Positions 1-64,000 of a stretch of DNA of 64,000 nucleotides are shown here, in pieces (within the stretch, counting starts at the first letter, position 1; each line of letters opens with the position of its first letter). Location of the stretch: contig NZ_CP152050.1 of the NCBI RefSeq assembly GCF_038632915.1, forward strand, positions 3,007,001-3,071,000, written 5' to 3'. The stretch is from Paenisporosarcina sp. FSL H8-0542 (GTDB lineage Bacteria > Bacillota > Bacilli > Bacillales_A > Planococcaceae). The notes beneath the pieces were generated by a model that searched no databases, had not been told where the DNA came from, and saw nothing but the letters and a program-made list of their open reading frames with translations. The position numbers were made by a program, and so were the translations under genes.

Positions 1-114
1 ATCCCATGGTGCTATACCAAGTATTTCTCCTCTAATGGTCATCGCAATGCCAAGAGACAGCACTACTAACCCGACTAGAAAGAAACTCCATCGTATGTAA
101 ATTGTGTTTGTCAT
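1..114 (-). CDS. YczE/YitT-type integral membrane protein, N-terminal part only
   Basis: The window opens inside a leftward gene; only its first 38 codons are present. They encode a hydrophobic segment (about residues 9-25) followed by RGEILGIAPWD, which resembles the start of YczE/YyaS/YitT-type multi-pass membrane proteins, a family of uncertain transport function. The ATG at 112-114 is preceded by AGAAGG at a normal distance. The gene lies downstream of ybaK and is separated from it by a terminator, so it probably has its own promoter. The family call rests on one short motif. Confidence 0.5.
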   Translation of the reverse strand, partial: MTNTIYIRWSFFLVGLVVLSLGIAMTIRGEILGIAPWD

Positions 115-134
115 CTAAAAGTGCCTTCTTTCCG

Positions 135-169
135 TAAAAAATCCACTCATGCTTCGCATGAATGGATTC
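135..169 (-). terminator. Intrinsic terminator after topB-ybaK
   Basis: On the minus strand a 13-bp stem (arms 156-168 and 140-152, one wobble pair, GAA loop) is followed by a run of T. It would end the topB-ybaK transcript. Confidence 0.75.
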
Positions 170-226
170 GAATCAATACTGAAAAGTATATCAGCATTAT
201 GTTTTAAGTGTTATATAAATTTATTC

Positions 227-715
227 CTATTTGGTCAAAGAAGCAAATACCCCTTTGGTGCAGTATGCTAAATCAGTTGGATGCAAATGAATCTGCATTC
301 CGATTTTGCCGGCACTGACAATCATCGTATCAAGTTCTTTCGCAGTTTCATCGATGAACGTGGGAAATAGCTTTTTCATTCCAAGCGGTGAACAGCCTCC
401 GCGTATATAGCCAGTCACCCCTAGCAGATCTTTTACCGGAAGCATTTCAACTTTCTTTTCTCCGGCAGCTTTAGCGGCTGCTTTTAAATTTAGTTCCTGA
501 TCTACTGGCACCAGGAAAACGGATACTTTCCCTGGACCTGCAGTAGCAACCAGTGTCTTAAATACTTTTTCAACCGGCTGTGCAATTTTATGCGCAACAG
601 AAACACCATCGATTTGTCCGTCGGATACTTCATATTCAAATAAGTCATAGCTGATTTTTTGTTGATCCAGTAAGCGGACTGCATTTGTTTTTGTTGGTTT
701 GGAAGACTTGGCCAT
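227..715 (-). CDS. ybaK: Cys-tRNA(Pro)/Cys-tRNA(Cys) deacylase YbaK/EbsC
   Basis: Encodes about 162 residues of the YbaK/ProX editing family, which hydrolyses Cys-tRNA(Pro) mischarged by prolyl-tRNA synthetase in the cytoplasm. The sequence carries family hallmarks: an N-terminal TNAVRLLDQQ segment, VFKTLVATAG in the middle, the GYIRGGCSPLGMKK loop and LHPTDLA near the end. Two in-frame ATGs exist at 721 and 715. The GAGGA ribosome binding site sits almost on top of the first and about 7 nt from the second, so 715 is preferred. It starts about 30 bp after the topB stop codon and is probably co-transcribed with it. Confidence 0.9.
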   Translation of the reverse strand: MAKSSKPTKTNAVRLLDQQKISYDLFEYEVSDGQIDGVSVAHKIAQPVEKVFKTLVATAGPGKVSVFLVPVDQELNLKAAAKAAGEKKVEMLPVKDLLGVTGYIRGGCSPLGMKKLFPTFIDETAKELDTMIVSAGKIGMQIHLHPTDLAYCTKGVFASLTK

Positions 716-742
716 AGACATTTCCTCGCTTTACAAAAATCT

Positions 743-2911
743 TTATTCCTGATTCAATAATTTCTTCAGTGCTTCAGCCATTGCTGTATTTTGAGGTTCA
801 TCTTGTTGTTTCAAGAATTTCTGTACATCTTTCTTATTGGCTTTTGCTCCACCTGAAGATTCACGACGTTTTTCAAAGGCCGACAATTTTTCTCGATGAC
901 CACATTTACAAACAAACAGTTTGCCATCTCCTTCACCACGCATTTCCATCCGTTTGTGACACACTGGACAACGTGCATTGGTTTGCATGGACACCGATTT
1001 TTTGTAGCCACATTCACGATCTTGGCATACAAGCATTTTGCCACGTTTGCCGTTTACTTCAAGCAAATTCTTTCCACAAGTCGGACAGGTCTTACCCGTG
1101 ACATTGTCATGTTTGAACTTTTGATCGCTTTGTTTGATTTGCGTCACAACCGTTTTTGAAAAGGTTACCATGTCTTTCATGAATTGTTCCTTTTTCATCG
1201 TACCCTTTGCAATTTTCGTCAATCGCTGTTCCCACTCACCCGTTAAGGACGGGGATTTTAAATCTTCAGGGACCAATTCAAGCAACTGTCTTCCTTTGGA
1301 AGTCGTGTAGATATCTTTGCCTTTCTTTTCAATGACAAAGCTATTGAATAATTTCTCAATAATATCAGCGCGTGTTGCCACTGTTCCAAGTCCACCCGTT
1401 TCGACTGCTGTCTGGATAATGTCTTTAGACTCCCCAGCCATAAATGACGAAGGATTCTCCATCGCAGAAAGTAATGTCCCTTCATTGAATCGGGCAGGTG
1501 GTTTCGTTTCACCTTGTGTCATGGAGATAGCACGAATTTCAATCGTGTCTCCTTTTTGTACAGGAGGCAACGTGCTTTCTGTGTCGTCTTCTTTGTCTTG
1601 ATAGACACGTTTCCATCCTTCATCCCGGACGGTTTTTCCTTTTGCCGTAAATGTTTCTCCAAGCACTTCCAGTGTAATGACTGTTTGATCATATGCATAA
1701 GGAGGCAGGAAAACGGCTAAAAATCGCTTAACGATTAAGTCATATAATTTTCGTTCTTTGTCTGATAGATTTTGCATGACCGGCGATTCCTCAGTCGGAA
1801 TAATCGCGTGGTGATCGCTCACTCTTGCATCGTCAATTACTCCTTTTTGCGGTTGGATATTCGCTGAACGCAAAATACTGTTCGTCGCAGCTCTGTAAGG
1901 TTGCAAATCTACTGCTTTAATACGTTCTTTCAAGGTCGACTTCATGTCGCTTGATAAATGCTTCGAATCCGTCCGTGGATACGTCACGATTTTATGGCGT
2001 TCGTATAACCCTTGCAACGTGGACAGCGTTTCTTTCGCTGACCAGCCAAACAGACGATGGCCTTCTTTTTGAAGTTCGGTCAAGTCAAACAATGGTGGTG
2101 CAGGTTGCTTTTTAGGTGTTGTTTGAATGGACTTGATCTTTCCTTCTTTGCTCTTGTCCAATTTCTTCAGAACTTGCTCGACCTGGTCCTTATTGAAATT
2201 GCTCGACTGATTATTCGGGCCAAATGACCATGTATAGTTTGCCTCTTTCGTTAATGCTTGCAAACCGTAATATGTTTTAGATTTAAAGTCGCGAATTTGT
2301 TTCTCGCGTGCTGCTATCATTGCGAGAGTTGGAGTCTGCACTCGTCCCGTCGATAATTGCGCATTGTATTTCACTGTTAGTGCACGGGTTGCGTTAATAC
2401 CAACCACCCAGTCGGCTTCCGCTCGTGCAACTGCTGCTTCATACAAATGTTCATAGGCTCGGCCGTCTTTCAGTTCACGGAATCCTTTTTGAATCGCTTG
2501 ATCCGTTACCGAAGAAATCCACAATCGCTTCACCGGTTTACGGCTTTTCGCTTTTTCTAAAATCCAACGTGCAACCAGTTCCCCTTCACGTCCCGCGTCA
2601 GTCGCAATAATGACTTCTTTAACGTCCGGTCGGTTCAGTTGTGCTTTAACAGCATTAAATTGCTTCATCGTTTGTTTAATCGGCACCAGCTTGAATGGCT
2701 GAGGCAAGATCGGCAAATCCTCTAGTTTCCATTCTTTATAGCTGTTATCGTATTGTTCAGGGTCAGCATGCGTGACCAAATGGCCAAGTGCCCAAGTAAC
2801 AATGTATTGTGTTCCTTCTAAAAAGCCGTTTCCTTTTTTATGACAACCGAGGACGCGGGCGATATCGCGTGCTACGGATGGTTTTTCTGCAAGTACTACT
2901 GATTTTGACAA
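743..2911 (-). CDS. topB: DNA topoisomerase III (type IA)
   Basis: Type IA topoisomerase of about 722 residues that relaxes and decatenates DNA through a 5' phosphotyrosine. It has an N-terminal Toprim domain (SVVLAEKPSVARDI at the start, acidic motif TDAGREGE), the catalytic tyrosine in VTYPRTDS, and a C-terminal tail with two zinc-ribbon-like Cys clusters (CPTCGKN...CQDRECGY and CPVCHKR...CKCGH). The reading frame stays open to a GTG at 3049, but I place the start at TTG 2909-2911. The first family-conserved residues begin there, AAAGGGGCGG lies just upstream, and a perfect TATAAT lies at 2940-2945, inside the longer frame. Spacing suggests an operon with ybaK. Confidence 0.95.
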   Translation of the reverse strand: MSKSVVLAEKPSVARDIARVLGCHKKGNGFLEGTQYIVTWALGHLVTHADPEQYDNSYKEWKLEDLPILPQPFKLVPIKQTMKQFNAVKAQLNRPDVKEVIIATDAGREGELVARWILEKAKSRKPVKRLWISSVTDQAIQKGFRELKDGRAYEHLYEAAVARAEADWVVGINATRALTVKYNAQLSTGRVQTPTLAMIAAREKQIRDFKSKTYYGLQALTKEANYTWSFGPNNQSSNFNKDQVEQVLKKLDKSKEGKIKSIQTTPKKQPAPPLFDLTELQKEGHRLFGWSAKETLSTLQGLYERHKIVTYPRTDSKHLSSDMKSTLKERIKAVDLQPYRAATNSILRSANIQPQKGVIDDARVSDHHAIIPTEESPVMQNLSDKERKLYDLIVKRFLAVFLPPYAYDQTVITLEVLGETFTAKGKTVRDEGWKRVYQDKEDDTESTLPPVQKGDTIEIRAISMTQGETKPPARFNEGTLLSAMENPSSFMAGESKDIIQTAVETGGLGTVATRADIIEKLFNSFVIEKKGKDIYTTSKGRQLLELVPEDLKSPSLTGEWEQRLTKIAKGTMKKEQFMKDMVTFSKTVVTQIKQSDQKFKHDNVTGKTCPTCGKNLLEVNGKRGKMLVCQDRECGYKKSVSMQTNARCPVCHKRMEMRGEGDGKLFVCKCGHREKLSAFEKRRESSGGAKANKKDVQKFLKQQDEPQNTAMAEALKKLLNQE

Positions 2912-2939
2912 AGTGTCCGCCCCTTTCTTACATTCATCT

Positions 2940-2945
2940 ATTATA
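2940..2945 (-). promoter_or_regulatory. topB: -10 box of the topB promoter
   Basis: A perfect TATAAT on the minus strand about 29 bp upstream of the TTG start of topB. No clear -35 is seen. Its position inside the longer open frame argues against the GTG start at 3049. Confidence 0.5.
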
Positions 2946-3063
2946 ACGGAAAACGGTGGTGGCTGTTTAGTGCGAGCTGGGGGGCAATTTGATTTATTCC
3001 TCTTCACGATAGGTTTATTCCCTTTCGCAAAGACCTCATTCCCTTTCACCCACTAATTTCCAA

Positions 3064-3100
3064 CAAAAAAACCACTTCGCATGGATTTCGCAAAGTGGTC
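3064..3100 (-). terminator. Intrinsic terminator after the FMN reductase gene
   Basis: Minus-strand hairpin with ACCACTT/AAGTGGT arms (3093-3099 and 3071-3077) followed by seven T. It lies just after the stop codon at 3111. Confidence 0.8.
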
Positions 3101-3110
3101 TAACTGTCTT

Positions 3111-3674
3111 TTAAGATTGGTCAATTGTTTCTTTTGATAAGTGTTTGCCCATTTCGACGTACTGCACAAATACGCGAGCAAGTTCACGCAAGCGATCATG
3201 TACATCTTCATCGATGATAACATTACCCTCACCGAAATGACTGCCGGTTGTGTACACGTAATTTGGTGTCACCAGGCAACGGAAGTAATCCAGGATGGGC
3301 TTCAATTGGTTTTCAATGACCAAGTGATGCTGGAACGTTCCGCCATTGGCGACAATTGAAACCGGTTTGTACCGCATTGTTCGCGGGTGCAGCATATCGA
3401 ATGCATTTTTCAGAACACCTGGAATCGATCCTTGGAAAATCGGTGTTGCCAACACGTAGCCATCCGCTTCTTCGAACTCGCGAATGAGGCGACGCATATC
3501 ATCGTTGTACTCACCCAGTGGTCGACCATCGACAAATTGATGGTCAAAATCGGCCAGCTTCATAATTTCAAGATCGAGCTCACTATTCAATTGTTCAATA
3601 TATATTTTCACTTGATCCAAAATCGCACCTGTTTTGGAGCCAATAATGGTCCCGTCGATAAGTAAAATTTTCAT
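3111..3674 (-). CDS. NADPH-dependent FMN reductase family protein
   Basis: A 187-residue flavodoxin-fold protein of the NADPH-dependent FMN reductase type, expected to reduce FMN or another small acceptor in the cytosol. It starts with a KILLIDGTIIGSKTG phosphate-binding loop and has the family signature LATPIFQGSIPGVLKNAFD in the middle. Two ATGs occur six bases apart. AAGGAG abuts the first and is about 7 nt from the second, so the start at 3674 is chosen. It stands alone with its own terminator. The physiological substrate (quinone, azo dye, sulfonate metabolism) cannot be read from the sequence. Confidence 0.8.
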   Translation of the reverse strand: MKILLIDGTIIGSKTGAILDQVKIYIEQLNSELDLEIMKLADFDHQFVDGRPLGEYNDDMRRLIREFEEADGYVLATPIFQGSIPGVLKNAFDMLHPRTMRYKPVSIVANGGTFQHHLVIENQLKPILDYFRCLVTPNYVYTTGSHFGEGNVIIDEDVHDRLRELARVFVQYVEMGKHLSKETIDQS

Positions 3675-3796
3675 GTCCATTCTCCTTCAAACGCTTTTCT
3701 ATTAGAAGTACAAAAAGGAATTTGAACTTCCTATATCCTCATTTTATCAAAAAGAAAATCCTTGCCCTAAGCACCGGGTGTTGAAACTACACAAGT

Positions 3797-4010
3797 TCAT
3801 TCTTTTGACGGAGACTGTGTCGCACAATCCGCTTCAAGCCGTTCCTGCACTTTTACGATTTCTTTAGTTGGCGGGATCAAACTCACAGCCGTATCACCAG
3901 AAATGGATTGAAGTTCTTTCTTGTCGGTGTAAATTTCAATTCCCCATATTCTTTCATGATGTACAGGAGCACTGTTTCTTCCTCACAGTCGCGCAAGTAG
4001 CGTGTGGACG
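3797..4010 (-). pseudogene. Frameshifted remnant of an unrecognised gene
   Basis: On the minus strand the 3' half reads as plausible protein ending at the TGA at 3797-3799 (IEIYTDKKELQSISG...EIVKVQERLEAD...). The 5' half reads as protein only in another frame (RYLRDCEEETVLLYIMKEYG). Joining the two needs one frame change near 3945. No start codon or ribosome binding site is left, and the fragment abuts a run of A just after the stop of the next gene upstream. I do not recognise the family. Confidence 0.4.
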
Positions 4011-4016
4011 TTTTTT

Positions 4017-4682
4017 TTATTTAATTTGTGCAATTGCTTCTGAATCATAAATAGCGACAGTTCTTGAAGGTGTCCGCAAAGCTATTTTCATCATGGCAAA
4101 TGCCACCTGCTTCGCTTCAATCGAACGGTATTTTTTCAAAGGACCTAGAAAAGCCGGTTTTAACAGAGTCATTGTGATTTCTCCAAAGCGCTCCCCTAAA
4201 CGGAATTCTTCTCGATTCCCGGTCAATAATGACGGTCTAAAAATGGAAACGTGCGGAAGTGAAAGCATCGAAACTTTATCTTCCATCGTTCCCTTTACAC
4301 GGTTGTAATAGACATTCGATTCAGGATTTGCCCCCATTGCCGAAATGACCAGCATATGCTTTGCCCCTTGTGATTGTGCAAATTTGCCCATCTGGATGGG
4401 TGCGATTAAATCCACTTGTTCAAATGCTTCTTTCGATCCCGCTTTTTTCATCGTCGTACCTAAGCAGCAAAAGAAATCATCTACCCCAACAAAGTCATCC
4501 TTGGTCACTTGATTCAGGTTTTTGACTTTCGTGACTAACTTCGGATGGCTGAAGGAAATTGCATTCCTGACAATAATCGTGACTTTTTCATAAGTCTCGT
4601 TTTCACAAAGAAACTTGACGAGTTGTGAACCTGTAAGTCCTGAAGCTCCTGCTATCATCGCAGTTCTTTTTTCCAATGTCAT
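4017..4682 (-). CDS. NAD(P)H-binding oxidoreductase, HTATIP2-like atypical SDR
   Basis: A protein of 221 residues with a Rossmann fold: the nucleotide-binding motif GASGLTGSQLV lies at residues 13-23, a central FFCCLGTTMKKAGS segment follows, and a YYNRVKG motif stands where short-chain dehydrogenases carry YxxxK. This resembles the HTATIP2/TIP30 group of NAD(P)-binding proteins, whose bacterial role is not established. The frame also has a GTG one codon earlier; the ATG at 4682 is chosen, although the upstream ribosome binding site is weak. The gene is divergent from the PseG-like gene to its right. Confidence 0.75.
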   Translation of the reverse strand: MTLEKRTAMIAGASGLTGSQLVKFLCENETYEKVTIIVRNAISFSHPKLVTKVKNLNQVTKDDFVGVDDFFCCLGTTMKKAGSKEAFEQVDLIAPIQMGKFAQSQGAKHMLVISAMGANPESNVYYNRVKGTMEDKVSMLSLPHVSIFRPSLLTGNREEFRLGERFGEITMTLLKPAFLGPLKKYRSIEAKQVAFAMMKIALRTPSRTVAIYDSEAIAQIK

Positions 4683-4802
4683 CACTCAATTCTTGTAATC
4701 TAGTGTTTTGAGTTTACCATACGCACCTGCAAATTCTAATATTTACTCATACAGAGGTTGTAGTTCCCATACGTTAAATAGAAGATGAAAGGTGGGAATG
4801 AA

Positions 4803-5825
4803 ATGAGCAACCAAATTCAACAAAAAACCATTTTATTTACGATTGGACGGGCTGGCTATCCTGTCACGAGGTGTGTCCACATTGCGAAGTTACTGGCTTC
4901 TCATCGCATTCTTTTTGCAGCCCCTGAAAAACAAACAGTGGTTCTTCGTACCCTCGATCAACAGGGCTTTGCCCCTCTCTCATATGCAAGAATCGCTGAT
5001 TTGAAGAAGTTATTGATTGAACACCAGCCTGATATGGTTATTACCGATGGCTATGATACAGATTTTGATGAAGGAAAAATGTACGCTTCGCATGTTCCGA
5101 TTACCCTGCATTTTGACGACTTTGGAGAAGGCGGAAAAGCTGCAACTCATGTAGTTCAATCTTTGTACCGCGAAGACCGTGAGCCAGTTCCTTCCCATTA
5201 TGTGATAGGATCCACAGGTTTTGTGGTGCCTGACGAATTGGAGCCATACGCGAATTCCGGCCTAAAGCATGCATCAGCACTGCCTCTTCCCCACGTCGTT
5301 GTGACATTTGCAGATGAAGATGCAGATAACTTGTCTTACCGTACACTTCGTCATTTGCTGCATTTACAAATCCCACTTGCCATTACAGTCGCCCTACATT
5401 CGAGTTACCGACACAGTCGCGATGATTTGAAACTGATGGCATTGGGACGAAAACAAACACGTATTGTAGAATGTGATGATCCAATCCAACTGATCAGCGA
5501 ATCCGATTTGGTTATTTGTGATGCTAGCTTCACTCCTTACCACGTCGCAGTAATTGGTAAACCATGCATTGTCATCGCAGAAGATGAAAAAGAAGCGCAG
5601 CATGCTTTCCCGAAGGAAGGAAATGGTTTCATTTATTTAGGTCTGGGACGCAAATTGAAACAATCCCATTTGCAAAACGCCGTGATGGAGACAATTCTCC
5701 ATCCTAATAGAAGCGTACGGGCAATTAAAAAACAGTTGGGCTTAAAAATGCATTTAAACAATGCGAACATGCAACAATTTTTAGAAAAAATCATCCAAGA
5801 AGAAGCACGAGAAATCACCAGATAA
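4803..5825 (+). CDS. PseG/SpsG-like glycosyltransferase-fold protein
   Basis: About 340 residues with a GT-B-like two-domain pattern. The motif ITDGYDTDFD, then LHFDDFGEGGKA, and later a C-terminal GFIYLGLG loop recall PseG/SpsG nucleotide-sugar hydrolases and related glycosyltransferases. A role in making a surface or spore-coat sugar is inferred, but no sugar pathway genes lie next to it. An ATG at 4785 is possible, but AAGGTGGG sits just upstream of the ATG at 4803, which is preferred. The next gene follows after about 46 bp on the same strand. Confidence 0.55.
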   Translation: MSNQIQQKTILFTIGRAGYPVTRCVHIAKLLASHRILFAAPEKQTVVLRTLDQQGFAPLSYARIADLKKLLIEHQPDMVITDGYDTDFDEGKMYASHVPITLHFDDFGEGGKAATHVVQSLYREDREPVPSHYVIGSTGFVVPDELEPYANSGLKHASALPLPHVVVTFADEDADNLSYRTLRHLLHLQIPLAITVALHSSYRHSRDDLKLMALGRKQTRIVECDDPIQLISESDLVICDASFTPYHVAVIGKPCIVIAEDEKEAQHAFPKEGNGFIYLGLGRKLKQSHLQNAVMETILHPNRSVRAIKKQLGLKMHLNNANMQQFLEKIIQEEAREITR

Positions 5826-5871
5826 GCTATTCATGTGATACAATAGGTGAAAAAAGAGGAGTTTCTCTTAC

Positions 5872-6054
5872 ATGACTTCACAAGAAATTCAAGCACAAAT
5901 TGCCGAACTGAAAATGGATTATATACGTTTGCAAGGCGACATGGAGAAGCTGGAGTCAACTGGACACCCTGGCATGGTCGAAAAAGCCGAGCAACGTTTA
6001 GCTAATATGGAACTACAACTCGCAGAACTAAACAAAAAGCTCGCGGCGCTGTAA
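5872..6054 (+). CDS. SE1832-family small protein
   Basis: A 60-residue, charged, probably all-helical protein with heptad-like spacing. It contains IAELKMDYIRLQGDMEKLES and a C-terminal NMELQLAELNKK coiled-coil segment. I recall near-identical small proteins in staphylococci and bacilli named SE1832 family, of unknown function. An AGAGGAG ribosome binding site lies about 10 nt before the ATG. It directly precedes the ABC-F gene, and its stop codon lies within a hairpin that could attenuate read-through into that gene. Confidence 0.8.
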   Translation: MTSQEIQAQIAELKMDYIRLQGDMEKLESTGHPGMVEKAEQRLANMELQLAELNKKLAAL

Positions 6055-6072
6055 CACGCCGGCGAGCTTTCT
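6036..6072 (+). terminator. GC-rich hairpin spanning the stop codon of the SE1832-type gene
   Basis: AAAGCTCGC-GGCG pairs with CGCC-GGCGAGCTTT with one bulged G. The stop codon at 6052-6054 lies in the loop region. Only a weak T-rich tail follows, so it may be a partial terminator or an mRNA-stabilising hairpin before the ABC-F gene. Confidence 0.55.
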
Positions 6073-6090
6073 TTATGGAGGAATGGAATC

Positions 6091-7665
6091 ATGGCATTAT
6101 TGACAGTTGAAAATCTCGGTCACTCATTTGGTGACCGCACACTATTTAAAGACGTATCATTCCGCCTAATTGAAGGCGAACATGTTGGACTGGTTGGTGC
6201 AAACGGTGTAGGAAAATCTACATTGATGAGCATCATTACGGGCGAAACCATCTATGATTCTGGTCGTGTGGAATGGTTACCTGGTACCCACTACGGATAT
6301 TTGGATCAGCACACTCGTTTGGAACAAGGTCGTTCGATGCGCGATACTTTGCGTGACGCGTTCTTGCCGCTTTACAAAAAAGAAGCGGAAATGAATGAAA
6401 TCACTAGCAAAATGGGTGAAGCAACACCTGAGGAATTGGAAGATTTACTTGAGCAAATGGCGGACATCCAAGATGCACTTGATGCAGGTGACTTCTATAC
6501 GCTTGATATGAAAATAGAAGAAATCGCACGTGGTCTTGGTCTTGATGCGATTGGATTGGACCGTCCTGTCTCCGCTCTTTCAGGTGGCCAAAGAACGAAA
6601 GTATTGTTGGCAAAACTACTTCTTGAAAAACCAAAAGTATTGTTGCTGGATGAGCCTACCAACTATCTAGATGAAGAACATATTGGCTGGTTAACGAATT
6701 ATCTAAAGAATTATCCTCATTGCTTCCTGCTTATTTCGCATGATACGGAATTTATGAACGGAATTGTTGATGTCATTTTCCAACTGGAATTCTCTAAGCT
6801 GTCCCGCTTCACGGCATCTTATGAAAAATTCCTTGAGCTTGCAGAAATCAATAAACGCCAACATATCGACGCTTATGAAAAACAACAGGACTTCATTAAA
6901 AAGCAAGAAGACTTTATTGCAAAAAATAAAGCACGCTATTCAACAACTGGCCGTGCCAAGTCCCGCCAGAAGCAACTTGACCGCATTGAGCGAATCGATC
7001 GTCCGGAAACTGCTGCAAAACCTCAATTCGGTTTCAAAGAATCCCGCAGCCCTAGTCGCTACGTAGTGGAAGCTGAAAACTTATTGATTGGCTATGACAA
7101 GCCATTATTGCCGCCATTGTCTTTCTCAATTGAACGCGGTGAAAAAATTGCCCTTGTCGGGATGAACGGTGTCGGTAAATCGACATTGCTTAAAACGATG
7201 CTTGGTAAAGTGAATCCACTCGGCGGAAGCGTTAGACGTGGAGATTTCTTAAATATTTCTTACTTTGAACAAGAAGTAAGAGCGGATAATGTAACGCCGA
7301 TTGAAGAGATTTGGAAAACGTATCCGAGTATGGAACAAAGCCAAGTGCGCGCAGCATTAGCACGTACTGGTTTGAAAAATGAACACATTTCTCGTCCAAT
7401 GAACAGCTTGAGTGGTGGCGAACAAGCGAAAGTCCGCCTATGTAAGCTCATGATGGAAGAAAGCAACTGGTTGCTTTTCGATGAGCCGACGAACCATTTG
7501 GATATTCATGCAAAAGAAGAATTGAAACGTGCGATGAGCGAATACAAAGGCACCATCGTATTAGTAAGCCATGAACCTGACTTCTATGAAGGTTTAGTTA
7601 CGAAAATTTGGAACGTGGAAGACTGGTTCCAAACGGGTGTGCACGTAGACGATTCAAACAAATAA
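6091..7665 (+). CDS. ABC-F family ATPase, YfmM-like
   Basis: A 524-residue soluble protein with two ATP-binding cassettes and no membrane segments, as in ABC-F translation factors that bind the ribosomal E site. Cassette 1 has Walker A GANGVGKST, signature LSGGQ and Walker B LLLDEPTNYLD. Cassette 2 has GMNGVGKST, LSGGEQ and LLFDEPTNHLD. The linker between them (about residues 235-320) is rich in charged residues (KKQEDFIAKNKAR, GRAKSRQKQ). Length and N-terminus resemble Bacillus YfmM. GGAGG lies 9 nt before the ATG. Whether it protects against an antibiotic or acts in general translation cannot be told. Confidence 0.88.
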   Translation: MALLTVENLGHSFGDRTLFKDVSFRLIEGEHVGLVGANGVGKSTLMSIITGETIYDSGRVEWLPGTHYGYLDQHTRLEQGRSMRDTLRDAFLPLYKKEAEMNEITSKMGEATPEELEDLLEQMADIQDALDAGDFYTLDMKIEEIARGLGLDAIGLDRPVSALSGGQRTKVLLAKLLLEKPKVLLLDEPTNYLDEEHIGWLTNYLKNYPHCFLLISHDTEFMNGIVDVIFQLEFSKLSRFTASYEKFLELAEINKRQHIDAYEKQQDFIKKQEDFIAKNKARYSTTGRAKSRQKQLDRIERIDRPETAAKPQFGFKESRSPSRYVVEAENLLIGYDKPLLPPLSFSIERGEKIALVGMNGVGKSTLLKTMLGKVNPLGGSVRRGDFLNISYFEQEVRADNVTPIEEIWKTYPSMEQSQVRAALARTGLKNEHISRPMNSLSGGEQAKVRLCKLMMEESNWLLFDEPTNHLDIHAKEELKRAMSEYKGTIVLVSHEPDFYEGLVTKIWNVEDWFQTGVHVDDSNK

Positions 7666-7668
7666 ACA

Positions 7669-7701
7669 GAAAGATCGCTGAAGTTCAGCGGTCTTTTTTT
7701 A
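7669..7701 (+). terminator. Intrinsic terminator after the ABC-F gene
   Basis: A 10-bp stem (AGATCGCTGA with TCAGCGGTCT, one wobble pair) followed by seven T, directly after the stop codon. Confidence 0.85.
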
Positions 7702-7715
7702 TTGTGTTATGGGGT

Positions 7716-7836
7716 AATATAGATTTCGCGGGTCGATATCTGCATTTCCCTGTGGGTTATCTCCATTTTCCGAAGTGTTATCTCGGATTCACCTGAACTT
7801 ATCTAGAATTCGCACGAACTTATCTACATTTCGCTA
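7716..7836 (+). repeat. Degenerate tandem array, 21-bp period, TATC core
   Basis: Five units share a TATC core followed three bases later by an ATT-type core and often CG. TATC starts at 7737, 7758, 7779, 7800 and 7821, exactly 21 bp apart; a sixth, partial unit precedes them. The spacers are not conserved, so this is not a recent duplication. The same motif at the same period recurs at 43411-43533. It fills most of the gap between two convergent genes. On the plus strand the units read as 7-residue repeats of the GYLHF type. Confidence 0.75.
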
Positions 7837-7919
7837 TATATGCACATTCTGACGTGCTTGAAATTGTGTTAGTTGGCATGCCAACTGACACGTATCTGTG
7901 GGTGTTACGCTTGGGAACA

Positions 7920-7950
7920 AAAAGAAAAACCCTGCGCATAACCGCAGGAT
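7920..7950 (-). terminator. Intrinsic terminator after the phospholipase D-like gene
   Basis: Minus-strand stem CCTGCG/CGCAGG (arms 7943-7948 and 7931-7936) followed by GTTTTTC. Confidence 0.8.
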
Positions 7951-7959
7951 TTCCTCACA

Positions 7960-9414
7960 TCAATATGTCGTTACTTTGATTGCTTCTTGGAATGAATAAA
8001 TCCATCGTTGCCACCATGTGAATTCATTTTGGAATTCTTCCATGTCGAGCGTGTACATAGCATCTTTATTGTTCCAGAGGCGATCAAAATAGGCCTCCAT
8101 TTCAACTGCGAGCTCGCTGTCATTAGGTGCGATGACACGTAAATTATTTTCAAGATTGTAATTATCCAATGTACGTTCCGTATAGTTTGCGGAGCCATTT
8201 GAAATAATCGTATGTTCATCGGTCTGAATCCAGATCGCTTTCGTGTGATACTGTCCAATTACGGTGTTGTACCAACGAACATTAATCTTCCCTTTAGTAT
8301 CTTCCACCAGTTCCTGTACCACAGGACGATTGGGTAGTCCTGACTTCTCCTGCCCAAATGAATTTTGATTCGGATCCAGAACCATATTGATTTCCACTCC
8401 ACGGTTGGCCGCATCAACGAGCGCATTCACGATATCGCGTTTGGCAATGAAGAACATGCCTAGCCATATTTTGTCGCCTTCTTTCGTATCGGACAAATCT
8501 TTAAGTAATGCATCCAATATCTTTCTCTCTGTAACATATTGAACTTCATATTGCCCTTCACTTTCTTTTACGTCAACTCGAGGAATTTCTGGACCTCCCG
8601 AATAGAGTGATACGGCTTCCTCTGCTTCCAACATATCGTTGAGCACGGGACCAGTTACTTTTAAGGCAATATTGCCGTTGAATCCACTTGCATCATGTGG
8701 ATTCGATGAAGTGACCATCGCTTCCTTGTCTGTTATCACTGCTTTTCGATGATTGGCCTTTACGTTCAAAAGGGTCATATAGGATGCAATCGTCATTTTA
8801 GGTGCATCACTTGCCATTGCATTGTCAATCCACCCTTTGCCCCCAATATCAAACCATTGGAACATCGTGCGGTAAATACCTGAATAAATAGGTGTGGAAT
8901 CGCGTAAAGAATCTAAATCAGTATAGACAACTTCGACTCCCGCATCGCGCATTTTTTTAAACCACTTATTCTCATAAGAGCCATATCCTCGATTGAGGGG
9001 ATCGGTAATAAACACAATCGGCATGTTTGGATTTTCTTTCTTTTTGTTCGCTATTGTCATGGATAATGTATCTGCAATTTTAGGGAAATCTTCGTTCTCA
9101 TCGTAGTAGCCATCGAATAGAAAAAAGTCGACCACAACAAACTCTTCGGCATCTTCAATCATGGTGTATACTTCATCAAAAATTTGATTTTCATGAACTA
9201 TGCCTTTACCTTTTTGATCTTGTGCATAAGTTAAATCCGTAATCATTTCGATATTGTCCGTTTTGTGTAACTCCCCTGCATATGAAATTCCTTTTGGCAG
9301 TGGTTTAAACGTGTGCCACATGATTGCAGCAATATATATCAGAGCAAATACGCCCAACGAACCTATAATAATTCGTTTACGCTTGCTCCATTGTTTGCGC
9401 GGCTTGTTGTCCAT
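7960..9414 (-). CDS. Membrane-anchored phospholipase D-like protein
   Basis: A 484-residue protein with one N-terminal membrane helix (about residues 14-36) and two phospholipase D motifs. The first is HRKAVITD around residues 222-229, the second HTKAIWIQTD with the downstream SNGSANYTERTLDNYN around residues 395-420. Both HxK pairs are intact, so it should be active as a phosphatidyl transferase or phosphodiesterase on the outer face of the membrane. It resembles the YwiE/YwjE cardiolipin-synthase group but is not clearly either. The ATG is preceded by AAGGGGG. It stands as a single gene between two terminators. Confidence 0.8.
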   Translation of the reverse strand: MDNKPRKQWSKRKRIIIGSLGVFALIYIAAIMWHTFKPLPKGISYAGELHKTDNIEMITDLTYAQDQKGKGIVHENQIFDEVYTMIEDAEEFVVVDFFLFDGYYDENEDFPKIADTLSMTIANKKKENPNMPIVFITDPLNRGYGSYENKWFKKMRDAGVEVVYTDLDSLRDSTPIYSGIYRTMFQWFDIGGKGWIDNAMASDAPKMTIASYMTLLNVKANHRKAVITDKEAMVTSSNPHDASGFNGNIALKVTGPVLNDMLEAEEAVSLYSGGPEIPRVDVKESEGQYEVQYVTERKILDALLKDLSDTKEGDKIWLGMFFIAKRDIVNALVDAANRGVEINMVLDPNQNSFGQEKSGLPNRPVVQELVEDTKGKINVRWYNTVIGQYHTKAIWIQTDEHTIISNGSANYTERTLDNYNLENNLRVIAPNDSELAVEMEAYFDRLWNNKDAMYTLDMEEFQNEFTWWQRWIYSFQEAIKVTTY

Positions 9415-9642
9415 ACGCCTTTCCCCCTTGAATCGTGCAAGTGTTTTACTACGTTATTCCCTTCTTGGAATTTTAACAAACCGCACTTGGGATGTATTAG
9501 AATATATATTTTTGCACTTGGTACTCAAATGCATTGAAATTGTTTTGTTTACGCTACGCTCCTGGTTGAGAGATGAGTTCGTTTCATTCCCTAGTAGACT
9601 TAAATATTGAGACGCTTTCCAATAGCAAGTTTGGCTTGTGTA

Positions 9643-9745
9643 AAATTTATCACTCAGATTGAGGTATTTATCGATCAAACTGACGATTTGTCGCTCAAAC
9701 TGGAGATTTATCAATCAAACTTAAAGATTTATCGCTCAAACACGT
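9643..9745 (+). repeat. Degenerate tandem array, 20/21-bp period, TTTATCGCTCAAAC core
   Basis: Five units of roughly GATTTATCGCTCAAACT. The TTTATC/TTTGTC cores start at 9646, 9667, 9687, 9707 and 9728, that is 21, 20, 20 and 21 bp apart. A single related unit (ATTTATCGCTCAAACTCA) lies at about 53647. The units differ from the arrays at 7.7 and 43.4 kb but share the TATC core and the period. Confidence 0.7.
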
Positions 9746-9799
9746 CTCTTAGGCGAGTTAACTTGTTGAGAAAGCAGAACATAACTCTCCATAATGCGC

Positions 9800-9831
9800 A
9801 AAAAAATCACAGTCGCAAGGACTGTGATTTC
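9800..9831 (-). terminator. Intrinsic terminator after the ECF sigma gene
   Basis: Perfect ATCACAGTC/GACTGTGAT stem on the minus strand followed by a T run. It abuts the stop codon at 9833. Confidence 0.85.
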
Positions 9832-9832
9832 G

Positions 9833-10378
9833 TTAGGCAGGTATATATTCGACAGCAGCTGTATCTGCCATCATCATTTCTTTCAAGCGTTGTTTTGCAC
9901 GGAAAAGACGAGATTTAACGGTCCCGATCGACACTTTCATCAAGTCGGCAATTTCAACGAGTGAATATTGATGGACATAAAAATACAATACTGTCGTTTT
10001 ATAAATACCATCCAATTCTCCAATTTTTTGTTGAACCATTTCAGATAAATCATGTTTTTCCATTAAATCTTCTGCCGTCAATGTGTCACATGGGATCAAG
10101 TCCATAATTGGAACGTCCAATTGGTCGGGTTGATTCATGACATGTTTGCTACGGCGAACATTTTTACGGTAACGATCACGGAAAGTATTCATGCAAATGG
10201 TCGTCAACCAGGCCTTTACATGATCCACATCTTTAACATAAGCTTCGTAGCGAACGACTTTAACCCATACTTCCTGCATCAAGTCCTCTGCTTCTGTTTG
10301 ATTGCGTGTTAACTTTAAACATAAATGATATATATAGCGGTTATATTCCTCATACACTTGTTCCAATTGCCCGTTCAT
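9833..10378 (-). CDS. ECF-type RNA polymerase sigma factor
   Basis: A 181-residue sigma-70 family protein with only regions 2 and 4, as in group IV (ECF) factors. Region 2 spans about residues 5-75 (YNRYIYHLCLKLTRN, EAEDLMQEVWVKVVR, AWLTTICMNTFRDRYR). Region 4 spans about residues 115-170 with the helix-turn-helix SLVEIADLMKVSIGTVKSRLFRAK. GGAGGAAAAAAC lies before the ATG. ECF factors are normally co-transcribed with an anti-sigma factor, but here the gene is followed by its own terminator and preceded by a 437-bp gene-free stretch. Its target promoters and signal cannot be read from the window. Confidence 0.9.
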   Translation of the reverse strand: MNGQLEQVYEEYNRYIYHLCLKLTRNQTEAEDLMQEVWVKVVRYEAYVKDVDHVKAWLTTICMNTFRDRYRKNVRRSKHVMNQPDQLDVPIMDLIPCDTLTAEDLMEKHDLSEMVQQKIGELDGIYKTTVLYFYVHQYSLVEIADLMKVSIGTVKSRLFRAKQRLKEMMMADTAAVEYIPA

Positions 10379-10815
10379 TTGTTTTTTCCTCCGTTCATAT
10401 CTTGCTGATGTCTTTATTTTGCCAAAAAGAAACCTTACGCTCTATCGGATTCACTTTCAAAACTCTTACAAACGTGTAAGCCAGAAATGTGGAGCAGGCT
10501 ACGTAGATCACTTCGACATTGGACCAAGCTCTCTTTGACGAGTAATCGCAGTCGCAACTGAATTGAAAACTCGTTTTCAATTGCCTTTGGATGGAAGCTA
10601 CTTCCTAGTGTGCCTGCGGTTACCTCGTCGCAAAATACAGTTCCACAAAATTCCGCAACGCCTTATGGCCCATATCCTGTTGGCCCAAGCGGAGATGCGG
10701 TCTGACCTGCGAAACAAGACATTGAAGAAAAACATATGTGTCATCTTAGCGGTTCAACGTAAGATCACGAGACAACATACTAAACTTAACGTTAGACAAA
10801 AAAAGTGCTGAATGA
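10379..10815. other. Gene-free stretch with a decayed dispersed repeat
   Basis: No supported gene. The central part carries a worn copy of the dispersed element also found near 16.7, 25.9 and 46.2 kb; the rest shows nothing recognisable. No anti-sigma gene or fragment was found here. Confidence 0.5.
10600..10722 (+). repeat. Decayed copy of the dispersed structured element (copy A)
   Basis: The block at about 10653-10690 (CCGCAACGCCTTATGGCCC and TGTTGGCCCAAGC) is nearly identical to the matching part of copy B at 25933-25970. The copy ends in ACAAGACAT, a decayed version of the GGAGCTAGACAT terminus. The 5' boundary is uncertain. Confidence 0.5.
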
Positions 10816-10837
10816 CTATTCGTCATCCAGCACTTCA
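10798..10837 (-). terminator. Intrinsic terminator containing the stop codon of the CorC gene
   Basis: Minus-strand stem AAGTGCTGGATGAC / GTCATTCAGCACTT followed by seven T. The TAG stop at 10816-10818 falls within the hairpin, so the last codons of the gene form its 5' arm. Confidence 0.85.
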
Positions 10838-12069
10838 TCTTTTTCTTTAATTGTAATTGTTAATTGCAAAATTCGGTTCCAGTCCATTTCGTTTACTTCA
10901 AAGTGAAGATTTTCGTATGTGAACTGTTCTCCGTTATCCGGCATATGCCCCAATTGTTGAAGGACGAATCCACCAATCGTATCGTGATCATTTGGAATAT
11001 CAACTTTAAACATTTCATTCACGTCTTCGATTTCCAAGCGACCGTGACAGATGAGACGGTCTTCCGTCATTTCATATACTAAAATATCTTCATCTTCGTC
11101 AGATTCATCTTCGATTTCCTGACCAATCATTTCTTCAATGATATCTTCATGTGTGATGATACCGAGTGTCCCGCCGTATTCATCAAGAACGATTGCCATA
11201 TGCTTTTTCTTCGCCAGCATTTGCTTGAAGACTTTTTCGACGCTTACTGTTTGAACGACGAACAAGGGTTCACGGTCAATTAATTCGTGCAGTTCCATTG
11301 TTGGGTCCATTGACCATTCAATCAATGTTTTCGAATAGAACATGCCAACGATGTGATCCATACTCTCTTCGTATACTGGGTATCGCGTGTAATAATGTTC
11401 CAAAATGACGTCGCGTACTTCCTCGTATGTAGCATTTGTTGGAATCCCGACGATTTCCGTGCGGTGGGTTTCCAATACATCTTGTACATCTTTATGTGGA
11501 AAATCCAAAACGCCTTTTAAACGTTCAGATTCTTCTTCTTCGAAAGTTCCTTCAGTTGATGCGATATCAACCATCGAACGCAGTTCTTCTTTGGTAAGAG
11601 TCGCTTCTTTTACAGCACCTTTAGAGATAACGCGAATGAATACATTGGTAAACTTCGCAATCAAAAACGTCAGGGGGCGTAAAATTTGAACGAGAATTGC
11701 AATAAATGGTGCAACAATATAAGCAATTCGATCTGAGAATGTAACTGCAATCGTTTTAGGTAGCACTTCTCCAAAAATGATGATAATGATCGTCAAGATG
11801 GCAGTTGCAAGCGCAATATCCCAGTCATAATTAATTGCAATTAATGTTAAGATCGTCGGCATTGCTATATTTACGATATTATTCCCGATTAGAATCGTTG
11901 TTATCATGCGGTCCGGTTTCGCGATTAACAAGAGAAGTTTTTGCGACATTCTGTCACCTTGTTCTGCACGAAGCTGGACCTTCATCCTATTTACTGCTGT
12001 GAGTGCCGTTTCACTACCTGAAAAGAAAAACGACAACATTAAACTAATGGCTAAACCTATAAATTCCAT
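10816..12069 (-). CDS. CNNM/CorC (HlyC) family transporter with CBS domains
   Basis: A 417-residue protein with a DUF21/CNNM membrane domain (about residues 1-170, starting with a helix and SGSETALTAVNR, then GEVLPKTIA), a pair of CBS domains (about 205-330, ending LDEYGGTLGIITHEDI) and a C-terminal CorC/HlyC domain. Family members such as MpfA of Staphylococcus aureus and YhdP of Bacillus subtilis are linked to magnesium export, so a role in divalent-cation homeostasis is inferred. An AGGAGG ribosome binding site lies upstream of the ATG. Single gene, divergent from the M20 peptidase. Confidence 0.88.
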   Translation of the reverse strand: MEFIGLAISLMLSFFFSGSETALTAVNRMKVQLRAEQGDRMSQKLLLLIAKPDRMITTILIGNNIVNIAMPTILTLIAINYDWDIALATAILTIIIIIFGEVLPKTIAVTFSDRIAYIVAPFIAILVQILRPLTFLIAKFTNVFIRVISKGAVKEATLTKEELRSMVDIASTEGTFEEEESERLKGVLDFPHKDVQDVLETHRTEIVGIPTNATYEEVRDVILEHYYTRYPVYEESMDHIVGMFYSKTLIEWSMDPTMELHELIDREPLFVVQTVSVEKVFKQMLAKKKHMAIVLDEYGGTLGIITHEDIIEEMIGQEIEDESDEDEDILVYEMTEDRLICHGRLEIEDVNEMFKVDIPNDHDTIGGFVLQQLGHMPDNGEQFTYENLHFEVNEMDWNRILQLTITIKEKDEVLDDE

Positions 12070-12233
12070 TAACCGTGTTTCCTCCTATATGAGTCAAAAG
12101 TTTCGCTCAATTTTTAGTAGCCTTATCATAGCATATTCCGAAATCCCATGTCTCATTTCCAATATATATAACTATCAATAGAATATGATATACTATTTCC
12201 ATTCTCGAAATTTTGTGAAAAGAGGGATTCCCA

Positions 12234-13631
12234 TTGAGTCATTTACAATCATTGAACACATATTTTGAAACGAAGCGTGAAGAGCATTTAGACGAATTAA
12301 AACAGTTTCTGCGCATTCCAAGTATTAGTGCATTATCTGATCACAAAGATGACATGAAAACTGCTGCAGAATGGTTAGCTGAATCAATGAAATCAGTAGG
12401 TCTGGAAAATGTTTCAATCGATGAAACCAAGGGGCATCCTGTTGTATATGCAGATTGGCTGCATGCAGAGGGGAAGCCGACTCTTTTGATTTATGGACAT
12501 TATGACGTACAACCAGTTGACCCTTTAAACTTGTGGGAATCCGAACCTTTCAATCCTCAAGTTCGTGACAATAAACTTTTTGCACGCGGCGCAAGTGATG
12601 ATAAAGGACAAGTATACATGCATGTTAAAGCCGTGGAAGCATTGATGCAAACTGAAGGTACTCTTCCTGTGAATGTGAAATTCTGTATCGAAGGTGAAGA
12701 AGAAATCGGTAGCCCGAATTTACCTGAATATGTCTTGGCAAATACTGAAAAACTTGCGGCCGATATTATTGTCATTTCAGACACAGGTATGCAAGGACCA
12801 GGTAAACCAGCTGTTTGCTACGGCTTGCGCGGCTTAACAGGTGTTCAGATTGAAGTGAAAGGTGCGAAAAGTGACCTTCATTCCGGTCTATACGGGGGCG
12901 GCGTACAAAATGCAATTCACGCACTGGTCGAAGTGCTGGATTCTTTCCGTGATGCAGAAGGAACGATTCTAGTAGAGGGCTTCTATGATAACGTTCGCGC
13001 AATAACAGATGAGGAACGTGCTGCCTATGCAGAACTGGACTTTAATGAAGAAGCTTTAAAAGAAGAACTTGGTGTGGATGCCTTATTTGGTGAAAAAGGA
13101 TTTACACATTTAGAACGTACGTGGGTGCGTCCTACTTTGGAAATCAATGGCGTTTTCGGTGGATTCTCTGGTGAAGGGATTAAGACGGTACTTCCTGCAG
13201 AAGCAGGAGCCAAAATTACATGTCGTTTGGTTCCCGATCAAGATCCTGATGAAATCGTTGAGAAATTAACGGCACATATTGAAAAGCATAAACCAGTTGG
13301 GGTAACAGTTGAAGTTACGGAGTTTGATAAAGGAAAACCATTTATCACACCTTTCGACCATCCGGCGATTCAAGCAGCTGGCCGTTCATACGAAAAAGTA
13401 TATAATGTGCCAACTGCTTATGTCCGTGGTGGAGGCTCAATTCCGATTGTCGCTGCTTTTGATGAAATTCTAGGATTACCAGTCGTTCTTATGGGCTTCG
13501 GACTTGCTTCTGAAAATTTCCATGCACCAAATGAGCATTTCCATTTGGAAAATTTCGATCAAGGTCTACGAGTAATTGGCGATTACTATCATGAAATTGC
13601 ACAATTCACTGCACAAGATTTGAAGAAATAA
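12234..13631 (+). CDS. M20 family dipeptidase
   Basis: A 465-residue zinc peptidase of the M20 carboxypeptidase-G2/DUG1 group, expected to cleave dipeptides in the cytosol. It carries the two-metal motifs LIYGHYDVQP, ARGASDDKGQ, EGEEEIGS (catalytic Glu and bridging ligands), SDLHSGLYGG in the dimerisation domain and a C-terminal ASENFHAPNEHF. The start is TTG at 12234, preceded by AGAGGG at about 7 nt. Full length for the family and single gene, ended by a strong terminator shared with the convergent nitroreductase gene. Confidence 0.92.
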   Translation: MSHLQSLNTYFETKREEHLDELKQFLRIPSISALSDHKDDMKTAAEWLAESMKSVGLENVSIDETKGHPVVYADWLHAEGKPTLLIYGHYDVQPVDPLNLWESEPFNPQVRDNKLFARGASDDKGQVYMHVKAVEALMQTEGTLPVNVKFCIEGEEEIGSPNLPEYVLANTEKLAADIIVISDTGMQGPGKPAVCYGLRGLTGVQIEVKGAKSDLHSGLYGGGVQNAIHALVEVLDSFRDAEGTILVEGFYDNVRAITDEERAAYAELDFNEEALKEELGVDALFGEKGFTHLERTWVRPTLEINGVFGGFSGEGIKTVLPAEAGAKITCRLVPDQDPDEIVEKLTAHIEKHKPVGVTVEVTEFDKGKPFITPFDHPAIQAAGRSYEKVYNVPTAYVRGGGSIPIVAAFDEILGLPVVLMGFGLASENFHAPNEHFHLENFDQGLRVIGDYYHEIAQFTAQDLKK

Positions 13632-13640
13632 GACCATAAG

Positions 13641-13686
13641 AAAATCCCGGTTCTCGCAATCACTGCGAAGAACCGGGATTTTTTTA
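13641..13686 (+). terminator. Terminator between dipeptidase and nitroreductase genes
   Basis: AATCCCGGTTCT-CGC pairs with GCG-AAGAACCGGGATT, followed by seven T on the plus strand. The minus strand also has a T-rich tail, so it probably works in both directions. Confidence 0.85.
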
Positions 13687-13690
13687 GTTT

Positions 13691-14269
13691 TTAGTCGTTT
13701 GAACCGAAAAATGTAACGAATTCCTCAACATCTTTGCGTGGTCTTGCTTTTGGCATTTCATCGAAATATCCAAACTGCAACATGCTGATGATGCGCTCAC
13801 CTTGTTTAACCCCTAGTGCTTCACGGAATTTTGGAGCATCAATGAATGGCGGAGTTTTCCAACATGAACCGATTCCCAAATCCCAAGCAAGCAGTTGAGC
13901 ATTTTGGATATAACAACTTGTAGCTGCATAGTCTTCCAACCGTTCTTTTTGACGGACGTCTTCATTAACAATGACAAATGCATATGCCCCTGGGGTAGTG
14001 AATTTCTTCATTTGTTTCGTTAACTCGTCTTCAGAAAGATCTTTCCATTTTGTTACGCCAAACTCTCGCAACACTGTATGTAGTTCATTCAATTCTTTCC
14101 CACAAGCGACAACCAATCTCCAAGGCTCACGATTTCCGTGATTTGGTGCCCATTTAGCTTCATCCAAAACTGTCATTAATGTTTCGCGTTCCACAGGTTG
14201 TCCGTTGAAATTTTTGACCGAGCGACGTTGAAGTATTGCTTCGCGTACTGATAAAGATTGTTCATTCAT
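13691..14269 (-). CDS. Nitroreductase family protein, YdjA-like
   Basis: A 192-residue FMN-dependent nitroreductase-fold protein. The N-terminal REAILQRRSVKNF contains the conserved RRSV FMN-phosphate contact, followed by EAKWAPNHGNREPWR, which in the family lines the flavin site. The C-terminal half has NAQLLAWDLGIGSCWKT. Members reduce nitro compounds or other two-electron acceptors with NAD(P)H; the true substrate is unknown. GGGGA lies about 9 nt before the ATG. It faces the dipeptidase gene across a shared terminator. Confidence 0.88.
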   Translation of the reverse strand: MNEQSLSVREAILQRRSVKNFNGQPVERETLMTVLDEAKWAPNHGNREPWRLVVACGKELNELHTVLREFGVTKWKDLSEDELTKQMKKFTTPGAYAFVIVNEDVRQKERLEDYAATSCYIQNAQLLAWDLGIGSCWKTPPFIDAPKFREALGVKQGERIISMLQFGYFDEMPKARPRKDVEEFVTFFGSND

Positions 14270-14298
14270 GTGTGTAAGTTCCCCTTTTCACTAAATAG

Positions 14299-14523
14299 TT
14301 AAAACCAAAAGTGTGCGATATCACCTAAAATAATTACGTGGAAAATCTGATCGACCATAATGCTGAGCCATTTGGCTTCCTGGCCTTCTGTTCTCATGAT
14401 TTGTTTAACCCACCATGCAACAAATATACGACTGTCCAAAAATAAATGACTTAAGAACAGTAGAGTGATTGCACCCATTAGCAACAAACCAACTCCTAAG
14501 TGTGCAACAGCAATTACAGACAT
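14299..14523 (-). pseudogene. C-terminal fragment of a DUF3307-like membrane protein
   Basis: Seventy-four residues from the first ATG. One membrane helix is followed by LSHLFLDSRIFVAWWVKQ and MVDQIFHVIILGDIAHFWF, which resemble the C-terminal half of DUF3307 proteins (HxxxD and DQxxH pattern). The frame stays open and protein-like for 20 more codons upstream (to 14583) and then meets a stop. No good ribosome binding site precedes the ATG, so I read it as a truncated gene rather than a complete small one. Confidence 0.45.
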
Positions 14524-14647
14524 TATAAAACGACAGAATGAACCAATAAAGGAACAGATCGTTGCACGGTTGGCTCCACAATTTTAAAAATCATCAACTA
14601 CAGACTATTGTAGCACATGGGATAGACCGAGTTGTCATTCCAGATAA

Positions 14648-14914
14648 AAATGGGATGGAAGTGGGTATCCGAACGGATTGAAAGAAAACGAGATTCATAT
14701 TTACGGAAGAATCACAGCGATCGCTGATGTCTTCGATGCCTTATCAAGTGAACGGGTTTACAAACGAGCATGGCCCATTGCTAAAATATTAAATTATATA
14801 ATGGAACAACGCGGGAAACATTTCGATCCGAAATTGGTTGATTTGTTTTTCCAAAACGTCGATACATTCTTGGATATTCGTGCTAAATATGCCGGAGAAA
14901 GTGAAGGAGACTGA
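14648..14914 (+). pseudogene. HD-GYP phosphodiesterase fragment lacking the HD half
   Basis: The frame opens right after a stop codon with KWDGSGYPNGL, the GYP part of the HD-GYP signature. It continues with YGRITAIADVFDALSSERVYKRAW, a typical C-terminal HD-GYP segment, to a TGA at 14912-14914. The HD and HHE metal-binding part that should come before is missing, so c-di-GMP hydrolysis by this fragment is impossible. An intrinsic terminator follows, showing that this is the true 3' end of a former gene. Confidence 0.7.
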
Positions 14915-14957
14915 CGATGACCAAGACTGTTCCATTTCATGAAGAACGCGAATTTGA

Positions 14958-14988
14958 GACCTGCGACAAGTCGTAGGCTTTTTTGTTT
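14958..14988 (+). terminator. Terminator after the HD-GYP fragment
   Basis: CCTGCGAC/GTCGTAGG arms followed by GCTTTTTTG on the plus strand. Confidence 0.65.
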
Positions 14989-15118
14989 GGGGAAAATATG
15001 AAGGTGCACGGTTTTGGAACAAAATCACAATCTTTATTGGTCCTCCCTATTTTAATTGTTATTTCCCAAACCCTGCTTTTCCTTCATAATAGAAAGAAAG
15101 CATTTTCGGGGTGTTCGC

Positions 15119-15688
15119 ATGATCATTTATTTCTTGGCCAGCTATTTAGTGGGCAATATTCTGACCGCCTGGTGGGTAGGGAAATTGTATAAAACCGATT
15201 TACGCCACTACAGAAGCGGTAATTTAGGAGCGCGCAATGCAGGAGCCGTGATTGGCAATTTCGCATTTCTGCTCACTTTTTTAGGTGATGCATTGAAAGG
15301 TGTACTGGTAATCTTTGCAGGAAACTATTTCGGCTTTGCCGAATGGGCAGTGGCAATGGGTGGTCTGTTGGTCATATGCGGACATATCTTTCCTTTTTGG
15401 TTGAAAGGTAGAGGCGGAAAAGGCATTGCCACTTTCGTCGGAATTGGCCTGACATTCAATCTATTATTTGCATTGACGTTCATTATTGTCTTTTTACTGG
15501 TGTTTACGATCATTCGAAGTGCAACACTGAGCATGATTATAGCTTATTTTGCGTATATTGGATCAGTAATCTATTTAAATGAACTTCAAAACGCATGGCC
15601 AATCGTACTTGCCATACTTCTCATAATGTATCGACATCGCTTTGACATCAAACAATCTTTGGATGAACAAAAATGGAAACGCTCGTAA
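15119..15688 (+). CDS. PlsY-like glycerol-3-phosphate acyltransferase paralogue
   Basis: A 189-residue, five-helix membrane protein of the PlsY (YneS) family, which transfers acyl groups from acyl-phosphate to glycerol-3-phosphate. The three conserved loops are present: RSGNLGARNAG, LGDALKGV and GHIFPFWLKGRGGKGIAT. The sequence between them departs from standard PlsY, so this may be a second paralogue rather than the housekeeping enzyme. The frame is open from 15056, but the ATG at 15119 is the expected N-terminus (MIIYFLASYLVGN) and follows GGGGTG. Confidence 0.8.
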   Translation: MIIYFLASYLVGNILTAWWVGKLYKTDLRHYRSGNLGARNAGAVIGNFAFLLTFLGDALKGVLVIFAGNYFGFAEWAVAMGGLLVICGHIFPFWLKGRGGKGIATFVGIGLTFNLLFALTFIIVFLLVFTIIRSATLSMIIAYFAYIGSVIYLNELQNAWPIVLAILLIMYRHRFDIKQSLDEQKWKRS

Positions 15689-15805
15689 CATTATGAAATG
15701 AATAGCTTTATTTCTGTTTAAACCATACACCATCGCGAGAAAATACTTTTCATGTTATAGTAATAAATAGTCGAAATTTTTAATTAAAGATAGGGTGTTT
15801 ACTAG

Positions 15806-16663
15806 ATGTCAAAAAAACCAATTGCATGGGTTGTGGATAGTACCGCTTATATCAGCGATACACTTGCTGCCCACCCCGATGTACATGTTGTACCATTAGC
15901 CATCCATTTTGGACAGGAACAATATGCGGATGGAATTGATTTAACTTCGGATGAACTTTATGATCGTATTCGGAATGCAGAAGAATTCCCAAAGACTTCA
16001 CAACCAGCTGCAGGTGAATTTGCCAAACTCTATGAACAAATTAGTGAAAACTATGAAGCTATTCTGGCTGTGCATGTATCAGCGAAATTGAGCGGAACGA
16101 TATCTTCATCCAAAACAGGTGCAGAAATTGCAGAAGTCCATATGGAATGCGTTGACTCTCTTGCTCTTTCTACAGGCATTACCAAACTTGTAGAACGCGG
16201 AATCGTTTTGCAAGAACGTGGAATGAAACTGGAAGAAATTGCAGCACAACTTCGTAACGAAGTGAAAAACTTGCGCAATTATATTTTAATAGGAAACTTG
16301 AACCAACTATATAAAGGCGGACGCATGAATGGCGTTCAATTTTTCTTGGGAAGCTTATTGCAAGTAAAACCGATCATCCAAATTACTGCAGAAGGTGAAT
16401 TGAAAGCGTTTGATAAAGTTCGTTCCCAAAAGAAAGCGCTCAACTACTTAGTCGATAAAGCCGTTGCCGCTTATGAACAGGATAACGTACGTTCGATTGA
16501 CCTGATGCATGGCAATGTTGCGGAGCAAGCGGAAGCATTGAAAAACCTGATTCAAGAGAAAGTACCCGGCTTGGAAGTTCGCGTAGGTGCCATCAGTTCG
16601 GTCCTGGCAGTTCATGCTGGTGAAGGCACAATCGCTATATTATGGCACGTACCAGCTGAATAG
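15806..16663 (+). CDS. DegV family fatty-acid-binding protein
   Basis: A 285-residue DegV/FakB-type protein that binds a fatty acid and presents it to the kinase FakA. Typical features are VVDSTAYI at the start, KTSQPAAGEF (Thr-Ser loop contacting the carboxylate), HVSAKLSGT, and GRMNGVQFFLGSLLQVKPI. The ATG follows AGGGTG. An extended -10 (TGTTATAGT) lies about 45 bp upstream. It is a single gene; a dispersed repeat and a bidirectional terminator follow. Confidence 0.88.
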   Translation: MSKKPIAWVVDSTAYISDTLAAHPDVHVVPLAIHFGQEQYADGIDLTSDELYDRIRNAEEFPKTSQPAAGEFAKLYEQISENYEAILAVHVSAKLSGTISSSKTGAEIAEVHMECVDSLALSTGITKLVERGIVLQERGMKLEEIAAQLRNEVKNLRNYILIGNLNQLYKGGRMNGVQFFLGSLLQVKPIIQITAEGELKAFDKVRSQKKALNYLVDKAVAAYEQDNVRSIDLMHGNVAEQAEALKNLIQEKVPGLEVRVGAISSVLAVHAGEGTIAILWHVPAE

Positions 16664-16757
16664 AAAAGCGAAATTTTAGTCTGTCGCCGGTGCTGGAAGC
16701 AAGGGTTCCTTTGCTACGAGTAACCGCAGGAACAGATTGGTGCTTGTAGCTAGACAT
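16663..16757 (+). repeat. Dispersed structured element (copy C, short)
   Basis: Begins GAAAAGCG right at the DegV stop codon and ends GGTGCTTGTAGCTAGACAT, matching the termini of copies B (25.9 kb) and D (46.2 kb). It is about 95 bp, shorter than copy B. Confidence 0.6.
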
Positions 16758-16778
16758 AGCAAAATGTAAAAGAGTAGA

Positions 16779-16807
16779 AAAACCCTTGGAAAATCCAAGG
16801 GTTTTTT
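16779..16807. terminator. Bidirectional terminator between DegV and amidase genes
   Basis: AACCCTTGGA/TCCAAGGGTT stem with A/T runs on both sides. It serves convergent genes and touches the amidase stop codon. Confidence 0.85.
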
Positions 16808-17295
16808 CATGTGAACGAATCTTTAATATGAAAGAAAATATACCTCGTATCATCTGAATAAGCCGGTGACGTTGTATAGCGCCAATTCCTTTGGCGTGCG
16901 AAAACCGTATGTGCATTGACAAGTGGCTCACCGTTTTCATTGAAGCCCGTCACGATGGTCGTGTGATCAAATCTGCCGTCACCCTGGAAATCGTAACTGA
17001 TTACATCTCCAAGTTTCAACTCCCATGCGCTTGCTACTTTTACTGCCTGTAAACCGGTTCTGGATGTTTCCAAATACCATCGGAGTGCATGTGAGGTACT
17101 CCAGCTGAAGCTCCACGTGCCTCCTCTAATCCACCACCCTTTATTACGGTTTGGATAGCCACGCATTGGCGCTCCTCCTGCACGCAAGCACTGTGAAATG
17201 TAATTCGTGCAATCGACATCAAATACAGGATAAGCTGGATTATTGGAGTTCCACCATGTATTTGCATAATCCACTGCTGCTTGACGGTTGTATAT
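16807..17295 (-). CDS. Stand-alone amidase_6-type domain protein, start codon ATA
   Basis: A single cysteine-amidase-like domain of about 160 residues (putative amidase family, PF12671 type). It has [14 protein letters not shown] at the N-terminus, the nucleophile in [11 protein letters not shown], a WWIRG...SFSWS segment, the histidine in FDHTTIV and VNAHT. Homologous sequence starts at codon 2 of the frame given here. A good AAGGAGGG ribosome binding site lies 6 nt upstream of an ATA exactly where ATG would be expected (17293-17295), and an in-frame TAA precedes it. The next usable start (GTG, 17274) would remove conserved residues and has no ribosome binding site. Either an AUA start is used or the gene has lost its start codon. 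Confidence 0.7.
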
Positions 17296-17632
17296 AGAAA
17301 TCCCTCCTTACGGAGAGAGTATGTATAAAACGAAAGAAATAGAAGATTGGAGAGGAATATAGTTGAGAAGAATCGTATTTGGTAGCATCGTGTCGATTGG
17401 ACATGGAAGACTGTGACTATCCATCATTCTTCGCAATGGATTCAGACTCGCACTCGCTATTTTTGCCATTCCATTTATCATTCTGTAAGGTATTCCCGTT
17501 AGTTATGTGACGATGAGAGGCAGTCTATATGCGCTTATTTTCATTCCCCTCTCCCCTTAGTTTTACCCCATTAGAAGCTTTTCTGAAGCAACAAAAAACC
17601 ACTCTTATATTACGAGAGTGGCCTTCCGATTA
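17296..17632. other. Gene-free stretch with a possible decayed membrane-protein ORF
   Basis: On the plus strand, 17419-17561 reads as hydrophobic protein-like sequence (GFRLALAIFAIPFIIL, then GIPVSYVTMRGSLYALIF) broken by a TAA. No start, ribosome binding site or recognisable family is seen. The right part holds the terminator at 17592-17622. Confidence 0.3.
17592..17622 (-). terminator. Terminator after the M50 protease gene
   Basis: Minus-strand CCACTCT/AGAGTGG stem followed by six T. Confidence 0.75.
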
Positions 17633-18253
17633 TCATTCATAAATAGAATAGAACAAATTCATTACCATATCTATACTGTTTCCGATGAATGGAAACAGTG
17701 TACTATCCCCAATCGGTGTCAGTACCACAATTAAAAACAAAATGGAGCCGTAAGCTTCTAAGGGCACAAGTTTCTCTTGAATTTTAGCAGGAAATAAACT
17801 GGAAATGATTCGATACCCGTCCAATGGTGGTAGTGGTAACAGATTAAATACGCCTAACACTACATTCAACATGACAAAAACATTTAGAAATTCATCCATT
17901 GTTTGATTTTGAGGAGAAAAGTAAAAAATGCTAAACCCAATAAACGCCAGGACAAAGTTACTGAGAGGGCCAACCAAACTAACAATGATGGATTGTATAC
18001 GTCTCGTTGCGAAATAAGCAGCATTAACTGGAACAGGTTTTGCCCAACCAAACCCCGCTATAAAAATCAAAAGTGTACCAGCGATATCCAGGTGTTTTAG
18101 TGGATTAAGAGTTACCCTTCCCTGTCTTTTTGCCGTATCGTCTCCAAATACTGAAGCCATCCAAGCATGCATAAATTCATGCAATGTAAAAGCAATTACC
18201 AATGTAATGAGCACAAATGGGATCTCTTCTAATGAAAATGCAAAAAACTCTAT
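17633..18253 (-). CDS. Site-2-protease-type M50 membrane peptidase, start codon ATA
   Basis: About 206 residues of a multi-pass zinc metalloprotease of the YwhC type. The zinc motif HEFMH lies in a hydrophobic helix (AFTLHEFMHAW), with GRVTLNPLKHLD after it and the third ligand motif NLLPLPPLDGYRI in the C-terminal half. Homologues start about a dozen residues before ALITLVIAF-type sequence, which here corresponds to an ATA at 18251-18253, preceded by GGGCGG and by an in-frame TGA. The first standard start, GTG at 18214, cuts into the first helix. Substrate unknown. Confidence 0.8.
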   Translation of the reverse strand: MEFFAFSLEEIPFVLITLVIAFTLHEFMHAWMASVFGDDTAKRQGRVTLNPLKHLDIAGTLLIFIAGFGWAKPVPVNAAYFATRRIQSIIVSLVGPLSNFVLAFIGFSIFYFSPQNQTMDEFLNVFVMLNVVLGVFNLLPLPPLDGYRIISSLFPAKIQEKLVPLEAYGSILFLIVVLTPIGDSTLFPFIGNSIDMVMNLFYSIYE

Positions 18254-18531
18254 GTTGTCCGCCCGCTTTCATTTCATTCTTTTTACAGTGAATGAATAGG
18301 CACATCATCCATCTTTCACTGTTACACTAATGTACCATTTCACTCACTGGATTTCACTAACCCTTTTCTATATATGTCCGTTTTTAACAAAATAATCCTC
18401 TTATTTTCCCATCACATATAATAAACCCTTTTTCTTAGGCTTAAAATGATATCGTATTCAGCTATTAAATATCGGATTGAATTGAAAGTGATTGTTTTGG
18501 CCATGGAATTTCAGAAGCTCGGTGTCAGCCG

Positions 18532-18686
18532 TTAGGCAAGCCTTTTTATGCCAACAATGAAAAAGGGTTCGGACTTGGCTTAATGCAACCTACAAAGTCA
18601 TTGAACATCATCATGGAAAAGTAACCATTGAAAGTAATGTTGGCGCTGGTACCCAAGTTGCCGATTTCCAGTTAACATCCACTTAG
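18532..18686 (+). pseudogene. Histidine kinase C-terminal remnant (HATPase G2 box)
   Basis: Reads LGKPFYANNEKGFGLGLM, the F box and G2 box (KGxGLGL) of a histidine-kinase ATPase domain. After one missing base near 18585 it continues as TYKVIEHHHGKVTIESNVGAGTQ to a TAG at 18684-18686. Restoring one G gives the usual GLMATYKVIE. The rest of the kinase is absent or unrecognisable upstream (18260-18530 is AT-rich and gene-free). The old terminator follows directly. Confidence 0.75.
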
Positions 18687-18718
18687 AAAAGGCATTCACG
18701 AAAGTGAGTGCCTTTTTT
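18687..18718. terminator. GAAA-loop terminator after the kinase remnant
   Basis: An 11-bp stem AAGGCATTCAC/GTGAGTGCCTT closed by a GAAA tetraloop and followed by six T on the plus strand. It also faces the convergent gene ending at 18717. Confidence 0.85.
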
Positions 18719-19256
18719 ATTCGTAATATTTTTCAATAAATTGTTTTTCTTCTTCATAACTGAGAATTCCCGTAGCCCTGCCGACAGTCCCTCCCTGCAT
18801 AGTCCAAATCGTATTGTGATCTTTATCTATTTGTGTGAAATCATTTTCCGCCCATCGATTAAGAATACTTATATAACGGCTTTTATTTTGATAATCACCA
18901 TTTTCTACAACTTCTTTTAACCTTGCCACTCTTTCAGCGGTTAGCGGGAGAAACCCCCACTTTTCTTCAGCCTCGATTTTCTGATGACTCATTTGATGAA
19001 TCACTTGTCCGACTTGAAAGTCAGGCATATCCATCGGAAATTCTTCTTCCACAGGCATATTTCTCACTTCTTTAACTTCAATAATTTTCCCGCCATCTTC
19101 AGTCGTTTTTTCCATAATGGTTCCGTCTTTTTTTATGATAGGTGCTTCTTGTCCATAAATAGCGTACAGGATAATTCCCACGACTGATAAAAAAGTGAGT
19201 ATTAACAATCCTTTTTGGATTTTGGTCAATTTAAATGGTCCGCTAGTTTCCTTCAT
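18717..19256 (-). CDS. Membrane-anchored protein, possibly DUF6241
   Basis: About 179 residues: a short cytoplasmic N-terminus, one membrane helix (about residues 14-34, GLLILTFLSVVGIILYAIYG), a charged linker, and a C-terminal globular domain with VIHQMSHQKIEAEEKWGFLPLT, ILNRWAENDF and GRATGILSYEEEKQFI. I recall this pattern as the Bacillus family DUF6241, but am not certain. Function unknown. A first ATG at 19268 lies inside the GGAGGGG ribosome binding site, so the ATG at 19256 is used. Confidence 0.65.
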   Translation of the reverse strand: MKETSGPFKLTKIQKGLLILTFLSVVGIILYAIYGQEAPIIKKDGTIMEKTTEDGGKIIEVKEVRNMPVEEEFPMDMPDFQVGQVIHQMSHQKIEAEEKWGFLPLTAERVARLKEVVENGDYQNKSRYISILNRWAENDFTQIDKDHNTIWTMQGGTVGRATGILSYEEEKQFIEKYYE

Positions 19257-19383
19257 ATTCCCCTCCATAGAGACACTGAATTAAAATTTTTAAAAGGTAA
19301 TATCTACATTTTACTGTAAGAAACTTACATCATAAAGAGATTTTTCAGATAATTATGTATAAAACTATAGTTCTGAAACGAAC

Positions 19384-19427
19384 AACAAAAAAGACTTACT
19401 AAATCTGATTCGATTAAGTAAGTCCAT
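19384..19427 (-). terminator. Orphan terminator-like hairpin
   Basis: Minus-strand GACTTACT/AGTAAGTC stem with a 16-nt loop and six T after it. The nearest gene upstream on that strand is the tRNA, which already has its own terminator, so it either backs that up or is left over from a lost gene. The rest of 19269-19530 is AT-rich and shows nothing else. Confidence 0.45.
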
Positions 19428-19530
19428 ATATTAATTTTTTTACCATTTCAATAAAAATACAGCTTATTATGATTACAAAATCAATAATACAGCTCCACAA
19501 TAATCTCAATATGTTGTCATTTTAACAAAA

Positions 19531-19566
19531 CAAAAACCACTCAATCCATTGATATGAGTGGTTTTT
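19531..19566 (-). terminator. Terminator after tRNA-Ala
   Basis: AAAACCACTCA/TGAGTGGTTTT stem on the minus strand followed by T-rich sequence, five bases after the tRNA end. Confidence 0.8.
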
Positions 19567-19571
19567 GTAGA

Positions 19572-19644
19572 TGGAGTATATCGGGTTCGAACCGACGACC
19601 TTCACACTGCCAGCGTGACGCTCTCCCAGCTGAGCTAATACCCC
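19572..19644 (-). tRNA. tRNA-Ala (anticodon GGC)
   Basis: The 73-nt minus-strand sequence folds as a tRNA: acceptor GGGGTAT/ATACTCC with one wobble, D arm GCTC...GAGC with GG in the loop, anticodon arm TCACG-CTGGCAG-TGTGA and T arm GTCGG-TTCGAAC-CCGAT. The anticodon is GGC, reading GCC and GCU alanine codons. CCA is not encoded after the discriminator A. A candidate promoter TTGTAT-N18-TATACT lies upstream. It is a lone tRNA gene, divergent from the DUF2804 gene. Confidence 0.95.
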
Positions 19645-19720
19645 TTTATCAAAATATTTGGTACAATAATTAGTATATAGCATGATAGTTAGTTGATACA
19701 AGAGGCGAGAGGGTGGCGAA

Positions 19721-20752
19721 ATGCAAAAAGTGCGACAACATGCAGAGCGTGAAATTATTACGCCCATTGCATTATGCGATTCGAAAGGAAATTTGAACCC
19801 TGCAGCAATAGGTTTTTCCCGAAAACCGTTAATCGATAGTAATTTATCCGGACATTTTATGCGCAAGAAAAAATGGAATTACTGGTGTGTGTATGGTGAA
19901 GATATTTTATTTTCAGCAAGCATTCGCCATTTGGATTACGCAGCGGTTTGTTGTGTATATTTCCTTGATTATGAAACTCAACGCTTTTTTGAGAAGACTA
20001 TTACGATTCCATTGGGTCAACGTGTACAAATGCCGAATCAAGTACTTGAAACTGTGAAATTTTCAAATAATGAAATGAGTGTTCAGTTGTTCCATATGCA
20101 AAATGAAACGCATATGACGGTTACCATTCCCGACTTTGATGGTGATTTGCTCCATGCGGATTTACATATTGAGCATCCTGAAAATGACGATACTTTGAAT
20201 GTCGTCATTCCGTGGAATCGTCAACTCTTTCAATATACGGCCAAGCATCATACTCTACCGACGCGCGGTTTTGTGAAAATTGGGGACAAGCGTTATTCAT
20301 TTAATCCTGAAGATAGCTATGCCGTGCTGGATTATGGTCGCGGCGTTTGGTCAAGAAAAGCTTCGTGGAACTGGGCGATGGCCTCTCAACGTGTTGGCAA
20401 ACAGCGCATCGGCCTTAACTTAGGCGGAAAATGGACCGATGGAACAGGTATGACGGAAAACGCAGTATTTGTCGATGGTCACATGTCAAAAATCTCGGAA
20501 GATGTCATTTTTTCTTATGATGATACCGATTATATGAAACCTTGGCATATCCGGTCCAAATTTTCACGTGATGTCGATTTGACGTTTACCCCATTTTTCA
20601 AACGTGAAGCGAAGATAAACGCTCGTCTCGTCACATCAGAAATCCATCAATTAGTCGGTTACTATCACGGCTTCGTTTATTTGGACGATGGCTCTCGCCT
20701 ACCTATCACACAATTGCTAGGAAGTATCGATGAGCACAAAGCTAAGTGGTAA
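19721..20752 (+). CDS. DUF2804 family protein
   Basis: A 343-residue protein matching the DUF2804 family: GFSRKPLIDSNLSGHFMRKKKWNYWCV near the N-terminus (split here by no gaps), DYAAVCCVYFLDYET, and ASWNWAMASQRVGKQRIGLNLGG with a Trp/Gly-rich pattern typical of the C-terminal beta-rich half. No signal peptide or membrane helix is seen. The family's function is unknown; its fold is thought to be beta-barrel and lipocalin-like. AGGGTGG precedes the ATG. It stands alone; a weak terminator-like hairpin at 20808-20838 follows. Confidence 0.85.
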   Translation: MQKVRQHAEREIITPIALCDSKGNLNPAAIGFSRKPLIDSNLSGHFMRKKKWNYWCVYGEDILFSASIRHLDYAAVCCVYFLDYETQRFFEKTITIPLGQRVQMPNQVLETVKFSNNEMSVQLFHMQNETHMTVTIPDFDGDLLHADLHIEHPENDDTLNVVIPWNRQLFQYTAKHHTLPTRGFVKIGDKRYSFNPEDSYAVLDYGRGVWSRKASWNWAMASQRVGKQRIGLNLGGKWTDGTGMTENAVFVDGHMSKISEDVIFSYDDTDYMKPWHIRSKFSRDVDLTFTPFFKREAKINARLVTSEIHQLVGYYHGFVYLDDGSRLPITQLLGSIDEHKAKW

Positions 20753-20807
20753 TTAGTAATAGAGGAGAGCACTTCTGTTCCTCAATAATGGTACAAGAAA
20801 AAAATAT

Positions 20808-20840
20808 ATGCTTTGCACTATCCAAGCATTTTTCCTATTT
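20808..20840 (+). terminator. Weak terminator after the DUF2804 gene
   Basis: A 6-bp ATGCTT/AAGCAT stem with a 10-nt loop and five T. Confidence 0.4.
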
Positions 20841-20954
20841 AGGAAATTCTTGCTGATGGTGCTTTTTTTATTTTTGTTATTAAAAACATTTCTTTTCACT
20901 TTGATGCCACATTGGCTCATGTCCTTAAGCATAAAATAATTCATCTAAAGGAGG

Positions 20955-23900
20955 ATGAATATTAAGAAACAATTAAAGATTTTCTTATTTGCGTACATAT
21001 TCTTTTGGCTGCCTGCACAATTTGCCGGAGCTGAAGAAATAAAAGTAGAACCGAAAATTTCTAAATTCAACATTGAGGCATTATTTGATGATTCCAAGGA
21101 CTTTTATAGTAATCAATTAATTGTAAACTTCAAAGCTTCAGCTACAGGGAGCGAAAGGAAACAAATTCTGGACTCTGTAAATGCAAAAGAACTTTCGAAA
21201 CAAGTAAATGGAAGGTTCGCCCTGGTTTCAACACCAAAGAGCTCTGATTTATCCGCAGTGGCGAAGGAATTATTGAAACATAAACAAGTCGAATTTGTTG
21301 AACCAAACTATCAATTGGAAAATACGTTTAGACCAAAGGATCCATCGTATTCAAAACAATGGCATTTAAAGAAAATTCATGCCTCCAGTGCTTGGGATCA
21401 AACAAAAGGAAGTTCTGGAGTTATTGTTGCTGTAATTGATGAAGGTGTTCAAACAAATCATCCTGATTTAAAAGGAAAATTTGTCTCTCCTTATAATGCA
21501 GTAACCGATGAACCTCCTTTTATTCTGGAGACCATGCAACACATGTTGCAGGCATTATAGCGGCATCCTTCAATAATTCGGGAGGTGCCGGAGTCGCCCC
21601 GAATATTAAAATCATGCCAATCAATGTTTTTACAGGGGATTCCGCGAGTAGCTATGATGTTGGTGAAGCCATTATTTATGCTGCTGACCACCATGCTGAT
21701 ATCATCAATTTGAGTCTAGGTGGGAGCTATACCTACGCAATGGATTACGCCACACAATATGCAAAAGCAAAAGATGTATTGATTATTGCGGCTGCAGGTA
21801 ATGAAAGAAGTTGCGAATTGAGTTATCCCGCTGCACTTGATGGCGTTATTGGGGTTAGCGCCACTGATTCGAATGACGAAATTACCGAGTTCTCAAATTA
21901 TGGAAGTTATATTGATTTAGCTGCCCCTGGCGAAGGTATTTTTTCTTCTCTTTCCGGAAGTAAATATGGAGCATTGGACGGGACGTCTATGGCGGCTCCC
22001 GTTGTTTCAGGAGTTGCTGCTTTGGTTCTTTCTAAAAATCCTTTGTTAACCTCTGATCAGCTAGAAAAAATCCTAACTAAGTCTTCAGTCGATTTATACC
22101 ATAGAGGCTGGGACGATTTTTATGGATATGGTCGCGTTGATGCATATCGGGCACTTCAATTCACTACTTCAGCCATATCAAATCTCAAATTATCCTCTAC
22201 AAAATTTACGATGAATGGATCAAATAAGACTGCTTTTTCATTTGAAGGTGTTAAAGGTTCAAAAATCTCGTTGTATCTTCAGAACTCGAAAGGCACCACC
22301 ATCAAAAAAATCGTTTCCTATAAGGATTGGTCCGGGGGCAAGTTTTCGGCATCATGGGATGGAAGAATGGATAATGGCATGTATGCTTCCACCGGTACTT
22401 ATAAAATAATAGCTGCAGTGAGCGGCAATGGAGAAAACCTTCATTTATCTGCTACTTTGAAAGTAATTGATAAAATAGTTCCATCTATTAATTTATCTGG
22501 ATCAGTCAACTATTCCCCAACTGTTACTGGAAAATTAACTGTTCCCTACGAATTGAATAAGAATGCTAAAGTTACTGCCTTTATTAAAGATAAAAATAAT
22601 AAGATCATTAAGTCCATCTTAAACAATTCCTCTGTTTCAAGAGGTCAAAGGACTGTTCAGTGGGATGGGAAAGACAGCGAAGGTAACCGAGTAAAAGATG
22701 GAGTTTACAGCCTTGAGATGTCACTGGTTGATGCCAACAAAATAAAAGGCACCTCTCGCAAGTTCAGCATCACCGTGGACACAATAATTCCAACAGCAAA
22801 AATAGCTTTGTCTTCGGAACTGATGAAGTTAAATGGGTCTTTGCTGAATATGGGCAAAATCGATGTGAGTGAAACCGTATTTTTAACCACTTATGTTGCA
22901 AATGATATGGGAGTTAAAGTCAGAAAAATTGATACTGAGAAATCCATTAAAAAAGGAGCATATTCATTAAGTTGGGATGGAAAAAATGACAATTCAGAGT
23001 TTGTAGCTGAAGGAAACTACCACTTATTAATCGAGCTTCTTGACAGTGCTGGAAATAAAGCTTCTTTGAAATCCACTACTTTCGCCTTTCAGGATTGGAA
23101 TCAGCCCGTTATTGAAGGCGCTGCAAGTTACTTTTTTACAAGTGACGGAAAACAAACTTTTTCATATAAACTAAGCAAGCCCGGCATCGTCACCATTCAA
23201 CTATTCAAGAATGATAATTTGGTAAGCACGATTGAGCAGAATGTTCCCAAATCCCAAGGAAATCAATCATTCGTTTGGGATGGAAAAGACCAGTCTGGAA
23301 CAATCCTTCCAGACGGACAGTACTCTTATAAAATTTCAATTGTGGATGCATATAACTTATCCCAGACATACAGAGGAATTATGAATATTGCTTTAACGCA
23401 AATTGAAATTCAATATCCTACTGTTGTTCAGTTTATTGATGACGATACAGCAGAAATCTTCTATAAATTATCTCAACAAGCAAATGTCACAATAGAAATT
23501 TATGACGGCAATGCCAAGATACGGACTATTATTAGCGACAAGAAAACTGACAAAGGAATTAATCATTTTATATGGGATGGTTATGATGACAATGGTGATC
23601 TGGTCTATTCAGATGAATTAATATATAAAATAAAAGTCATCAATACTTCAGGCAACGAACAAACAGTATTAGGAAAAATTACAAATGATGACCTGCCGAT
23701 TTGGCTGGTGGATCACAAGTACACTTTTTCTTCATCAGATAATTATTCTACCTACTACACGCATCTAAAATTGACACTTGTTGTAAAGGCTCCTGTAAAA
23801 GTTGAATTATTTGTATGGGATTCCTACAACGACTTAATCGACGAAAAAGAATATAACTTAAAAAATGGCATCAATAATTTAGTCTATACCAAGTTCCCAG

Positions 23901-23983
23901 TTGCCTCTGTGAACACTTACGGGTTGCTATATACAGACTCTTTAGGCAATCAATATTTCTTTACGATTGAAGAAGCATACTAG
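20955..23983 (+). pseudogene. Secreted subtilisin-like (S8) protease with FlgD-type Ig repeats, frameshifted
   Basis: Signal peptide (about residues 1-27), an I9-type propeptide, then the S8 catalytic domain: Asp in VAVIDEGV, His in GDHATHVAGI, Ser in DGTSMAAP. After about residue 400 come five Ig-like repeats of the FlgD type, each marked by WDG followed by a G-Y-x-x pair (for example WDGKDSEGN...GVYSL). The first frame stops at 21558-21560. The rest continues in another frame from about 21523. Restoring one T to the TTTT run at 21518-21521 joins them perfectly (PPF-YSGDHATH). AGGAGG directly abuts the ATG at 20955. The product would be exported and cell-associated or secreted. Confidence 0.88.
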
Positions 23984-24000
23984 AACTATTTGCACAAATG

Positions 24001-24040
24001 CGAAAGGGAATCTCCATATCACTGGAGATTCCCTTTTATT
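24001..24040. terminator. Terminator between the protease and GDPD genes
   Basis: AAAGGGAATCTCCA/TGGAGATTCCCTTT, a 14-bp perfect stem with a 6-nt loop and a TTTTATT tail. It is probably bidirectional for convergent genes. Confidence 0.85.
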
Positions 24041-24060
24041 CTTATCGCTAAAACCCTTTA

Positions 24061-24786
24061 TCAAGAGCCTTTACCGACCGCTAGCAACATTTTCTCTGGA
24101 TAATCAGTAAAAATTGCATGTATACCAATTTTCTGCAATGCAATCGCATTCTCAACATCATTCACGGTGTAGACGCGAAGGATCGCTCCTTTTACTAATG
24201 CCTCTTTCGCCATTTTGCGAAGGGCAGTCGGAAGGAATATATGCAGTGCGTCCGCTGGAATGAAACGTGCGTAGTCATATGCATCCACCAGTACTTCCAT
24301 AGTCAATATGGCGACTTCAATATGAGGAGCTAGTTTCTTGAAATCCTGAACTGTTTCGTGATCAAACGATGAGATGACGACCCTTTCCGCCATTCCCATC
24401 TTTTCAATCACGTGCAGGACCTTCTCCCCCATGCCTTCATATGGAAATATATCTGATTTCAGTTCGATATTTACGTGATATGTTGTTTGTTGGAAAACTG
24501 CTAATACTTCTTCCAGAGTAGGTATCTTCTCTCCTGCAAATTCACTTCCGAACCAGCTGCCGTAGTCAAAAGCACGCAGTTCCGCTAACGTTAAGTCTTT
24601 TACATACCCTTCACCATTGGACGTACGGTCAATTGTTTCGTCATGAATTACGACTAGTTCTCCATCTTTTGTTAGATGGACATCGAATTCTACTCCATGA
24701 ATATCGAGTCGAGCTGCTTCTTCAAATGCAGCGAGTGTATTTTCAGGAAACGTGCCTGATGCACCGCGATGTGCATAAATCTTCAC
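24061..24786 (-). CDS. Glycerophosphodiester phosphodiesterase
   Basis: A 241-residue cytosolic TIM-barrel enzyme that hydrolyses glycerophosphodiesters to glycerol-3-phosphate and an alcohol. The catalytic motifs are complete: AHRGASGTFPENT at the N-terminus, VEFDVHLTKDGELVVIHD, IELK in the middle and YTVNDVENA, IFTDYP near the end. The start is GTG at 24786 with AAGGAGG 7 nt upstream. It begins 12 bp after the kynA stop codon and is probably co-transcribed with it, an unusual pairing with no obvious metabolic link. Confidence 0.92.
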   Translation of the reverse strand: MKIYAHRGASGTFPENTLAAFEEAARLDIHGVEFDVHLTKDGELVVIHDETIDRTSNGEGYVKDLTLAELRAFDYGSWFGSEFAGEKIPTLEEVLAVFQQTTYHVNIELKSDIFPYEGMGEKVLHVIEKMGMAERVVISSFDHETVQDFKKLAPHIEVAILTMEVLVDAYDYARFIPADALHIFLPTALRKMAKEALVKGAILRVYTVNDVENAIALQKIGIHAIFTDYPEKMLLAVGKGS

Positions 24787-24798
24787 GTGACGACCTCC

Positions 24799-25659
24799 TT
24801 AAATTTCTGTACGTAAAGTCCATAGTTCCGGGAAGAAATATTGGTCCAGCACTTTTTTTAAGTAATTCACACCTGAAGAACCACCTGTCCCCATCTTAAA
24901 GCCAATGATTCGTTCGACTGTTTTCATATGTCGGAAACGCCACTGTTGCAGCCAGTCTTCGATATCCACGAGCTTCTCCGCTAATTGATAGAGTTCCCAG
25001 TATTGATCGACATCCCGGTAGACGGTCTTCCATGCTTCCAATACACTGTCGTTTGGCTCATAAGGAGTCGATACATCTCGCTGAAGAATTTCTTCATCAA
25101 TAGGAAGACCTGCACGAGCCAGCTTTCTGATCGCAGCATCGTATAAACCTGGTTGATGGAATGCATCTGTCAACGTGTTCAGCAATGCTTCATCTTTTTC
25201 ATAGATTTTCAGCACATGCTTCGTTTTATAGCCGAGTGCAAACTCAATCATACGATATTGATACGACTGGAAACCACTTGCATTGCCAAGTGACGAACGA
25301 AACTCCATGTATTCCGCAGGTGTCAAAGTGGACAGTACATCCCACCCTTGTATGATTTGCGTCTGAATCTTCGATACGCGCGCTAATTGTTTGAACGCTG
25401 GTTGCAAATCGTCATTTTCAATATTTTTAATGGCTGCACGCAATTCATGCAAAATCAGCTTCATCCATAACTCTGAAACTTGATGAATCATAATAAATAA
25501 TGGTTCATCGTGGTGATCGGTTAAACCGTCCTGCGCTGTCAGTAATTTATCGAGATGAAGGTACTCCCCGTACGTCATGTTTTCTTTAAAATCTGTATGT
25601 AGTCCTGCTTCTCCAAGTGCTGCGCGGTTTTGACCGTTTTCCATTGGTTTCTTTTCCAT
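24799..25659 (-). CDS. kynA: Tryptophan 2,3-dioxygenase
   Basis: A 286-residue haem dioxygenase that opens the tryptophan ring to N-formylkynurenine, the first step of the kynurenine route. [12 protein letters not shown] near the start, [14 protein letters not shown] (distal His) and [21 protein letters not shown] (proximal haem His and the GTGGSSG substrate loop) are intact. AAGGGG precedes the ATG, and an extended -10 (TGTCATAAT) lies about 55 bp upstream. kynB and kynU, usually neighbours, are not in the window. Confidence 0.95.
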
Positions 25660-25763
25660 ATTAAAATCCCCTTATGGCTCTACTTTCACTCAACTCATCT
25701 AATTGTATTATGACATGAGATTTACTACTTTAACAGACTACTTGAATTTTTTGAAAATTCTTA

Positions 25764-25793
25764 TTGCATGGAAATACCAAACTATGATACAAT
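25764..25793 (+). promoter_or_regulatory. helD: Candidate promoter upstream of repeat B and helD
   Basis: TTGCAT-N18-TACAAT. Transcription from here would put the dispersed element at 25823-26002 into the 5' leader of helD. Confidence 0.4.
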
Positions 25794-25822
25794 TCTATTC
25801 TGTTTTCAAACCCCAACATCTT

Positions 25823-26002
25823 CGGATAAGCGCAATGCGCCTTTTTAGCTCGTCATCGGCGCGGGAAGAACCGTTGCAAAGCCTGATTTCTCCTGAGGTT
25901 TAGGAAGGAAGACTAAACTCGCGACATCGTGCCGCAACGCCTTCATGACCCACATCCTGTGGGCCCAAGCTTAGGTGTGAGCTGGCGCCTGGAGCTAGAC
26001 AT
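25823..26002 (+). repeat. Dispersed structured element (copy B, long)
   Basis: Starts GGATAAGCGCAATGCGCC and ends GCTGGCGCCTGGAGCTAGACAT. Copies C (16.7 kb) and D (46.2 kb) share both termini, and copy A (10.6 kb) shares the internal CCGCAACGCC...GGGCCCAAGC block. The two ends are partly complementary, so a folded RNA or DNA structure is likely. It carries no open reading frame of note. I recall similar AGCTAGACA-ended repeats in Bacillales genomes. Confidence 0.65.
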
Positions 26003-26044
26003 TTCATAATTGCAGGACGCAAAATCTTCATATCGGAGGACTGT

Positions 26045-28285
26045 ATGACACAGAAACATCCTGATTTTGAGCAAGAGCAAGAGCGCCTGACCTACACTAA
26101 ACACTATATGCAACAGTTACTCGATGAATCGAAACGTGATGTGAAATCAGCACAGGAAAATATACGTCACGCAATGGCTGATTTAGATTATTTGGATTCC
26201 AGTTTAAGCTACATGAACATTTTAACTAACGCACGGTTTTTCGAAATGGCCTGCTCTCAAAAAGAAGGACTGGAAGCCATTCAGCAAAAACCTTATTTCG
26301 CACGCATTCATTTCCAAAAAGACGGCGAAGACAGCGAAATGCTGTACATCGGAAAAACTTCTTTATTCCATAGGGAAACGCAGGAACCGATTATTGTAGA
26401 CTGGCGTTCGCCAGTGGCGAATGTGTATTACGATGGGCGACTCGGGGATATCGAATACGATGTACGGGAAGACACTTTTACCGGTCACCTATTTTCAAAA
26501 CGCCAATACAACATTGAAAAAGGCGAATTGCAGTCCGTACGCGACATCGATTTAACGACCAATGATGAGCTTTTGCAAGAAGCACTTTCAGGTAAAGCAG
26601 ATGTTCGCTTGACTGAAATTGTGTCGACCATTCAAGCTGAACAAAATGAAATTATTCGTGCTCATTTAAAACAACCCATTATTGTGCAAGGCGCGGCAGG
26701 CAGTGGAAAAACGACCATTGCATTACATCGAATTTCCTATTTCCTCTATACGATGGGCGAACATTTCCCAGCCGAAAAGTTAATGATTTTAGCCCCTTCC
26801 AAACTGTTTATGGACTACATAGCAGATGTATTACCTGAGCTCGGTGTCGGTCAAATATGCCAGACAACCTACTCTGAATATGTCTTGAACGCCACGGGTA
26901 TAAAAGTGAAACTTAAAGATGTGAATTTGAAGCTTTCAGCATTAACTGAACAAGAAAACCCTGATGAAATGATGCTTTGGATATCTCAAATGAAAGGCTC
27001 TCTTTCCTATACACTGTTAGTAGACGCCTTTCTATATGAATATGAAAAATTGATAGCCAACCAATTCGAAGATATATATATTGAGAAATACTGCATTATG
27101 CGTGGTTCGAAATTAAGAAACTTATTCTTGTCCGATTTTTCCTATATGCCACTAGAAAAACGGTTGGAACGAATCAAGACGATCTTGCAATCGCATGTGC
27201 GACAAAAGAAAAAAGAAATCCTGAATGTATTAAACAAGAAATACGAAGATGCCCTTGATAAAGCGTTGGTCGTTCGTGATGCTGCAAAACGCAAAGCGGA
27301 AGTGACGAAATTCATCGATGAGCGCGATCGCCGAATTCCATTAATCGAAAAAGAATCCAAGACCACGGCCAATGTTTACATGAAACGTTTTAAAAAAGCC
27401 AACATCAAAAATATGTATCGTGAGTTTGTCACAAATGGAAAGTTAATAAACGAACATGCTACACTTTGGACAGCGGAACAGAAAGACTCGTTTCTGCGAA
27501 GCCATTCGATGGAGTCATGGGAAATAGAAGACTTGGCACCTCTTTATTACATGCACGCCAAGATTAAAGGCATTTCGGACAAGTGGAAAATGCGTGTCGT
27601 CTTCATTGATGAGGTCCAGGATTACAGCGTATTTCAACTGGCCGCCCTCAAAGAAGGCTTGGAGACGGATATGTTTACAATGGTTGGAGATTTGGCTCAA
27701 GGCATTCATAGTTACCGGGCCCTCACTTCCTGGGAGCCGATTATTGAATTATTCCCACGTGCCACTTACACGACTTTGCAAAAAAGCTATCGAACGACAA
27801 TTGAAATCATGGAAATGGCAAATAGTATTTTGATGCAGATGGACGAAGACTTACCATTGGTGGAACCCGTCGTCCGTCATGGCATCGATCCGCAGTTCCA
27901 CGAAATGAAGATGATTGATGGCAATCGGATTGTCACTTTAATGGACGAAGTCCGAAGTCGTGGTCATCGTTCGATTGCTCTTATCTGCAAAACGACAACA
28001 GAGGCAAAAGCTGTTGCGAAGCAACTTGATGATTTCCTTGAGATTCAGTTGCTGAGTGATCATTCAGATATACACCAGGAAAAGCTACTCATTGTCCCGA
28101 GCCATCTAGCAAAAGGGCTTGAGTTCGATGCAGTTATTGTTGTGGCGTTTGACAACCCGTTCCGCGAACATGCAATCGACCGCAAGCTTTTGTATGTCGC
28201 GATGACCCGTCCGATGCATGAGCTACATTTAGTCGGACCAAATCGGGAACATTTTTTATTGCCCGCTACATTAACTAAATCGTGA
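26045..28285 (+). CDS. helD: RNA polymerase recycling motor HelD (UvrD-like helicase)
   Basis: A 746-residue superfamily 1 ATPase of the HelD/YvgS type, which removes RNA polymerase from stalled or terminated complexes. An N-terminal coiled coil (about residues 1-75) reaches into the polymerase channel in known structures. Walker A is GAAGSGKTTIALHR at about residue 220, motif II is FIDEVQDY at about 520, and C-terminal motifs include QKSYRTT and LLYVAMTRP. Ribosome binding site CGGAGGA lies before the ATG. Single gene, followed by a strong terminator. Confidence 0.93.
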   Translation: MTQKHPDFEQEQERLTYTKHYMQQLLDESKRDVKSAQENIRHAMADLDYLDSSLSYMNILTNARFFEMACSQKEGLEAIQQKPYFARIHFQKDGEDSEMLYIGKTSLFHRETQEPIIVDWRSPVANVYYDGRLGDIEYDVREDTFTGHLFSKRQYNIEKGELQSVRDIDLTTNDELLQEALSGKADVRLTEIVSTIQAEQNEIIRAHLKQPIIVQGAAGSGKTTIALHRISYFLYTMGEHFPAEKLMILAPSKLFMDYIADVLPELGVGQICQTTYSEYVLNATGIKVKLKDVNLKLSALTEQENPDEMMLWISQMKGSLSYTLLVDAFLYEYEKLIANQFEDIYIEKYCIMRGSKLRNLFLSDFSYMPLEKRLERIKTILQSHVRQKKKEILNVLNKKYEDALDKALVVRDAAKRKAEVTKFIDERDRRIPLIEKESKTTANVYMKRFKKANIKNMYREFVTNGKLINEHATLWTAEQKDSFLRSHSMESWEIEDLAPLYYMHAKIKGISDKWKMRVVFIDEVQDYSVFQLAALKEGLETDMFTMVGDLAQGIHSYRALTSWEPIIELFPRATYTTLQKSYRTTIEIMEMANSILMQMDEDLPLVEPVVRHGIDPQFHEMKMIDGNRIVTLMDEVRSRGHRSIALICKTTTEAKAVAKQLDDFLEIQLLSDHSDIHQEKLLIVPSHLAKGLEFDAVIVVAFDNPFREHAIDRKLLYVAMTRPMHELHLVGPNREHFLLPATLTKS

Positions 28286-28296
28286 AATCTATTCTG

Positions 28297-28330
28297 ACGT
28301 TTCTCTTACCCAGGAGAAACGTTTTTTCTT
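28297..28330 (+). terminator. Terminator after helD
   Basis: ACGTTTCTC/GAGAAACGT stem with an 8-nt loop and a T-rich tail. Confidence 0.85.
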
Positions 28331-28429
28331 TTCCCCTTGCAGGATTCCTGTTTGCTGACAGATGAAGAAATGACTAGTGATTGGTCCACGTTTGCAGACC
28401 CTTTACCACCTTTTGTGGCTGCTAATTAA
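28331..28429 (+). pseudogene. Possible C-terminal remnant of a CobW-family GTPase
   Basis: One frame reads QDSCLLTDEEMTSDWSTFAD followed by PLPPFVAAN and a TAA. This resembles the last 25-30 residues of CobW/ZagA-type metal chaperone GTPases (LLTDEE and DPLP). The remaining gene, start and ribosome binding site are absent. The match is short, so the call is tentative. Confidence 0.35.
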
Positions 28430-28466
28430 TGCAGGGACTCTATTCAAAATAATGTTACTAAAAACC

Positions 28467-28506
28467 GAAAAACCCCACTGCAACTTAATTTGCAATGGGG
28501 TTTTTC
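28467..28506 (-). terminator. Terminator with the GNAT gene stop codon in its loop
   Basis: Minus-strand AAAAACCCCATTGCAA pairs with TTGCAGTGGGGTTTTT. The TAA stop (28485-28487) forms part of the loop. Confidence 0.8.
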
Positions 28507-29357
28507 ACGTAATAATCAACTTGCAATACTGGTTTAAAACCTGCTTTTTTATAAACCGATAATGCTTTGTCGTTGTCAATTTCCACATCGAGCTTAACGG
28601 ATTCACAATTTCTTTGCTTTCCTTCTACTTGTGAAAAGGCCAACAATGCGGAACCAATGCCTTGACCTTGTCTTTCGGAATCTGTAGCCAATGCAGTTAC
28701 CCAAAGAGTTTTTCCATCTTCCACAAGTGTTAAAGTACCGACGACTTGCCCCTGTTGCTTCGCTACAAAAACATGTCGTGAAGGATTGGATACATTGTAA
28801 TCCAGCAGTGTTTGTACTTCGTCTTCTGTATCACCAAATGCATTCATTAAAATACGTGTAAGTTCCTGAGTTTCATCCGTTAATGGTACGACATCCACCG
28901 CAGGATTTTCTGCTACTGAATTCACGTCTGCTTTCAATGTCGCTTCAGTGAAGTTCCACTCATAGCCTGAGTGTTGCAGAAAAGCTGCACCGGCTTGGGA
29001 TTCTTTCATATTCAATGCAAGCTCACCTTCAGCGCCTCGTACTTCCAAATTATGTTGCAATTCTTTTATCAACGCCTGCCCGAGCCCTTGTCTGCGATAT
29101 TCCGGGTGGACCAGTCCACTCCATTCATAGGAGTGAATGCCAATCATATCAATGGCCGAAACAACTCCGACCACATCGTCTTCTGCATATGCAAGCACTG
29201 CAAAGCCTTTAGTTACTGGATCCGTCATGACGGGAATATTTAAGACTTGGTCGTAATTGGTGCCTTCTATTTCTTCACTTGCACGCAGGAGTCCCTGTAT
29301 TTCACTCGATGTTTCTACATCTAAAGGGAACGAAACTGTCAATATGGCAATGTCCAC
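28485..29357 (-). CDS. Tandem GNAT N-acetyltransferase
   Basis: About 290 residues made of two GNAT folds in tandem. Domain 1 has GLVHPEYRRQGLGQALI and domain 2 has ALATDSERQGQGIGSALLAF, each the acetyl-CoA-binding R/Q-x-x-G-x-G/A loop. The C-terminal KAGFKPVLQVDYYV is the usual GNAT beta-bulge end. The substrate is unknown. The frame is open to an ATG at 29402, but AAAGGTGG lies 8 nt before a GTG at 29357, which is preferred. Confidence 0.8.
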   Translation of the reverse strand: MDIAILTVSFPLDVETSSEIQGLLRASEEIEGTNYDQVLNIPVMTDPVTKGFAVLAYAEDDVVGVVSAIDMIGIHSYEWSGLVHPEYRRQGLGQALIKELQHNLEVRGAEGELALNMKESQAGAAFLQHSGYEWNFTEATLKADVNSVAENPAVDVVPLTDETQELTRILMNAFGDTEDEVQTLLDYNVSNPSRHVFVAKQQGQVVGTLTLVEDGKTLWVTALATDSERQGQGIGSALLAFSQVEGKQRNCESVKLDVEIDNDKALSVYKKAGFKPVLQVDYYVKNPIAN

Positions 29358-29479
29358 AAGTATTTCCACCTTTCTTTCATTGTTGTGACTAACGTGTTTC
29401 ATTATGGTAACAACTGTTTATTTCCTCTCACAATCGGTTATATAATAGCGAAAGTGTGAATTTATGGAGGAGTTAAATC

Positions 29480-30562
29480 ATGGATAAGAAACGATTATCC
29501 TGGGTGGACGTGACAAAAGGATTTTTAATGATTCTTGTCGTAATCGGCCATTACCCAGGTCAACTTGATTTCCCTCTTGGGAAGTATATATATTGGTTCC
29601 ACATGCCTGCCTTCTTTATTTTAAGCGGGATGTTTTTTAAACCTGTTCTGGAAAAAGGGCTTTCAAAACAAGCCATTCATAAACGTTTTATGCAATTAAT
29701 CGTACCATATTTGTTTTTCCTTGTAACGATTACAGTCATTCGCTATGGAATGGAAATCGGTTCAGGAAACATGGATTTATCATGGTATTTGAATGATATT
29801 TGGACACTTGTAATTGGAGGACGATTTGCTCGTGGTGCTTACGGAGTTTTCTGGTTTGTCACAACGTTGTTCTTTACGTATTTGTTCTTCTTATGGATGA
29901 CAAAATACTTCAATCGTACGAAACAGATTGTGATTTTAACTGTCTTCTACTTAATCGCTCATATGGAAAGTTTGTTTGCGATGCAAGTAATTGGTGGTGC
30001 GCCTGATAAAGCCTCTCAAACCATTCCTATGATTTGGAATATCGACGTAGCACTAATGGCGGTTGTCTATTTTGCACTTGGATATTATATGAAGAATATT
30101 TGGATGAATGTTACGAAGCCTTGGTTGATTACAGGGCTTATCGGAACGGTGTCCGCCATTTCGCTCGATTGGTTCGGCGTAATGGATTATCACTTGAGTA
30201 TGAAGTTCCTGCGCTATGAACATGTGGTGTTGGATTTAGTCATTCCGATTTCCATGACTCTGGTTATTGTCGGAGTATTTCAATGGGTTGCTTCCCACAT
30301 GTCATTGAAGTGGCTGCAACAAATTGAAAAGCACTCAATTGCCATTATGTATCTCCACATTTTCACAGATATCGTATTGAATGATTACTTCAATTACGGA
30401 ATCATTGGATTCACGGCATTTGGATTGCTGGTACCGATTGTTGCATCAATACTCATTCAAAAACTGGTCCCTTACGGTAGATTGTTCCTAGGCGGTTTTT
30501 CGCCGAAAAAACGCAAAGCTGCTAAACCAGTGAAATTAAAAGAAGCAGAGCCTCAATACTAG
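29480..30562 (+). CDS. Acyltransferase family 3 (OafA-like) membrane protein
   Basis: A 360-residue protein with about ten membrane helices, matching the acyltransferase-3 family that O-acetylates cell-surface sugars. It starts KRLSWVDVTKGFLMILVVIGHYPG with the conserved His in the first helix, followed by FHMPAFFILSGMFF. A basic C-terminal tail (KKRKAAKPVKLK) is cytoplasmic. GGAGG precedes the ATG. Single gene; the acceptor (wall polymer, exopolysaccharide) is unknown. Confidence 0.85.
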   Translation: MDKKRLSWVDVTKGFLMILVVIGHYPGQLDFPLGKYIYWFHMPAFFILSGMFFKPVLEKGLSKQAIHKRFMQLIVPYLFFLVTITVIRYGMEIGSGNMDLSWYLNDIWTLVIGGRFARGAYGVFWFVTTLFFTYLFFLWMTKYFNRTKQIVILTVFYLIAHMESLFAMQVIGGAPDKASQTIPMIWNIDVALMAVVYFALGYYMKNIWMNVTKPWLITGLIGTVSAISLDWFGVMDYHLSMKFLRYEHVVLDLVIPISMTLVIVGVFQWVASHMSLKWLQQIEKHSIAIMYLHIFTDIVLNDYFNYGIIGFTAFGLLVPIVASILIQKLVPYGRLFLGGFSPKKRKAAKPVKLKEAEPQY

Positions 30563-30620
30563 AGGCTCTGCTCAGACTGTAGACAAACTCATAAATTTTG
30601 AGTTAATCTACAGTCTTTTT
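30544..30620 (+). terminator. Double hairpin after the acyltransferase gene
   Basis: The first stem AGCAGAGCCTC/GAGGCTCTGCT (30544-30572) has the stop codon in its loop but no T run. The second, GACTGTAGA/TCTACAGTC (30575-30615) with an inner AACTCA/TGAGTT pairing, is followed by TTTTTC. Confidence 0.8.
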
Positions 30621-30646
30621 CATTTAAAAATTTAGACGAATCATTC

Positions 30647-30748
30647 GGAATCTGAGACCTTTCCTGCGGACGAACGCCTCAATCTCCTCGACCTAAAGGT
30701 CTGCGGGGCTTTCGCCATCCGTTTTTCCGTGGGAGTGGCTCGGATTCC
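30647..30748. repeat. MITE-like dispersed element with inverted ends
   Basis: About 100 bp. The ends GGAATCTGAGACC and GGCTCGGATTCC are imperfect inverted repeats. Inside are GGGGCTTTCGCC, the small palindrome GACCTAAAGGTC and CCGTGGGAGTGG. I recall very similar GGAATCC-GCCACTCCC-type repeats scattered in Bacillales genomes. It lies between convergent genes and carries no ORF; only this one copy is seen here. Confidence 0.6.
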
Positions 30749-30835
30749 TTCCCTTTTTTTAAAAAATCCTTACTTATGGTGACTACAATGCTTTCAAAAC
30801 ATAATTCCATTCAAAGAGACCAAATTGAAATGTTT

Positions 30836-32659
30836 TTATATATGCGATTCCGTCAACATGTTGTAATACAGCCCTTTTTGATTCACGAGCTCTTGTTGAC
30901 TTCCAGATTCGACGAGTTGTCCTTGATCCATTACATAGACAACGTCTGCCTTTCTGACGGTATTCAATCGATGAGCGATAACAAAACTCGTCCGGTCTTT
31001 CATCAATCTTTCGAGTGCTTCCTGGATTTTCATTTCGGTCACTGTATCGATGCTGCTAGTTGCTTCATCCAACAGCAAAATGACGGGATCCGCTACCAGA
31101 GCGCGTGCAATTGACAGCAATTGTTTCTGGCCTTGACTGATTTCCCCTCCATCTGCGGTCAGGACCGTGTTGTATCCTTCTGGTAACTTAATGATGAAGT
31201 CGTGTGCATTTGCTTGTTTGGCGGCTTCTATCAATTCTTCATCCGTTGCATTCAATCGGCCGTAACGGATGTTGTCTTTTACTGTAGCCTCGAATAAAAA
31301 TGGATCTTGCAAGACAAATGCAATTTGACTGCGCAATGTTTGGCGAGCCAATTGGTCAATCGGGATATCATCAATCCGTATTTGACCATCATTCGTTTCG
31401 TAAAAACGGGCCAGTAGCTGCATGATGGTCGTTTTTCCTGCACCGGTTGCACCGACCAATGCGGCTGTTTCTCCAGGATTCAGGATAAAACTGACATTTC
31501 GAATCGTATGTTCAGCATCTGTTTGTTCATATTTAAAGGAGACACGATCGAACTCGACTTTTCCTTTTAACACAGTATCTAATTGAGTCGTGGCTTCATC
31601 TTTTTCAATCGGTTCATCAATAATGGCGAATACCCGCTCCGCTCCGGCAATTGCAGAAAGGACGGTATTAAATTGATTCGCCAGGTCATTCAAGGGGCGG
31701 GTAAACTGACGAGCATATTCAGAAAAAATTACGATAGTACCAATCGATACGTGACCGTTCAGGGCAAGCAAGCCGCCAACACCTGCAACGATGGCAAAGC
31801 TGGCATTGTTCAACATGTTCATTACTTTCGGGATGAAACCTGAATAAGTCAACGCCCAAAATCCGGTATGGCGTAGGCGTTCACTTTTTACAATGAACTC
31901 ATCAGTGACGCGTTCCTCTTGTGAGAAAGCTTTGACGATTCGCTGACCCGAGATTGTTTCTTCAATCATGCCGTTCAAATCCCCAACTGCCTGTTGTTGC
32001 TGTTTGAATAGTATCCCTGTTCGTCTTGTAATCCATCTCATGGAGAAAAACATGACCGGAATGATTGTCATGGTCAGCAATGTCAGTAAAGGACTTAACG
32101 TCAGCATGACAATGACGGTTCCGGTTAGCGTTAAAATACTCGAGAACACTTGAATAAATGAACTATTTAAAGTGGCACTGACGTTTTCAATGTCGTTCGT
32201 CACACGGCTCATGAGTTCACCATGCTGACGTTTATCAAAGAAAGATACAGGCAACTTTTGAAAATGGGAGAAGAGATTCGTTCGCATCCGATAAATGGTT
32301 TGCTGCGCAACGCCGATCATCCAATAGTTTTGGAAAAACATCGACACCGAGAGGAAGAAATAAATACCTATCAACCACGTCATCATGTTTTGCATACCTG
32401 CAAATTGACCTGGCACGATATACTCATCGATAATTTTCCCAAGTAGATAAGGCCCAACTAAAGCTAGAGTGGAACTGACAACGACTAGCAACAAAACCGT
32501 AATCAATAGTGCTCGTTGTTCATCCACGAGGTGCCAAATTCGCTTCAATACACCTTGCCAGTCCCCTGCCCGTTCTCCTTTTTTCTTTTTGACAGGGGTA
32601 ATATCTTCTTTCGTCAGAACCGGATCGTAGCCAAATGGTTTAGTTAACATCTGTCGCAT
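30836..32659 (-). CDS. ABC exporter half-transporter, subunit with consensus ATPase site
   Basis: A 607-residue membrane plus ATPase fusion (six helices, then cassette). Walker A GATGAGKTT, Walker B ILLLDEATSSID with catalytic Glu, and H-loop AHRLNT are canonical, but the signature is ISQGQ instead of LSGGQ. With the upstream gene, which shows the opposite pattern, this marks a heterodimeric multidrug-type exporter (compare YfiBC, BmrCD, LmrCD). The frame is open to 32695, but AGGAGGTGG precedes the ATG at 32659. Its first 20 bases overlap the end of the upstream partner, so translation is likely coupled. Confidence 0.88.
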   Translation of the reverse strand: MRQMLTKPFGYDPVLTKEDITPVKKKKGERAGDWQGVLKRIWHLVDEQRALLITVLLLVVVSSTLALVGPYLLGKIIDEYIVPGQFAGMQNMMTWLIGIYFFLSVSMFFQNYWMIGVAQQTIYRMRTNLFSHFQKLPVSFFDKRQHGELMSRVTNDIENVSATLNSSFIQVFSSILTLTGTVIVMLTLSPLLTLLTMTIIPVMFFSMRWITRRTGILFKQQQQAVGDLNGMIEETISGQRIVKAFSQEERVTDEFIVKSERLRHTGFWALTYSGFIPKVMNMLNNASFAIVAGVGGLLALNGHVSIGTIVIFSEYARQFTRPLNDLANQFNTVLSAIAGAERVFAIIDEPIEKDEATTQLDTVLKGKVEFDRVSFKYEQTDAEHTIRNVSFILNPGETAALVGATGAGKTTIMQLLARFYETNDGQIRIDDIPIDQLARQTLRSQIAFVLQDPFLFEATVKDNIRYGRLNATDEELIEAAKQANAHDFIIKLPEGYNTVLTADGGEISQGQKQLLSIARALVADPVILLLDEATSSIDTVTEMKIQEALERLMKDRTSFVIAHRLNTVRKADVVYVMDQGQLVESGSQQELVNQKGLYYNMLTESHI

Positions 32660-34382
32660 TTGCTTCCACCTCCTGTTCTTGTTGCGACTCCGCAATTTGA
32701 CGGTATAATTCGGACTTTTCGATCAGTTCCTGATGAGAGCCATAAGCAGCAATCCGTCCATTGTCGAGTAAAATGACACGGTCTGCGCCTTTTGCAGTTC
32801 GGATTTTTTGCGTAATGACGAGCATGGTTGCTTCTTCTTTATCCAATGCCTCCCATAGCAATGCTTCAGTTTTCACATCTAGCGCACTGGTGCTGTCATC
32901 CAACAGAAGAATTTCTGGCTTTCGGACCAACGCGCGTGCGATGGACAGTCTTTGTTTTTGACCGCCAGACAAATTTACACCTTTTTGACCAACACGCGTA
33001 TCATAGCCTTTTGCGAACTGTTCAACAGAAGAATGAATTTGCGCTTGCTTGGCAGCTTGTTGCAATTCTTCTGTTGATGCTTCGACTTTGCCCCATGCCA
33101 AGTTTTGATAAATACTTCCCGTAAACAACAATGACTGCTGGGGAACGAGCCCTATGGCTTGTCGTAATTGATCCAACGGCCATTTGTTAACGTCTTTCCC
33201 GTCAACTGTAATGGAACCCGAGGTTACTTCAAAAAAGCGCGGGATGAGTTGCATCAAAGTTGATTTACCGGCACCGGTAGCTCCCATGATGGCCAATTTC
33301 TCGCCAGATTTCACATCAAATGTAATATTGTTCAGCACTAGTTCAGAAGAATTCGGGTAGCTGAACGTCACGTTGTTGAAACTGATTTCACCTTCAAGGG
33401 CTTCATGCATTTTACCTGTTTCTTCATCGCGTTCCAGCCCTTCATTGACCAGTAACACTTCTTCCATGCGTTCTGCAGAAGCTTTCGCACGGGCAAATGC
33501 CATGATAATAAAGGCGAACATTGAGAAAGCCCCCGTCATACGCATTGCGTAGTTGACGATTGCGACCAACTCGCCAATTTGGGCATTGTTCAATTGAATT
33601 TCACGTGCACCAAACCAAAGAACTGCCAGCAAACTGATGTTCATGACGAGTAGAAGAAGTGGAAGAATGATTTCCATAATACGAAGCGCTTTCACTGTAT
33701 CCATTTTGAGGAGGTTCGACACTTTTTCAAAACGAGAAGACTCGAACGTACCGCGCAAATATGCTTTAACCAACCGTACTGCCTGGAGATTTTCCTGTAG
33801 GACACGGTTCACACGGTCGAGTCGAACTTGCACAAGTGCAAAAAAACTGACCCCTTTTTTCACCATAATATAGAGAAAAATCAGTAGGAATGGTGCCCCG
33901 ATTACAAGGAACATCGCGAGGTAGGCATTGACGATAAACGCCATAATGACACTGCCGAGTACGAGTAAAGGCGCCCGCAACATAATACGCAAACTCATAA
34001 AGAGTACGTTTTGCACCATGGTGACATCACTTGTAAGCCTCGTGATTAAGCCGGCAGTCGGGAACTTCGTAAACGTGGCAACTGTAAACTGCTGTACTTG
34101 CTTGAATAAAGCACTGCGGACATCAAAAGCAAAACTTTGTGATGCATGCGATGCAAAGAAAGAGTTTGTTGCGCCAGACAAGAAAGCGACGAAAGCCATG
34201 AGCATCATGACTCCTCCCCACGTCCAAATAACTGACTGATCTCCTTGCATAATGCCATCATCTATTATTTTGGCTATAATGAGTGGCTGTACAAGTTCGA
34301 CAGAAAGCTCGATTAGCATGAGGAAAAGCGCAATGGCAATTGGCCATTTATATGGTCTGACATAAGAAAATACGGTTTTCAC
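32640..34382 (-). CDS. ABC exporter half-transporter, subunit with degenerate ATPase site
   Basis: About 580 residues, six membrane helices plus a cassette. Walker A GATGAGKST and signature LSGGQKQR are standard, but Walker B ends LLLDDSTSALD (Asp for the catalytic Glu) and the H-loop reads ITQKIRT (Gln for His). In the heterodimer its Walker motifs face the ISQGQ signature of the partner, giving one degenerate and one active site. The frame is open to an ATG at 34436, but AGGGGGG lies just before a GTG at 34380-34382, where homology begins (VKTVFSYVRPYKW). First gene of a two-gene operon behind a palindromic operator. Confidence 0.88.
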   Translation of the reverse strand: MKTVFSYVRPYKWPIAIALFLMLIELSVELVQPLIIAKIIDDGIMQGDQSVIWTWGGVMMLMAFVAFLSGATNSFFASHASQSFAFDVRSALFKQVQQFTVATFTKFPTAGLITRLTSDVTMVQNVLFMSLRIMLRAPLLVLGSVIMAFIVNAYLAMFLVIGAPFLLIFLYIMVKKGVSFFALVQVRLDRVNRVLQENLQAVRLVKAYLRGTFESSRFEKVSNLLKMDTVKALRIMEIILPLLLLVMNISLLAVLWFGAREIQLNNAQIGELVAIVNYAMRMTGAFSMFAFIIMAFARAKASAERMEEVLLVNEGLERDEETGKMHEALEGEISFNNVTFSYPNSSELVLNNITFDVKSGEKLAIMGATGAGKSTLMQLIPRFFEVTSGSITVDGKDVNKWPLDQLRQAIGLVPQQSLLFTGSIYQNLAWGKVEASTEELQQAAKQAQIHSSVEQFAKGYDTRVGQKGVNLSGGQKQRLSIARALVRKPEILLLDDSTSALDVKTEALLWEALDKEEATMLVITQKIRTAKGADRVILLDNGRIAAYGSHQELIEKSELYRQIAESQQEQEVEANATDVN

Positions 34383-34437
34383 TAGATGCCCCCCTGAAAC
34401 TTCTTCGTTAAACGAATTAATTATCTGATTGTTCACT

Positions 34438-34478
34438 ATTATGCCACAATGAATGAGTAAAAGGTATCATTCATTGTG
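34438..34478 (-). promoter_or_regulatory. Extended -10 promoter with 12-bp inverted-repeat operator
   Basis: A perfect inverted repeat CACAATGAATGA/TCATTCATTGTG (34445-34456 and 34467-34478, 10-bp spacer) overlaps the place of the -35 element. It abuts an extended -10 (TGG-CATAAT, 34438-34446 on the minus strand). The ABC exporter start lies about 55 bp downstream. This looks like the operator of a dimeric repressor (MarR, TetR or GntR type). No regulator gene is adjacent. Confidence 0.6.
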
Positions 34479-34561
34479 ATGAAATATTCTCTGTTGGATA
34501 CGATTTTTGGGTGAGCGGTCGCTTAGTTGGAATCACCCCGAATTGACACTCGTCCAAGGAC

Positions 34562-34599
34562 AAAAAAAAAATCACCTATCCCCAAAAGGATAGATGATA
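34562..34599 (-). terminator. Terminator after the EamA gene
   Basis: Minus-strand ATCATCTATCC/GGATAGGTGAT stem followed by ten T. Confidence 0.85.
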
Positions 34600-34610
34600 C
34601 TCTAGCAAAC

Positions 34611-35510
34611 TTATTTCTTGTTCCGATCTCCCGCAATCGATAGCCACGTGACACAAATCAGCATGATGAGAGCCCCCATCAGCTGCCATTTCCCTAACAC
34701 TTGTTGCAGCCAAATAACAGAGATAATCATAGCAGTGAGTGGCTCCATGCTTGATAAAATACTGGTCTCTATCGCACTTATGTATTTCATACTGCTCAAA
34801 AATAAAATGAAAGCCACTGTACCTATAACGATGACTGTCAATAAAAGAACGGACAATTTCCAATCCAATAATAAAGCCCATTCGTCGGATTGCCACACGC
34901 GACTTATACTTCCCAGTACCAGACCGCCGATCAGCATCGACCAACCAACCACCAGCAAAACACCCCATTCTTTCATGAGGGCACCGGGATATAACGTATA
35001 AAATGCAAAGCTCAGGCCGACAGCGACTCCCCATGCCAACGCTTCAGGGCTTAACAGTAATTTGGTGAATGAACCATTCGTCAATAAGAAGAATAAGCCG
35101 ATCAACGTTCCGGCAATTCCAATCAACTGATATTTAGGTGGCCATTTCTTCATACTCCAAGATACAAATATAACCACAAAAATAGGTGCTAAAAATTGAA
35201 GCAACGTCGCAACTACCGCATTGCTTGATTCAATTGCTGCTACAAATGAATATTGAACCCCTAGCATGCCGAACATGGCGAAGATAATTAATCGCTTGAC
35301 CCAATATGGCTGTCGCCAAATTGGTCTTAATTGATTTCCTGTTAATTTTAGAAAAGCGAGCAAAACAACTCCTGCAACAAGTAACCGAATAGTCAACATA
35401 AACGGAACAGTCAGCATTGAGTTCGATAATATCCATTCCATCAATGGACCCGTCGCTCCCCATAACATGGCTCCGGTAATAATTAATACGATTCCTTTTG
35501 CGCGATTCAT
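34611..35510 (-). CDS. EamA/DMT-family transporter
   Basis: A 299-residue protein of ten predicted membrane helices made of two EamA repeats (first about residues 5-140, second about 150-290). Each has the usual pattern: GAMLWGATGPL at the start and AIETSILSSMEPLTAMIISV in the second repeat. Family members export amino acids or other metabolites by drug/metabolite antiport; the substrate cannot be told. A candidate promoter TTGAAC-N17-TAGACT lies upstream. Single gene ended by a strong terminator. Confidence 0.85.
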   Translation of the reverse strand: MNRAKGIVLIITGAMLWGATGPLMEWILSNSMLTVPFMLTIRLLVAGVVLLAFLKLTGNQLRPIWRQPYWVKRLIIFAMFGMLGVQYSFVAAIESSNAVVATLLQFLAPIFVVIFVSWSMKKWPPKYQLIGIAGTLIGLFFLLTNGSFTKLLLSPEALAWGVAVGLSFAFYTLYPGALMKEWGVLLVVGWSMLIGGLVLGSISRVWQSDEWALLLDWKLSVLLLTVIVIGTVAFILFLSSMKYISAIETSILSSMEPLTAMIISVIWLQQVLGKWQLMGALIMLICVTWLSIAGDRNKK

Positions 35511-35724
35511 TTACTCACCTCTTTATCTACAAGTCTACTTTTCATCTTACTATTGTTCAAGGTGAATTCAATGAAAAACTTGCGAACATTTCATTTCCAC
35601 CTCCAATAAATCTCCTTGAATTTTCCTTTATTTTTCAGAATAAAACATTATTTATTTTAATGACTTGATGCCAAGACTTCTCTATAATAGGAGTTATTAG
35701 TATACAAACAAGGAGTCCTGCGAA

Positions 35725-37734
35725 ATGAAAGGTATGCAACAAGTATTGGAAAATGGTAGCAGTATATTGGACCATGTTCCTTTTCCGATGATACTGACTG
35801 CGAGTGACGCAACGGTACTTTGGTGGAGCAAAGAAGCTGAGAGAACATTTGGTTTTACTGCGGACGAAATCGTTGGAAAATTCTATCCTTTTTTCGAAGA
35901 AAACCGTTCAGCCATACATAAATCAACGTGGAGTCAAGTGGTTCAAAGTGAGAACCCAATTCGTTTTGAAAATTTCATTATTCATTCAAAACATGGCAAA
36001 GCTGTTCATGTTTCGGCTGTTTTAAATTCAATGACAATCGATAATGAACAATGCGTCATGTTCTTATTTGAAGTTAATAATGTTCCAACAATGGATCAAA
36101 CATCAAGTACACAAGAATTAGCTAGCTTTAAAATGGGAATCGATGAAACCTTTATGCTCACTTATTTGGACCCAGATGGGCTAATTACATATGCAAATAC
36201 ATTGTTTTTGAAAACAAGTAAATGGACGCCAAAACGTATTATTGGTAAGTCATTTTGGCAGCTTTTCCCCGAAGAGTCAGCTGAGAAATCGGTCAACCCA
36301 ATATGGTACACCCTGAATAGCAACCGCGTTTGGCAAGGGTCTGTTGAAAAACTGACTAAAGATGGAGAAACATACTGGGTAGATATGACGGCCATCCCTG
36401 TTTTGGCGACGAATGATGAGCCTATGTACTTTGCCATTTTGGAAAAAGATATCACGGATAAAAAACGCCTGCAATTGCATCTTGAGCAAATTGCTTATGT
36501 GGATTCAGAGACAGGATTAATGAATCGCCATCGTCTTGAAAATATCGTGTCCGGACTTATTGCAGAAGAACGTCACTTTTCTTTCATCTTTTTAGATATC
36601 GATAAGTTTTACACATTGAGAGACATGCACGATGAAGAGTCTGAAACCACTCTATTACTGGAATTTGCAAAACGCCTGAAAATGTATTTCCAGGATAGTG
36701 ATATCGCACGCGTGGGTGAAGATGAATTTGTAGTGTTGACGCCTTTGAGTGATTGGTTTATTCAAGGTTTCTTAAGTTACTTGAAGCAGCATCCGATTTA
36801 CATTCGCAACAAAGCTATCCCGATTTCAATCAGTGGCGGGATTACGAGATACCCAGAAGATCAATCAACATTTTTACATATGATGAGGGCGTCTAGTGCG
36901 ACCATCCATAAGGTGAAGCAAGAAGGCGGAGGAAATATCGTCAGCCTTTCAAAAGCCAATCATGTCGCGTTAAGCCGAAAGGCCATGATTGAAAAACGTT
37001 TGATTGAGGCGTTGCACCATAAAGATTTAACTGTTATGTATCAACCACAAGTTGATTTAAAGACTGGCAGGATTGATGCAGTGGAAGCACTGGTTCGTTG
37101 GGAAGACGCTGTACTTGGAACCGTTACACCGAACGATCTCATTCCAGTTGCAGAAGAGACAGGCATGATTCATGATATTGGGAGCTTTATGTTGGAGAAG
37201 GCATGCGAGCAAGCCGCACTTTGGGCAAAAAACGGCAAGCCGATGAAAGTGAGTGTAAACTCTTCCATTCGCGAATTCCGTGATAAAAACATGGTAAAGC
37301 AAGTTAGACAGACATTAGAGAAATTTGGCTGTCCTGCTCATCTACTGCAAATTGAGATTACTGAGAAGTTTGCACTGGAAGCGGAATCGGAACAATCCAT
37401 CATTCGCCAAATGCATCAGCTTCAAAGTGAGGGCATCAGGTTTGTTCTCGATGATTTCGGGACAGGCTATGCGTCTTTCCGTTATATGCAGATGCTACCG
37501 ATTACCGAACTTAAAATCGATCAATCATTTATCGCGTCCATTACGAAACAAGAGAAATTGCAAAAACTAGTACACGGCATGATTCAGTTTGGAAAATCAA
37601 TGGAGATACGCGTCTTGGCTGAAGGTGTTGAGACAAAAGAACAACAGGATTTATTGACAAAACTCGGCTGTGACGCCATTCAAGGTTTCTATATCAGTCA
37701 TCCTGTATCTGCTGGCGAAATTGAAAATTTATAA
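35725..37734 (+). CDS. PAS-PAS-GGDEF-EAL c-di-GMP phosphodiesterase
   Basis: A 669-residue soluble signalling protein: two PAS domains (about residues 10-115 and 135-250), a GGDEF domain (about 260-405) and an EAL domain (about 420-665). The GGDEF motif reads GEDEF, so cyclase activity is doubtful. The EAL domain keeps its catalytic set: EALVRW, the Asn of SVNSSI, ITEKF, LDDFGTGYASF, LKIDQSFI and LAEGVE. The expected output is hydrolysis of c-di-GMP, tuned by PAS ligands and perhaps GTP. AAGGAG precedes the ATG, and TATAAT lies at 35683-35688. Confidence 0.92.
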   Translation: MKGMQQVLENGSSILDHVPFPMILTASDATVLWWSKEAERTFGFTADEIVGKFYPFFEENRSAIHKSTWSQVVQSENPIRFENFIIHSKHGKAVHVSAVLNSMTIDNEQCVMFLFEVNNVPTMDQTSSTQELASFKMGIDETFMLTYLDPDGLITYANTLFLKTSKWTPKRIIGKSFWQLFPEESAEKSVNPIWYTLNSNRVWQGSVEKLTKDGETYWVDMTAIPVLATNDEPMYFAILEKDITDKKRLQLHLEQIAYVDSETGLMNRHRLENIVSGLIAEERHFSFIFLDIDKFYTLRDMHDEESETTLLLEFAKRLKMYFQDSDIARVGEDEFVVLTPLSDWFIQGFLSYLKQHPIYIRNKAIPISISGGITRYPEDQSTFLHMMRASSATIHKVKQEGGGNIVSLSKANHVALSRKAMIEKRLIEALHHKDLTVMYQPQVDLKTGRIDAVEALVRWEDAVLGTVTPNDLIPVAEETGMIHDIGSFMLEKACEQAALWAKNGKPMKVSVNSSIREFRDKNMVKQVRQTLEKFGCPAHLLQIEITEKFALEAESEQSIIRQMHQLQSEGIRFVLDDFGTGYASFRYMQMLPITELKIDQSFIASITKQEKLQKLVHGMIQFGKSMEIRVLAEGVETKEQQDLLTKLGCDAIQGFYISHPVSAGEIENL

Positions 37735-37783
37735 AATAAATGCGCAAAGTGCCTGTTTAGCTTGACACCTTGCTCAGACATAA

Positions 37784-37823
37784 AAAAGACGGTTTCTCAA
37801 ACATTCTGAGAAGCCGCCTTTTT
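37784..37823. terminator. Bidirectional terminator holding the ThrE_2 stop codon
   Basis: AAGACGGTTTCTCA/TGAGAAGCCGCCTT with A/T runs at both sides. The TGA of the minus-strand gene (37797-37799) lies inside the stem. Confidence 0.75.
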
Positions 37824-38255
37824 TCTACTTAAATACCTAAATATCAACTGCATCAAAACTTCAGCAAACACCAAACCCATTGCGATCGCACCTGATGTCA
37901 TAAATGCTTTGGAAGCGTAAGAGATGGCGGTTAAATAGTCATTTTCCACAATGTTGCGCATCGCATTGTATGCAAGTCCTCCGGGAACGAGTAAAATGAT
38001 GCCCGGTACACTGAAAATGATCATCGGCATACGGAAACGTTTAGATAAAATATGTGATGCCAGCGCTACGATAAAAGCTCCTGCAAAGGATGCTTGAATT
38101 GCATCACCTGAAACCATTGTAAAACCACTGTAAATTACCCAACCGCACATCCCTACTAAGCCGGCTGCAACTAGTTTTTTTCTAGGGGCATTAAATATAA
38201 TGGCAAATGACATTGCGATAATAAAACTTAACACCGCTTTTACAATCCAAATCAT
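37797..38255 (-). CDS. ThrE_2-type (YjjB-like) membrane subunit
   Basis: A 152-residue protein with five hydrophobic helices, matching the C-terminal half (DUF3815, YjjB) of threonine/serine exporters. Together with the upstream DUF1212 gene it forms a split ThrE-type transporter, associated in enteric bacteria with amino-acid or succinate export. The frame is open to 38297, but AGGAGGGG lies before the ATG at 38255, giving MIWIVKAVLSF as the N-terminus and a 10-bp gap to the partner. Confidence 0.82.
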   Translation of the reverse strand: MIWIVKAVLSFIIAMSFAIIFNAPRKKLVAAGLVGMCGWVIYSGFTMVSGDAIQASFAGAFIVALASHILSKRFRMPMIIFSVPGIILLVPGGLAYNAMRNIVENDYLTAISYASKAFMTSGAIAMGLVFAEVLMQLIFRYLSRKKAASQNV

Positions 38256-38265
38256 GACACCCCTC

Positions 38266-39012
38266 CTAAAATGATAGTACGAGTGCAACGCCTGCACCGA
38301 TTGCGAATGCTGTCAACAATGCTTCTGCACCTTTTGATACCCCGGAAACAAAATGCCCGGCCATAAGATCGCGTACTGCATTTGTAATGAGCAATCCTGG
38401 TACCAATGGCATGACACCACTGATAATGATAGTGTTCAAGTCTTCCCCAACTTGCAGCAGAACCGCTAAAAAAGCCAGGGTTCCAACGATTGAGGCAGCA
38501 ATGAATTCCGCGAAAAACTTAACACGGGTCAATTCATGTATTAATGTGACCACAACGAACCCCATTCCACCTGCAATGGTCGCTGCCGGAACATCTTTCA
38601 CGACACCATCGAACAGGATAAGAAAACACCCGCTAGCAACTGCAGCTGCTATAAACTGTAATAGAAAAGGGAACATTAAGTTGGCACTGGCAACTCGTTG
38701 TAGTTCTTCATATGCTTCTTCGATAGTCAGTTCAGTGGTGGCCAGTTTTCTTGATACTTGATTCACAAGTGCTATTTTCTCTAAATCTGTCACCCTGTCC
38801 CGAATGGTCATCAACCGTGTCGAGCCATCTTTTCCAAGCGAAAACATGATTCCTGTTGGTGTGACGAAGCTTTGGGTCCCTATCAGACCTTGTGAAATCG
38901 CCATACGGGTCATTGTATCTTCAACCCGATACGTTTCCGCACCACTCTCAATCATTAGTCGACCCGCAAGCAGGCAACAATCTATTGCCAAATCATTCTT
39001 CTCATTTAGCAC
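38266..39012 (-). CDS. ThrE_1-type (DUF1212, YjjP-like) membrane subunit
   Basis: About 248 residues: a soluble N-terminal domain with the family motif LLAGRLMIESGAETYRVEDTM and FVTPTGIMFS, then about five membrane helices ending in an AEALLTAFAIGAGVAL segment. It is the partner of the downstream ThrE_2 gene. The start is unsure: AAAGGAG is followed by a GTG at 39012 after about 11 nt, and an earlier in-frame GTG exists at 39033. The substrate of the pair in Bacillales is unknown. Confidence 0.8.
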   Translation of the reverse strand: MLNEKNDLAIDCCLLAGRLMIESGAETYRVEDTMTRMAISQGLIGTQSFVTPTGIMFSLGKDGSTRLMTIRDRVTDLEKIALVNQVSRKLATTELTIEEAYEELQRVASANLMFPFLLQFIAAAVASGCFLILFDGVVKDVPAATIAGGMGFVVVTLIHELTRVKFFAEFIAASIVGTLAFLAVLLQVGEDLNTIIISGVMPLVPGLLITNAVRDLMAGHFVSGVSKGAEALLTAFAIGAGVALVLSF

Positions 39013-39246
39013 GTCTTTGCCCACTCCTTTCACTTATCACCTTTGCACAATCTTAACGAAATGTGCAGTAAAAAACAAATATTGTTGGTACTTTACATGA
39101 ATCTATTGCTCATACCGAGTACAATGATATAAACGTGAGTAGCCATCCATTACATATTCACTTTTCCGGTTCTATAAACTATTCATTTCGTATATACGAC
39201 AGTACAATACCTATAAGTAAATTCTTTTCATAAAGGGGGAAATTTC

Positions 39247-41019
39247 ATGCAAGGTTCAATCGATACACTCAAAAAAATCATCGCGGTATCCCAACAAAAA
39301 CAGCCTGCTGATTTCATTTTGCGCAATGCGCGTGTAGCGGATGTATTTTCACTTGTTTGGGCGAACGCAGATATCGTTGTCTCGGATGGCTTTATTGTCG
39401 CAATTGATTCTACTCGCTCATTTGAAGCAATTGAAGAAATGGATGCAGGGGGACGCTATGTCGTACCCGGCTTGATTGACGGACATATCCATATTGAATC
39501 GTCGATGCTCACCCCATCTGCTTTTGGTGATGTTTTATTGCCCCACGGCGTAACGACTGTTGTGACCGATCCACATGAAATTGCAAATGTTGCAGGAGTT
39601 GAGGGCATCCAATTCATGCTGAAAGATGCAGAAAAAAGCCCAATGGATATTTTTGTCATGCTCCCTTCGAGTGTACCCTCCACATCCTTTGAACATGCAG
39701 GTGCAAGACTGGAAGCAGAAGATTTACAACCGCTTCTCTCCCACCCTTCCGTACTCGGACTTGCAGAAGTAATGGATTATCCAGCGGTTTTGAGCGGAGA
39801 CGAAGGAATGCTTTCAAAGCTCCTGATGACCAAGGAAGCGGGTCTTCGAATTGATGGGCACGGAGCGGGATTGCAACGCGAACAGATTCGAGGATATCGC
39901 GCAGCCGGCATTCAGACAGACCATGAATGTGTGACAGCGGATGAAGCACGTGACCGCATTACCCAAGGCATGTATGTGTTAATACGTGAAGGCTCTGCTG
40001 CGAAGAATCTACATGATTTGCTTCCTGCGGTAACACCTCACAATGCAAGAAGATTTTTATTTTGTACAGACGACAAACACCTGGATGAACTGGTGGACGA
40101 AGGCAGCATCGATCATGCTATACGTCTCTCCATTAAAGCTGGAATGGAACCTCTTCAAGCGATTCAATTGGCCACGCTGAATGCTGCGGAATGTTATGGT
40201 TTGTCTCAAAAAGGAGCATTGGCAGCGGGCTTCGAAGCAGATTTTCTATTGCTCGATCATCTTGAACTTTTCAAAGTAGCTGCTGTATTCAAGAAAGGAG
40301 TCAAGGTGGCGGAGCATGGCCGCATGATAAACGCTACTGAAACTCAAACGGATTGTACCGTTCGAATTCGCCATTCCGTTCATTTGCCTACTTTGACGGT
40401 CGAAAATTTGGCTATCCCGCTCCCGCAAGGTGCCAAAGCGAATATTATGGAAATCATACCAGACCAGATTGTTACCAATAAAGTGGTTGAAAAAGTTGAA
40501 ATTATAAATGGCGCATTCGTGCAAAACATGGAACGGGATCAATTGAAACTGGCTGTAATTGAACGGCATCATCAATTACACACCATTGGATTGGGCATTG
40601 TGAAGGGCTTCGGCCTAAAAAAAGGAGCAGTCGCGACCACCATTGCTCACGATTCCCACAATGCGATTGTTCTGGGTACGAATGATGAAGACATGATTGC
40701 GGCTGTACAGGCGTTGCAGGATATGCAGGGTGGATTGGTCGTTGTCCATGATGGTCAAATCATGGCTTCGCTTGCATTGCCTATAGCCGGATTGATGACG
40801 AAAGTTCCTCTCGAGGAAGCAGTACAATCACTGGCAAACTTGCATGAAGCAATCCATACCATTCATCCGAAGCTCGATTTTCATTTATTTTTGACCTTAT
40901 CATTTCTAAGTTTGCCAGTCATTCCATCACTTAAATTAACTGATACGGGATTATTCGATGTCACCACATTCCAGCATATCGGAATTGACGCGAATACGAA
41001 CGAAAAAGCAGACCACTAA
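39247..41019 (+). CDS. ade: Adenine deaminase
   Basis: A 590-residue amidohydrolase that converts adenine to hypoxanthine in purine salvage. Features include VPGLIDGHIHIESSML (metal-binding HxH), TTVVTDPHEIANV, LGLAEVMDYPAV, IDGHGAG, and a C-terminal adenine-deaminase domain with IGLGIVKGFGLKKGAVATTIAHDSHN. Length fits the Bacillus AdeC type. AAAGGGGGAA precedes the ATG. No purine riboswitch was found in the 200-bp leader. Confidence 0.94.
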   Translation: MQGSIDTLKKIIAVSQQKQPADFILRNARVADVFSLVWANADIVVSDGFIVAIDSTRSFEAIEEMDAGGRYVVPGLIDGHIHIESSMLTPSAFGDVLLPHGVTTVVTDPHEIANVAGVEGIQFMLKDAEKSPMDIFVMLPSSVPSTSFEHAGARLEAEDLQPLLSHPSVLGLAEVMDYPAVLSGDEGMLSKLLMTKEAGLRIDGHGAGLQREQIRGYRAAGIQTDHECVTADEARDRITQGMYVLIREGSAAKNLHDLLPAVTPHNARRFLFCTDDKHLDELVDEGSIDHAIRLSIKAGMEPLQAIQLATLNAAECYGLSQKGALAAGFEADFLLLDHLELFKVAAVFKKGVKVAEHGRMINATETQTDCTVRIRHSVHLPTLTVENLAIPLPQGAKANIMEIIPDQIVTNKVVEKVEIINGAFVQNMERDQLKLAVIERHHQLHTIGLGIVKGFGLKKGAVATTIAHDSHNAIVLGTNDEDMIAAVQALQDMQGGLVVVHDGQIMASLALPIAGLMTKVPLEEAVQSLANLHEAIHTIHPKLDFHLFLTLSFLSLPVIPSLKLTDTGLFDVTTFQHIGIDANTNEKADH

Positions 41020-41042
41020 GCGAATCGCGTTAGTGGCCTGCC
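41003..41042. terminator. Terminator between adenine deaminase and beta-propeller genes
   Basis: GCAGACCACTAAGCG pairs with CGCGTTAGTGGCCTGC. On the minus strand it is followed by TTTTTCG. The stop codon of the deaminase gene (41017-41019) is part of the stem. Confidence 0.75.
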
Positions 41043-41048
41043 TTGTTA

Positions 41049-43223
41049 TTAATATGTGACTACACCAATCTCTTTAAACGTATTTAAATCATAACTCTTC
41101 GTTTCTTTCATTGAAATAGTATAAAGTGTATCTCCAGCATAAACCATCCGTTGAACGAGCTGCTCCCAATCTTCGTTTTGTTGCTTGGATGATTTAATCA
41201 TGTTGGCCACTTGCTTGATTCCTTCTTCAGCCGTTATTTCATACATCATTGCACCTTCGCCTGCATACTGATCGTATCCATCCTTATTAGTACCCTGATA
41301 CAACGTCACAGGAAAACCGTATAAACCTTTGCCTCGGTGCTGGAATAATGCCTTGTGATCGTATTGCAATGGGCTGTAAGTGCCTTGACCACCCAAAATT
41401 TCTACGTCTTTTTCTTTCGGATTAGCAAAATCTGTTACGTCAAATAATGAGATTTTCATGCCCCCAGTAATGGTTCGAGGTTGGCTGCCATTTTCGCCTG
41501 GAATCGTTTTTGTATCGTAACCGAAACCGATTAGATGGTTTTCGTCCAATGGGTGCAAGTAATTACTGAAACCTGGAATTTTCAACTCCCCTAGTACTTT
41601 TGGCGCTGATGGATTTGAGACATCCATCACAAACAGCGGATCAGTTTCTTTAAACGTCACCATATACGCTTTGTCTCCCATAAAACGAGCTGAGTAAATG
41701 CGTTCCCCTTTCGCAAGTCCTTCGATGGAACCCACTTTTTTCATACCGGCATCTAGAATATATAGATTGTTCTCAGAAAGCTCATCCGTATTCCACGCAA
41801 AGCCTTTCGTAGTTACGACACGGAAATAACCTTCATGCTCATCCATCGAAAACTGATTTAGGAGCATGCCCGTCACTTCTCCAGATGATACAAATTCAAC
41901 TTTAGTTCCATCTAAATTGAACTTGAATATTTCCGTATTGGTTTCCTGGGGATTCCAAATTCGATCAATGGCATTATTGTTATCATCATTCTTTGAAGGT
42001 ACATAGATAGGGGCAGTTAAATACAACGCCTCTTTAGACATATACATGGCATTGCTTCCGCCCAGATACCCTTTCGTTACAACTTGGGATTGCTCTGGAT
42101 TCTCAATATTCATAGCCGTAATGACGCTATACGTCCCCTCCAGTGTTCCCGGCAAGATGGATAAATCAGAAAGCGGCATGGATGATACTTTATCCTTTTT
42201 CTTACTGTCAAATGTGTAAGGACGCAACTCTACATCTTTTGCCCCTTCCATTGCCCAGAAGTTTGGCATCACATTGGTCACGAAATACAACATGTCTCCT
42301 GTCTTTCTAGCCCCGTTCAAGTATCCTTCCGCACCGATTTCCCGTATCAGTTTCGGATTCTTCGCATTTTTCACATCATAGAAACGTACATTTGTGGAAC
42401 TGTTAACAGGCATCATCATTTTACTGGAGACTTTTCCTGAGGTTTCCTCATAATCATATGGTACATGCCGATCTCCAAGCACAATCAATGTATTTTCATG
42501 TAAGAATAACTGTGTTGGATAGAATTCTGCGTCGAATGACAGTTCAGCCATTTTCTTCATGTTTGCAGGATTTTGAATATCCGTTACAATTACACGTCCA
42601 TTTAATATAGAGTAAGTAAATTTCCCGTCTGTCTTCACCATATCCGATTCATCTACGCCTTCCACTTGATTGTTCGTTTCCGAGTGGTCAGCTTCTCCTC
42701 CACTGCTTGATAGAGCAGATTTATTGCTTGAATCCATCGAGTTTTCGCTTTCAGCTGAATCTGCCCTTGAATCAGTGTACATCTGACTCATTTGTTTCTT
42801 TAACTTAGCGAAGTAATCTTTCAATTGCTTTTCCGATTTTACAGTTTGCAAATCTTTGTGAACAGTAAACGATAATTTACTGGTCGACATGGATTTGAAG
42901 AATCCGCCTTGAATAGCTTCCTTCTTGATGTGCAATATATACGAACCCGGTTTGATTCCGGTCACTTTAACTGAATGACCGTTTTGTGTAAGCTGCAATT
43001 TCGCATTCGTTTTCTTTCCTTGCTGATCAACCAAATATATCGTTCCATCCGATATGGCTGAAGCTTTTAACGGCTCCGAAAAATTCGCTTTCCATCCTTG
43101 CTCAGACAACGCAATCGATGAAGCACTGACTGTCACTTTATCAATATAAAACGCAAACGATAGGACTATTCCTGCAATCACTGCAGCGACCATGAGCCAA
43201 ACACTTCTTTTTTTCAATACCAT
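41049..43223 (-). CDS. Membrane-anchored beta-propeller protein
   Basis: A 724-residue exported protein with one N-terminal membrane anchor (about residues 8-27). An Ig-like SbsA-type domain (about 30-120) and a Ser/Asp/Glu-rich linker (about 150-190, ending NNQVEGVDESDMVKTDG) follow. The C-terminal part is a large beta-propeller with repeats such as VIVTDIQNPANMKK, VRFYDVKNAKNPK, LFVMDVSNPSAPK and ISLFDVTDFANPKEK. The VDEADxVKTDG-type segment is a hallmark of the bacterial beta-propeller family (PF09826 type). Function unknown; it likely binds a partner at the outer face of the membrane. Confidence 0.82.
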   Translation of the reverse strand: MVLKKRSVWLMVAAVIAGIVLSFAFYIDKVTVSASSIALSEQGWKANFSEPLKASAISDGTIYLVDQQGKKTNAKLQLTQNGHSVKVTGIKPGSYILHIKKEAIQGGFFKSMSTSKLSFTVHKDLQTVKSEKQLKDYFAKLKKQMSQMYTDSRADSAESENSMDSSNKSALSSSGGEADHSETNNQVEGVDESDMVKTDGKFTYSILNGRVIVTDIQNPANMKKMAELSFDAEFYPTQLFLHENTLIVLGDRHVPYDYEETSGKVSSKMMMPVNSSTNVRFYDVKNAKNPKLIREIGAEGYLNGARKTGDMLYFVTNVMPNFWAMEGAKDVELRPYTFDSKKKDKVSSMPLSDLSILPGTLEGTYSVITAMNIENPEQSQVVTKGYLGGSNAMYMSKEALYLTAPIYVPSKNDDNNNAIDRIWNPQETNTEIFKFNLDGTKVEFVSSGEVTGMLLNQFSMDEHEGYFRVVTTKGFAWNTDELSENNLYILDAGMKKVGSIEGLAKGERIYSARFMGDKAYMVTFKETDPLFVMDVSNPSAPKVLGELKIPGFSNYLHPLDENHLIGFGYDTKTIPGENGSQPRTITGGMKISLFDVTDFANPKEKDVEILGGQGTYSPLQYDHKALFQHRGKGLYGFPVTLYQGTNKDGYDQYAGEGAMMYEITAEEGIKQVANMIKSSKQQNEDWEQLVQRMVYAGDTLYTISMKETKSYDLNTFKEIGVVTY

Positions 43224-43410
43224 CTCTCCTCTTTTTTTAAGCTAGTTATTTCATTAGACCGATAAAGAGCAATTTGGTTTCAATTATTCTGAAAATAATT
43301 TATTTAATGAATTTCTTATTAAATCGCATAACGCAATTCTTGCAATTAGGACAAGGTAGATACTCGGCGGGGGTGAAGATTGTTTTTATTCTTATGAGGG
43401 CTGGGTGGGG

Positions 43411-43533
43411 GATTTATCGAGAATCCGTAGGGGGATATCGAGGATTCACGGATGGATATCTCCATTTCGGGGAAGGTTATCTGGATTTCGCAATCGGATA
43501 TCAAGTATTCGGCATCGCTTATCTAAAATTCAT
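43411..43533 (+). repeat. Degenerate tandem array, 21-bp period, TATC core
   Basis: Six units with TATC starting at 43415, 43436, 43457, 43478, 43499 and 43520, exactly 21 bp apart. Each is followed by an ATT-type core and usually TCG. Same motif, period and strand as the array at 7.7 kb, 36 kb away. Translated on the plus strand the units read GYLHFGE, GYLDFAI, GYQVFGI, AYLKF. Confidence 0.75.
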
Positions 43534-43565
43534 GTTTTCTAAACAATTTAATTGACCAGTAAGCG

Positions 43566-43602
43566 AAACAAAAACGGAACCGCTGAAGGCGATTCCGTTT
43601 CT
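43566..43602 (-). terminator. Terminator after the lipoprotein gene
   Basis: Minus-strand AAACGGAATCGC/GCGGTTCCGTTT stem with a CTTCA loop and a T-rich tail. Confidence 0.8.
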
Positions 43603-44118
43603 CTAGTCCACTTCTATTACAATAACTGTCTTTAACTTTACATTTTCTCCGGTCTGCTCGACTTCAAAATCAGTGGTTGCGGTGATTTCGTATTTACCCT
43701 TTGGGAAACCATCTTTGTTGAAATACTCTTTTATGAATTCATCCTTCGTTATTTCCCCGGACTTCGAAAAAGGAACTTCTAGCCACTCATCCTTTTTTAA
43801 AGTTGTGGAGCTTAATATAGTCTGAGAAACTCCGCCTATGTCTTTATTTTTGTTCAATTCCTTTACCGAGAATTCGATTGGCGAAAAACCACCATGCGAA
43901 ATCCTTACTTCATTATCCGGCCCAGTATATTTCAGCCGGGCAGTAATTGAATCTTTTTCATGTTCTTTGGACTGTTTGGCAATTGAAGTCAACTCCAATA
44001 TGAATGCATCCTCACTCGCTTTGCTTGATGCAGTAAGCTCAACTTTAGTGGCAGCTGAAGAACATCCAGTCAGTACGAAACAACAAGTTAGCAAAAACAA
44101 GACACATCCATATTTCAT
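43603..44118 (-). CDS. Putative lipoprotein of unknown function
   Basis: About 171 residues with a short lipoprotein signal peptide (KYGCVLFLLTCCFVLTGCSS, lipobox LTGC), so it is expected to be lipid-anchored outside the membrane. The mature part is rich in Lys, Glu and Thr with alternating hydrophobic residues, suggesting a beta-sandwich. KGKYEITATTDFEVEQ near the end resembles Ig-like or intracellular-proteinase-inhibitor-type folds, but no family is recognised. A GTG three codons upstream is an alternative start. It follows the ABC-F gene by about 30 bp on the same strand. Confidence 0.7.
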   Translation of the reverse strand: MKYGCVLFLLTCCFVLTGCSSAATKVELTASSKASEDAFILELTSIAKQSKEHEKDSITARLKYTGPDNEVRISHGGFSPIEFSVKELNKNKDIGGVSQTILSSTTLKKDEWLEVPFSKSGEITKDEFIKEYFNKDGFPKGKYEITATTDFEVEQTGENVKLKTVIVIEVD

Positions 44119-44147
44119 CTGACTCACTCTTTCCCTTCTCTTTTAAT

Positions 44148-46016
44148 TCACGCCTCGTATTTAAACCAATCCGCCATTAGTTCTTCCAAACGTTCTTCTA
44201 GTGATTTCTTTATCACTAATAAATTTTCGTATTCTTGCCAATCCGCTTCAGCTTCAATTTGAGCAGTGAGAGTCGCTAGTTCTTCTTCAACATCGGCAAT
44301 TTCCTTTTCAAAAGAACGAGGTTGTTCCTCCCGTTCACGGATAGTTTTGACTCGTTCTTCCTTTTTGACCGGTTCTTCTTTTTCAAGCGAGGTCTGACGT
44401 TCTGCCCATTTCGAACGTGCCCATTCATAGGCTCCTTCGAAGGTAATGAATGTTCCCCGATCCAACCAAGCGGTGCGAGGGAATAGTTTATTCAGGAAGT
44501 AGCGATCGTGGGAGACAGCCACTATGGTCCCTTGGAAATCTTCGAGTGCTTCTTCGAGCACTTCTCGCGAATCGATATCCAAATGGTTTGTTGGTTCATC
44601 AAGCATCAATAAATTGATGTCCTGGTGCATGAGTTGCGCAAGACGCAATCGCATCCGTTCTCCTCCGCTTAAATCTCCAACCCGTTTGAAAACGTCGGGT
44701 CCATAGAACATAAACTTCGCGAGAATGTGGCGCGCCTCCCCTTCAAATACATTGACTTCCGCTCGGAAGACATCAATGAGGCGCGCTTTCGGGTTGGCAA
44801 TCTCGAAATGTTGAGACAGGAATCCTACTCGCACATTACTGCCAAGACGTGCGGTGCCTGCATCGACTTCGAGTTCTCCACGCAGTAATTTCAGAATAGT
44901 GGACTTGCCAGTTCCGTTTCGACCGACGATTGCAACACGTTCTTTCCACCTAACATTAAAGTCAGCTCCTGCAAGCAACACATTGTCGCCGAAAGATTTG
45001 TACACTTGTTCCATGACCACCACTTCCTTGCCACTTCGTGGAGCTGCTTCAAATGATAGAGTCATTTTTTTCGGATCAATCAGCGGCTTCCGTACTTTCT
45101 CCATGCGTTCCAAAGCCCTTTCCATATTGCGTGCACGACGGTGCAAAGCAGCATTCGGCGGAACTGCTTCATTTGCCCAAAGTTTCAGGCGCTTGATGGC
45201 TTCGCGCATTTTCTTGATTTTTTTCTGCTGTTCCTCGTATTCCTGGAACTCCCGCATGATGCGTTCTTCTTTTTGGATGGCAAACGATGAATAATTGCCA
45301 TGATATAAAATCAATTCGCCTTCTTCGAGATCCGCAACTTTTGTGACGACCTGATCCAGGAAGTAACGGTCATGCGAAATGATGACGACCGTACCTTCAT
45401 AATCAACCAAATACTGTTCAAGCCATTCCACGGCAAACAAATCCAAATGGTTCGTCGGTTCATCGAGTAACAATAAATCTGGTTTCGTCAGAAGCAATTG
45501 ACCGAGCATGATTTTTGTTTGTTCTCCACCACTCAACGATGGGAATGACCGATCAACAAAGTTTTCCAATTGCAGCCCCTGTATGACCTTATCAATTTCC
45601 GATTCATATGAATATCCGTCACGCAGCGTGAATTGTTCCTGGATATTTCCATATTGACGAAGCAATCGTTCCATTTCTTCAGACGTTGCGCTGGCCATTT
45701 TCATTTCAAGGTCCGTCATTTGCGTTTGCATCTTGAGCAGTTCTTCAAAGGCCATTGTCAGAACATCGAGCCCCGTCACTTCCTCTGAGTAGGAAGGAAT
45801 CTGGGCCAAGTAGCCAGTCCGATTTCCTTTTTTGAAATGAATGCTTCCCGAATCAGGACTTTCTACACCAGCTAACAATTTAAATAGTGTAGTTTTCCCT
45901 GTACCATTACGTCCTACAACGGCTAATTTATCACCTGTTTTGATTGCCAGTGATAAGTCCTCAAAAATGATGTTTCCACCTAGCATTTTACTGATTTCCT
46001 GTATTGTACATATCAT
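44148..46016 (-). CDS. ABC-F family ATPase with C-terminal coiled coil
   Basis: A 622-residue cytosolic twin-cassette ATPase without membrane segments. Cassette 1: GRNGTGKTT, LSGGEQTK, LLLLDEPTNHLD. Cassette 2: GRNGTGKST, LSGGERMR, LMLDEPTNHLD. The linker (about residues 245-320) is long and basic, as in ribosome-acting ABC-F proteins. The C-terminal 90 residues are highly charged and predicted coiled coil, as in Uup/YfmR-type members. The upstream region has a terminator at 46089-46126 and a small ORF, suggesting attenuation. It is not clear whether this is a resistance or housekeeping factor. Confidence 0.85.
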   Translation of the reverse strand: MICTIQEISKMLGGNIIFEDLSLAIKTGDKLAVVGRNGTGKTTLFKLLAGVESPDSGSIHFKKGNRTGYLAQIPSYSEEVTGLDVLTMAFEELLKMQTQMTDLEMKMASATSEEMERLLRQYGNIQEQFTLRDGYSYESEIDKVIQGLQLENFVDRSFPSLSGGEQTKIMLGQLLLTKPDLLLLDEPTNHLDLFAVEWLEQYLVDYEGTVVIISHDRYFLDQVVTKVADLEEGELILYHGNYSSFAIQKEERIMREFQEYEEQQKKIKKMREAIKRLKLWANEAVPPNAALHRRARNMERALERMEKVRKPLIDPKKMTLSFEAAPRSGKEVVVMEQVYKSFGDNVLLAGADFNVRWKERVAIVGRNGTGKSTILKLLRGELEVDAGTARLGSNVRVGFLSQHFEIANPKARLIDVFRAEVNVFEGEARHILAKFMFYGPDVFKRVGDLSGGERMRLRLAQLMHQDINLLMLDEPTNHLDIDSREVLEEALEDFQGTIVAVSHDRYFLNKLFPRTAWLDRGTFITFEGAYEWARSKWAERQTSLEKEEPVKKEERVKTIREREEQPRSFEKEIADVEEELATLTAQIEAEADWQEYENLLVIKKSLEERLEELMADWFKYEA

Positions 46017-46088
46017 ATTTTCCGCTTCCTTTCGAATTCAGCTGGAAGCAATCCATTCTTCATTTGCAGTAGATTTATTTTTGCGTAC

Positions 46089-46126
46089 AAAAAAAGACTG
46101 CCTGAAAAGCAAGCAGTCTTTTCTCG
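46089..46126 (-). terminator. Terminator in the leader of the second ABC-F gene
   Basis: Minus-strand AAGACTGC/GCAGTCTT stem followed by seven T, 72 bp before the ABC-F ATG. It may simply end the acyl-CoA dehydrogenase operon, or act as an attenuator for the ABC-F gene. Confidence 0.75.
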
Positions 46127-46238
46127 ATGTCTGGCTCCAAGCGCCAGCCCGCGTGCCCCTTAAAAGGGGTCAGAAAGGCAATTGCCTTTCAACCGAACAG
46201 CGCCGGTGTTGGGCTAGAGTGGCGCTTTGCGCTTTTCC
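46127..46238 (-). repeat. Dispersed structured element (copy D)
   Basis: On the minus strand it begins GGAAAAGCGCAAAGCGCC and ends GGCTGGCGCTTGGAGCCAGACAT, matching copy B at both ends. Inside are two perfect palindromes, CCCCTTTTAAGGGG and GAAAGGCAATTGCCTTTC. It sits in the presumed leader of the second ABC-F gene. Confidence 0.65.
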
Positions 46239-46262
46239 ATATGGAGAAGAAAGAATGTCTTG

Positions 46263-46394
46263 TCAGCTGTGATGTGCATGTAATTTTCTAAAATTGGACA
46301 GACCTGTCCCGTTGTTAGAAATTTCATGAGTAATCGCACATGATGTGGATAAAAATTCCAGTATAAAACCACGTGCATTCACAGCGTTCTTCAT
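46263..46394 (-). CDS. Small ORF, 43 residues, upstream of ABC-F
   Basis: An ATG at 46392-46394 preceded by a strong GGAGGTGAA opens a 43-codon frame (starts MKNAVNARGFILEFLSTS, ends RKLHAHHS). A promoter TTGAAA-N17-TAGAAT lies 35-63 bp upstream. No family is recognised. It could be a small protein or a leader peptide for the ABC-F gene 250 bp downstream. Confidence 0.5.
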   Translation of the reverse strand: MKNAVNARGFILEFLSTSCAITHEISNNGTGLSNFRKLHAHHS

Positions 46395-46428
46395 TCTTTC
46401 TTCACCTCCGTTCATTCAAGTTGAGAAT

Positions 46429-46457
46429 ATTCTATCATATTTATTTATCGATTTCAA
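46429..46457 (-). promoter_or_regulatory. Candidate sigma-A promoter upstream of the 43-residue ORF
   Basis: TTGAAA (46452-46457), 17-bp spacer, TAGAAT (46429-46434) on the minus strand. It overlaps the 3' end of the acyl-CoA dehydrogenase gene. Confidence 0.55.
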
Positions 46458-47640
46458 ATGGCCATTTTGGCAACATGTTCGATAATTTTTTATCTTCACG
46501 ATACCCAAGTACATATTCCGCTTGCATAATTGTATGGATCTCGCGCGTTCCTTCGTAAATAACCGGTGCTTTTGAGTTGCGCAAGTATCTTGCGACTGGA
46601 TATTCATCCGAATAGCCATACGCACCGTGAATTTGCACAGCGTCATCTGCTGCTTGGTTCGCAAAATCACAAGCTTGCCATTTCGCTAATGAGGTCTCGC
46701 GCGTATTACGCACGCCTTTATTTTTCAGTTCACCAACACGGTAGACAAGGAGACGGCTCATTTGAAGACCTGCTTCCATTTTCGCAACCATTTGCTGTAC
46801 CAATTGGTGTTTACCAATTGGCTTGCCGAACGTTTCGCGCTCGTTACAATATTTCACACTTGCTTCAATACACGCCATGATTAAACCTGCAGCGCCTGCA
46901 GCAACTGTAAATCTTCCGTTATCCAAAGCCGACATGGCAATTTTAAACCCTTCGCCTTCTTCCCCTAAACGGTTTGTAGCCGGCACTCGAATATCATCAA
47001 AGAAAATTTCTCCCGTATTTCCTGCACGAATGCCGTACTTCCCTTTAATCGCTTTCGAACTGAAGCCTTCCATCGTGCGTTCCACAATAAACGCACTGAT
47101 GCCGTGGTGTTTCTTCGATTTATCAGTATATGCAAAAACGATGAAATGATCCGCTTTATCACAAAGGGAAATCCAAGTTTTTTGACCTTTTAAAACGTAA
47201 TCTTCCCCGTCGCGAGTCGCTGTTGTTGCCATTGCGGCTACGTCCGAACCAGCGCCTGGTTCCGTAAGACCGAAAGCACCGATTTTTTCACCTTTCGCTT
47301 GCGGTACCAAATACTTTTGCTTTTGTTCCTCTGTGCCCCACTGCATTAACGTCATGGAGTTCAATCCGATATGCACGGAGACAGCTGTACGAAACGCTGT
47401 ATCTCCCCGTTCTAATTCTTCACAAACAATTGCAAGTGAATTGTAGTCCATGCCGCTTCCACCGTATGCTTCAGGGACACAAACGCCCATGAAACCTAGT
47501 TCCGCTAATCTTTTCCATACTTTTTGATCAAATCCACCCGTTGCATCCCATTCAGCCATATGGGGAATAATTTCTGCATCCACATATTGGCGGACCGTTT
47601 TACGAAGTAATTGTTGTTCTTCCGAAAAATCGAAGTTCAT
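46441..47640 (-). CDS. Acyl-CoA dehydrogenase, possibly glutaryl-CoA dehydrogenase
   Basis: A 399-residue FAD flavoenzyme. The flavin motif FGLTEPGAGSDVAAM and WIS segment are in the middle domain. The catalytic Glu lies in VIYEGTREIH near the C-terminus, and CNERETFGKPIGKHQLVQ in the helical domain. The segment ERGDTAFRTAVSVH places an Arg where glutaryl-CoA dehydrogenases bind the distal carboxylate, and the gene is third in an operon for lysine breakdown (15 bp after the L-lysine 6-dehydrogenase stop). Conversion of glutaryl-CoA to crotonyl-CoA is therefore a reasonable inference, but a short-chain or branched-chain role is possible. Confidence 0.85.
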   Translation of the reverse strand: MNFDFSEEQQLLRKTVRQYVDAEIIPHMAEWDATGGFDQKVWKRLAELGFMGVCVPEAYGGSGMDYNSLAIVCEELERGDTAFRTAVSVHIGLNSMTLMQWGTEEQKQKYLVPQAKGEKIGAFGLTEPGAGSDVAAMATTATRDGEDYVLKGQKTWISLCDKADHFIVFAYTDKSKKHHGISAFIVERTMEGFSSKAIKGKYGIRAGNTGEIFFDDIRVPATNRLGEEGEGFKIAMSALDNGRFTVAAGAAGLIMACIEASVKYCNERETFGKPIGKHQLVQQMVAKMEAGLQMSRLLVYRVGELKNKGVRNTRETSLAKWQACDFANQAADDAVQIHGAYGYSDEYPVARYLRNSKAPVIYEGTREIHTIMQAEYVLGYREDKKLSNMLPKWPFEIDK

Positions 47641-47655
47641 GATGAGTGCCTCCTG

Positions 47656-48828
47656 TTATCCGTTACCAACCGTAGTTGATTGTTGTATGGATTCTTGAAT
47701 TTGTACGCCTCGTTTTTTCATTTCATTAATGTAGGTATCGCCAGGCACAATTTGTTCAGGTGCGTATACGCCTCGTTTTGTGATTTCCCCATTGCCGATC
47801 ATCTGTGCAACAATTGAAATCGTGTTTGCCGTTGCACGCGCCATTGCGGTTACTTGATCCGTCATATCTTTCTTCGTCACGAGTTCGTATTCATATTTAA
47901 CCAGTTCCCCATCTTTGTCACCGGACACAATTACACGTAACAGTACGGCATCTTGTTTATCACCAAGTAATAAACCAGGCGTCAAAGCGGCTTTCAGCAC
48001 TTCACGCGTACTGATTGTTTTTCCATCCACTTCAACTTTTGTCGCTTTATTTGTTAAGCCTAGATCCACCAATACTTTGAATTTTTCTGCGTGGCCTGGG
48101 TAACGTATTGTTTTATATTCGAGTGTTTCCACTTTCGGAAACGTTTTTGTCAATGTAGAAGTTCCCCCTGATGTATGGAAAGCTTCCAGTTCACCGAATT
48201 CATCAAAATGAATCGGCTCGATTTCGGAAAGGGATGGCACTTCGATCAATTCACCATTTCGGACAACGTGTGATGTGTCCGTATAATGGTCCATCACCCC
48301 GTCCAATGAAAAGACGATGTTGTATTTCAATGGACCTTCCGGTTCAACTGGAATCCCACCTACATACAGTTTGATAGATTTGACTTCATCTAACTTACTT
48401 GCACCATATCCAGATAAAATATTGATCATTCCTGGAGCTACCCCTAAGTCTGGAATGAGAGTAATGCCTTTCGCTTGTGCTTCAGAAGCCAAACTTAACA
48501 CCGCATCCGTCGCTCCTCCAATGTGACCTCCTAGATCCACTGAATGAACGCCAACTTCAACTGCTGTACGCGCTACTTTTTCGTTGAATGAATAAAATAA
48601 TGCGTTAATGACAACGTCGCCTTTGCTCATGACTTCTTTCAATTGCGCATCATCATTGGCATCTAACCGAACTGCTTCTATTTTATCGGATTGAATTTTC
48701 TCCTTAAAAGCCTGCACTTGCTCCACTTGCACGTCTGCTAAAAACACTTTTTCGACGTTTTCGCTTTTGACTAAATCACGCGCCGCTTCTTTCCCCATTA
48801 ATCCTGCACCTAATACAACAACCTTCAT
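47656..48828 (-). CDS. L-lysine 6-dehydrogenase-like, saccharopine dehydrogenase fold
   Basis: About 390 residues with an N-terminal Rossmann domain ([18 protein letters not shown]) and a saccharopine-dehydrogenase-type C-terminal domain. [45 protein letters not shown] and [14 protein letters not shown] follow the pattern I recall for Geobacillus L-lysine 6-dehydrogenase, which oxidises lysine to 2-aminoadipate-6-semialdehyde with NAD. The frame is open to 48894, but AAGGGG lies before the ATG at 48828. It sits between an aldehyde dehydrogenase gene, which could oxidise the semialdehyde, and an acyl-CoA dehydrogenase gene. Confidence 0.85.
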
Positions 48829-48900
48829 TCTTACATCCCCTTTGTAAAACGTTTTCTTTGCATGTATATGTGATGCTGACAGTCTTTCATTCAAAACTAC

Positions 48901-50376
48901 TTAATTATCAATTTGAGCTCGTTGTAACTTACCGCTGAAGTCGACATAAATGCTCTTCCATTCTGTATAAACGTCAAGTGCTGCCACGCCGGAGTCACGG
49001 TGTCCGTTACCTGTCCCTTTTGTCCCGCCGAAGGGCAAATGAATTTCAGCACCAGTAGTGCCGGCATTTACATACACAATCCCTGTATCCAGATCACGCT
49101 GTGCCTTGAAAACAGTGTTGACGTCACGCGAGAAAATACTACTGGATAAACCGAATGAGACGCTGTTATTCACTTCGATTGCTTCGTCTAAACTCGAAAC
49201 CTCAATAAGTGAAACGACCGGACCAAAGATTTCTTCCTGTGCAATGCGACTATCTCTCGCAACGTTTGTGAATAGAGTCGGAGCATAGTAGTTTCCGTTT
49301 GCCAAATCGCCATCAGATAGAATCTCTCCACCCGCTAGCAATGTAGCACCGTCTTCTTTTCCGATTTGGACGTAATTATGGATTTTTTCCAGTGCTTTTT
49401 TGTTAATGACTGGACCGATTTTTACGGATTCGTCCATACCGTCACCGATAGCCAAACCTTTCATCGCTTCCTGAAGCCGCATTTCAAGTTCTTCTTTCAC
49501 ATCTTTATGCACAATGACGCGACTGCATGCTGTACAACGCTGACCCGCTGTTCCGAAAGCACTCCACAAAATCCCTTCAACCGCCAATCCAAGATCTGCG
49601 TCGTCCATGACGATGACGGCATTTTTACCACCCATTTCAAGTGATACTTTTTTCAAATGACGACCGCCACGTTCAGCAACCGAACGACCTGTCTCAGTCG
49701 ACCCAGTAAATGAAATGACTTTCACGTCCGGATGTTCGATCATCGCAGTTCCAACATCTGCCCCTGATCCGAATACAATGTTCGCAACGCCTGCTGGTAG
49801 TCCTGCTTCTTCAAACACTTTCGCCATTTCATAAGCCATCATCGGTGTTTCCGTTGCTGGCTTCCATAAAAACGTATTGCCAGCAACAATCGCAGGGAAT
49901 GATTTCCACGTGGCAATCGCAACCGGGAAGTTCCAAGGCGTAATGAGCCCAACCACACCGATCGGAGCACGTACGCTCATCGCAAACTTATCAGCCAGTT
50001 CCGATGGCGTCGTTTCGCCGAACAAACGGCGGCCTTCACCTGCCATGTAGAATGCCATATCGATTCCTTCCTGTACTTCTCCGCGACCTTCTTCAATGAC
50101 TTTTCCCATTTCTTTCGTCAACACTTGTGCAAGATGCTCTTTCTTTTCTTTCATAATACGCCCAATTTCATATAAATAATCTGCCCGCTTCGGTGCAGGG
50201 ACCAGCGCCCATTTTTTCTGCGCTTCCTTTGCTGCCAAGACAGCTGAATCCACATCTTCTTTAGTTGATAATCGCACTTGCGCTAACTCTTCTCCATTAG
50301 CAGGGTTAGTCACAGGAACGTACTTTGCATCTCCAGCTTCCTGCCACTTTCCACCGATGTAATTGTTCAATTGCAT
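48901..50376 (-). CDS. Aldehyde dehydrogenase, likely 2-aminoadipate semialdehyde dehydrogenase
   Basis: A 491-residue NAD(P)-dependent aldehyde dehydrogenase. [13 protein letters not shown] and [11 protein letters not shown] bind the cofactor, the general base lies in [12 protein letters not shown] and the nucleophile in [18 protein letters not shown] and the C-terminal [17 protein letters not shown] complete the family pattern. As first gene of the lysine operon it would oxidise the semialdehyde made by the next gene to 2-aminoadipate. AAAGGGG precedes the ATG, and a perfect cre site lies 21 bp upstream. Confidence 0.88.
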
Positions 50377-50396
50377 GTACCTTACCCCTTTCGATT

Positions 50397-50410
50397 TGAG
50401 AACGCTTTCA
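50397..50410 (-). promoter_or_regulatory. CcpA cre site upstream of the lysine-catabolic operon
   Basis: TGAGAACGCTTTCA fits the cre consensus TGWNANCGNTNWCA at every defined position. It lies between the aldehyde dehydrogenase start codon and the upstream promoter region, where CcpA binding would block transcription when preferred carbon sources are present. Confidence 0.65.
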
Positions 50411-50552
50411 CTTTACTTATTCGACACATGGTCGTTTAAACCTTTCAATTTTTTGAAAAAACGGATTATTTATAAATAGTGACGTTTGATGAAACTTTTT
50501 GTTGCGAGAAGCGTATGAATGAGTAGATTAAATTACTGGAGGAATGTGACGC

Positions 50553-51350
50553 ATGAACAACCACGAAATTGATTACAAATTACACGGTGACGATATGCAG
50601 TTTGTGGAAGTAGAACTCGATCCAAAAGAAACGGTTGTTGCAGAAGCAGGCAGCTTAATGATGATGGAAGACGGCATCTCTATGGAAACTATTTTCGGAG
50701 ATGGCTCTTCTTCAGGAGGAGGAGGAATCATGGGCAAACTGATGGGTGCCGGTAAGCGTATGCTTACAGGAGAAAGTTTATTCATGACGACATTCACTAA
50801 TAACGGATCTGGCAAAAAACATGTGTATTTCGCTTCCCCATATCCAGGAAAAATCATTCCAATGGATTTGAGTGAAATGGGCGGCAAAATCATTTGTCAA
50901 AAAGATGCGTTCCTGGCAGCGGCTAAAGGCGTATCGGTCGGCGTTGAATTCCAACGTAAACTTGGGACTGGTTTCTTTGGTGGTGAAGGCTTTATCATGC
51001 AAAAGCTTGAAGGTGACGGACTCGCATTCGTTCATGCTGGAGGTACTATTCATAAGAAACACTTACAACCTGGCGAAGTGTTACGTGTCGATACAGGATG
51101 TTTAGTGGCAATGACCAAGGAAGTTGATTACAACATTGAAATGGTGCCGGGCGTAAAAACGGCGTTGTTCGGTGGAGAAGGATTGTTCTTCGCTACATTG
51201 CGTGGACCAGGAACCGTATGGATACAATCGTTGCCATTCAGTCGATTGGCAAGCCGAGTCTTTGCAGCAGCCCCACAAATTCCTGGCGGCAGCTCAAAAG
51301 GTGAAGGTAGCTTGGCAGGCGGGCTATTTGATATATTAGGCGGGAAATAA
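50553..51350 (+). CDS. TIGR00266/AIM24 family protein
   Basis: A 265-residue, Gly- and beta-rich cytosolic protein of the TIGR00266/AIM24 family, which forms trimeric beta-rich assemblies of unknown function. It shows the expected [13 protein letters not shown], the Gly-rich [26 protein letters not shown] loop region (broken here over residues 52-75), [21 protein letters not shown] and a C-terminal low-complexity GGS tail. GGAGG lies 10 nt before the ATG. Divergent from the lysine operon and ended by its own terminator. Confidence 0.88.
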
Positions 51351-51361
51351 ATAAAGTTACT

Positions 51362-51397
51362 GACAGTGTGCCTTTAATGGTGCACTGTTTTTTTGTG
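51362..51397 (+). terminator. Terminator after the AIM24-family gene
   Basis: ACAGTGTGCC/GGTGCACTGT with two wobble pairs, followed by seven T. Confidence 0.75.
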
Positions 51398-51476
51398 GTT
51401 GCGTCATTTATTCCCTTGCACCAGTAATTCCCCCATATATCTACCTTCTGATTTGCTCTTTACGCTTCGCTGTAAA

Positions 51477-51507
51477 ATAAAAAACCTGATACGTATTCGC
51501 ACCAGGC
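51477..51507 (-). terminator. Terminator after the MFS gene
   Basis: Minus-strand 9-bp stem CCTGGTGCG/CGTATCAGG (two wobbles) followed by TTTTTTATTTT. Confidence 0.8.
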
Positions 51508-51518
51508 ACTTAATCAAT

Positions 51519-52715
51519 CTATGAAACTTTCATTTTCCTTTTCATCCGCCATAAGAAATAAAGCACCGGCAGGATTAACGACGCAGAAGAAGTAATCCCT
51601 CCTGCAATGGACGTGTACAACGCCAGCATGCCGACGAGTGGTCCACCGGCAATCTGTCCGAATGCATCAAGCTGCCCAAACATGGAAAGTGTTGTGGCAC
51701 GCCCTTTTGATTCTATGCGTTCATTTGTAACGATGCTCATCAATGGATAGTTTACGTTTCTCAGTGCACTTGTCACCCAATACATGGCTACCGCCACCCA
51801 GAAATGACCTGTCCAGGCGAAAGCAATCATCGTTGCAATCAACACGGTGTTAGTAATCAATAATACATGTGCATAACGTCCTTTGACATGTCTCTCGACG
51901 AAACGAAGGATCACGATATTCAGTAAAAACGCGACCGCATAAAATGTACCGAACCAATAAACGTTCTCACTTTCCGACAACTGGTAGTCCACAATGAAAT
52001 GGGCGCCGTACAAACGATCGAAGCCTTCGCTGGCGAGCCCCCAAAACAATGTAACCATCGCAATACTGACCAACACTGTGTTCCCGCGAATTTGAGAAAC
52101 ACCAGCTTTGATGGTGTTCACCATATGCGTGACACCCGAAACACCTTTTTCACGAGTAACTCTAACAAACTTTGTTTCAGGCAGCTTGATGAAAGCCCAT
52201 ACCGCCATGACAATGAGCATGATTCCCGCAACAATAATTGCAATTTGTACGGACCAAATCGCTGCGATGGTCACACTTGCCAGAATTGCCGCAAAGCGAG
52301 CCAAGGATGAAAACTGCGATCCACGTAAGAACGTCTTTTCCAAACTTTTAGCGTTCAGTTCATCAGCAATCCAAGCTTGTTCCGCCCCGCTGATGAATGT
52401 CCAGCCGATTCCCCACATCGCAGAAGCTACCGCAATTGCCCAAAACTCAGGCGTACTGCCTTCCAAAACATGTGCTAACCCGATGACGAGTGTTCCGAAA
52501 GCAAGTGACCTTTTCCGTCCGAAATGATCCGCAAATAAACCTGTGGGCATTTCAAACAGTAAAACAGACACTTCCATAATCGTACCGATCAATACGAGTT
52601 GCAAAGCATTCAATTCCGCTTGAGTTACATAGTAAATGGCGTTTAATGTGAACACCATCTGAATGAAAAACGACCGTGAACTTGTTAAAGTGTAATAAAA
52701 ATTTTGTATACTCAA
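51519..52715 (-). CDS. MFS exporter with attenuator-type leader
   Basis: A 398-residue, 12-helix major facilitator protein. Motif A between helices 2 and 3 reads GLFADHFGRKRSL, and an acidic EMPTG in helix 2 is typical of drug exporters. A positive cytoplasmic loop (about residues 180-200) separates the halves. The start is TTG at 52713-52715, 9 nt after GGAGG. That ribosome binding site lies in a long hairpin, preceded by a 17-codon leader ORF and a strong promoter, which suggests inducible expression. The substrate is unknown; a ribosome-targeting drug would fit the leader. Confidence 0.85.
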   Translation of the reverse strand: MSIQNFYYTLTSSRSFFIQMVFTLNAIYYVTQAELNALQLVLIGTIMEVSVLLFEMPTGLFADHFGRKRSLAFGTLVIGLAHVLEGSTPEFWAIAVASAMWGIGWTFISGAEQAWIADELNAKSLEKTFLRGSQFSSLARFAAILASVTIAAIWSVQIAIIVAGIMLIVMAVWAFIKLPETKFVRVTREKGVSGVTHMVNTIKAGVSQIRGNTVLVSIAMVTLFWGLASEGFDRLYGAHFIVDYQLSESENVYWFGTFYAVAFLLNIVILRFVERHVKGRYAHVLLITNTVLIATMIAFAWTGHFWVAVAMYWVTSALRNVNYPLMSIVTNERIESKGRATTLSMFGQLDAFGQIAGGPLVGMLALYTSIAGGITSSASLILPVLYFLWRMKRKMKVS

Positions 52716-52725
52716 TTCTAATTTC

Positions 52726-52762
52726 CTCCGATTTTTTGATTTGGGTTAAAATCAAATCGGAG
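52726..52762 (-). promoter_or_regulatory. Ribosome-binding-site sequestering hairpin
   Basis: In the mRNA, CTCCGATTT (52762-52754) plus GATTT (52753-52749) pairs with AAATC (52742-52738) plus AAATCGGAG (52734-52726): 14 pairs, a 3-nt bulge and a 6-nt loop. The 3' arm contains four of the five bases of the GGAGG ribosome binding site (52729-52725) of the MFS gene. Confidence 0.7.
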
Positions 52763-52770
52763 TTCACATT

Positions 52771-52824
52771 TTATCCCAACATGCCCTCCAATTTGTATGC
52801 TGAAGCCAATGTTGTTCTTTTCAT
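52771..52824 (-). CDS. 17-residue leader peptide upstream of the MFS exporter
   Basis: ATG at 52822-52824, AGGGAGAG 9 nt upstream, TAA at 52771-52773; product MKRTTLASAYKLEGMLG. Its codons 11-13 (AAA TTG GAG, 52794-52786) can pair, with one wobble, with the same CTCCGATTT segment that otherwise sequesters the MFS ribosome binding site. The stop codon is 8 nt before that segment. No homologue is known to me; the call rests on position, ribosome binding site and RNA geometry. Confidence 0.6.
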   Translation of the reverse strand: MKRTTLASAYKLEGMLG

Positions 52825-52855
52825 ATGCTATCTCTCCCTCTCTAAAACTTTATTC

Positions 52856-52884
52856 ATTATAATTTCTATTCAGAATATTGTCAT
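52856..52884 (-). promoter_or_regulatory. Sigma-A promoter of the leader-MFS transcript
   Basis: ATGACA (52879-52884), 17-bp spacer, perfect TATAAT (52856-52861) on the minus strand. Transcription would start near 52849, about 25 nt before the leader ATG. Confidence 0.7.
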
Positions 52885-53053
52885 GGTTTTTTTAGATACA
52901 GAAGAGCGGATTTGGTGTGGGTAAATTAATCAGAGTATTTTATTCGGCATGAATGAACTTAGGGGTTCCTTGTTAGGATTCTTCAGGGCGTTCTTCCTGG
53001 GAGCCGGTGCAACACTTGACCGAGCTTTATTCCCATTCACCCATTTTTCCCCA

Positions 53054-53087
53054 ACAAAAAAGGCTGCCAGTAACATCGGCAGCCCCT
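53054..53087 (-). terminator. Terminator after the VOC gene
   Basis: Minus-strand GGCTGCC/GGCAGCC stem followed by six T. Confidence 0.8.
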
Positions 53088-53105
53088 ACTATCTTTCACA
53101 GTTTG

Positions 53106-53519
53106 TTATTCAGCTTGTCCTTTTTCGAAATTCAGATCCCATGTGTACCCAAACTGGTCGCGCACTTTAGCATATTTGGCTCCCCAAAACGTGTCCTGAA
53201 GTTCCATGATTGCCTGACCGCCCACTAATAATGCATTGTACAGACGATTCACTTCTTCTTCGCTTTCACATTCAATCATCAATGAAACATTTGTCGTACC
53301 TGATTCGCCAGGGGTTGAGGAGTCAGCAAGCATAATGCTGAAGTTTCCATTTGTTAAGTGACAATGCATAATGTAATCTGCCGCTTCAGGCGGTGATGGA
53401 AAATCACTATCCCCATATTTAAGCATACCTTGGTTCTCTAAACTGAATGTTTCTTCATAAAATACAGCTGCGTCTTTGGCATTTCCGTAAAACGTTAAAT
53501 ATGGAAGTACTGGTTTCAT
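53106..53519 (-). CDS. VOC/PhnB-like protein
   Basis: A 137-residue vicinal-oxygen-chelate-fold protein of the PhnB/3-demethylubiquinone-methyltransferase-like type: LPYLTFYGNAKDAAVFYEETF at the N-terminus (split over residues 5-25), MHCHLTNGNFSIMLAD in the middle and TFWGAKYAKVRDQFGYTWDL at the C-terminus. Many such proteins are small-molecule binding or uncharacterised. Single gene with its own terminator; function unknown. Confidence 0.82.
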   Translation of the reverse strand: MKPVLPYLTFYGNAKDAAVFYEETFSLENQGMLKYGDSDFPSPPEAADYIMHCHLTNGNFSIMLADSSTPGESGTTNVSLMIECESEEEVNRLYNALLVGGQAIMELQDTFWGAKYAKVRDQFGYTWDLNFEKGQAE

Positions 53520-53713
53520 TCTCTACATCTCCTTAATGAAAATTAAGTATCTCTTATAGGATTCGCCAGACCTCTTTATTATCCTTTTACATCTTAAAAT
53601 GTTTATTTGTTACTCTTTTGATTATTTAAAGGTCACTTGTACAAATTTATCGCTCAAACTCATCGCACTACAGATTCAACTCACCTTATGAAACAGCGTT
53701 CTTCCCAAACTTC

Positions 53714-54754
53714 CTATAAATCATCAAACCCATTGTCTTGCACATTGACTTTTACATATTGACGAGACTTTTGCTCAAAAAAGTCGGTTTTGCCCAAATC
53801 CACTTCTTCGTAAGCCTTGATCCACTTCAATGGATTTTTGCGATACGCCGGGAATGGTCGTTCATAGCCAAGTTGAGCACAGCGGACATTTGCATAGAAG
53901 CAAATGTATTCTTCCACATCCTCGACGTCCAGACCGTCAATTCGATCCCCTATCACTTCACGTGCCCATTCGATTTCAAGTGCAGCCGCTTCTTTGAAAA
54001 TATTTTCAACTTCACGAGCTCTTTCTGGCGTATCGTACTGAGGATATTCTCGCAACAACTCCTGATAAATTTTCACGAACAAATCAACGTGAATTTGTTC
54101 ATCTCGATTGATGTAGTTGATCATTGTGCTCGTGCCGACCATTTTTTGATGACGTGCGAGATGATAGAAGAAAGCGAATCCAGAATAGAAAAATAACCCT
54201 TCCAAAATGACATCATAGACAATCGCAGTCAATAATGAATCAACATTTGGCTCATCTGAAAAAGCTTCATACCCTTTCATGACGAATTCGTTTCGCTTTG
54301 CTAGGACCGGTTCCGTGCGCCAGAAATCAAACACCCGGTCTTGCTCTTGTTTCGACACCAAGCTCGACAGCACATACGAATACGAATGATTATGAATCAC
54401 TTCTTGTTGTGCCAAAATTATCATAAGCGCATTCAAACTGGAATCCGTTAAATAATCAGCAACTTTCCCTGCGAAATCAGTTTGAATACTATCGAGCAAT
54501 GCCAATAAGCCGATGATTTTCAAGAATGCTTCCCGCTCCGCATCATTTAATCCGCCGAACTGCTTCACGTCCGAACCCATATTAATTTCAAAAGGGGTCC
54601 AGAAGTTTCCGAGCATCCTTTTATATTTCGGATACGCCCAACTGAACCGGACATCATCCCAGTTCAGTACATTCGATGAAGCCCCATTGACGATGCCGGT
54701 AGAACGGTTTGGTGCCTCTTTATCCATGAGCTTTCGTTTTTCAATCGTTGTCAT
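53714..54754 (-). CDS. nrdB: Ribonucleotide reductase class I small (beta) subunit
   Basis: A 346-residue di-metal radical protein that supplies the radical to the alpha subunit. Metal ligands are visible in LLALLDSIQTDF (Asp), QQEVIHNHSYSY (Glu, His), EGLFFYSGF (Glu) and NRDEQIHVDLF (Glu, His). The radical tyrosine is the first Tyr of HNHSYSY, four residues after the His ligand. It starts 12 bp after the nrdA stop codon with AAGGAGG upstream. No nrdI or nrdH is adjacent, which argues against a class Ib operon. Confidence 0.93.
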   Translation of the reverse strand: MTTIEKRKLMDKEAPNRSTGIVNGASSNVLNWDDVRFSWAYPKYKRMLGNFWTPFEINMGSDVKQFGGLNDAEREAFLKIIGLLALLDSIQTDFAGKVADYLTDSSLNALMIILAQQEVIHNHSYSYVLSSLVSKQEQDRVFDFWRTEPVLAKRNEFVMKGYEAFSDEPNVDSLLTAIVYDVILEGLFFYSGFAFFYHLARHQKMVGTSTMINYINRDEQIHVDLFVKIYQELLREYPQYDTPERAREVENIFKEAAALEIEWAREVIGDRIDGLDVEDVEEYICFYANVRCAQLGYERPFPAYRKNPLKWIKAYEEVDLGKTDFFEQKSRQYVKVNVQDNGFDDL

Positions 54755-54766
54755 TCAATTTCCTCC

Positions 54767-56992
54767 TTAGCTTGAGCAAGACTCACATTCCATCATTTCC
54801 ACCGATGTGGAGCGCACATAATAGGTCGTTTTCAAACCACTTGCCCACGCATCCAAATGCAAGTCCAGCAATTCTTTCGCCTTAATTGTGTTTTGGACAT
54901 ATAAATTCAACGATACCCCTTGATCGATATGGCGTTGTCGTGCAGCGTTCTGTTTTAATGTCCAATGTTGATTGATGAAGTACGCGGACTTATAAAACCA
55001 TGTTGTTTCTTGATTCAAGTCAGGTACTGTTACCGGAATTTTGTAGTCTTTCTTCTCTTCCGAATAGCTTTTTTGGAATATAGGATCGATGCTTGCTGTA
55101 CTTCCTGCCAATATCGACGTGGAAGAATTCGGTGCGACGGCCATGAGATACCCGTTTCTCACGCCATTCATGGCAACATCCAGACGAAGCTCACGCCATT
55201 TCAATGAATCGTAACCACGGGATTCAAAATACTCTCCCGTATGAAATGCCGATCCAACGAATAATGGATAAGGTCCTTTTTCACGAGAGATATTCATGGA
55301 TGCTTGCACTGTCAAATAAGCAATCTCCTCGTACAATTCATCCGCAAATTCTACCGCTTCGTCAGATTCCCATCGAATTCCTTTCAGCGCTAATAAGTGA
55401 TGCCAGCCAAATGTTCCAAGTCCGATTCCACGGTATCTTGCGTTTGTTCGTTCTGCCTGTGGCACTGGAATCATGTTCAGATCGATGACATTGTCGAGCA
55501 TGCGTACTTGTACTTCGATCAATCTTTCCAACACACCAGCTGGAACTGCTTTTCCTAAATTGATGGAGGACAAGTTACACACGACAAAATCACCAGGCTT
55601 ACGACGTGTGACTATGACATCGTCTTCCAACGTGATCGATTCAAATTCTGTCGCACTCATATTTTGAAAAATTTCCGTGCACAAGTTACTGCTGTAAATC
55701 ATGCCTTCATGTTTATTTGAATTTCTTCGATTTACTTCGTCTCGATAAAACATAAATGGCACACCCGTTTCCAGTTGGCTGCGCATGATGCGTTTCATAA
55801 TATCAATGGCCGGCATTACTTCTCTCGATAACTGTTCGTTCGCTACACACTCTTCATATTTATCTCGGAAAGCACCTTCCCCCCGGGTTTCATCGTAGAA
55901 ATCTTCTAGAGAATAACCCATGACAGTACGTACTTCATGCGGGTCAAATAGTGTCCATTCTTCGCGTGCTTCGACTTTCTCCATGAAAATATCCGGTAGG
56001 CACACACCTGTGAAAATATCATGTGCGCGTAATCGTTCATCCCCGTTGTTTAGCTTCAAATCTAGGAAAGGCAAGATGTCCTTATGCCACACATCCAAAT
56101 ATACGGCAATCGCTCCTTGTCGTTGACCTAGTTGATCCACGCTGACCGCTGTATTATTCAATTGCTTGATCCACGGCAGCACACCGCTCGATGCTCCCTT
56201 GTATCCTCGGATTGAGGAACCTCTGCTTCTCACTTTCCCCATGTAAATGCCTATACCACCGCCATATTTCGATAGCGTGGCAACATCTGTATTCGAGTCA
56301 TAAATCCCTTGCAGACTGTCGTCAACTGTATCGATGAAGCAACTCGATAATTGCCCATGTGGCTTCCCTGCATTGGAAAGGGTTGGTGTTGCAACGGTCA
56401 TATACAAGTTACTCATTGCCCAGTACGCTTCCTTCACTTTCTCCAAGCGATTCACGGTTTCGTTTTGCATTAACGTCATAGCAATGATGAGCCATCGTTC
56501 TTGCGGTAGCTCTGCGGGTGAAAGGTCGTAATCTCTTGCCACGTAACGGTCCATCAATGTCTTTAATCCAATATATGTGAATAGTCCATCGCGTTCCGGT
56601 TCAAGCACTTCACCTAATGCTTTGATTTCTTCTTTACTATAGGTCTTCAGGAGACGGGCATTATATAAACCCTTGTCCGATAAGCGCTGAAGGTGTTTCT
56701 CAAAATCCTTATACACATTTTGACTTGAACATTCTCGACTTACAGCGAGTTCGCTGTAAACTTGTGCCAAGTAAACACGTGCAGCGACGAAAGTCCAGTA
56801 TGGTTGCTCTTCATCCAGATGACTAAGTGACTCCATTACCATGGCTTTTGACCACTGTTCATCGGTTGCTTGTGGATTTTTCTTCAGCCATTTTTCATGG
56901 GCACGCAACAAGGGAGCCAACTCATTCTCTTTAAACTGCTCCAGCAGTTGATCTATAAGTATTTCTTTGTCTGTTAATACCTTTTGTACCAT
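54767..56992 (-). CDS. nrdA: Ribonucleotide reductase class I large (alpha) subunit
   Basis: A 741-residue catalytic subunit that reduces ribonucleoside diphosphates. GQLSSCFIDTV and FVVCNLSSINLG hold the redox Cys pair, and SSNLCTEIFQN holds the thiyl-radical Cys and Glu. PNSSTSILAGSTASIDP is the phosphate-binding region, and the C-terminus ends ECESCSS, the shuttle Cys pair. A full N-terminal ATP-cone is not evident. GGAG lies before the ATG at 56992; an in-frame GTG four codons earlier is less likely. It is expressed from a leader with NrdR boxes, a cobalamin riboswitch and a terminator. Confidence 0.93.
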   Translation of the reverse strand: MVQKVLTDKEILIDQLLEQFKENELAPLLRAHEKWLKKNPQATDEQWSKAMVMESLSHLDEEQPYWTFVAARVYLAQVYSELAVSRECSSQNVYKDFEKHLQRLSDKGLYNARLLKTYSKEEIKALGEVLEPERDGLFTYIGLKTLMDRYVARDYDLSPAELPQERWLIIAMTLMQNETVNRLEKVKEAYWAMSNLYMTVATPTLSNAGKPHGQLSSCFIDTVDDSLQGIYDSNTDVATLSKYGGGIGIYMGKVRSRGSSIRGYKGASSGVLPWIKQLNNTAVSVDQLGQRQGAIAVYLDVWHKDILPFLDLKLNNGDERLRAHDIFTGVCLPDIFMEKVEAREEWTLFDPHEVRTVMGYSLEDFYDETRGEGAFRDKYEECVANEQLSREVMPAIDIMKRIMRSQLETGVPFMFYRDEVNRRNSNKHEGMIYSSNLCTEIFQNMSATEFESITLEDDVIVTRRKPGDFVVCNLSSINLGKAVPAGVLERLIEVQVRMLDNVIDLNMIPVPQAERTNARYRGIGLGTFGWHHLLALKGIRWESDEAVEFADELYEEIAYLTVQASMNISREKGPYPLFVGSAFHTGEYFESRGYDSLKWRELRLDVAMNGVRNGYLMAVAPNSSTSILAGSTASIDPIFQKSYSEEKKDYKIPVTVPDLNQETTWFYKSAYFINQHWTLKQNAARQRHIDQGVSLNLYVQNTIKAKELLDLHLDAWASGLKTTYYVRSTSVEMMECESCSS

Positions 56993-57029
56993 ATGTATAC
57001 CCACTCCAATTCAACAATTTCAGAAACAC

Positions 57030-57070
57030 AAAAAAGCGATGGAACAGCCTCTTCGGCTGAGCCATCGCTC
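57030..57070 (-). terminator. Riboswitch-controlled terminator before nrdA
   Basis: Minus-strand AGCGATGG...CCATCGCT with an inner CAGCC-GAAG-AGGCTG hairpin and six T, about 40 nt before the nrdA start. It is the likely off-switch of the cobalamin riboswitch. Confidence 0.8.
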
Positions 57071-57188
57071 AAGATTGAAAGAATGGAAAGGAGTAGAATT
57101 GGTTTGCGAGAAAATGGAATTTCGCTCGCTACAAATAGCTCGCTTCCACTCCTCAACCCCCGAAGAAAGTGTTGCTTCATCGAAAAAA

Positions 57189-57322
57189 AAGGCAGGTCTC
57201 CTGGCTCGTGCATTATCCTTCCGTACCCTTCCCATGCTGATGCACAGTGGACTTTGTACAGTCGTTTACACTTACAGTTGCGGGGACAGCTTCGGCATGT
57301 ACCGAATTCCCTTTTAAACCAT
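57189..57322 (-). ncRNA. Cobalamin riboswitch (B12 element)
   Basis: On the minus strand: GGTTTAAAAGGGAA, then the core GCTGTCCCCGCAACTGTAAG, then GTCCACTG, ATGGGAAGG and the closing B12 box GAGCCAGGAGACCTGCC. These are in the order and spacing of the B12 riboswitch consensus. It lies just after the nrdAB promoter and about 120 nt before an intrinsic terminator, so adenosylcobalamin should turn nrdAB off by transcription termination. Confidence 0.92.
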
Positions 57323-57346
57323 TACTGGTACCTCTTTTTCGTTTTT

Positions 57347-57395
57347 ACACTATATATTGTGTTTTACATAATATCCAATCTAACATATAGTGTTT
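57347..57395 (-). promoter_or_regulatory. nrdAB promoter with two NrdR boxes
   Basis: Box 1 ACACTATATATTGTGT (57347-57362) fits the NrdR consensus throughout. Box 2 ATCTAACATATAGTGT (57378-57393) fits in its right half. Their centres are 31 bp apart, the usual spacing for paired NrdR boxes. A promoter TTGGAT-N18-TATAGT (minus strand, -35 at 57373-57378, -10 at 57349-57354) overlaps both boxes, so NrdR would block it. Confidence 0.75.
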
Positions 57396-57429
57396 TTTCT
57401 TACAACCGATGAATCATCGCTGAATTCGT

Positions 57430-57885
57430 TCAACCCTTATCTACACTAGCCAATTCGCTTAAAAAATATTTTTTGTCTGGTTCTTTCGCGATATTTTCGG
57501 CCGCTACTTGCCCGCGTGCCAACCAAATATTCATTGACTCAGAATTGCCCCTACACTTTTCTGCACGTGCTATGGATTCATAAGCAAAGGCTAAATCAAA
57601 ATCGCCAAATCCTTCCGCTTCACATAGTTCTGCACCCGCCACGCCGTAAAAATATGCAGTATCGCCTTGTCCGAGAATGACATGGACACGGGACACTTGC
57701 CAATAGCCTCTAGCCAAATTAAGCTTCGTGCCGATTTGGCGCCAATGATAGAGCGAAGCATATGCCTTCTCCAGCATTTGTGAATCCTCATCACCTGTTC
57801 GGTCTTTCTTCTCCATCAAATCCCATGTTTCATTAAATAATCGAACCGCGATTGTACGGTGATCGATACTTATCGTCTCGGTCAT
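57430..57885 (-). CDS. TPR-like helical protein of unknown function
   Basis: A 151-residue, all-helical cytosolic protein with aromatic/Ala patterning reminiscent of tetratricopeptide repeats: EKAYASLYHWRQIGTKLNLAR, RVHVILGQGDTAYFYGVAGA and FDLAFAYESIARAEKCRGN form three helix pairs. Similar small TPR-like proteins occur in Bacillales, but I know no function. It is read toward the nrdAB leader and has no obvious terminator of its own before the riboswitch region. Confidence 0.65.
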   Translation of the reverse strand: MTETISIDHRTIAVRLFNETWDLMEKKDRTGDEDSQMLEKAYASLYHWRQIGTKLNLARGYWQVSRVHVILGQGDTAYFYGVAGAELCEAEGFGDFDLAFAYESIARAEKCRGNSESMNIWLARGQVAAENIAKEPDKKYFLSELASVDKG

Positions 57886-58100
57886 GTTGTCTATCCCCTT
57901 TTCTCAATTGTTTGTATTCAGTTATAAATGTGGCAAAGTAGACGTTATTTCGTATCCTATGTAAATGTATTTGCTAGTCTAACCAATTATATTCGACAGA
58001 AACAGTCAGCTTCCTTTCAAGCCTTAACTCTATTCGCGGTTTCCACCATTCTATTTGCGCATCACAGAAAAACTCGCGGATTCTCCTCTTTTCCACAAAC

Positions 58101-58132
58101 AAAAAAACGGCCTCATATTGAGACCGTTTTCG
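58101..58132 (-). terminator. Terminator after uppP
   Basis: Minus-strand AAAACGGTCTCA/TGAGGCCGTTTT stem followed by more T, seven bases from the stop codon. Confidence 0.8.
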
Positions 58133-58138
58133 AATCCA

Positions 58139-58966
58139 TTATAGAACATAAATCACGAACAACACTGCCGCCAATACCAATCGATAAATTGCGAATGGCG
58201 TCAATTTCACGTGTTCGATTAACTTCAGGAAGAACTTGATGGAAATCAGCGCAAATACGAAAGCACTGATAAATCCTACGACATAAAACGAAGTATCGCT
58301 TGGATTTATATCCTCCCAGTTTTTCAAAAGGGACAAGAAGCTAGCACCGAACATGATCGGAACAGCCATGATAAATGTAAAATCAGCTGCCGTCCGGTGA
58401 CTCATCCCGAACAATACACCACCTGAAATGGTCGCACCCGAACGAGAAAAACCTGGCCATAACGATAAACATTGCACAAGCCCAACAGTAAATGCCTGCT
58501 TGTATGTAATTTGATCCAACGTCTGTGTTTTCGGTTTTTTAGGTCCGAATTTATCAGCCACAATCATTAAAATCGCACCAATAACCAAGCCAATTAATAC
58601 CGTCTCGGTACGGAATAAATGTTCATCAATAAAGTCTTCGAACAATACCCCCAGCACACCAGCCGGGATTAAACCTACGATTACATGCGTCAATTTTAAC
58701 TTTGAGCCTGTAGTTGTATCTTTCAATTTATAAAGACCAACCAAACTGAATAAACGTTTCCAGAACACCACAATTACCGCCAAAATCGATCCAAGCTGAA
58801 TAAAGATTTTAAACGAGTTAGCCGAAGGTTTCCCAAGAAACTCAGATGTTTTTAACCACATATCGTCCACAATAATTAAATGTCCGGTAGAAGAAACGGG
58901 TGCAAACTCCGTCATCCCCTCCACAAATCCTAATATTAACGCTTTAAGCAAATCAAATAGTTCCAT
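58139..58966 (-). CDS. uppP: Undecaprenyl-diphosphatase (BacA/UppP)
   Basis: A 275-residue membrane phosphatase with about eight helices that turns undecaprenyl pyrophosphate into the monophosphate, recycling the wall-lipid carrier and giving bacitracin tolerance. The active-site loops are intact: [19 protein letters not shown] in the first repeat and [15 protein letters not shown] in the second. AAGGAG lies before the ATG, which follows the DedA-type gene by 9 bp, so the two are probably co-transcribed. Confidence 0.94.
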
Positions 58967-58975
58967 AATATCTCC

Positions 58976-59587
58976 TTATGCTCTTCTTTTTCGGAATCGT
59001 AAATACCACCAGATTACGGCAAGTCCTGCAAGTACAAGCAAGACGTAAACAATATTTGAATACACGTCCATTACGCCAACGATTGATTCCCAGTTATCGC
59101 CCACTGCTGCTCCGACCGATACTAAAATCGTATTCCAAATAAGTGTTCCTAATGTCGTAAATAACAAAAACAATCCAAATTTCATATTCGACATCCCGGC
59201 AGGAATCGAAATCAGACTGCGAATCAATGGAATCAAGCGGCAAAACAATACAGTCCAAATGCCATATTTATCAAACCAGCTATCTGCTTTGTAAATATCT
59301 TTTCTCGTTAAACGTAAAACACGTCCATAACGATCCACGATTTTCTCCAAGCGTTTTACATCCAACATTCGACCGATTCCATAAAGAATCACAGCCCCTG
59401 CGATAGAACCTGCAGTCGAAACCAAAATGACACCCATTTCCGTCATACTCGATTGCGTTGTCATATAACCACCAAACGTCAAAATCACTTCTGACGGAAT
59501 AGGTGGGAAAATATTTTCAAGCATGATTAGTAAAAATATACCTATGTAGCCGTACTGGCTCATAATATCAGTAATCCAGTTTTCCAT
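58976..59587 (-). CDS. DedA-family membrane protein, UptA-like
   Basis: A 203-residue, multi-helix DedA (SNARE-associated) protein. The family signatures are present: ENIFPPIPSEVILTFGGY at the N-terminus (Glu and Pro-rich re-entrant loop) and FCRLIPLIRSLISIPAGMSNM in the second re-entrant loop with the conserved Arg. UptA (YngC) of Bacillus subtilis, a DedA protein, returns undecaprenyl phosphate to the inner face. The tight linkage to uppP suggests the same job here, but other DedA proteins move other lipids. Confidence 0.85.
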   Translation of the reverse strand: MENWITDIMSQYGYIGIFLLIMLENIFPPIPSEVILTFGGYMTTQSSMTEMGVILVSTAGSIAGAVILYGIGRMLDVKRLEKIVDRYGRVLRLTRKDIYKADSWFDKYGIWTVLFCRLIPLIRSLISIPAGMSNMKFGLFLLFTTLGTLIWNTILVSVGAAVGDNWESIVGVMDVYSNIVYVLLVLAGLAVIWWYLRFRKRRA

Positions 59588-59656
59588 GTCCAGCCTCCAA
59601 GCAACAATTTCTTTCCAACTTCTATCGTAACAAGATTAATGGGCTTTTCCCAATAT

Positions 59657-60748
59657 TTATTTCGACGATACTGTAATTTTGATTGACCAAAGCTCCGAAC
59701 GCGAACCCAATCGAAGCGGCGGACCCCAAAACCCAAAGCCAGATGACACAAAAGCGTGCAACTGACCTTTAAGTTTATACCCATAATCAAGCTCAAATAA
59801 ACGACGTGTGAATAAATGATTCGGCCACATCTGCCCCCGGTGCGTATGCCCTGATACATGTACATCCACTCCGAGCTCAGCAGGCGTGTCTAAATCAAAA
59901 GGCGTATGGTCCATCACAAGCCATGGAAGCTCATTCAACTTTGGCTTCAAACTCTCCAAAGACTGTCGCTTCCCATTCGTCGCATCTTCCCTGCCCGTTA
60001 CATAGAACGCATTTTCCACACAAATGGTTTCGTCCAGCAACATGCGGACGCCCGCTCCCCTCATTTCTTCCACAAGAAGCGGAATTTTACGTCCGTAATA
60101 CTCATGATTACCGACAACTCCGTAAACACCATATGTCGCCTTCAACTGCCTCATGACCTCGGACATCCCGTCTTTTACAAACCAAATCGGATCATCATCG
60201 ACCAAATCACCCGCAAGCAACACCACATCCGGCTGCTCTACGTTAGCCAAATTCACAAAACGTTGCAAGTGCTTTTTGTTGGAAAGAAGACCTAAGTGAA
60301 AGTCAGATGCTAGTACCAACTTTAACTCGCGAAGCGAACCAGAATCCTTGTTGATATGTATTGTCTTATAGCGAATAACCGGTGAAAATGCCATATATGT
60401 CCCTGCGATGAAAATAATCAGAAAAATAAACGCCACGATGTTTCCTGTAATAAAAATCGTTTGCTTGGAAGGCAATATCAAATAAACAAGCGTTGCCAGA
60501 GGAAATAAAATCAAGCCGTACTGCATCACAATGAACCAGTACGACCCGATGATACTGAAATATTTTAGTCCATGGTTAAACTTGCCGATGATGTAGCCAA
60601 AAGCACAGACAAACCAGAAGAGACCAAACAACACGGGATGAACCGGCAGGGCCCACGTTTGGAGCCACCGATACGTGTTATAGCCAAAATAAAAAACAAG
60701 TAGTGTATAAATTGCTAGAATAAGAGTGCCCATACTGATACGTTTCAT
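59657..60748 (-). CDS. Membrane metallophosphoesterase
   Basis: A 363-residue protein with four to five N-terminal membrane helices (about residues 5-125) and a C-terminal calcineurin-like phosphoesterase domain. The metal-binding blocks are ASDFHLGLL, LLAGDLVDDD, GVVGNHEYYG, MDHTPFD and VSGHTHRGQ. Homologues with this layout (YkuE-like domain on a membrane stem) are thought to act on lipids or phosphorylated lipid carriers; the substrate is unknown. It begins 4 bp after the DUF4139 gene, whose last codons contain its AAAGGTG ribosome binding site. Confidence 0.85.
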   Translation of the reverse strand: MKRISMGTLILAIYTLLVFYFGYNTYRWLQTWALPVHPVLFGLFWFVCAFGYIIGKFNHGLKYFSIIGSYWFIVMQYGLILFPLATLVYLILPSKQTIFITGNIVAFIFLIIFIAGTYMAFSPVIRYKTIHINKDSGSLRELKLVLASDFHLGLLSNKKHLQRFVNLANVEQPDVVLLAGDLVDDDPIWFVKDGMSEVMRQLKATYGVYGVVGNHEYYGRKIPLLVEEMRGAGVRMLLDETICVENAFYVTGREDATNGKRQSLESLKPKLNELPWLVMDHTPFDLDTPAELGVDVHVSGHTHRGQMWPNHLFTRRLFELDYGYKLKGQLHAFVSSGFGFWGPPLRLGSRSELWSIKITVSSK

Positions 60749-60752
60749 GATA

Positions 60753-62042
60753 CTAATTCACCTTTACATCTTGTCTCCGGTCATACCGAATCGTAAATGC
60801 CACTTTCACTTCAGATTTTGCAGGAACCGGTACAAAGATTTGTATATCGTTATCTTTCCGTTTCCAAGTGTGTGTTGATTCAACTACATCAAATACGCTA
60901 TAGCTAGTGCCATGATTGATGATAAGTTCAATCGGGTGGTCTTTTTGATTGCGAATCAAGTATACGACTTCCTCATACTCATAGCCGTCTTTCTTGTATT
61001 TAGCCACAACATCACTTTCCACCGTGACATCAAAAGCTTCCCCTGATTTGATGCGGACTAGTTCGCCAGCAGCCGTATGCTGGATGTAATCTTCTCCGAT
61101 AAATTCAGAAGAACCGTCCTTTGGATTTTCTTTGTACAATTTGAATCTCCCTCTTGGAAGTGGGAATCCAAGGCCGTTTTCCGCATCATTTCGGAACGTT
61201 AAGTACACTGTTGGATGGTTACTGTACGCATCCACTTCATATACCGTGTGCGATTTGATTTTGTAGGCAGAAAAAAGTTGAACTTGCTTTTGCTGTCGAT
61301 TCTCCAGCGTCAGTCTTTCAGGGAGCGTATATAGATAGTACTCTCCAAATGCCTGACGTTCCGGTTCCATTTCGGCCATGGCACCCTGCTCAAAACTCAT
61401 CGTTTTTTGCATGCGAATTGGTGCTCGGTTCACTGTCCCCGCCATTAGTTTTATTGTCGCATCGTCAAACGTCATGCCCGAGTTGTTCGTCATCGTTACC
61501 CAGCCTGTCAAATCAAAATCATTCTCCCTAACTTGTGCCACATAGTCCGCTTCCCAACTTAGCCCCCGCGTTAAATACGTAACCCGTACATCTTCTGCCG
61601 TTTGTTCATCAAAACGCCAAACGAGTGTGGGCTTTAACATCACTTCTTCCGGACCGTCCGGCAAGCGGATCTCCCCTTCTGCATCAAGAACAATTTCTCT
61701 TGTCAGCATGTCTGCAAGGACCAAACCATTTTGGACGCTTAACAGAAGGTATGTCTTTTCTTCGCCTGTTTTCTTATTGACGATTCTGATTTGATGCCCA
61801 ACATATTTCTCCAGCAACTTGAGTCGATCCATCAAGTCATATTCGTAAGTAAGCTCTGTGACTTTTAGACCTTTCACCTGAACGGAATTCGATTCAATCC
61901 GTTGTGGTACGTCCGAATAGTAGATGATATGATCGTCTGAAAGTGGAGGAATGGAGCGGATTTCTTGAATTAATGCAAAACCAGCATTGTAAATCGTCAG
62001 CGCCAAGTCTTTCGTCAGGCTCGCTGGGATATTGGTCGGCAT
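60753..62042 (-). CDS. DUF4139 domain-containing protein
   Basis: About 429 residues, beta-rich, without signal peptide. The N-terminal part has LALTIYNAGFALIQEIRSI and IYYSDVPQRIESNSVQVKG; the C-terminal DUF4139-type domain has WEADYVAQVREN, WVTMTNNSGMTFDDATIKLMAG and EVVYLIRNQKDHPIELIINH. The family is uncharacterised. The frame is open to 62123, but AGGAGGTG lies 8 nt before the ATG at 62042. Translationally coupled to the metallophosphoesterase gene. Confidence 0.82.
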   Translation of the reverse strand: MPTNIPASLTKDLALTIYNAGFALIQEIRSIPPLSDDHIIYYSDVPQRIESNSVQVKGLKVTELTYEYDLMDRLKLLEKYVGHQIRIVNKKTGEEKTYLLLSVQNGLVLADMLTREIVLDAEGEIRLPDGPEEVMLKPTLVWRFDEQTAEDVRVTYLTRGLSWEADYVAQVRENDFDLTGWVTMTNNSGMTFDDATIKLMAGTVNRAPIRMQKTMSFEQGAMAEMEPERQAFGEYYLYTLPERLTLENRQQKQVQLFSAYKIKSHTVYEVDAYSNHPTVYLTFRNDAENGLGFPLPRGRFKLYKENPKDGSSEFIGEDYIQHTAAGELVRIKSGEAFDVTVESDVVAKYKKDGYEYEEVVYLIRNQKDHPIELIINHGTSYSVFDVVESTHTWKRKDNDIQIFVPVPAKSEVKVAFTIRYDRRQDVKVN

Positions 62043-62242
62043 AAGAGACACCTCCTCGTTGTTTTTGGAAAGTATATCATGATATGCGTTAAATCCCTTT
62101 GCGATACGTTGTATGAAAGACAAGGCGATTCCATTCTTTGAAACATTCTAGAATATCGTTCAACGCGCAGTCAGAATGCTACGGATAATTCATTCGATAA
62201 CAATAGTAGTAATTGAAAAAGCAACAGAAAAAGCCCTGCCGC

Positions 62243-62794
62243 TTACTCTACTTTCACTAGGGGCCATGTTGCTGACCAGTTTTTTTGCTTAACTCTATCA
62301 AAATATATTTGCGATCCTTCAAAATAAGGGGTGGGAGAGATTTTCATTGCTAATAAGTCTCTGACTCCATGTGGAGCGCATAAATGAAGTTCCCCTTTGT
62401 CATCAAAAGTTATGCCAATAGCTGTGGCTGTCTCTGGAAATTTTGACATCCCATCTATTGAGGATATATAGGGTTCTACCTTGTTCAAAGTATGCATCCT
62501 TGCTTGATTTTTAACGGACCAAGGAATGGTTGAGTCTAATTTAATTAGTTCTTTTTCATAGAGTTTTTCAATGTGTTCGTCCAAATTTTCCGAATCGAAA
62601 TAAATGACATCCACATCTGGAAGTATGGTTTTTTCAGAAAATCCATGTAATTCATCCCATACTTTTGCTCTTATGAATCCAGCACATATCCACCAGTCGG
62701 GTAACTCTAGTGTAGCTGCTTGTCTGATAACATTCATCATCCACTCGTCATTAGAAATGGCTTCTACAATTTCTTGTTCATTTGATAATTTCAT
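62243..62794 (-). CDS. Nucleotidyltransferase family protein (DUF925 type)
   Basis: A 183-residue protein with ICAGFIRAKVWDELHGF and PDVDVIYFD, the Gly and Asp-x-Asp features of the NTP_transf_6/DUF925 nucleotidyltransferase-like family. HLCAPHGVRDLLAMKISPTPYF lies in the C-terminal part (broken across residues 137-158) and WSATWPLVKV at the end. The function of the family is unknown; one reading is a toxin-like or RNA-modifying nucleotidyltransferase. A weak ribosome binding site precedes the ATG. A GC-rich stem with a TTTTTC tail (62220-62266) may end it. Confidence 0.75.
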   Translation of the reverse strand: MKLSNEQEIVEAISNDEWMMNVIRQAATLELPDWWICAGFIRAKVWDELHGFSEKTILPDVDVIYFDSENLDEHIEKLYEKELIKLDSTIPWSVKNQARMHTLNKVEPYISSIDGMSKFPETATAIGITFDDKGELHLCAPHGVRDLLAMKISPTPYFEGSQIYFDRVKQKNWSATWPLVKVE

Positions 62795-62838
62795 TTTGAA
62801 CCTCTTTTAATCATCTTCATGGATCCTTTTGCCCTCAT

Positions 62839-63987
62839 CTACAGCCCCATTTTCTTCGCGACAATCACTTTCATAATTTCATTGCTGCCTGCATAAATCG
62901 AAGCGACTGGAATATCTCGATAACGCCTTGCAATTTTATATTCTTCCATATAGCCGTAGCCTCCGTGTAATTGCAAGCATTCACCAGAAATCTTCTTTGC
63001 AGTTTCCGTCAGCCAATACTTCGCCATGGACACTTTTGAGACAATGTCTTTCCCTGCCATATGATCTTCAATCAACGATTCAAGGAATGAATGACCAAGT
63101 TCAACTTCGGTGCTCATTTCAACTAACTTGAATTGCGTGTTCTGGAACGCTCCGATTGGCTTGCCGAATGCTTTACGGGACTTCACATAGTCCAGTGTCA
63201 TCTCGACCATATCTTCAGAAGCGGTTTGAGCTGAAATCGCCACCATCAATCTTTCCTGTTGGAGCTTCTCCATTAAATAAATGAAACCCTTTCCTTCTTC
63301 GCCAAGCAGGTTCTTAGCAGGCACTCGACAATCTTCAAAGTACAGCTCTGCTGTATCCTGCGCGTGCATGCCGACTTTGTTTAGCTTGCGTCCACGTGTA
63401 AACCCAGCCATGCCTTCCTCGATTACTAGCAAGCTGATTCCGCGATGCTTCGGTTCAATTTGTGTATCGGTTTTCACGACAACTACAACTAGATCCGCAT
63501 TGATGCCATTCGTAATGAAGGTTTTGGAACCATTTACGATATACGTATCACCATCAAGAACAGCAGTTGTTTGAATCGCCGCCAAATCAGATCCTGCCCC
63601 TGGTTCAGTCATGGCAATAGCGGTTATATGCTCGCCTGTTACACATCCCGGCAGCCAGCGCGCTTTCTGTTCGTCGTTTCCATACGCTTCAATATAAGGA
63701 ACCACGATATCATTATGCAGTCCAACACCTGTCAAGCTCGCTCCAACACGTTCCATCTCTTCTCCGATGATGACAGCGTATCGGAAATCAACTTCCAGTC
63801 CGCCATATTTCTCTTCAACTTGTGGGCTTAAATAACCCATGTCACCAAGCTTCCGCCAAAATGATTTAGGAATCATACGGTCTTCTTCCCACTGTTCGTA
63901 ATGAGGAGCAGCTTCTTTTTCCAAATATTTGCGAAGCGACTTGCGGAACATCATGTGCTCATCAGTCTCAAAACGGTATTTCCCCAT
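62839..63987 (-). CDS. Acyl-CoA dehydrogenase
   Basis: A 382-residue FAD enzyme of the acyl-CoA dehydrogenase family. AIAMTEPGAGSDLAAIQ and TFITNG bind the flavin, VKSRKAFGKPIGAFQNTQF is in the helical domain, and YAGSNEIMKVIVAKKMG lies near the end. The catalytic base position seen in many members (an E about 15 residues before the RxxE end) corresponds to SIYAGSNE, where Gly-Ser replaces EGT. The catalytic Glu therefore probably lies elsewhere, as in long-chain and isovaleryl types. AGGAGG precedes the ATG at 63987. No beta-oxidation neighbours are visible. Confidence 0.88.
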   Translation of the reverse strand: MGKYRFETDEHMMFRKSLRKYLEKEAAPHYEQWEEDRMIPKSFWRKLGDMGYLSPQVEEKYGGLEVDFRYAVIIGEEMERVGASLTGVGLHNDIVVPYIEAYGNDEQKARWLPGCVTGEHITAIAMTEPGAGSDLAAIQTTAVLDGDTYIVNGSKTFITNGINADLVVVVVKTDTQIEPKHRGISLLVIEEGMAGFTRGRKLNKVGMHAQDTAELYFEDCRVPAKNLLGEEGKGFIYLMEKLQQERLMVAISAQTASEDMVEMTLDYVKSRKAFGKPIGAFQNTQFKLVEMSTEVELGHSFLESLIEDHMAGKDIVSKVSMAKYWLTETAKKISGECLQLHGGYGYMEEYKIARRYRDIPVASIYAGSNEIMKVIVAKKMGL

Positions 63988-64000
63988 CAAGACTCCTCCT

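Follow-up and report, generated by a model that had tools for sequence, protein, structure and literature searches.

The leader and its exporter

The window, a stretch of 64,000 nucleotides of Paenisporosarcina sp. FSL H8-0542, carries on its minus strand a gene for a 398-residue exporter of the major facilitator superfamily (MFS), preceded by a promoter and a short leader open reading frame (ORF). Three RNA segments lie within and behind the leader, and the second of them can pair with either of the other two. The initial annotation had given coordinates and sequences for the promoter, the leader and the segments, as well as the spacing from the leader stop to segment 2; all of these agree with what was found. 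The features are as follows.

52856..52884, minus strand: promoter ATGACA-N17-TATAAT (ATGACA at 52884, TATAAT at 52861), with 11 of 12 consensus bases
52834..52839, minus strand: leader ribosome-binding site AGGGAG, read from the sequence
52771..52824, minus strand: leader ORF of 17 codons, MKRTTLASAYKLEGMLG, with ATG at 52824 and the stop TAA at 52773-52771
52786..52794, minus strand: segment 1 (anti-sequestor), AAATTGGAG, starting at nt 31 of the leader
52789-52785, minus strand: GGAGG core of segment 1, beginning at nt 36 of the leader
52754..52762, minus strand: segment 2, CTCCGATTT, partner of segment 1 or segment 3, 8 nt past the leader stop
52726..52734, minus strand: segment 3, AAATCGGAG, containing the exporter's ribosome-binding site
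52729-52725, minus strand: exporter ribosome-binding site GGAGG, in segment 3
51519..52715, minus strand: MFS exporter of 398 aa with a TTG start, TetA(P)-like in protein-family searches
51484..51507, minus strand: terminator-like hairpin 3' of the exporter gene, from a consensus scan only

The promoter was the top one of five promoter-like sites that a consensus scan returned within 51400-53200, and near relatives have similar hexamers when judged by eye. A purine-rich leader ribosome-binding site is also present in an alignment of 23 loci. A terminator-like hairpin at 53059-53087, found by consensus scan, lies behind the upstream VOC-family gene, so that leader and exporter look like a separate transcript. 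The hairpin of segments 2 and 3 (2:3) proposed by the initial annotation is part of the minimum-energy structure of 52700-52850 (-28.3 kcal/mol, z -2.28; equalled by 1 of 200 shuffles). An Rfam search of the leader gave zero matches up to E 1, and no defence-system family was matched.

The exporter matches Pfam MFS_1, and its best NCBIfam matches are the pumps TetA(P) (NF000043) and Tet(40). Its scores of 255.9 and 222.6 bits are far under the curated cut-offs, which are 750 and 800 bits, respectively. Identity to an annotated TetA(P) of Paraclostridium is 35% over 374 aa, and similarity to Tet(L) is not significant (BLASTP best E 0.26). The protein contains E-x-P-x5-D-x3-R-K, motif A in its TetA(P) form; all 21 aligned orthologs share these residues. 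Relatives of the exporter that lack the leader score comparably against TetA(P) (203.7 to 310.6 bits for all four tested). The likeness was therefore rejected as proof of a tetracycline substrate: as a trait common to leaderless relatives, it means that the exporter protein alone cannot name what is pumped.

Conservation and covariation of the leader

The exporter is matched at E 1e-100 or better in 30 of 261 genomes of the order. Among the best 80 of 185 relatives, further orthologs were found in Exiguobacterium, Bacillus mediterraneensis, Cytobacillus citreus, B. infantis, Metabacillus kandeliae and Bacillus sp. cl95. A leader ORF and the same three segments precede orthologs in Planococcaceae, Exiguobacterium and Bacillus-group genomes. 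Leader starts in the set of 38 loci were hand-picked from listed ORFs, and a strict automated test served as an independent check. It asked for a start codon with a ribosome-binding site, 5-25 codons, GGAG or GAGG within nt 35-42, and two stable pairings. The leader architecture exceeds chance, as 32 of 38 distinct ortholog upstream regions passed and 0 of 760 shuffles (by an approximate dinucleotide shuffle) did so; among 1080 other such shuffles there was one pass. None of 54 more distant MFS relatives (<45% identity) passed. The initial annotation had staked its proposal on a leader ORF and covarying segments being present beside orthologous exporters; the leader ORF is retained there and the segments covary.

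The six regions missed by the strict test are L005 and L008 (altered core in both), L020 (insertion), L032, L054 (core GAAGG) and L056 (5 nt off). In L032, a broken gene, the test chose the wrong start; a frame change interrupts the pump gene and the leader still reads intact. In the Planococcaceae locus L020, some 190 extra nt (at about 1240-1440), in which an inverted repeat is visible by eye, lie between the leader and segment 2. Its leader is intact yet displaced, which makes the locus a natural test of the switch. In L008, the G001 ortholog, segment 1 is degenerate, a long gap precedes segment 2 and the predicted opening is almost zero; the switch may have been lost there.

The initial annotation held that segment 2 forms mutually exclusive pairings with segment 1 (1:2) and segment 3 (2:3), and both covary across genera. 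For 1:2, own partners give -16.31 kcal/mol and swapped partners -12.86 kcal/mol, a difference reached by 0 of 20000 permutations (n = 36). The corresponding values for 2:3 are -12.99 and -12.00 kcal/mol (4 of 20000, n = 36). With 15 clade representatives, two of them Kurthia and two from the window's own genus, the counts were 0 and 9 of 20000; the permutations ignore kinship, and this smaller version lessens its effect without removing it. Segment 2 had been picked in the 38-locus set by its best own pairing, which favours own pairs, so the swap test was repeated on the whole middle region, and the values given here come from that repeat. The sets used for pairing and for folding with a ribosome hold 36 of the 38 loci, the near-identical L016 and the broken L032 being omitted; L020 is omitted from them as well. 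In the alignment, which covers 23 of the 38 loci and includes L030 with its segment 2 out of register, 85.6% of the cells of helix 1:2 are paired. Its covariation score was reached by 0 of 500 shuffles and by no slid version of the helix. Changes on both sides are seen in 6 of 13 pairs, a count matched by 22 of 500 shuffles.

A covariance model built on the same 23 loci gave a single strong match in the organism's own genome (next best E 0.12) and 35 matches at E 0.05 or better in 398 Bacilli genomes. Eleven of the 35 were strong (E 1.5e-9 or better): six of these, all from one genus, precede this pump, and five lie at pump loci already known. Nineteen of the 24 weaker matches were inspected and 16 judged to be ordinary gene starts. 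The other three, L158, L170 and L172, are not ordinary gene starts, yet no pump lies downstream; L172, by reading, is inside a coding sequence in another frame. The filters of this search were strict, and true weak members, e.g., the Bacillus-group leaders found locally, may escape it. A gene search in the 398 genomes produced nine matches, all within known groups. Another in 171 genomes produced six, including two new 8-codon leaders (L217 and L220), and a search for more short-leader genomes gave 0 of 39 in one family without the pump gene.

Spacing of the leader and its predicted response to a ribosome

Leader length varies among the 38 loci: 17 codons in 29, 8 in three, 10 in one, 16 in two, 18 in two and 19 in one. 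Codon 13 is GAG in 33 of the 38. What is kept constant is how far segment 1 lies from the leader start codon, about 36 nt; this regularity emerged from the present analysis and does not come from the literature. In 35 of 38 loci the first plain GG[AG]G core is found at nt 36 of the leader. The figure rises to 37 of 38 when L008 and L054 are admitted with their altered cores, two forms that were added to the pattern after inspection. The 23-locus alignment contains zero gaps between leader start and segment 1. The other spacers vary. Measured with a fixed 8-nt partner (misplaced in L008 and L031), the distance from stop to segment 2 takes 12 values and that from segment 2 to the Shine-Dalgarno (SD) sequence 17; the fixed partner replaced the best-pairing segment 2, on whose choice spacer counts would otherwise depend. 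In several loci another in-frame ATG lies two codons further upstream; translation from it would shift their ruler by 6 nt.

The 8-codon leaders occur in five Bacillus-group loci, with the peptides MLKEVLVS, MTIEVLVS and MQIEVSAL seen in Cytobacillus, B. infantis and Bacillus sp. cl95, and the two added by the gene search, L217 and L220, have the same spacing. In these loci segment 1 lies past the stop and its distance from the start is unchanged. The spacing thus persists where both the peptide and the position of the stop have changed. The Metabacillus kandeliae leader has 10 codons and a core that is 5 nt off.

The effect of a translating ribosome was modelled by placing it at a set leader codon with its downstream edge at +16 and folding the remainder of the RNA; such equilibrium folding ignores the order of RNA synthesis. 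The mean predicted probability that the exporter's site is open, P(SD open), fell from 0.39 for a ribosome at codons 2-5 to 0.06 for one at codon 8 (36 loci), and was 0.05 with segment 1 barred from pairing. The change was more than twofold in 34 of 36 loci in each comparison (against codon 8 and against blocked segment 1), and the predicted switching against codon 8 was absent in L005 and L031. In the window's own leader, P(SD open) was 0.49-0.61 at sampled codons 1 to 7 and 0.17-0.19 at codons 8 to 16, a switch point between codons 7 and 8 that follows partly from the chosen footprint edge.

These predictions suggest how the leader might work. A ribosome at codons 2-5 would leave segment 1 free to capture segment 2, and the pump's site would open; at codon 8 it would cover segment 1, the 2:3 hairpin would form and the site would close. 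The pump would then be turned on when ribosomes are kept at the start codon by a drug, tetracycline being the likeliest. The peptide would be of little importance and the distance from leader start to segment 1 decisive. In living E. coli cells, according to the accessible text of one report (PMC12121999), ribosomes stalled by tetracycline sit on start codons and their downstream edge lies at +16 to +18; with this footprint, nt 31 onward, where segment 1 starts, stays free. A 2026 review, in its accessible part, describes toeprinting in which tetracycline arrests ribosomes at the start codon (PMC13410324). Retapamulin and lincomycin stall initiating ribosomes in the case of vmlR, as far as the accessible text of that study goes (PMC9226507). 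Other drugs that stall initiation are also compatible with the model, which leaves tetracycline as the likeliest inducer but not the sole one. We infer that a ribosome inhibitor would induce the exporter. The locus probably represents a tet(L)/tet(K)-type translational attenuator before a chromosomal TetA(P)-like pump, one that responds to ribosomes detained at the leader start, with tetracycline as the probable cause.

Known leaders and competing explanations

The tet(L) and tet(K) leaders share with this one a leader ORF with its own ribosome-binding site, a segment 2 after the stop and a segment 3 that is the pump's site. This type of leader has segment 1 in codons 12-14, at codon 13 in both tet(L) (AAA GAG GGA) and the tet(K)-like L187 (TAT GAG GTG). 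In tet(L), for example, GAG is codon 13, GCCCTC follows 9 nt past the stop and GGAGGG is the pump's site; one tet(L) leader is annotated 'tetracycline resistance efflux system leader peptide'. Fifteen loci of the Tet(L)/Tet(K) family were compared (45-100% identity; several are near-identical, so fewer than 15 are independent, and two are tet(K)-like, sharing the identity and coverage of annotated tet(K)); the core is at nt 37 in 12 and at nt 40 in three. With the masked ribosome, P(SD open) changes more than 1.5-fold in 10 of the 15 when codon 9 is the reference and in 9 of the 15 when the reference is a blocked segment 1, an effect weaker than in the exporter orthologs. Nine more distant genes (36-39% identity, L198-L206) showed no such leader by eye. 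The tet(L) leader L185 has one base fewer near its end than L184, and its ORF extends to 32 codons through segments 2 and 3.

The likeness is one of leader type and not of pump family, as the exporter here does not belong to the Tet(L)/Tet(K) family. The leader peptide also differs, with 20 codons in tet(L) and 16 in the tet(K)-like loci, and the covariance model of the present leader fails to find the tet(L) leader. A single design thus appears on two unrelated pump families, which in our view would reflect convergence or a descent too old to see. A related pump, the Paraclostridium tetA(P) of L144, has a different kind of leader in the one region examined: at 500-640, upstream of the gene, a terminator-like hairpin and another short ORF were seen by eye. 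Outside the Bacillota, the toiL upstream ORF of E. coli topAI likewise acts as a sensor: when tetracycline stalls a ribosome on its start codon, a ribosome-binding site further downstream becomes exposed (PMC12121999). That system belongs to another gene and another phylum, and the upstream ORF itself pairs with the downstream site; a third segment is not mentioned in the accessible text (PMC12121999).

Several alternatives to sensing of a start-held ribosome by simple unmasking were weighed. In one, the pump is reached only by ribosomes that have translated or bound the leader, and the drug alters the number passed on. Stasinopoulos, Farr and Bechhofer reportedly put forward a re-initiation model for tet(L) in 1998. 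The anatomy here is the same as that of tet(L), and segment 1 is itself Shine-Dalgarno-like and near the leader stop; however, the anatomy is compatible with control that needs no re-initiation, and the stop of the 8-codon leaders is far from the pump start. Sequence data cannot separate re-initiation from unmasking, and we regard such a hand-off as rather unlikely.

The initial annotation compared the leader with the erm and cat attenuators, in which the position of the leader ribosome likewise decides access to the ribosome-binding site of the resistance gene. These depend on arrest at a specific peptide. Applied to the present leader, this model would have a drug stall the ribosome near the end of the leader, on a particular nascent peptide or at the stop codon, so that this ribosome displaces segment 2 and uncovers the pump's site. 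Two observations point that way. First, with a ribosome at codon 17 the window's site is predicted to be open (0.61), and a stall close to the leader stop might therefore be another route to induction; 8 of 32 long-leader loci reach 0.30 or more in this position, but 24 of 32 stay below 0.2. Second, the C-terminal residues S/L-E-G-M-L recur among leaders, although they overlap or adjoin the pairing segment. In codons 2-10, 76 of 302 single-nucleotide codon differences, counted in near (and non-independent) pairs among 31 long leaders, were synonymous against a neutral 0.27, which gives no sign of selection on the peptide. This makes stalling on a particular nascent peptide unlikely, and peptide-specific arrest is disfavoured. 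The variable stop-to-segment-2 distance and the 8-codon leaders, which terminate ahead of segment 1, also speak against it, and we consider the erm/cat model quite unlikely. The leader ORF and the exclusive segments of the initial annotation stand; the nearest systems found are tet(L) and tet(K) and not erm and cat.

It is very unlikely that the leader is a general one that senses no drug and is conserved only for folding or mRNA stability. Six of 36 loci do open above 0.6 without any ribosome, but the start codon, the reading frame and the start-to-segment-1 distance are kept while the peptide drifts. Transcription attenuation, with the hairpins as terminator and antiterminator, is described for tet(M) and vmlR in the accessible parts of two reports (PMC5418344, PMC9226507), but is extremely unlikely here and was rejected, since a consensus scan found no terminator-like site between promoter and pump start and no run of T follows segment 3.

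We see an even chance that the two unrelated pump families share one ruler, which places segment 1 about 36-37 nt from the leader start whatever the peptide or stop, is set by the footprint of a start-held ribosome and senses the place of the stalled ribosome, not the peptide. In the 8-codon subtype, the stop would then be placed where a terminating ribosome just covers segment 1. If true, pumps induced by tetracycline and other start-codon stallers could generally be recognised in sequence by the shared ruler.

No published account of this leader was found in a literature search with thin coverage of subscription journals. Judged by its sequence features, the leader is conserved and built like a translational attenuator; it is a further tet(L)/tet(K)-type leader, here before a pump of another family, and its fixed start distance is unexpected. 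A built-in drug-inducible pump is thus predicted in many Bacillales, where such control was not found described. The start-to-segment-1 distance amounts to a sequence rule that would explain how differing peptides accompany a constant anatomy, and it could be used to locate further pumps.
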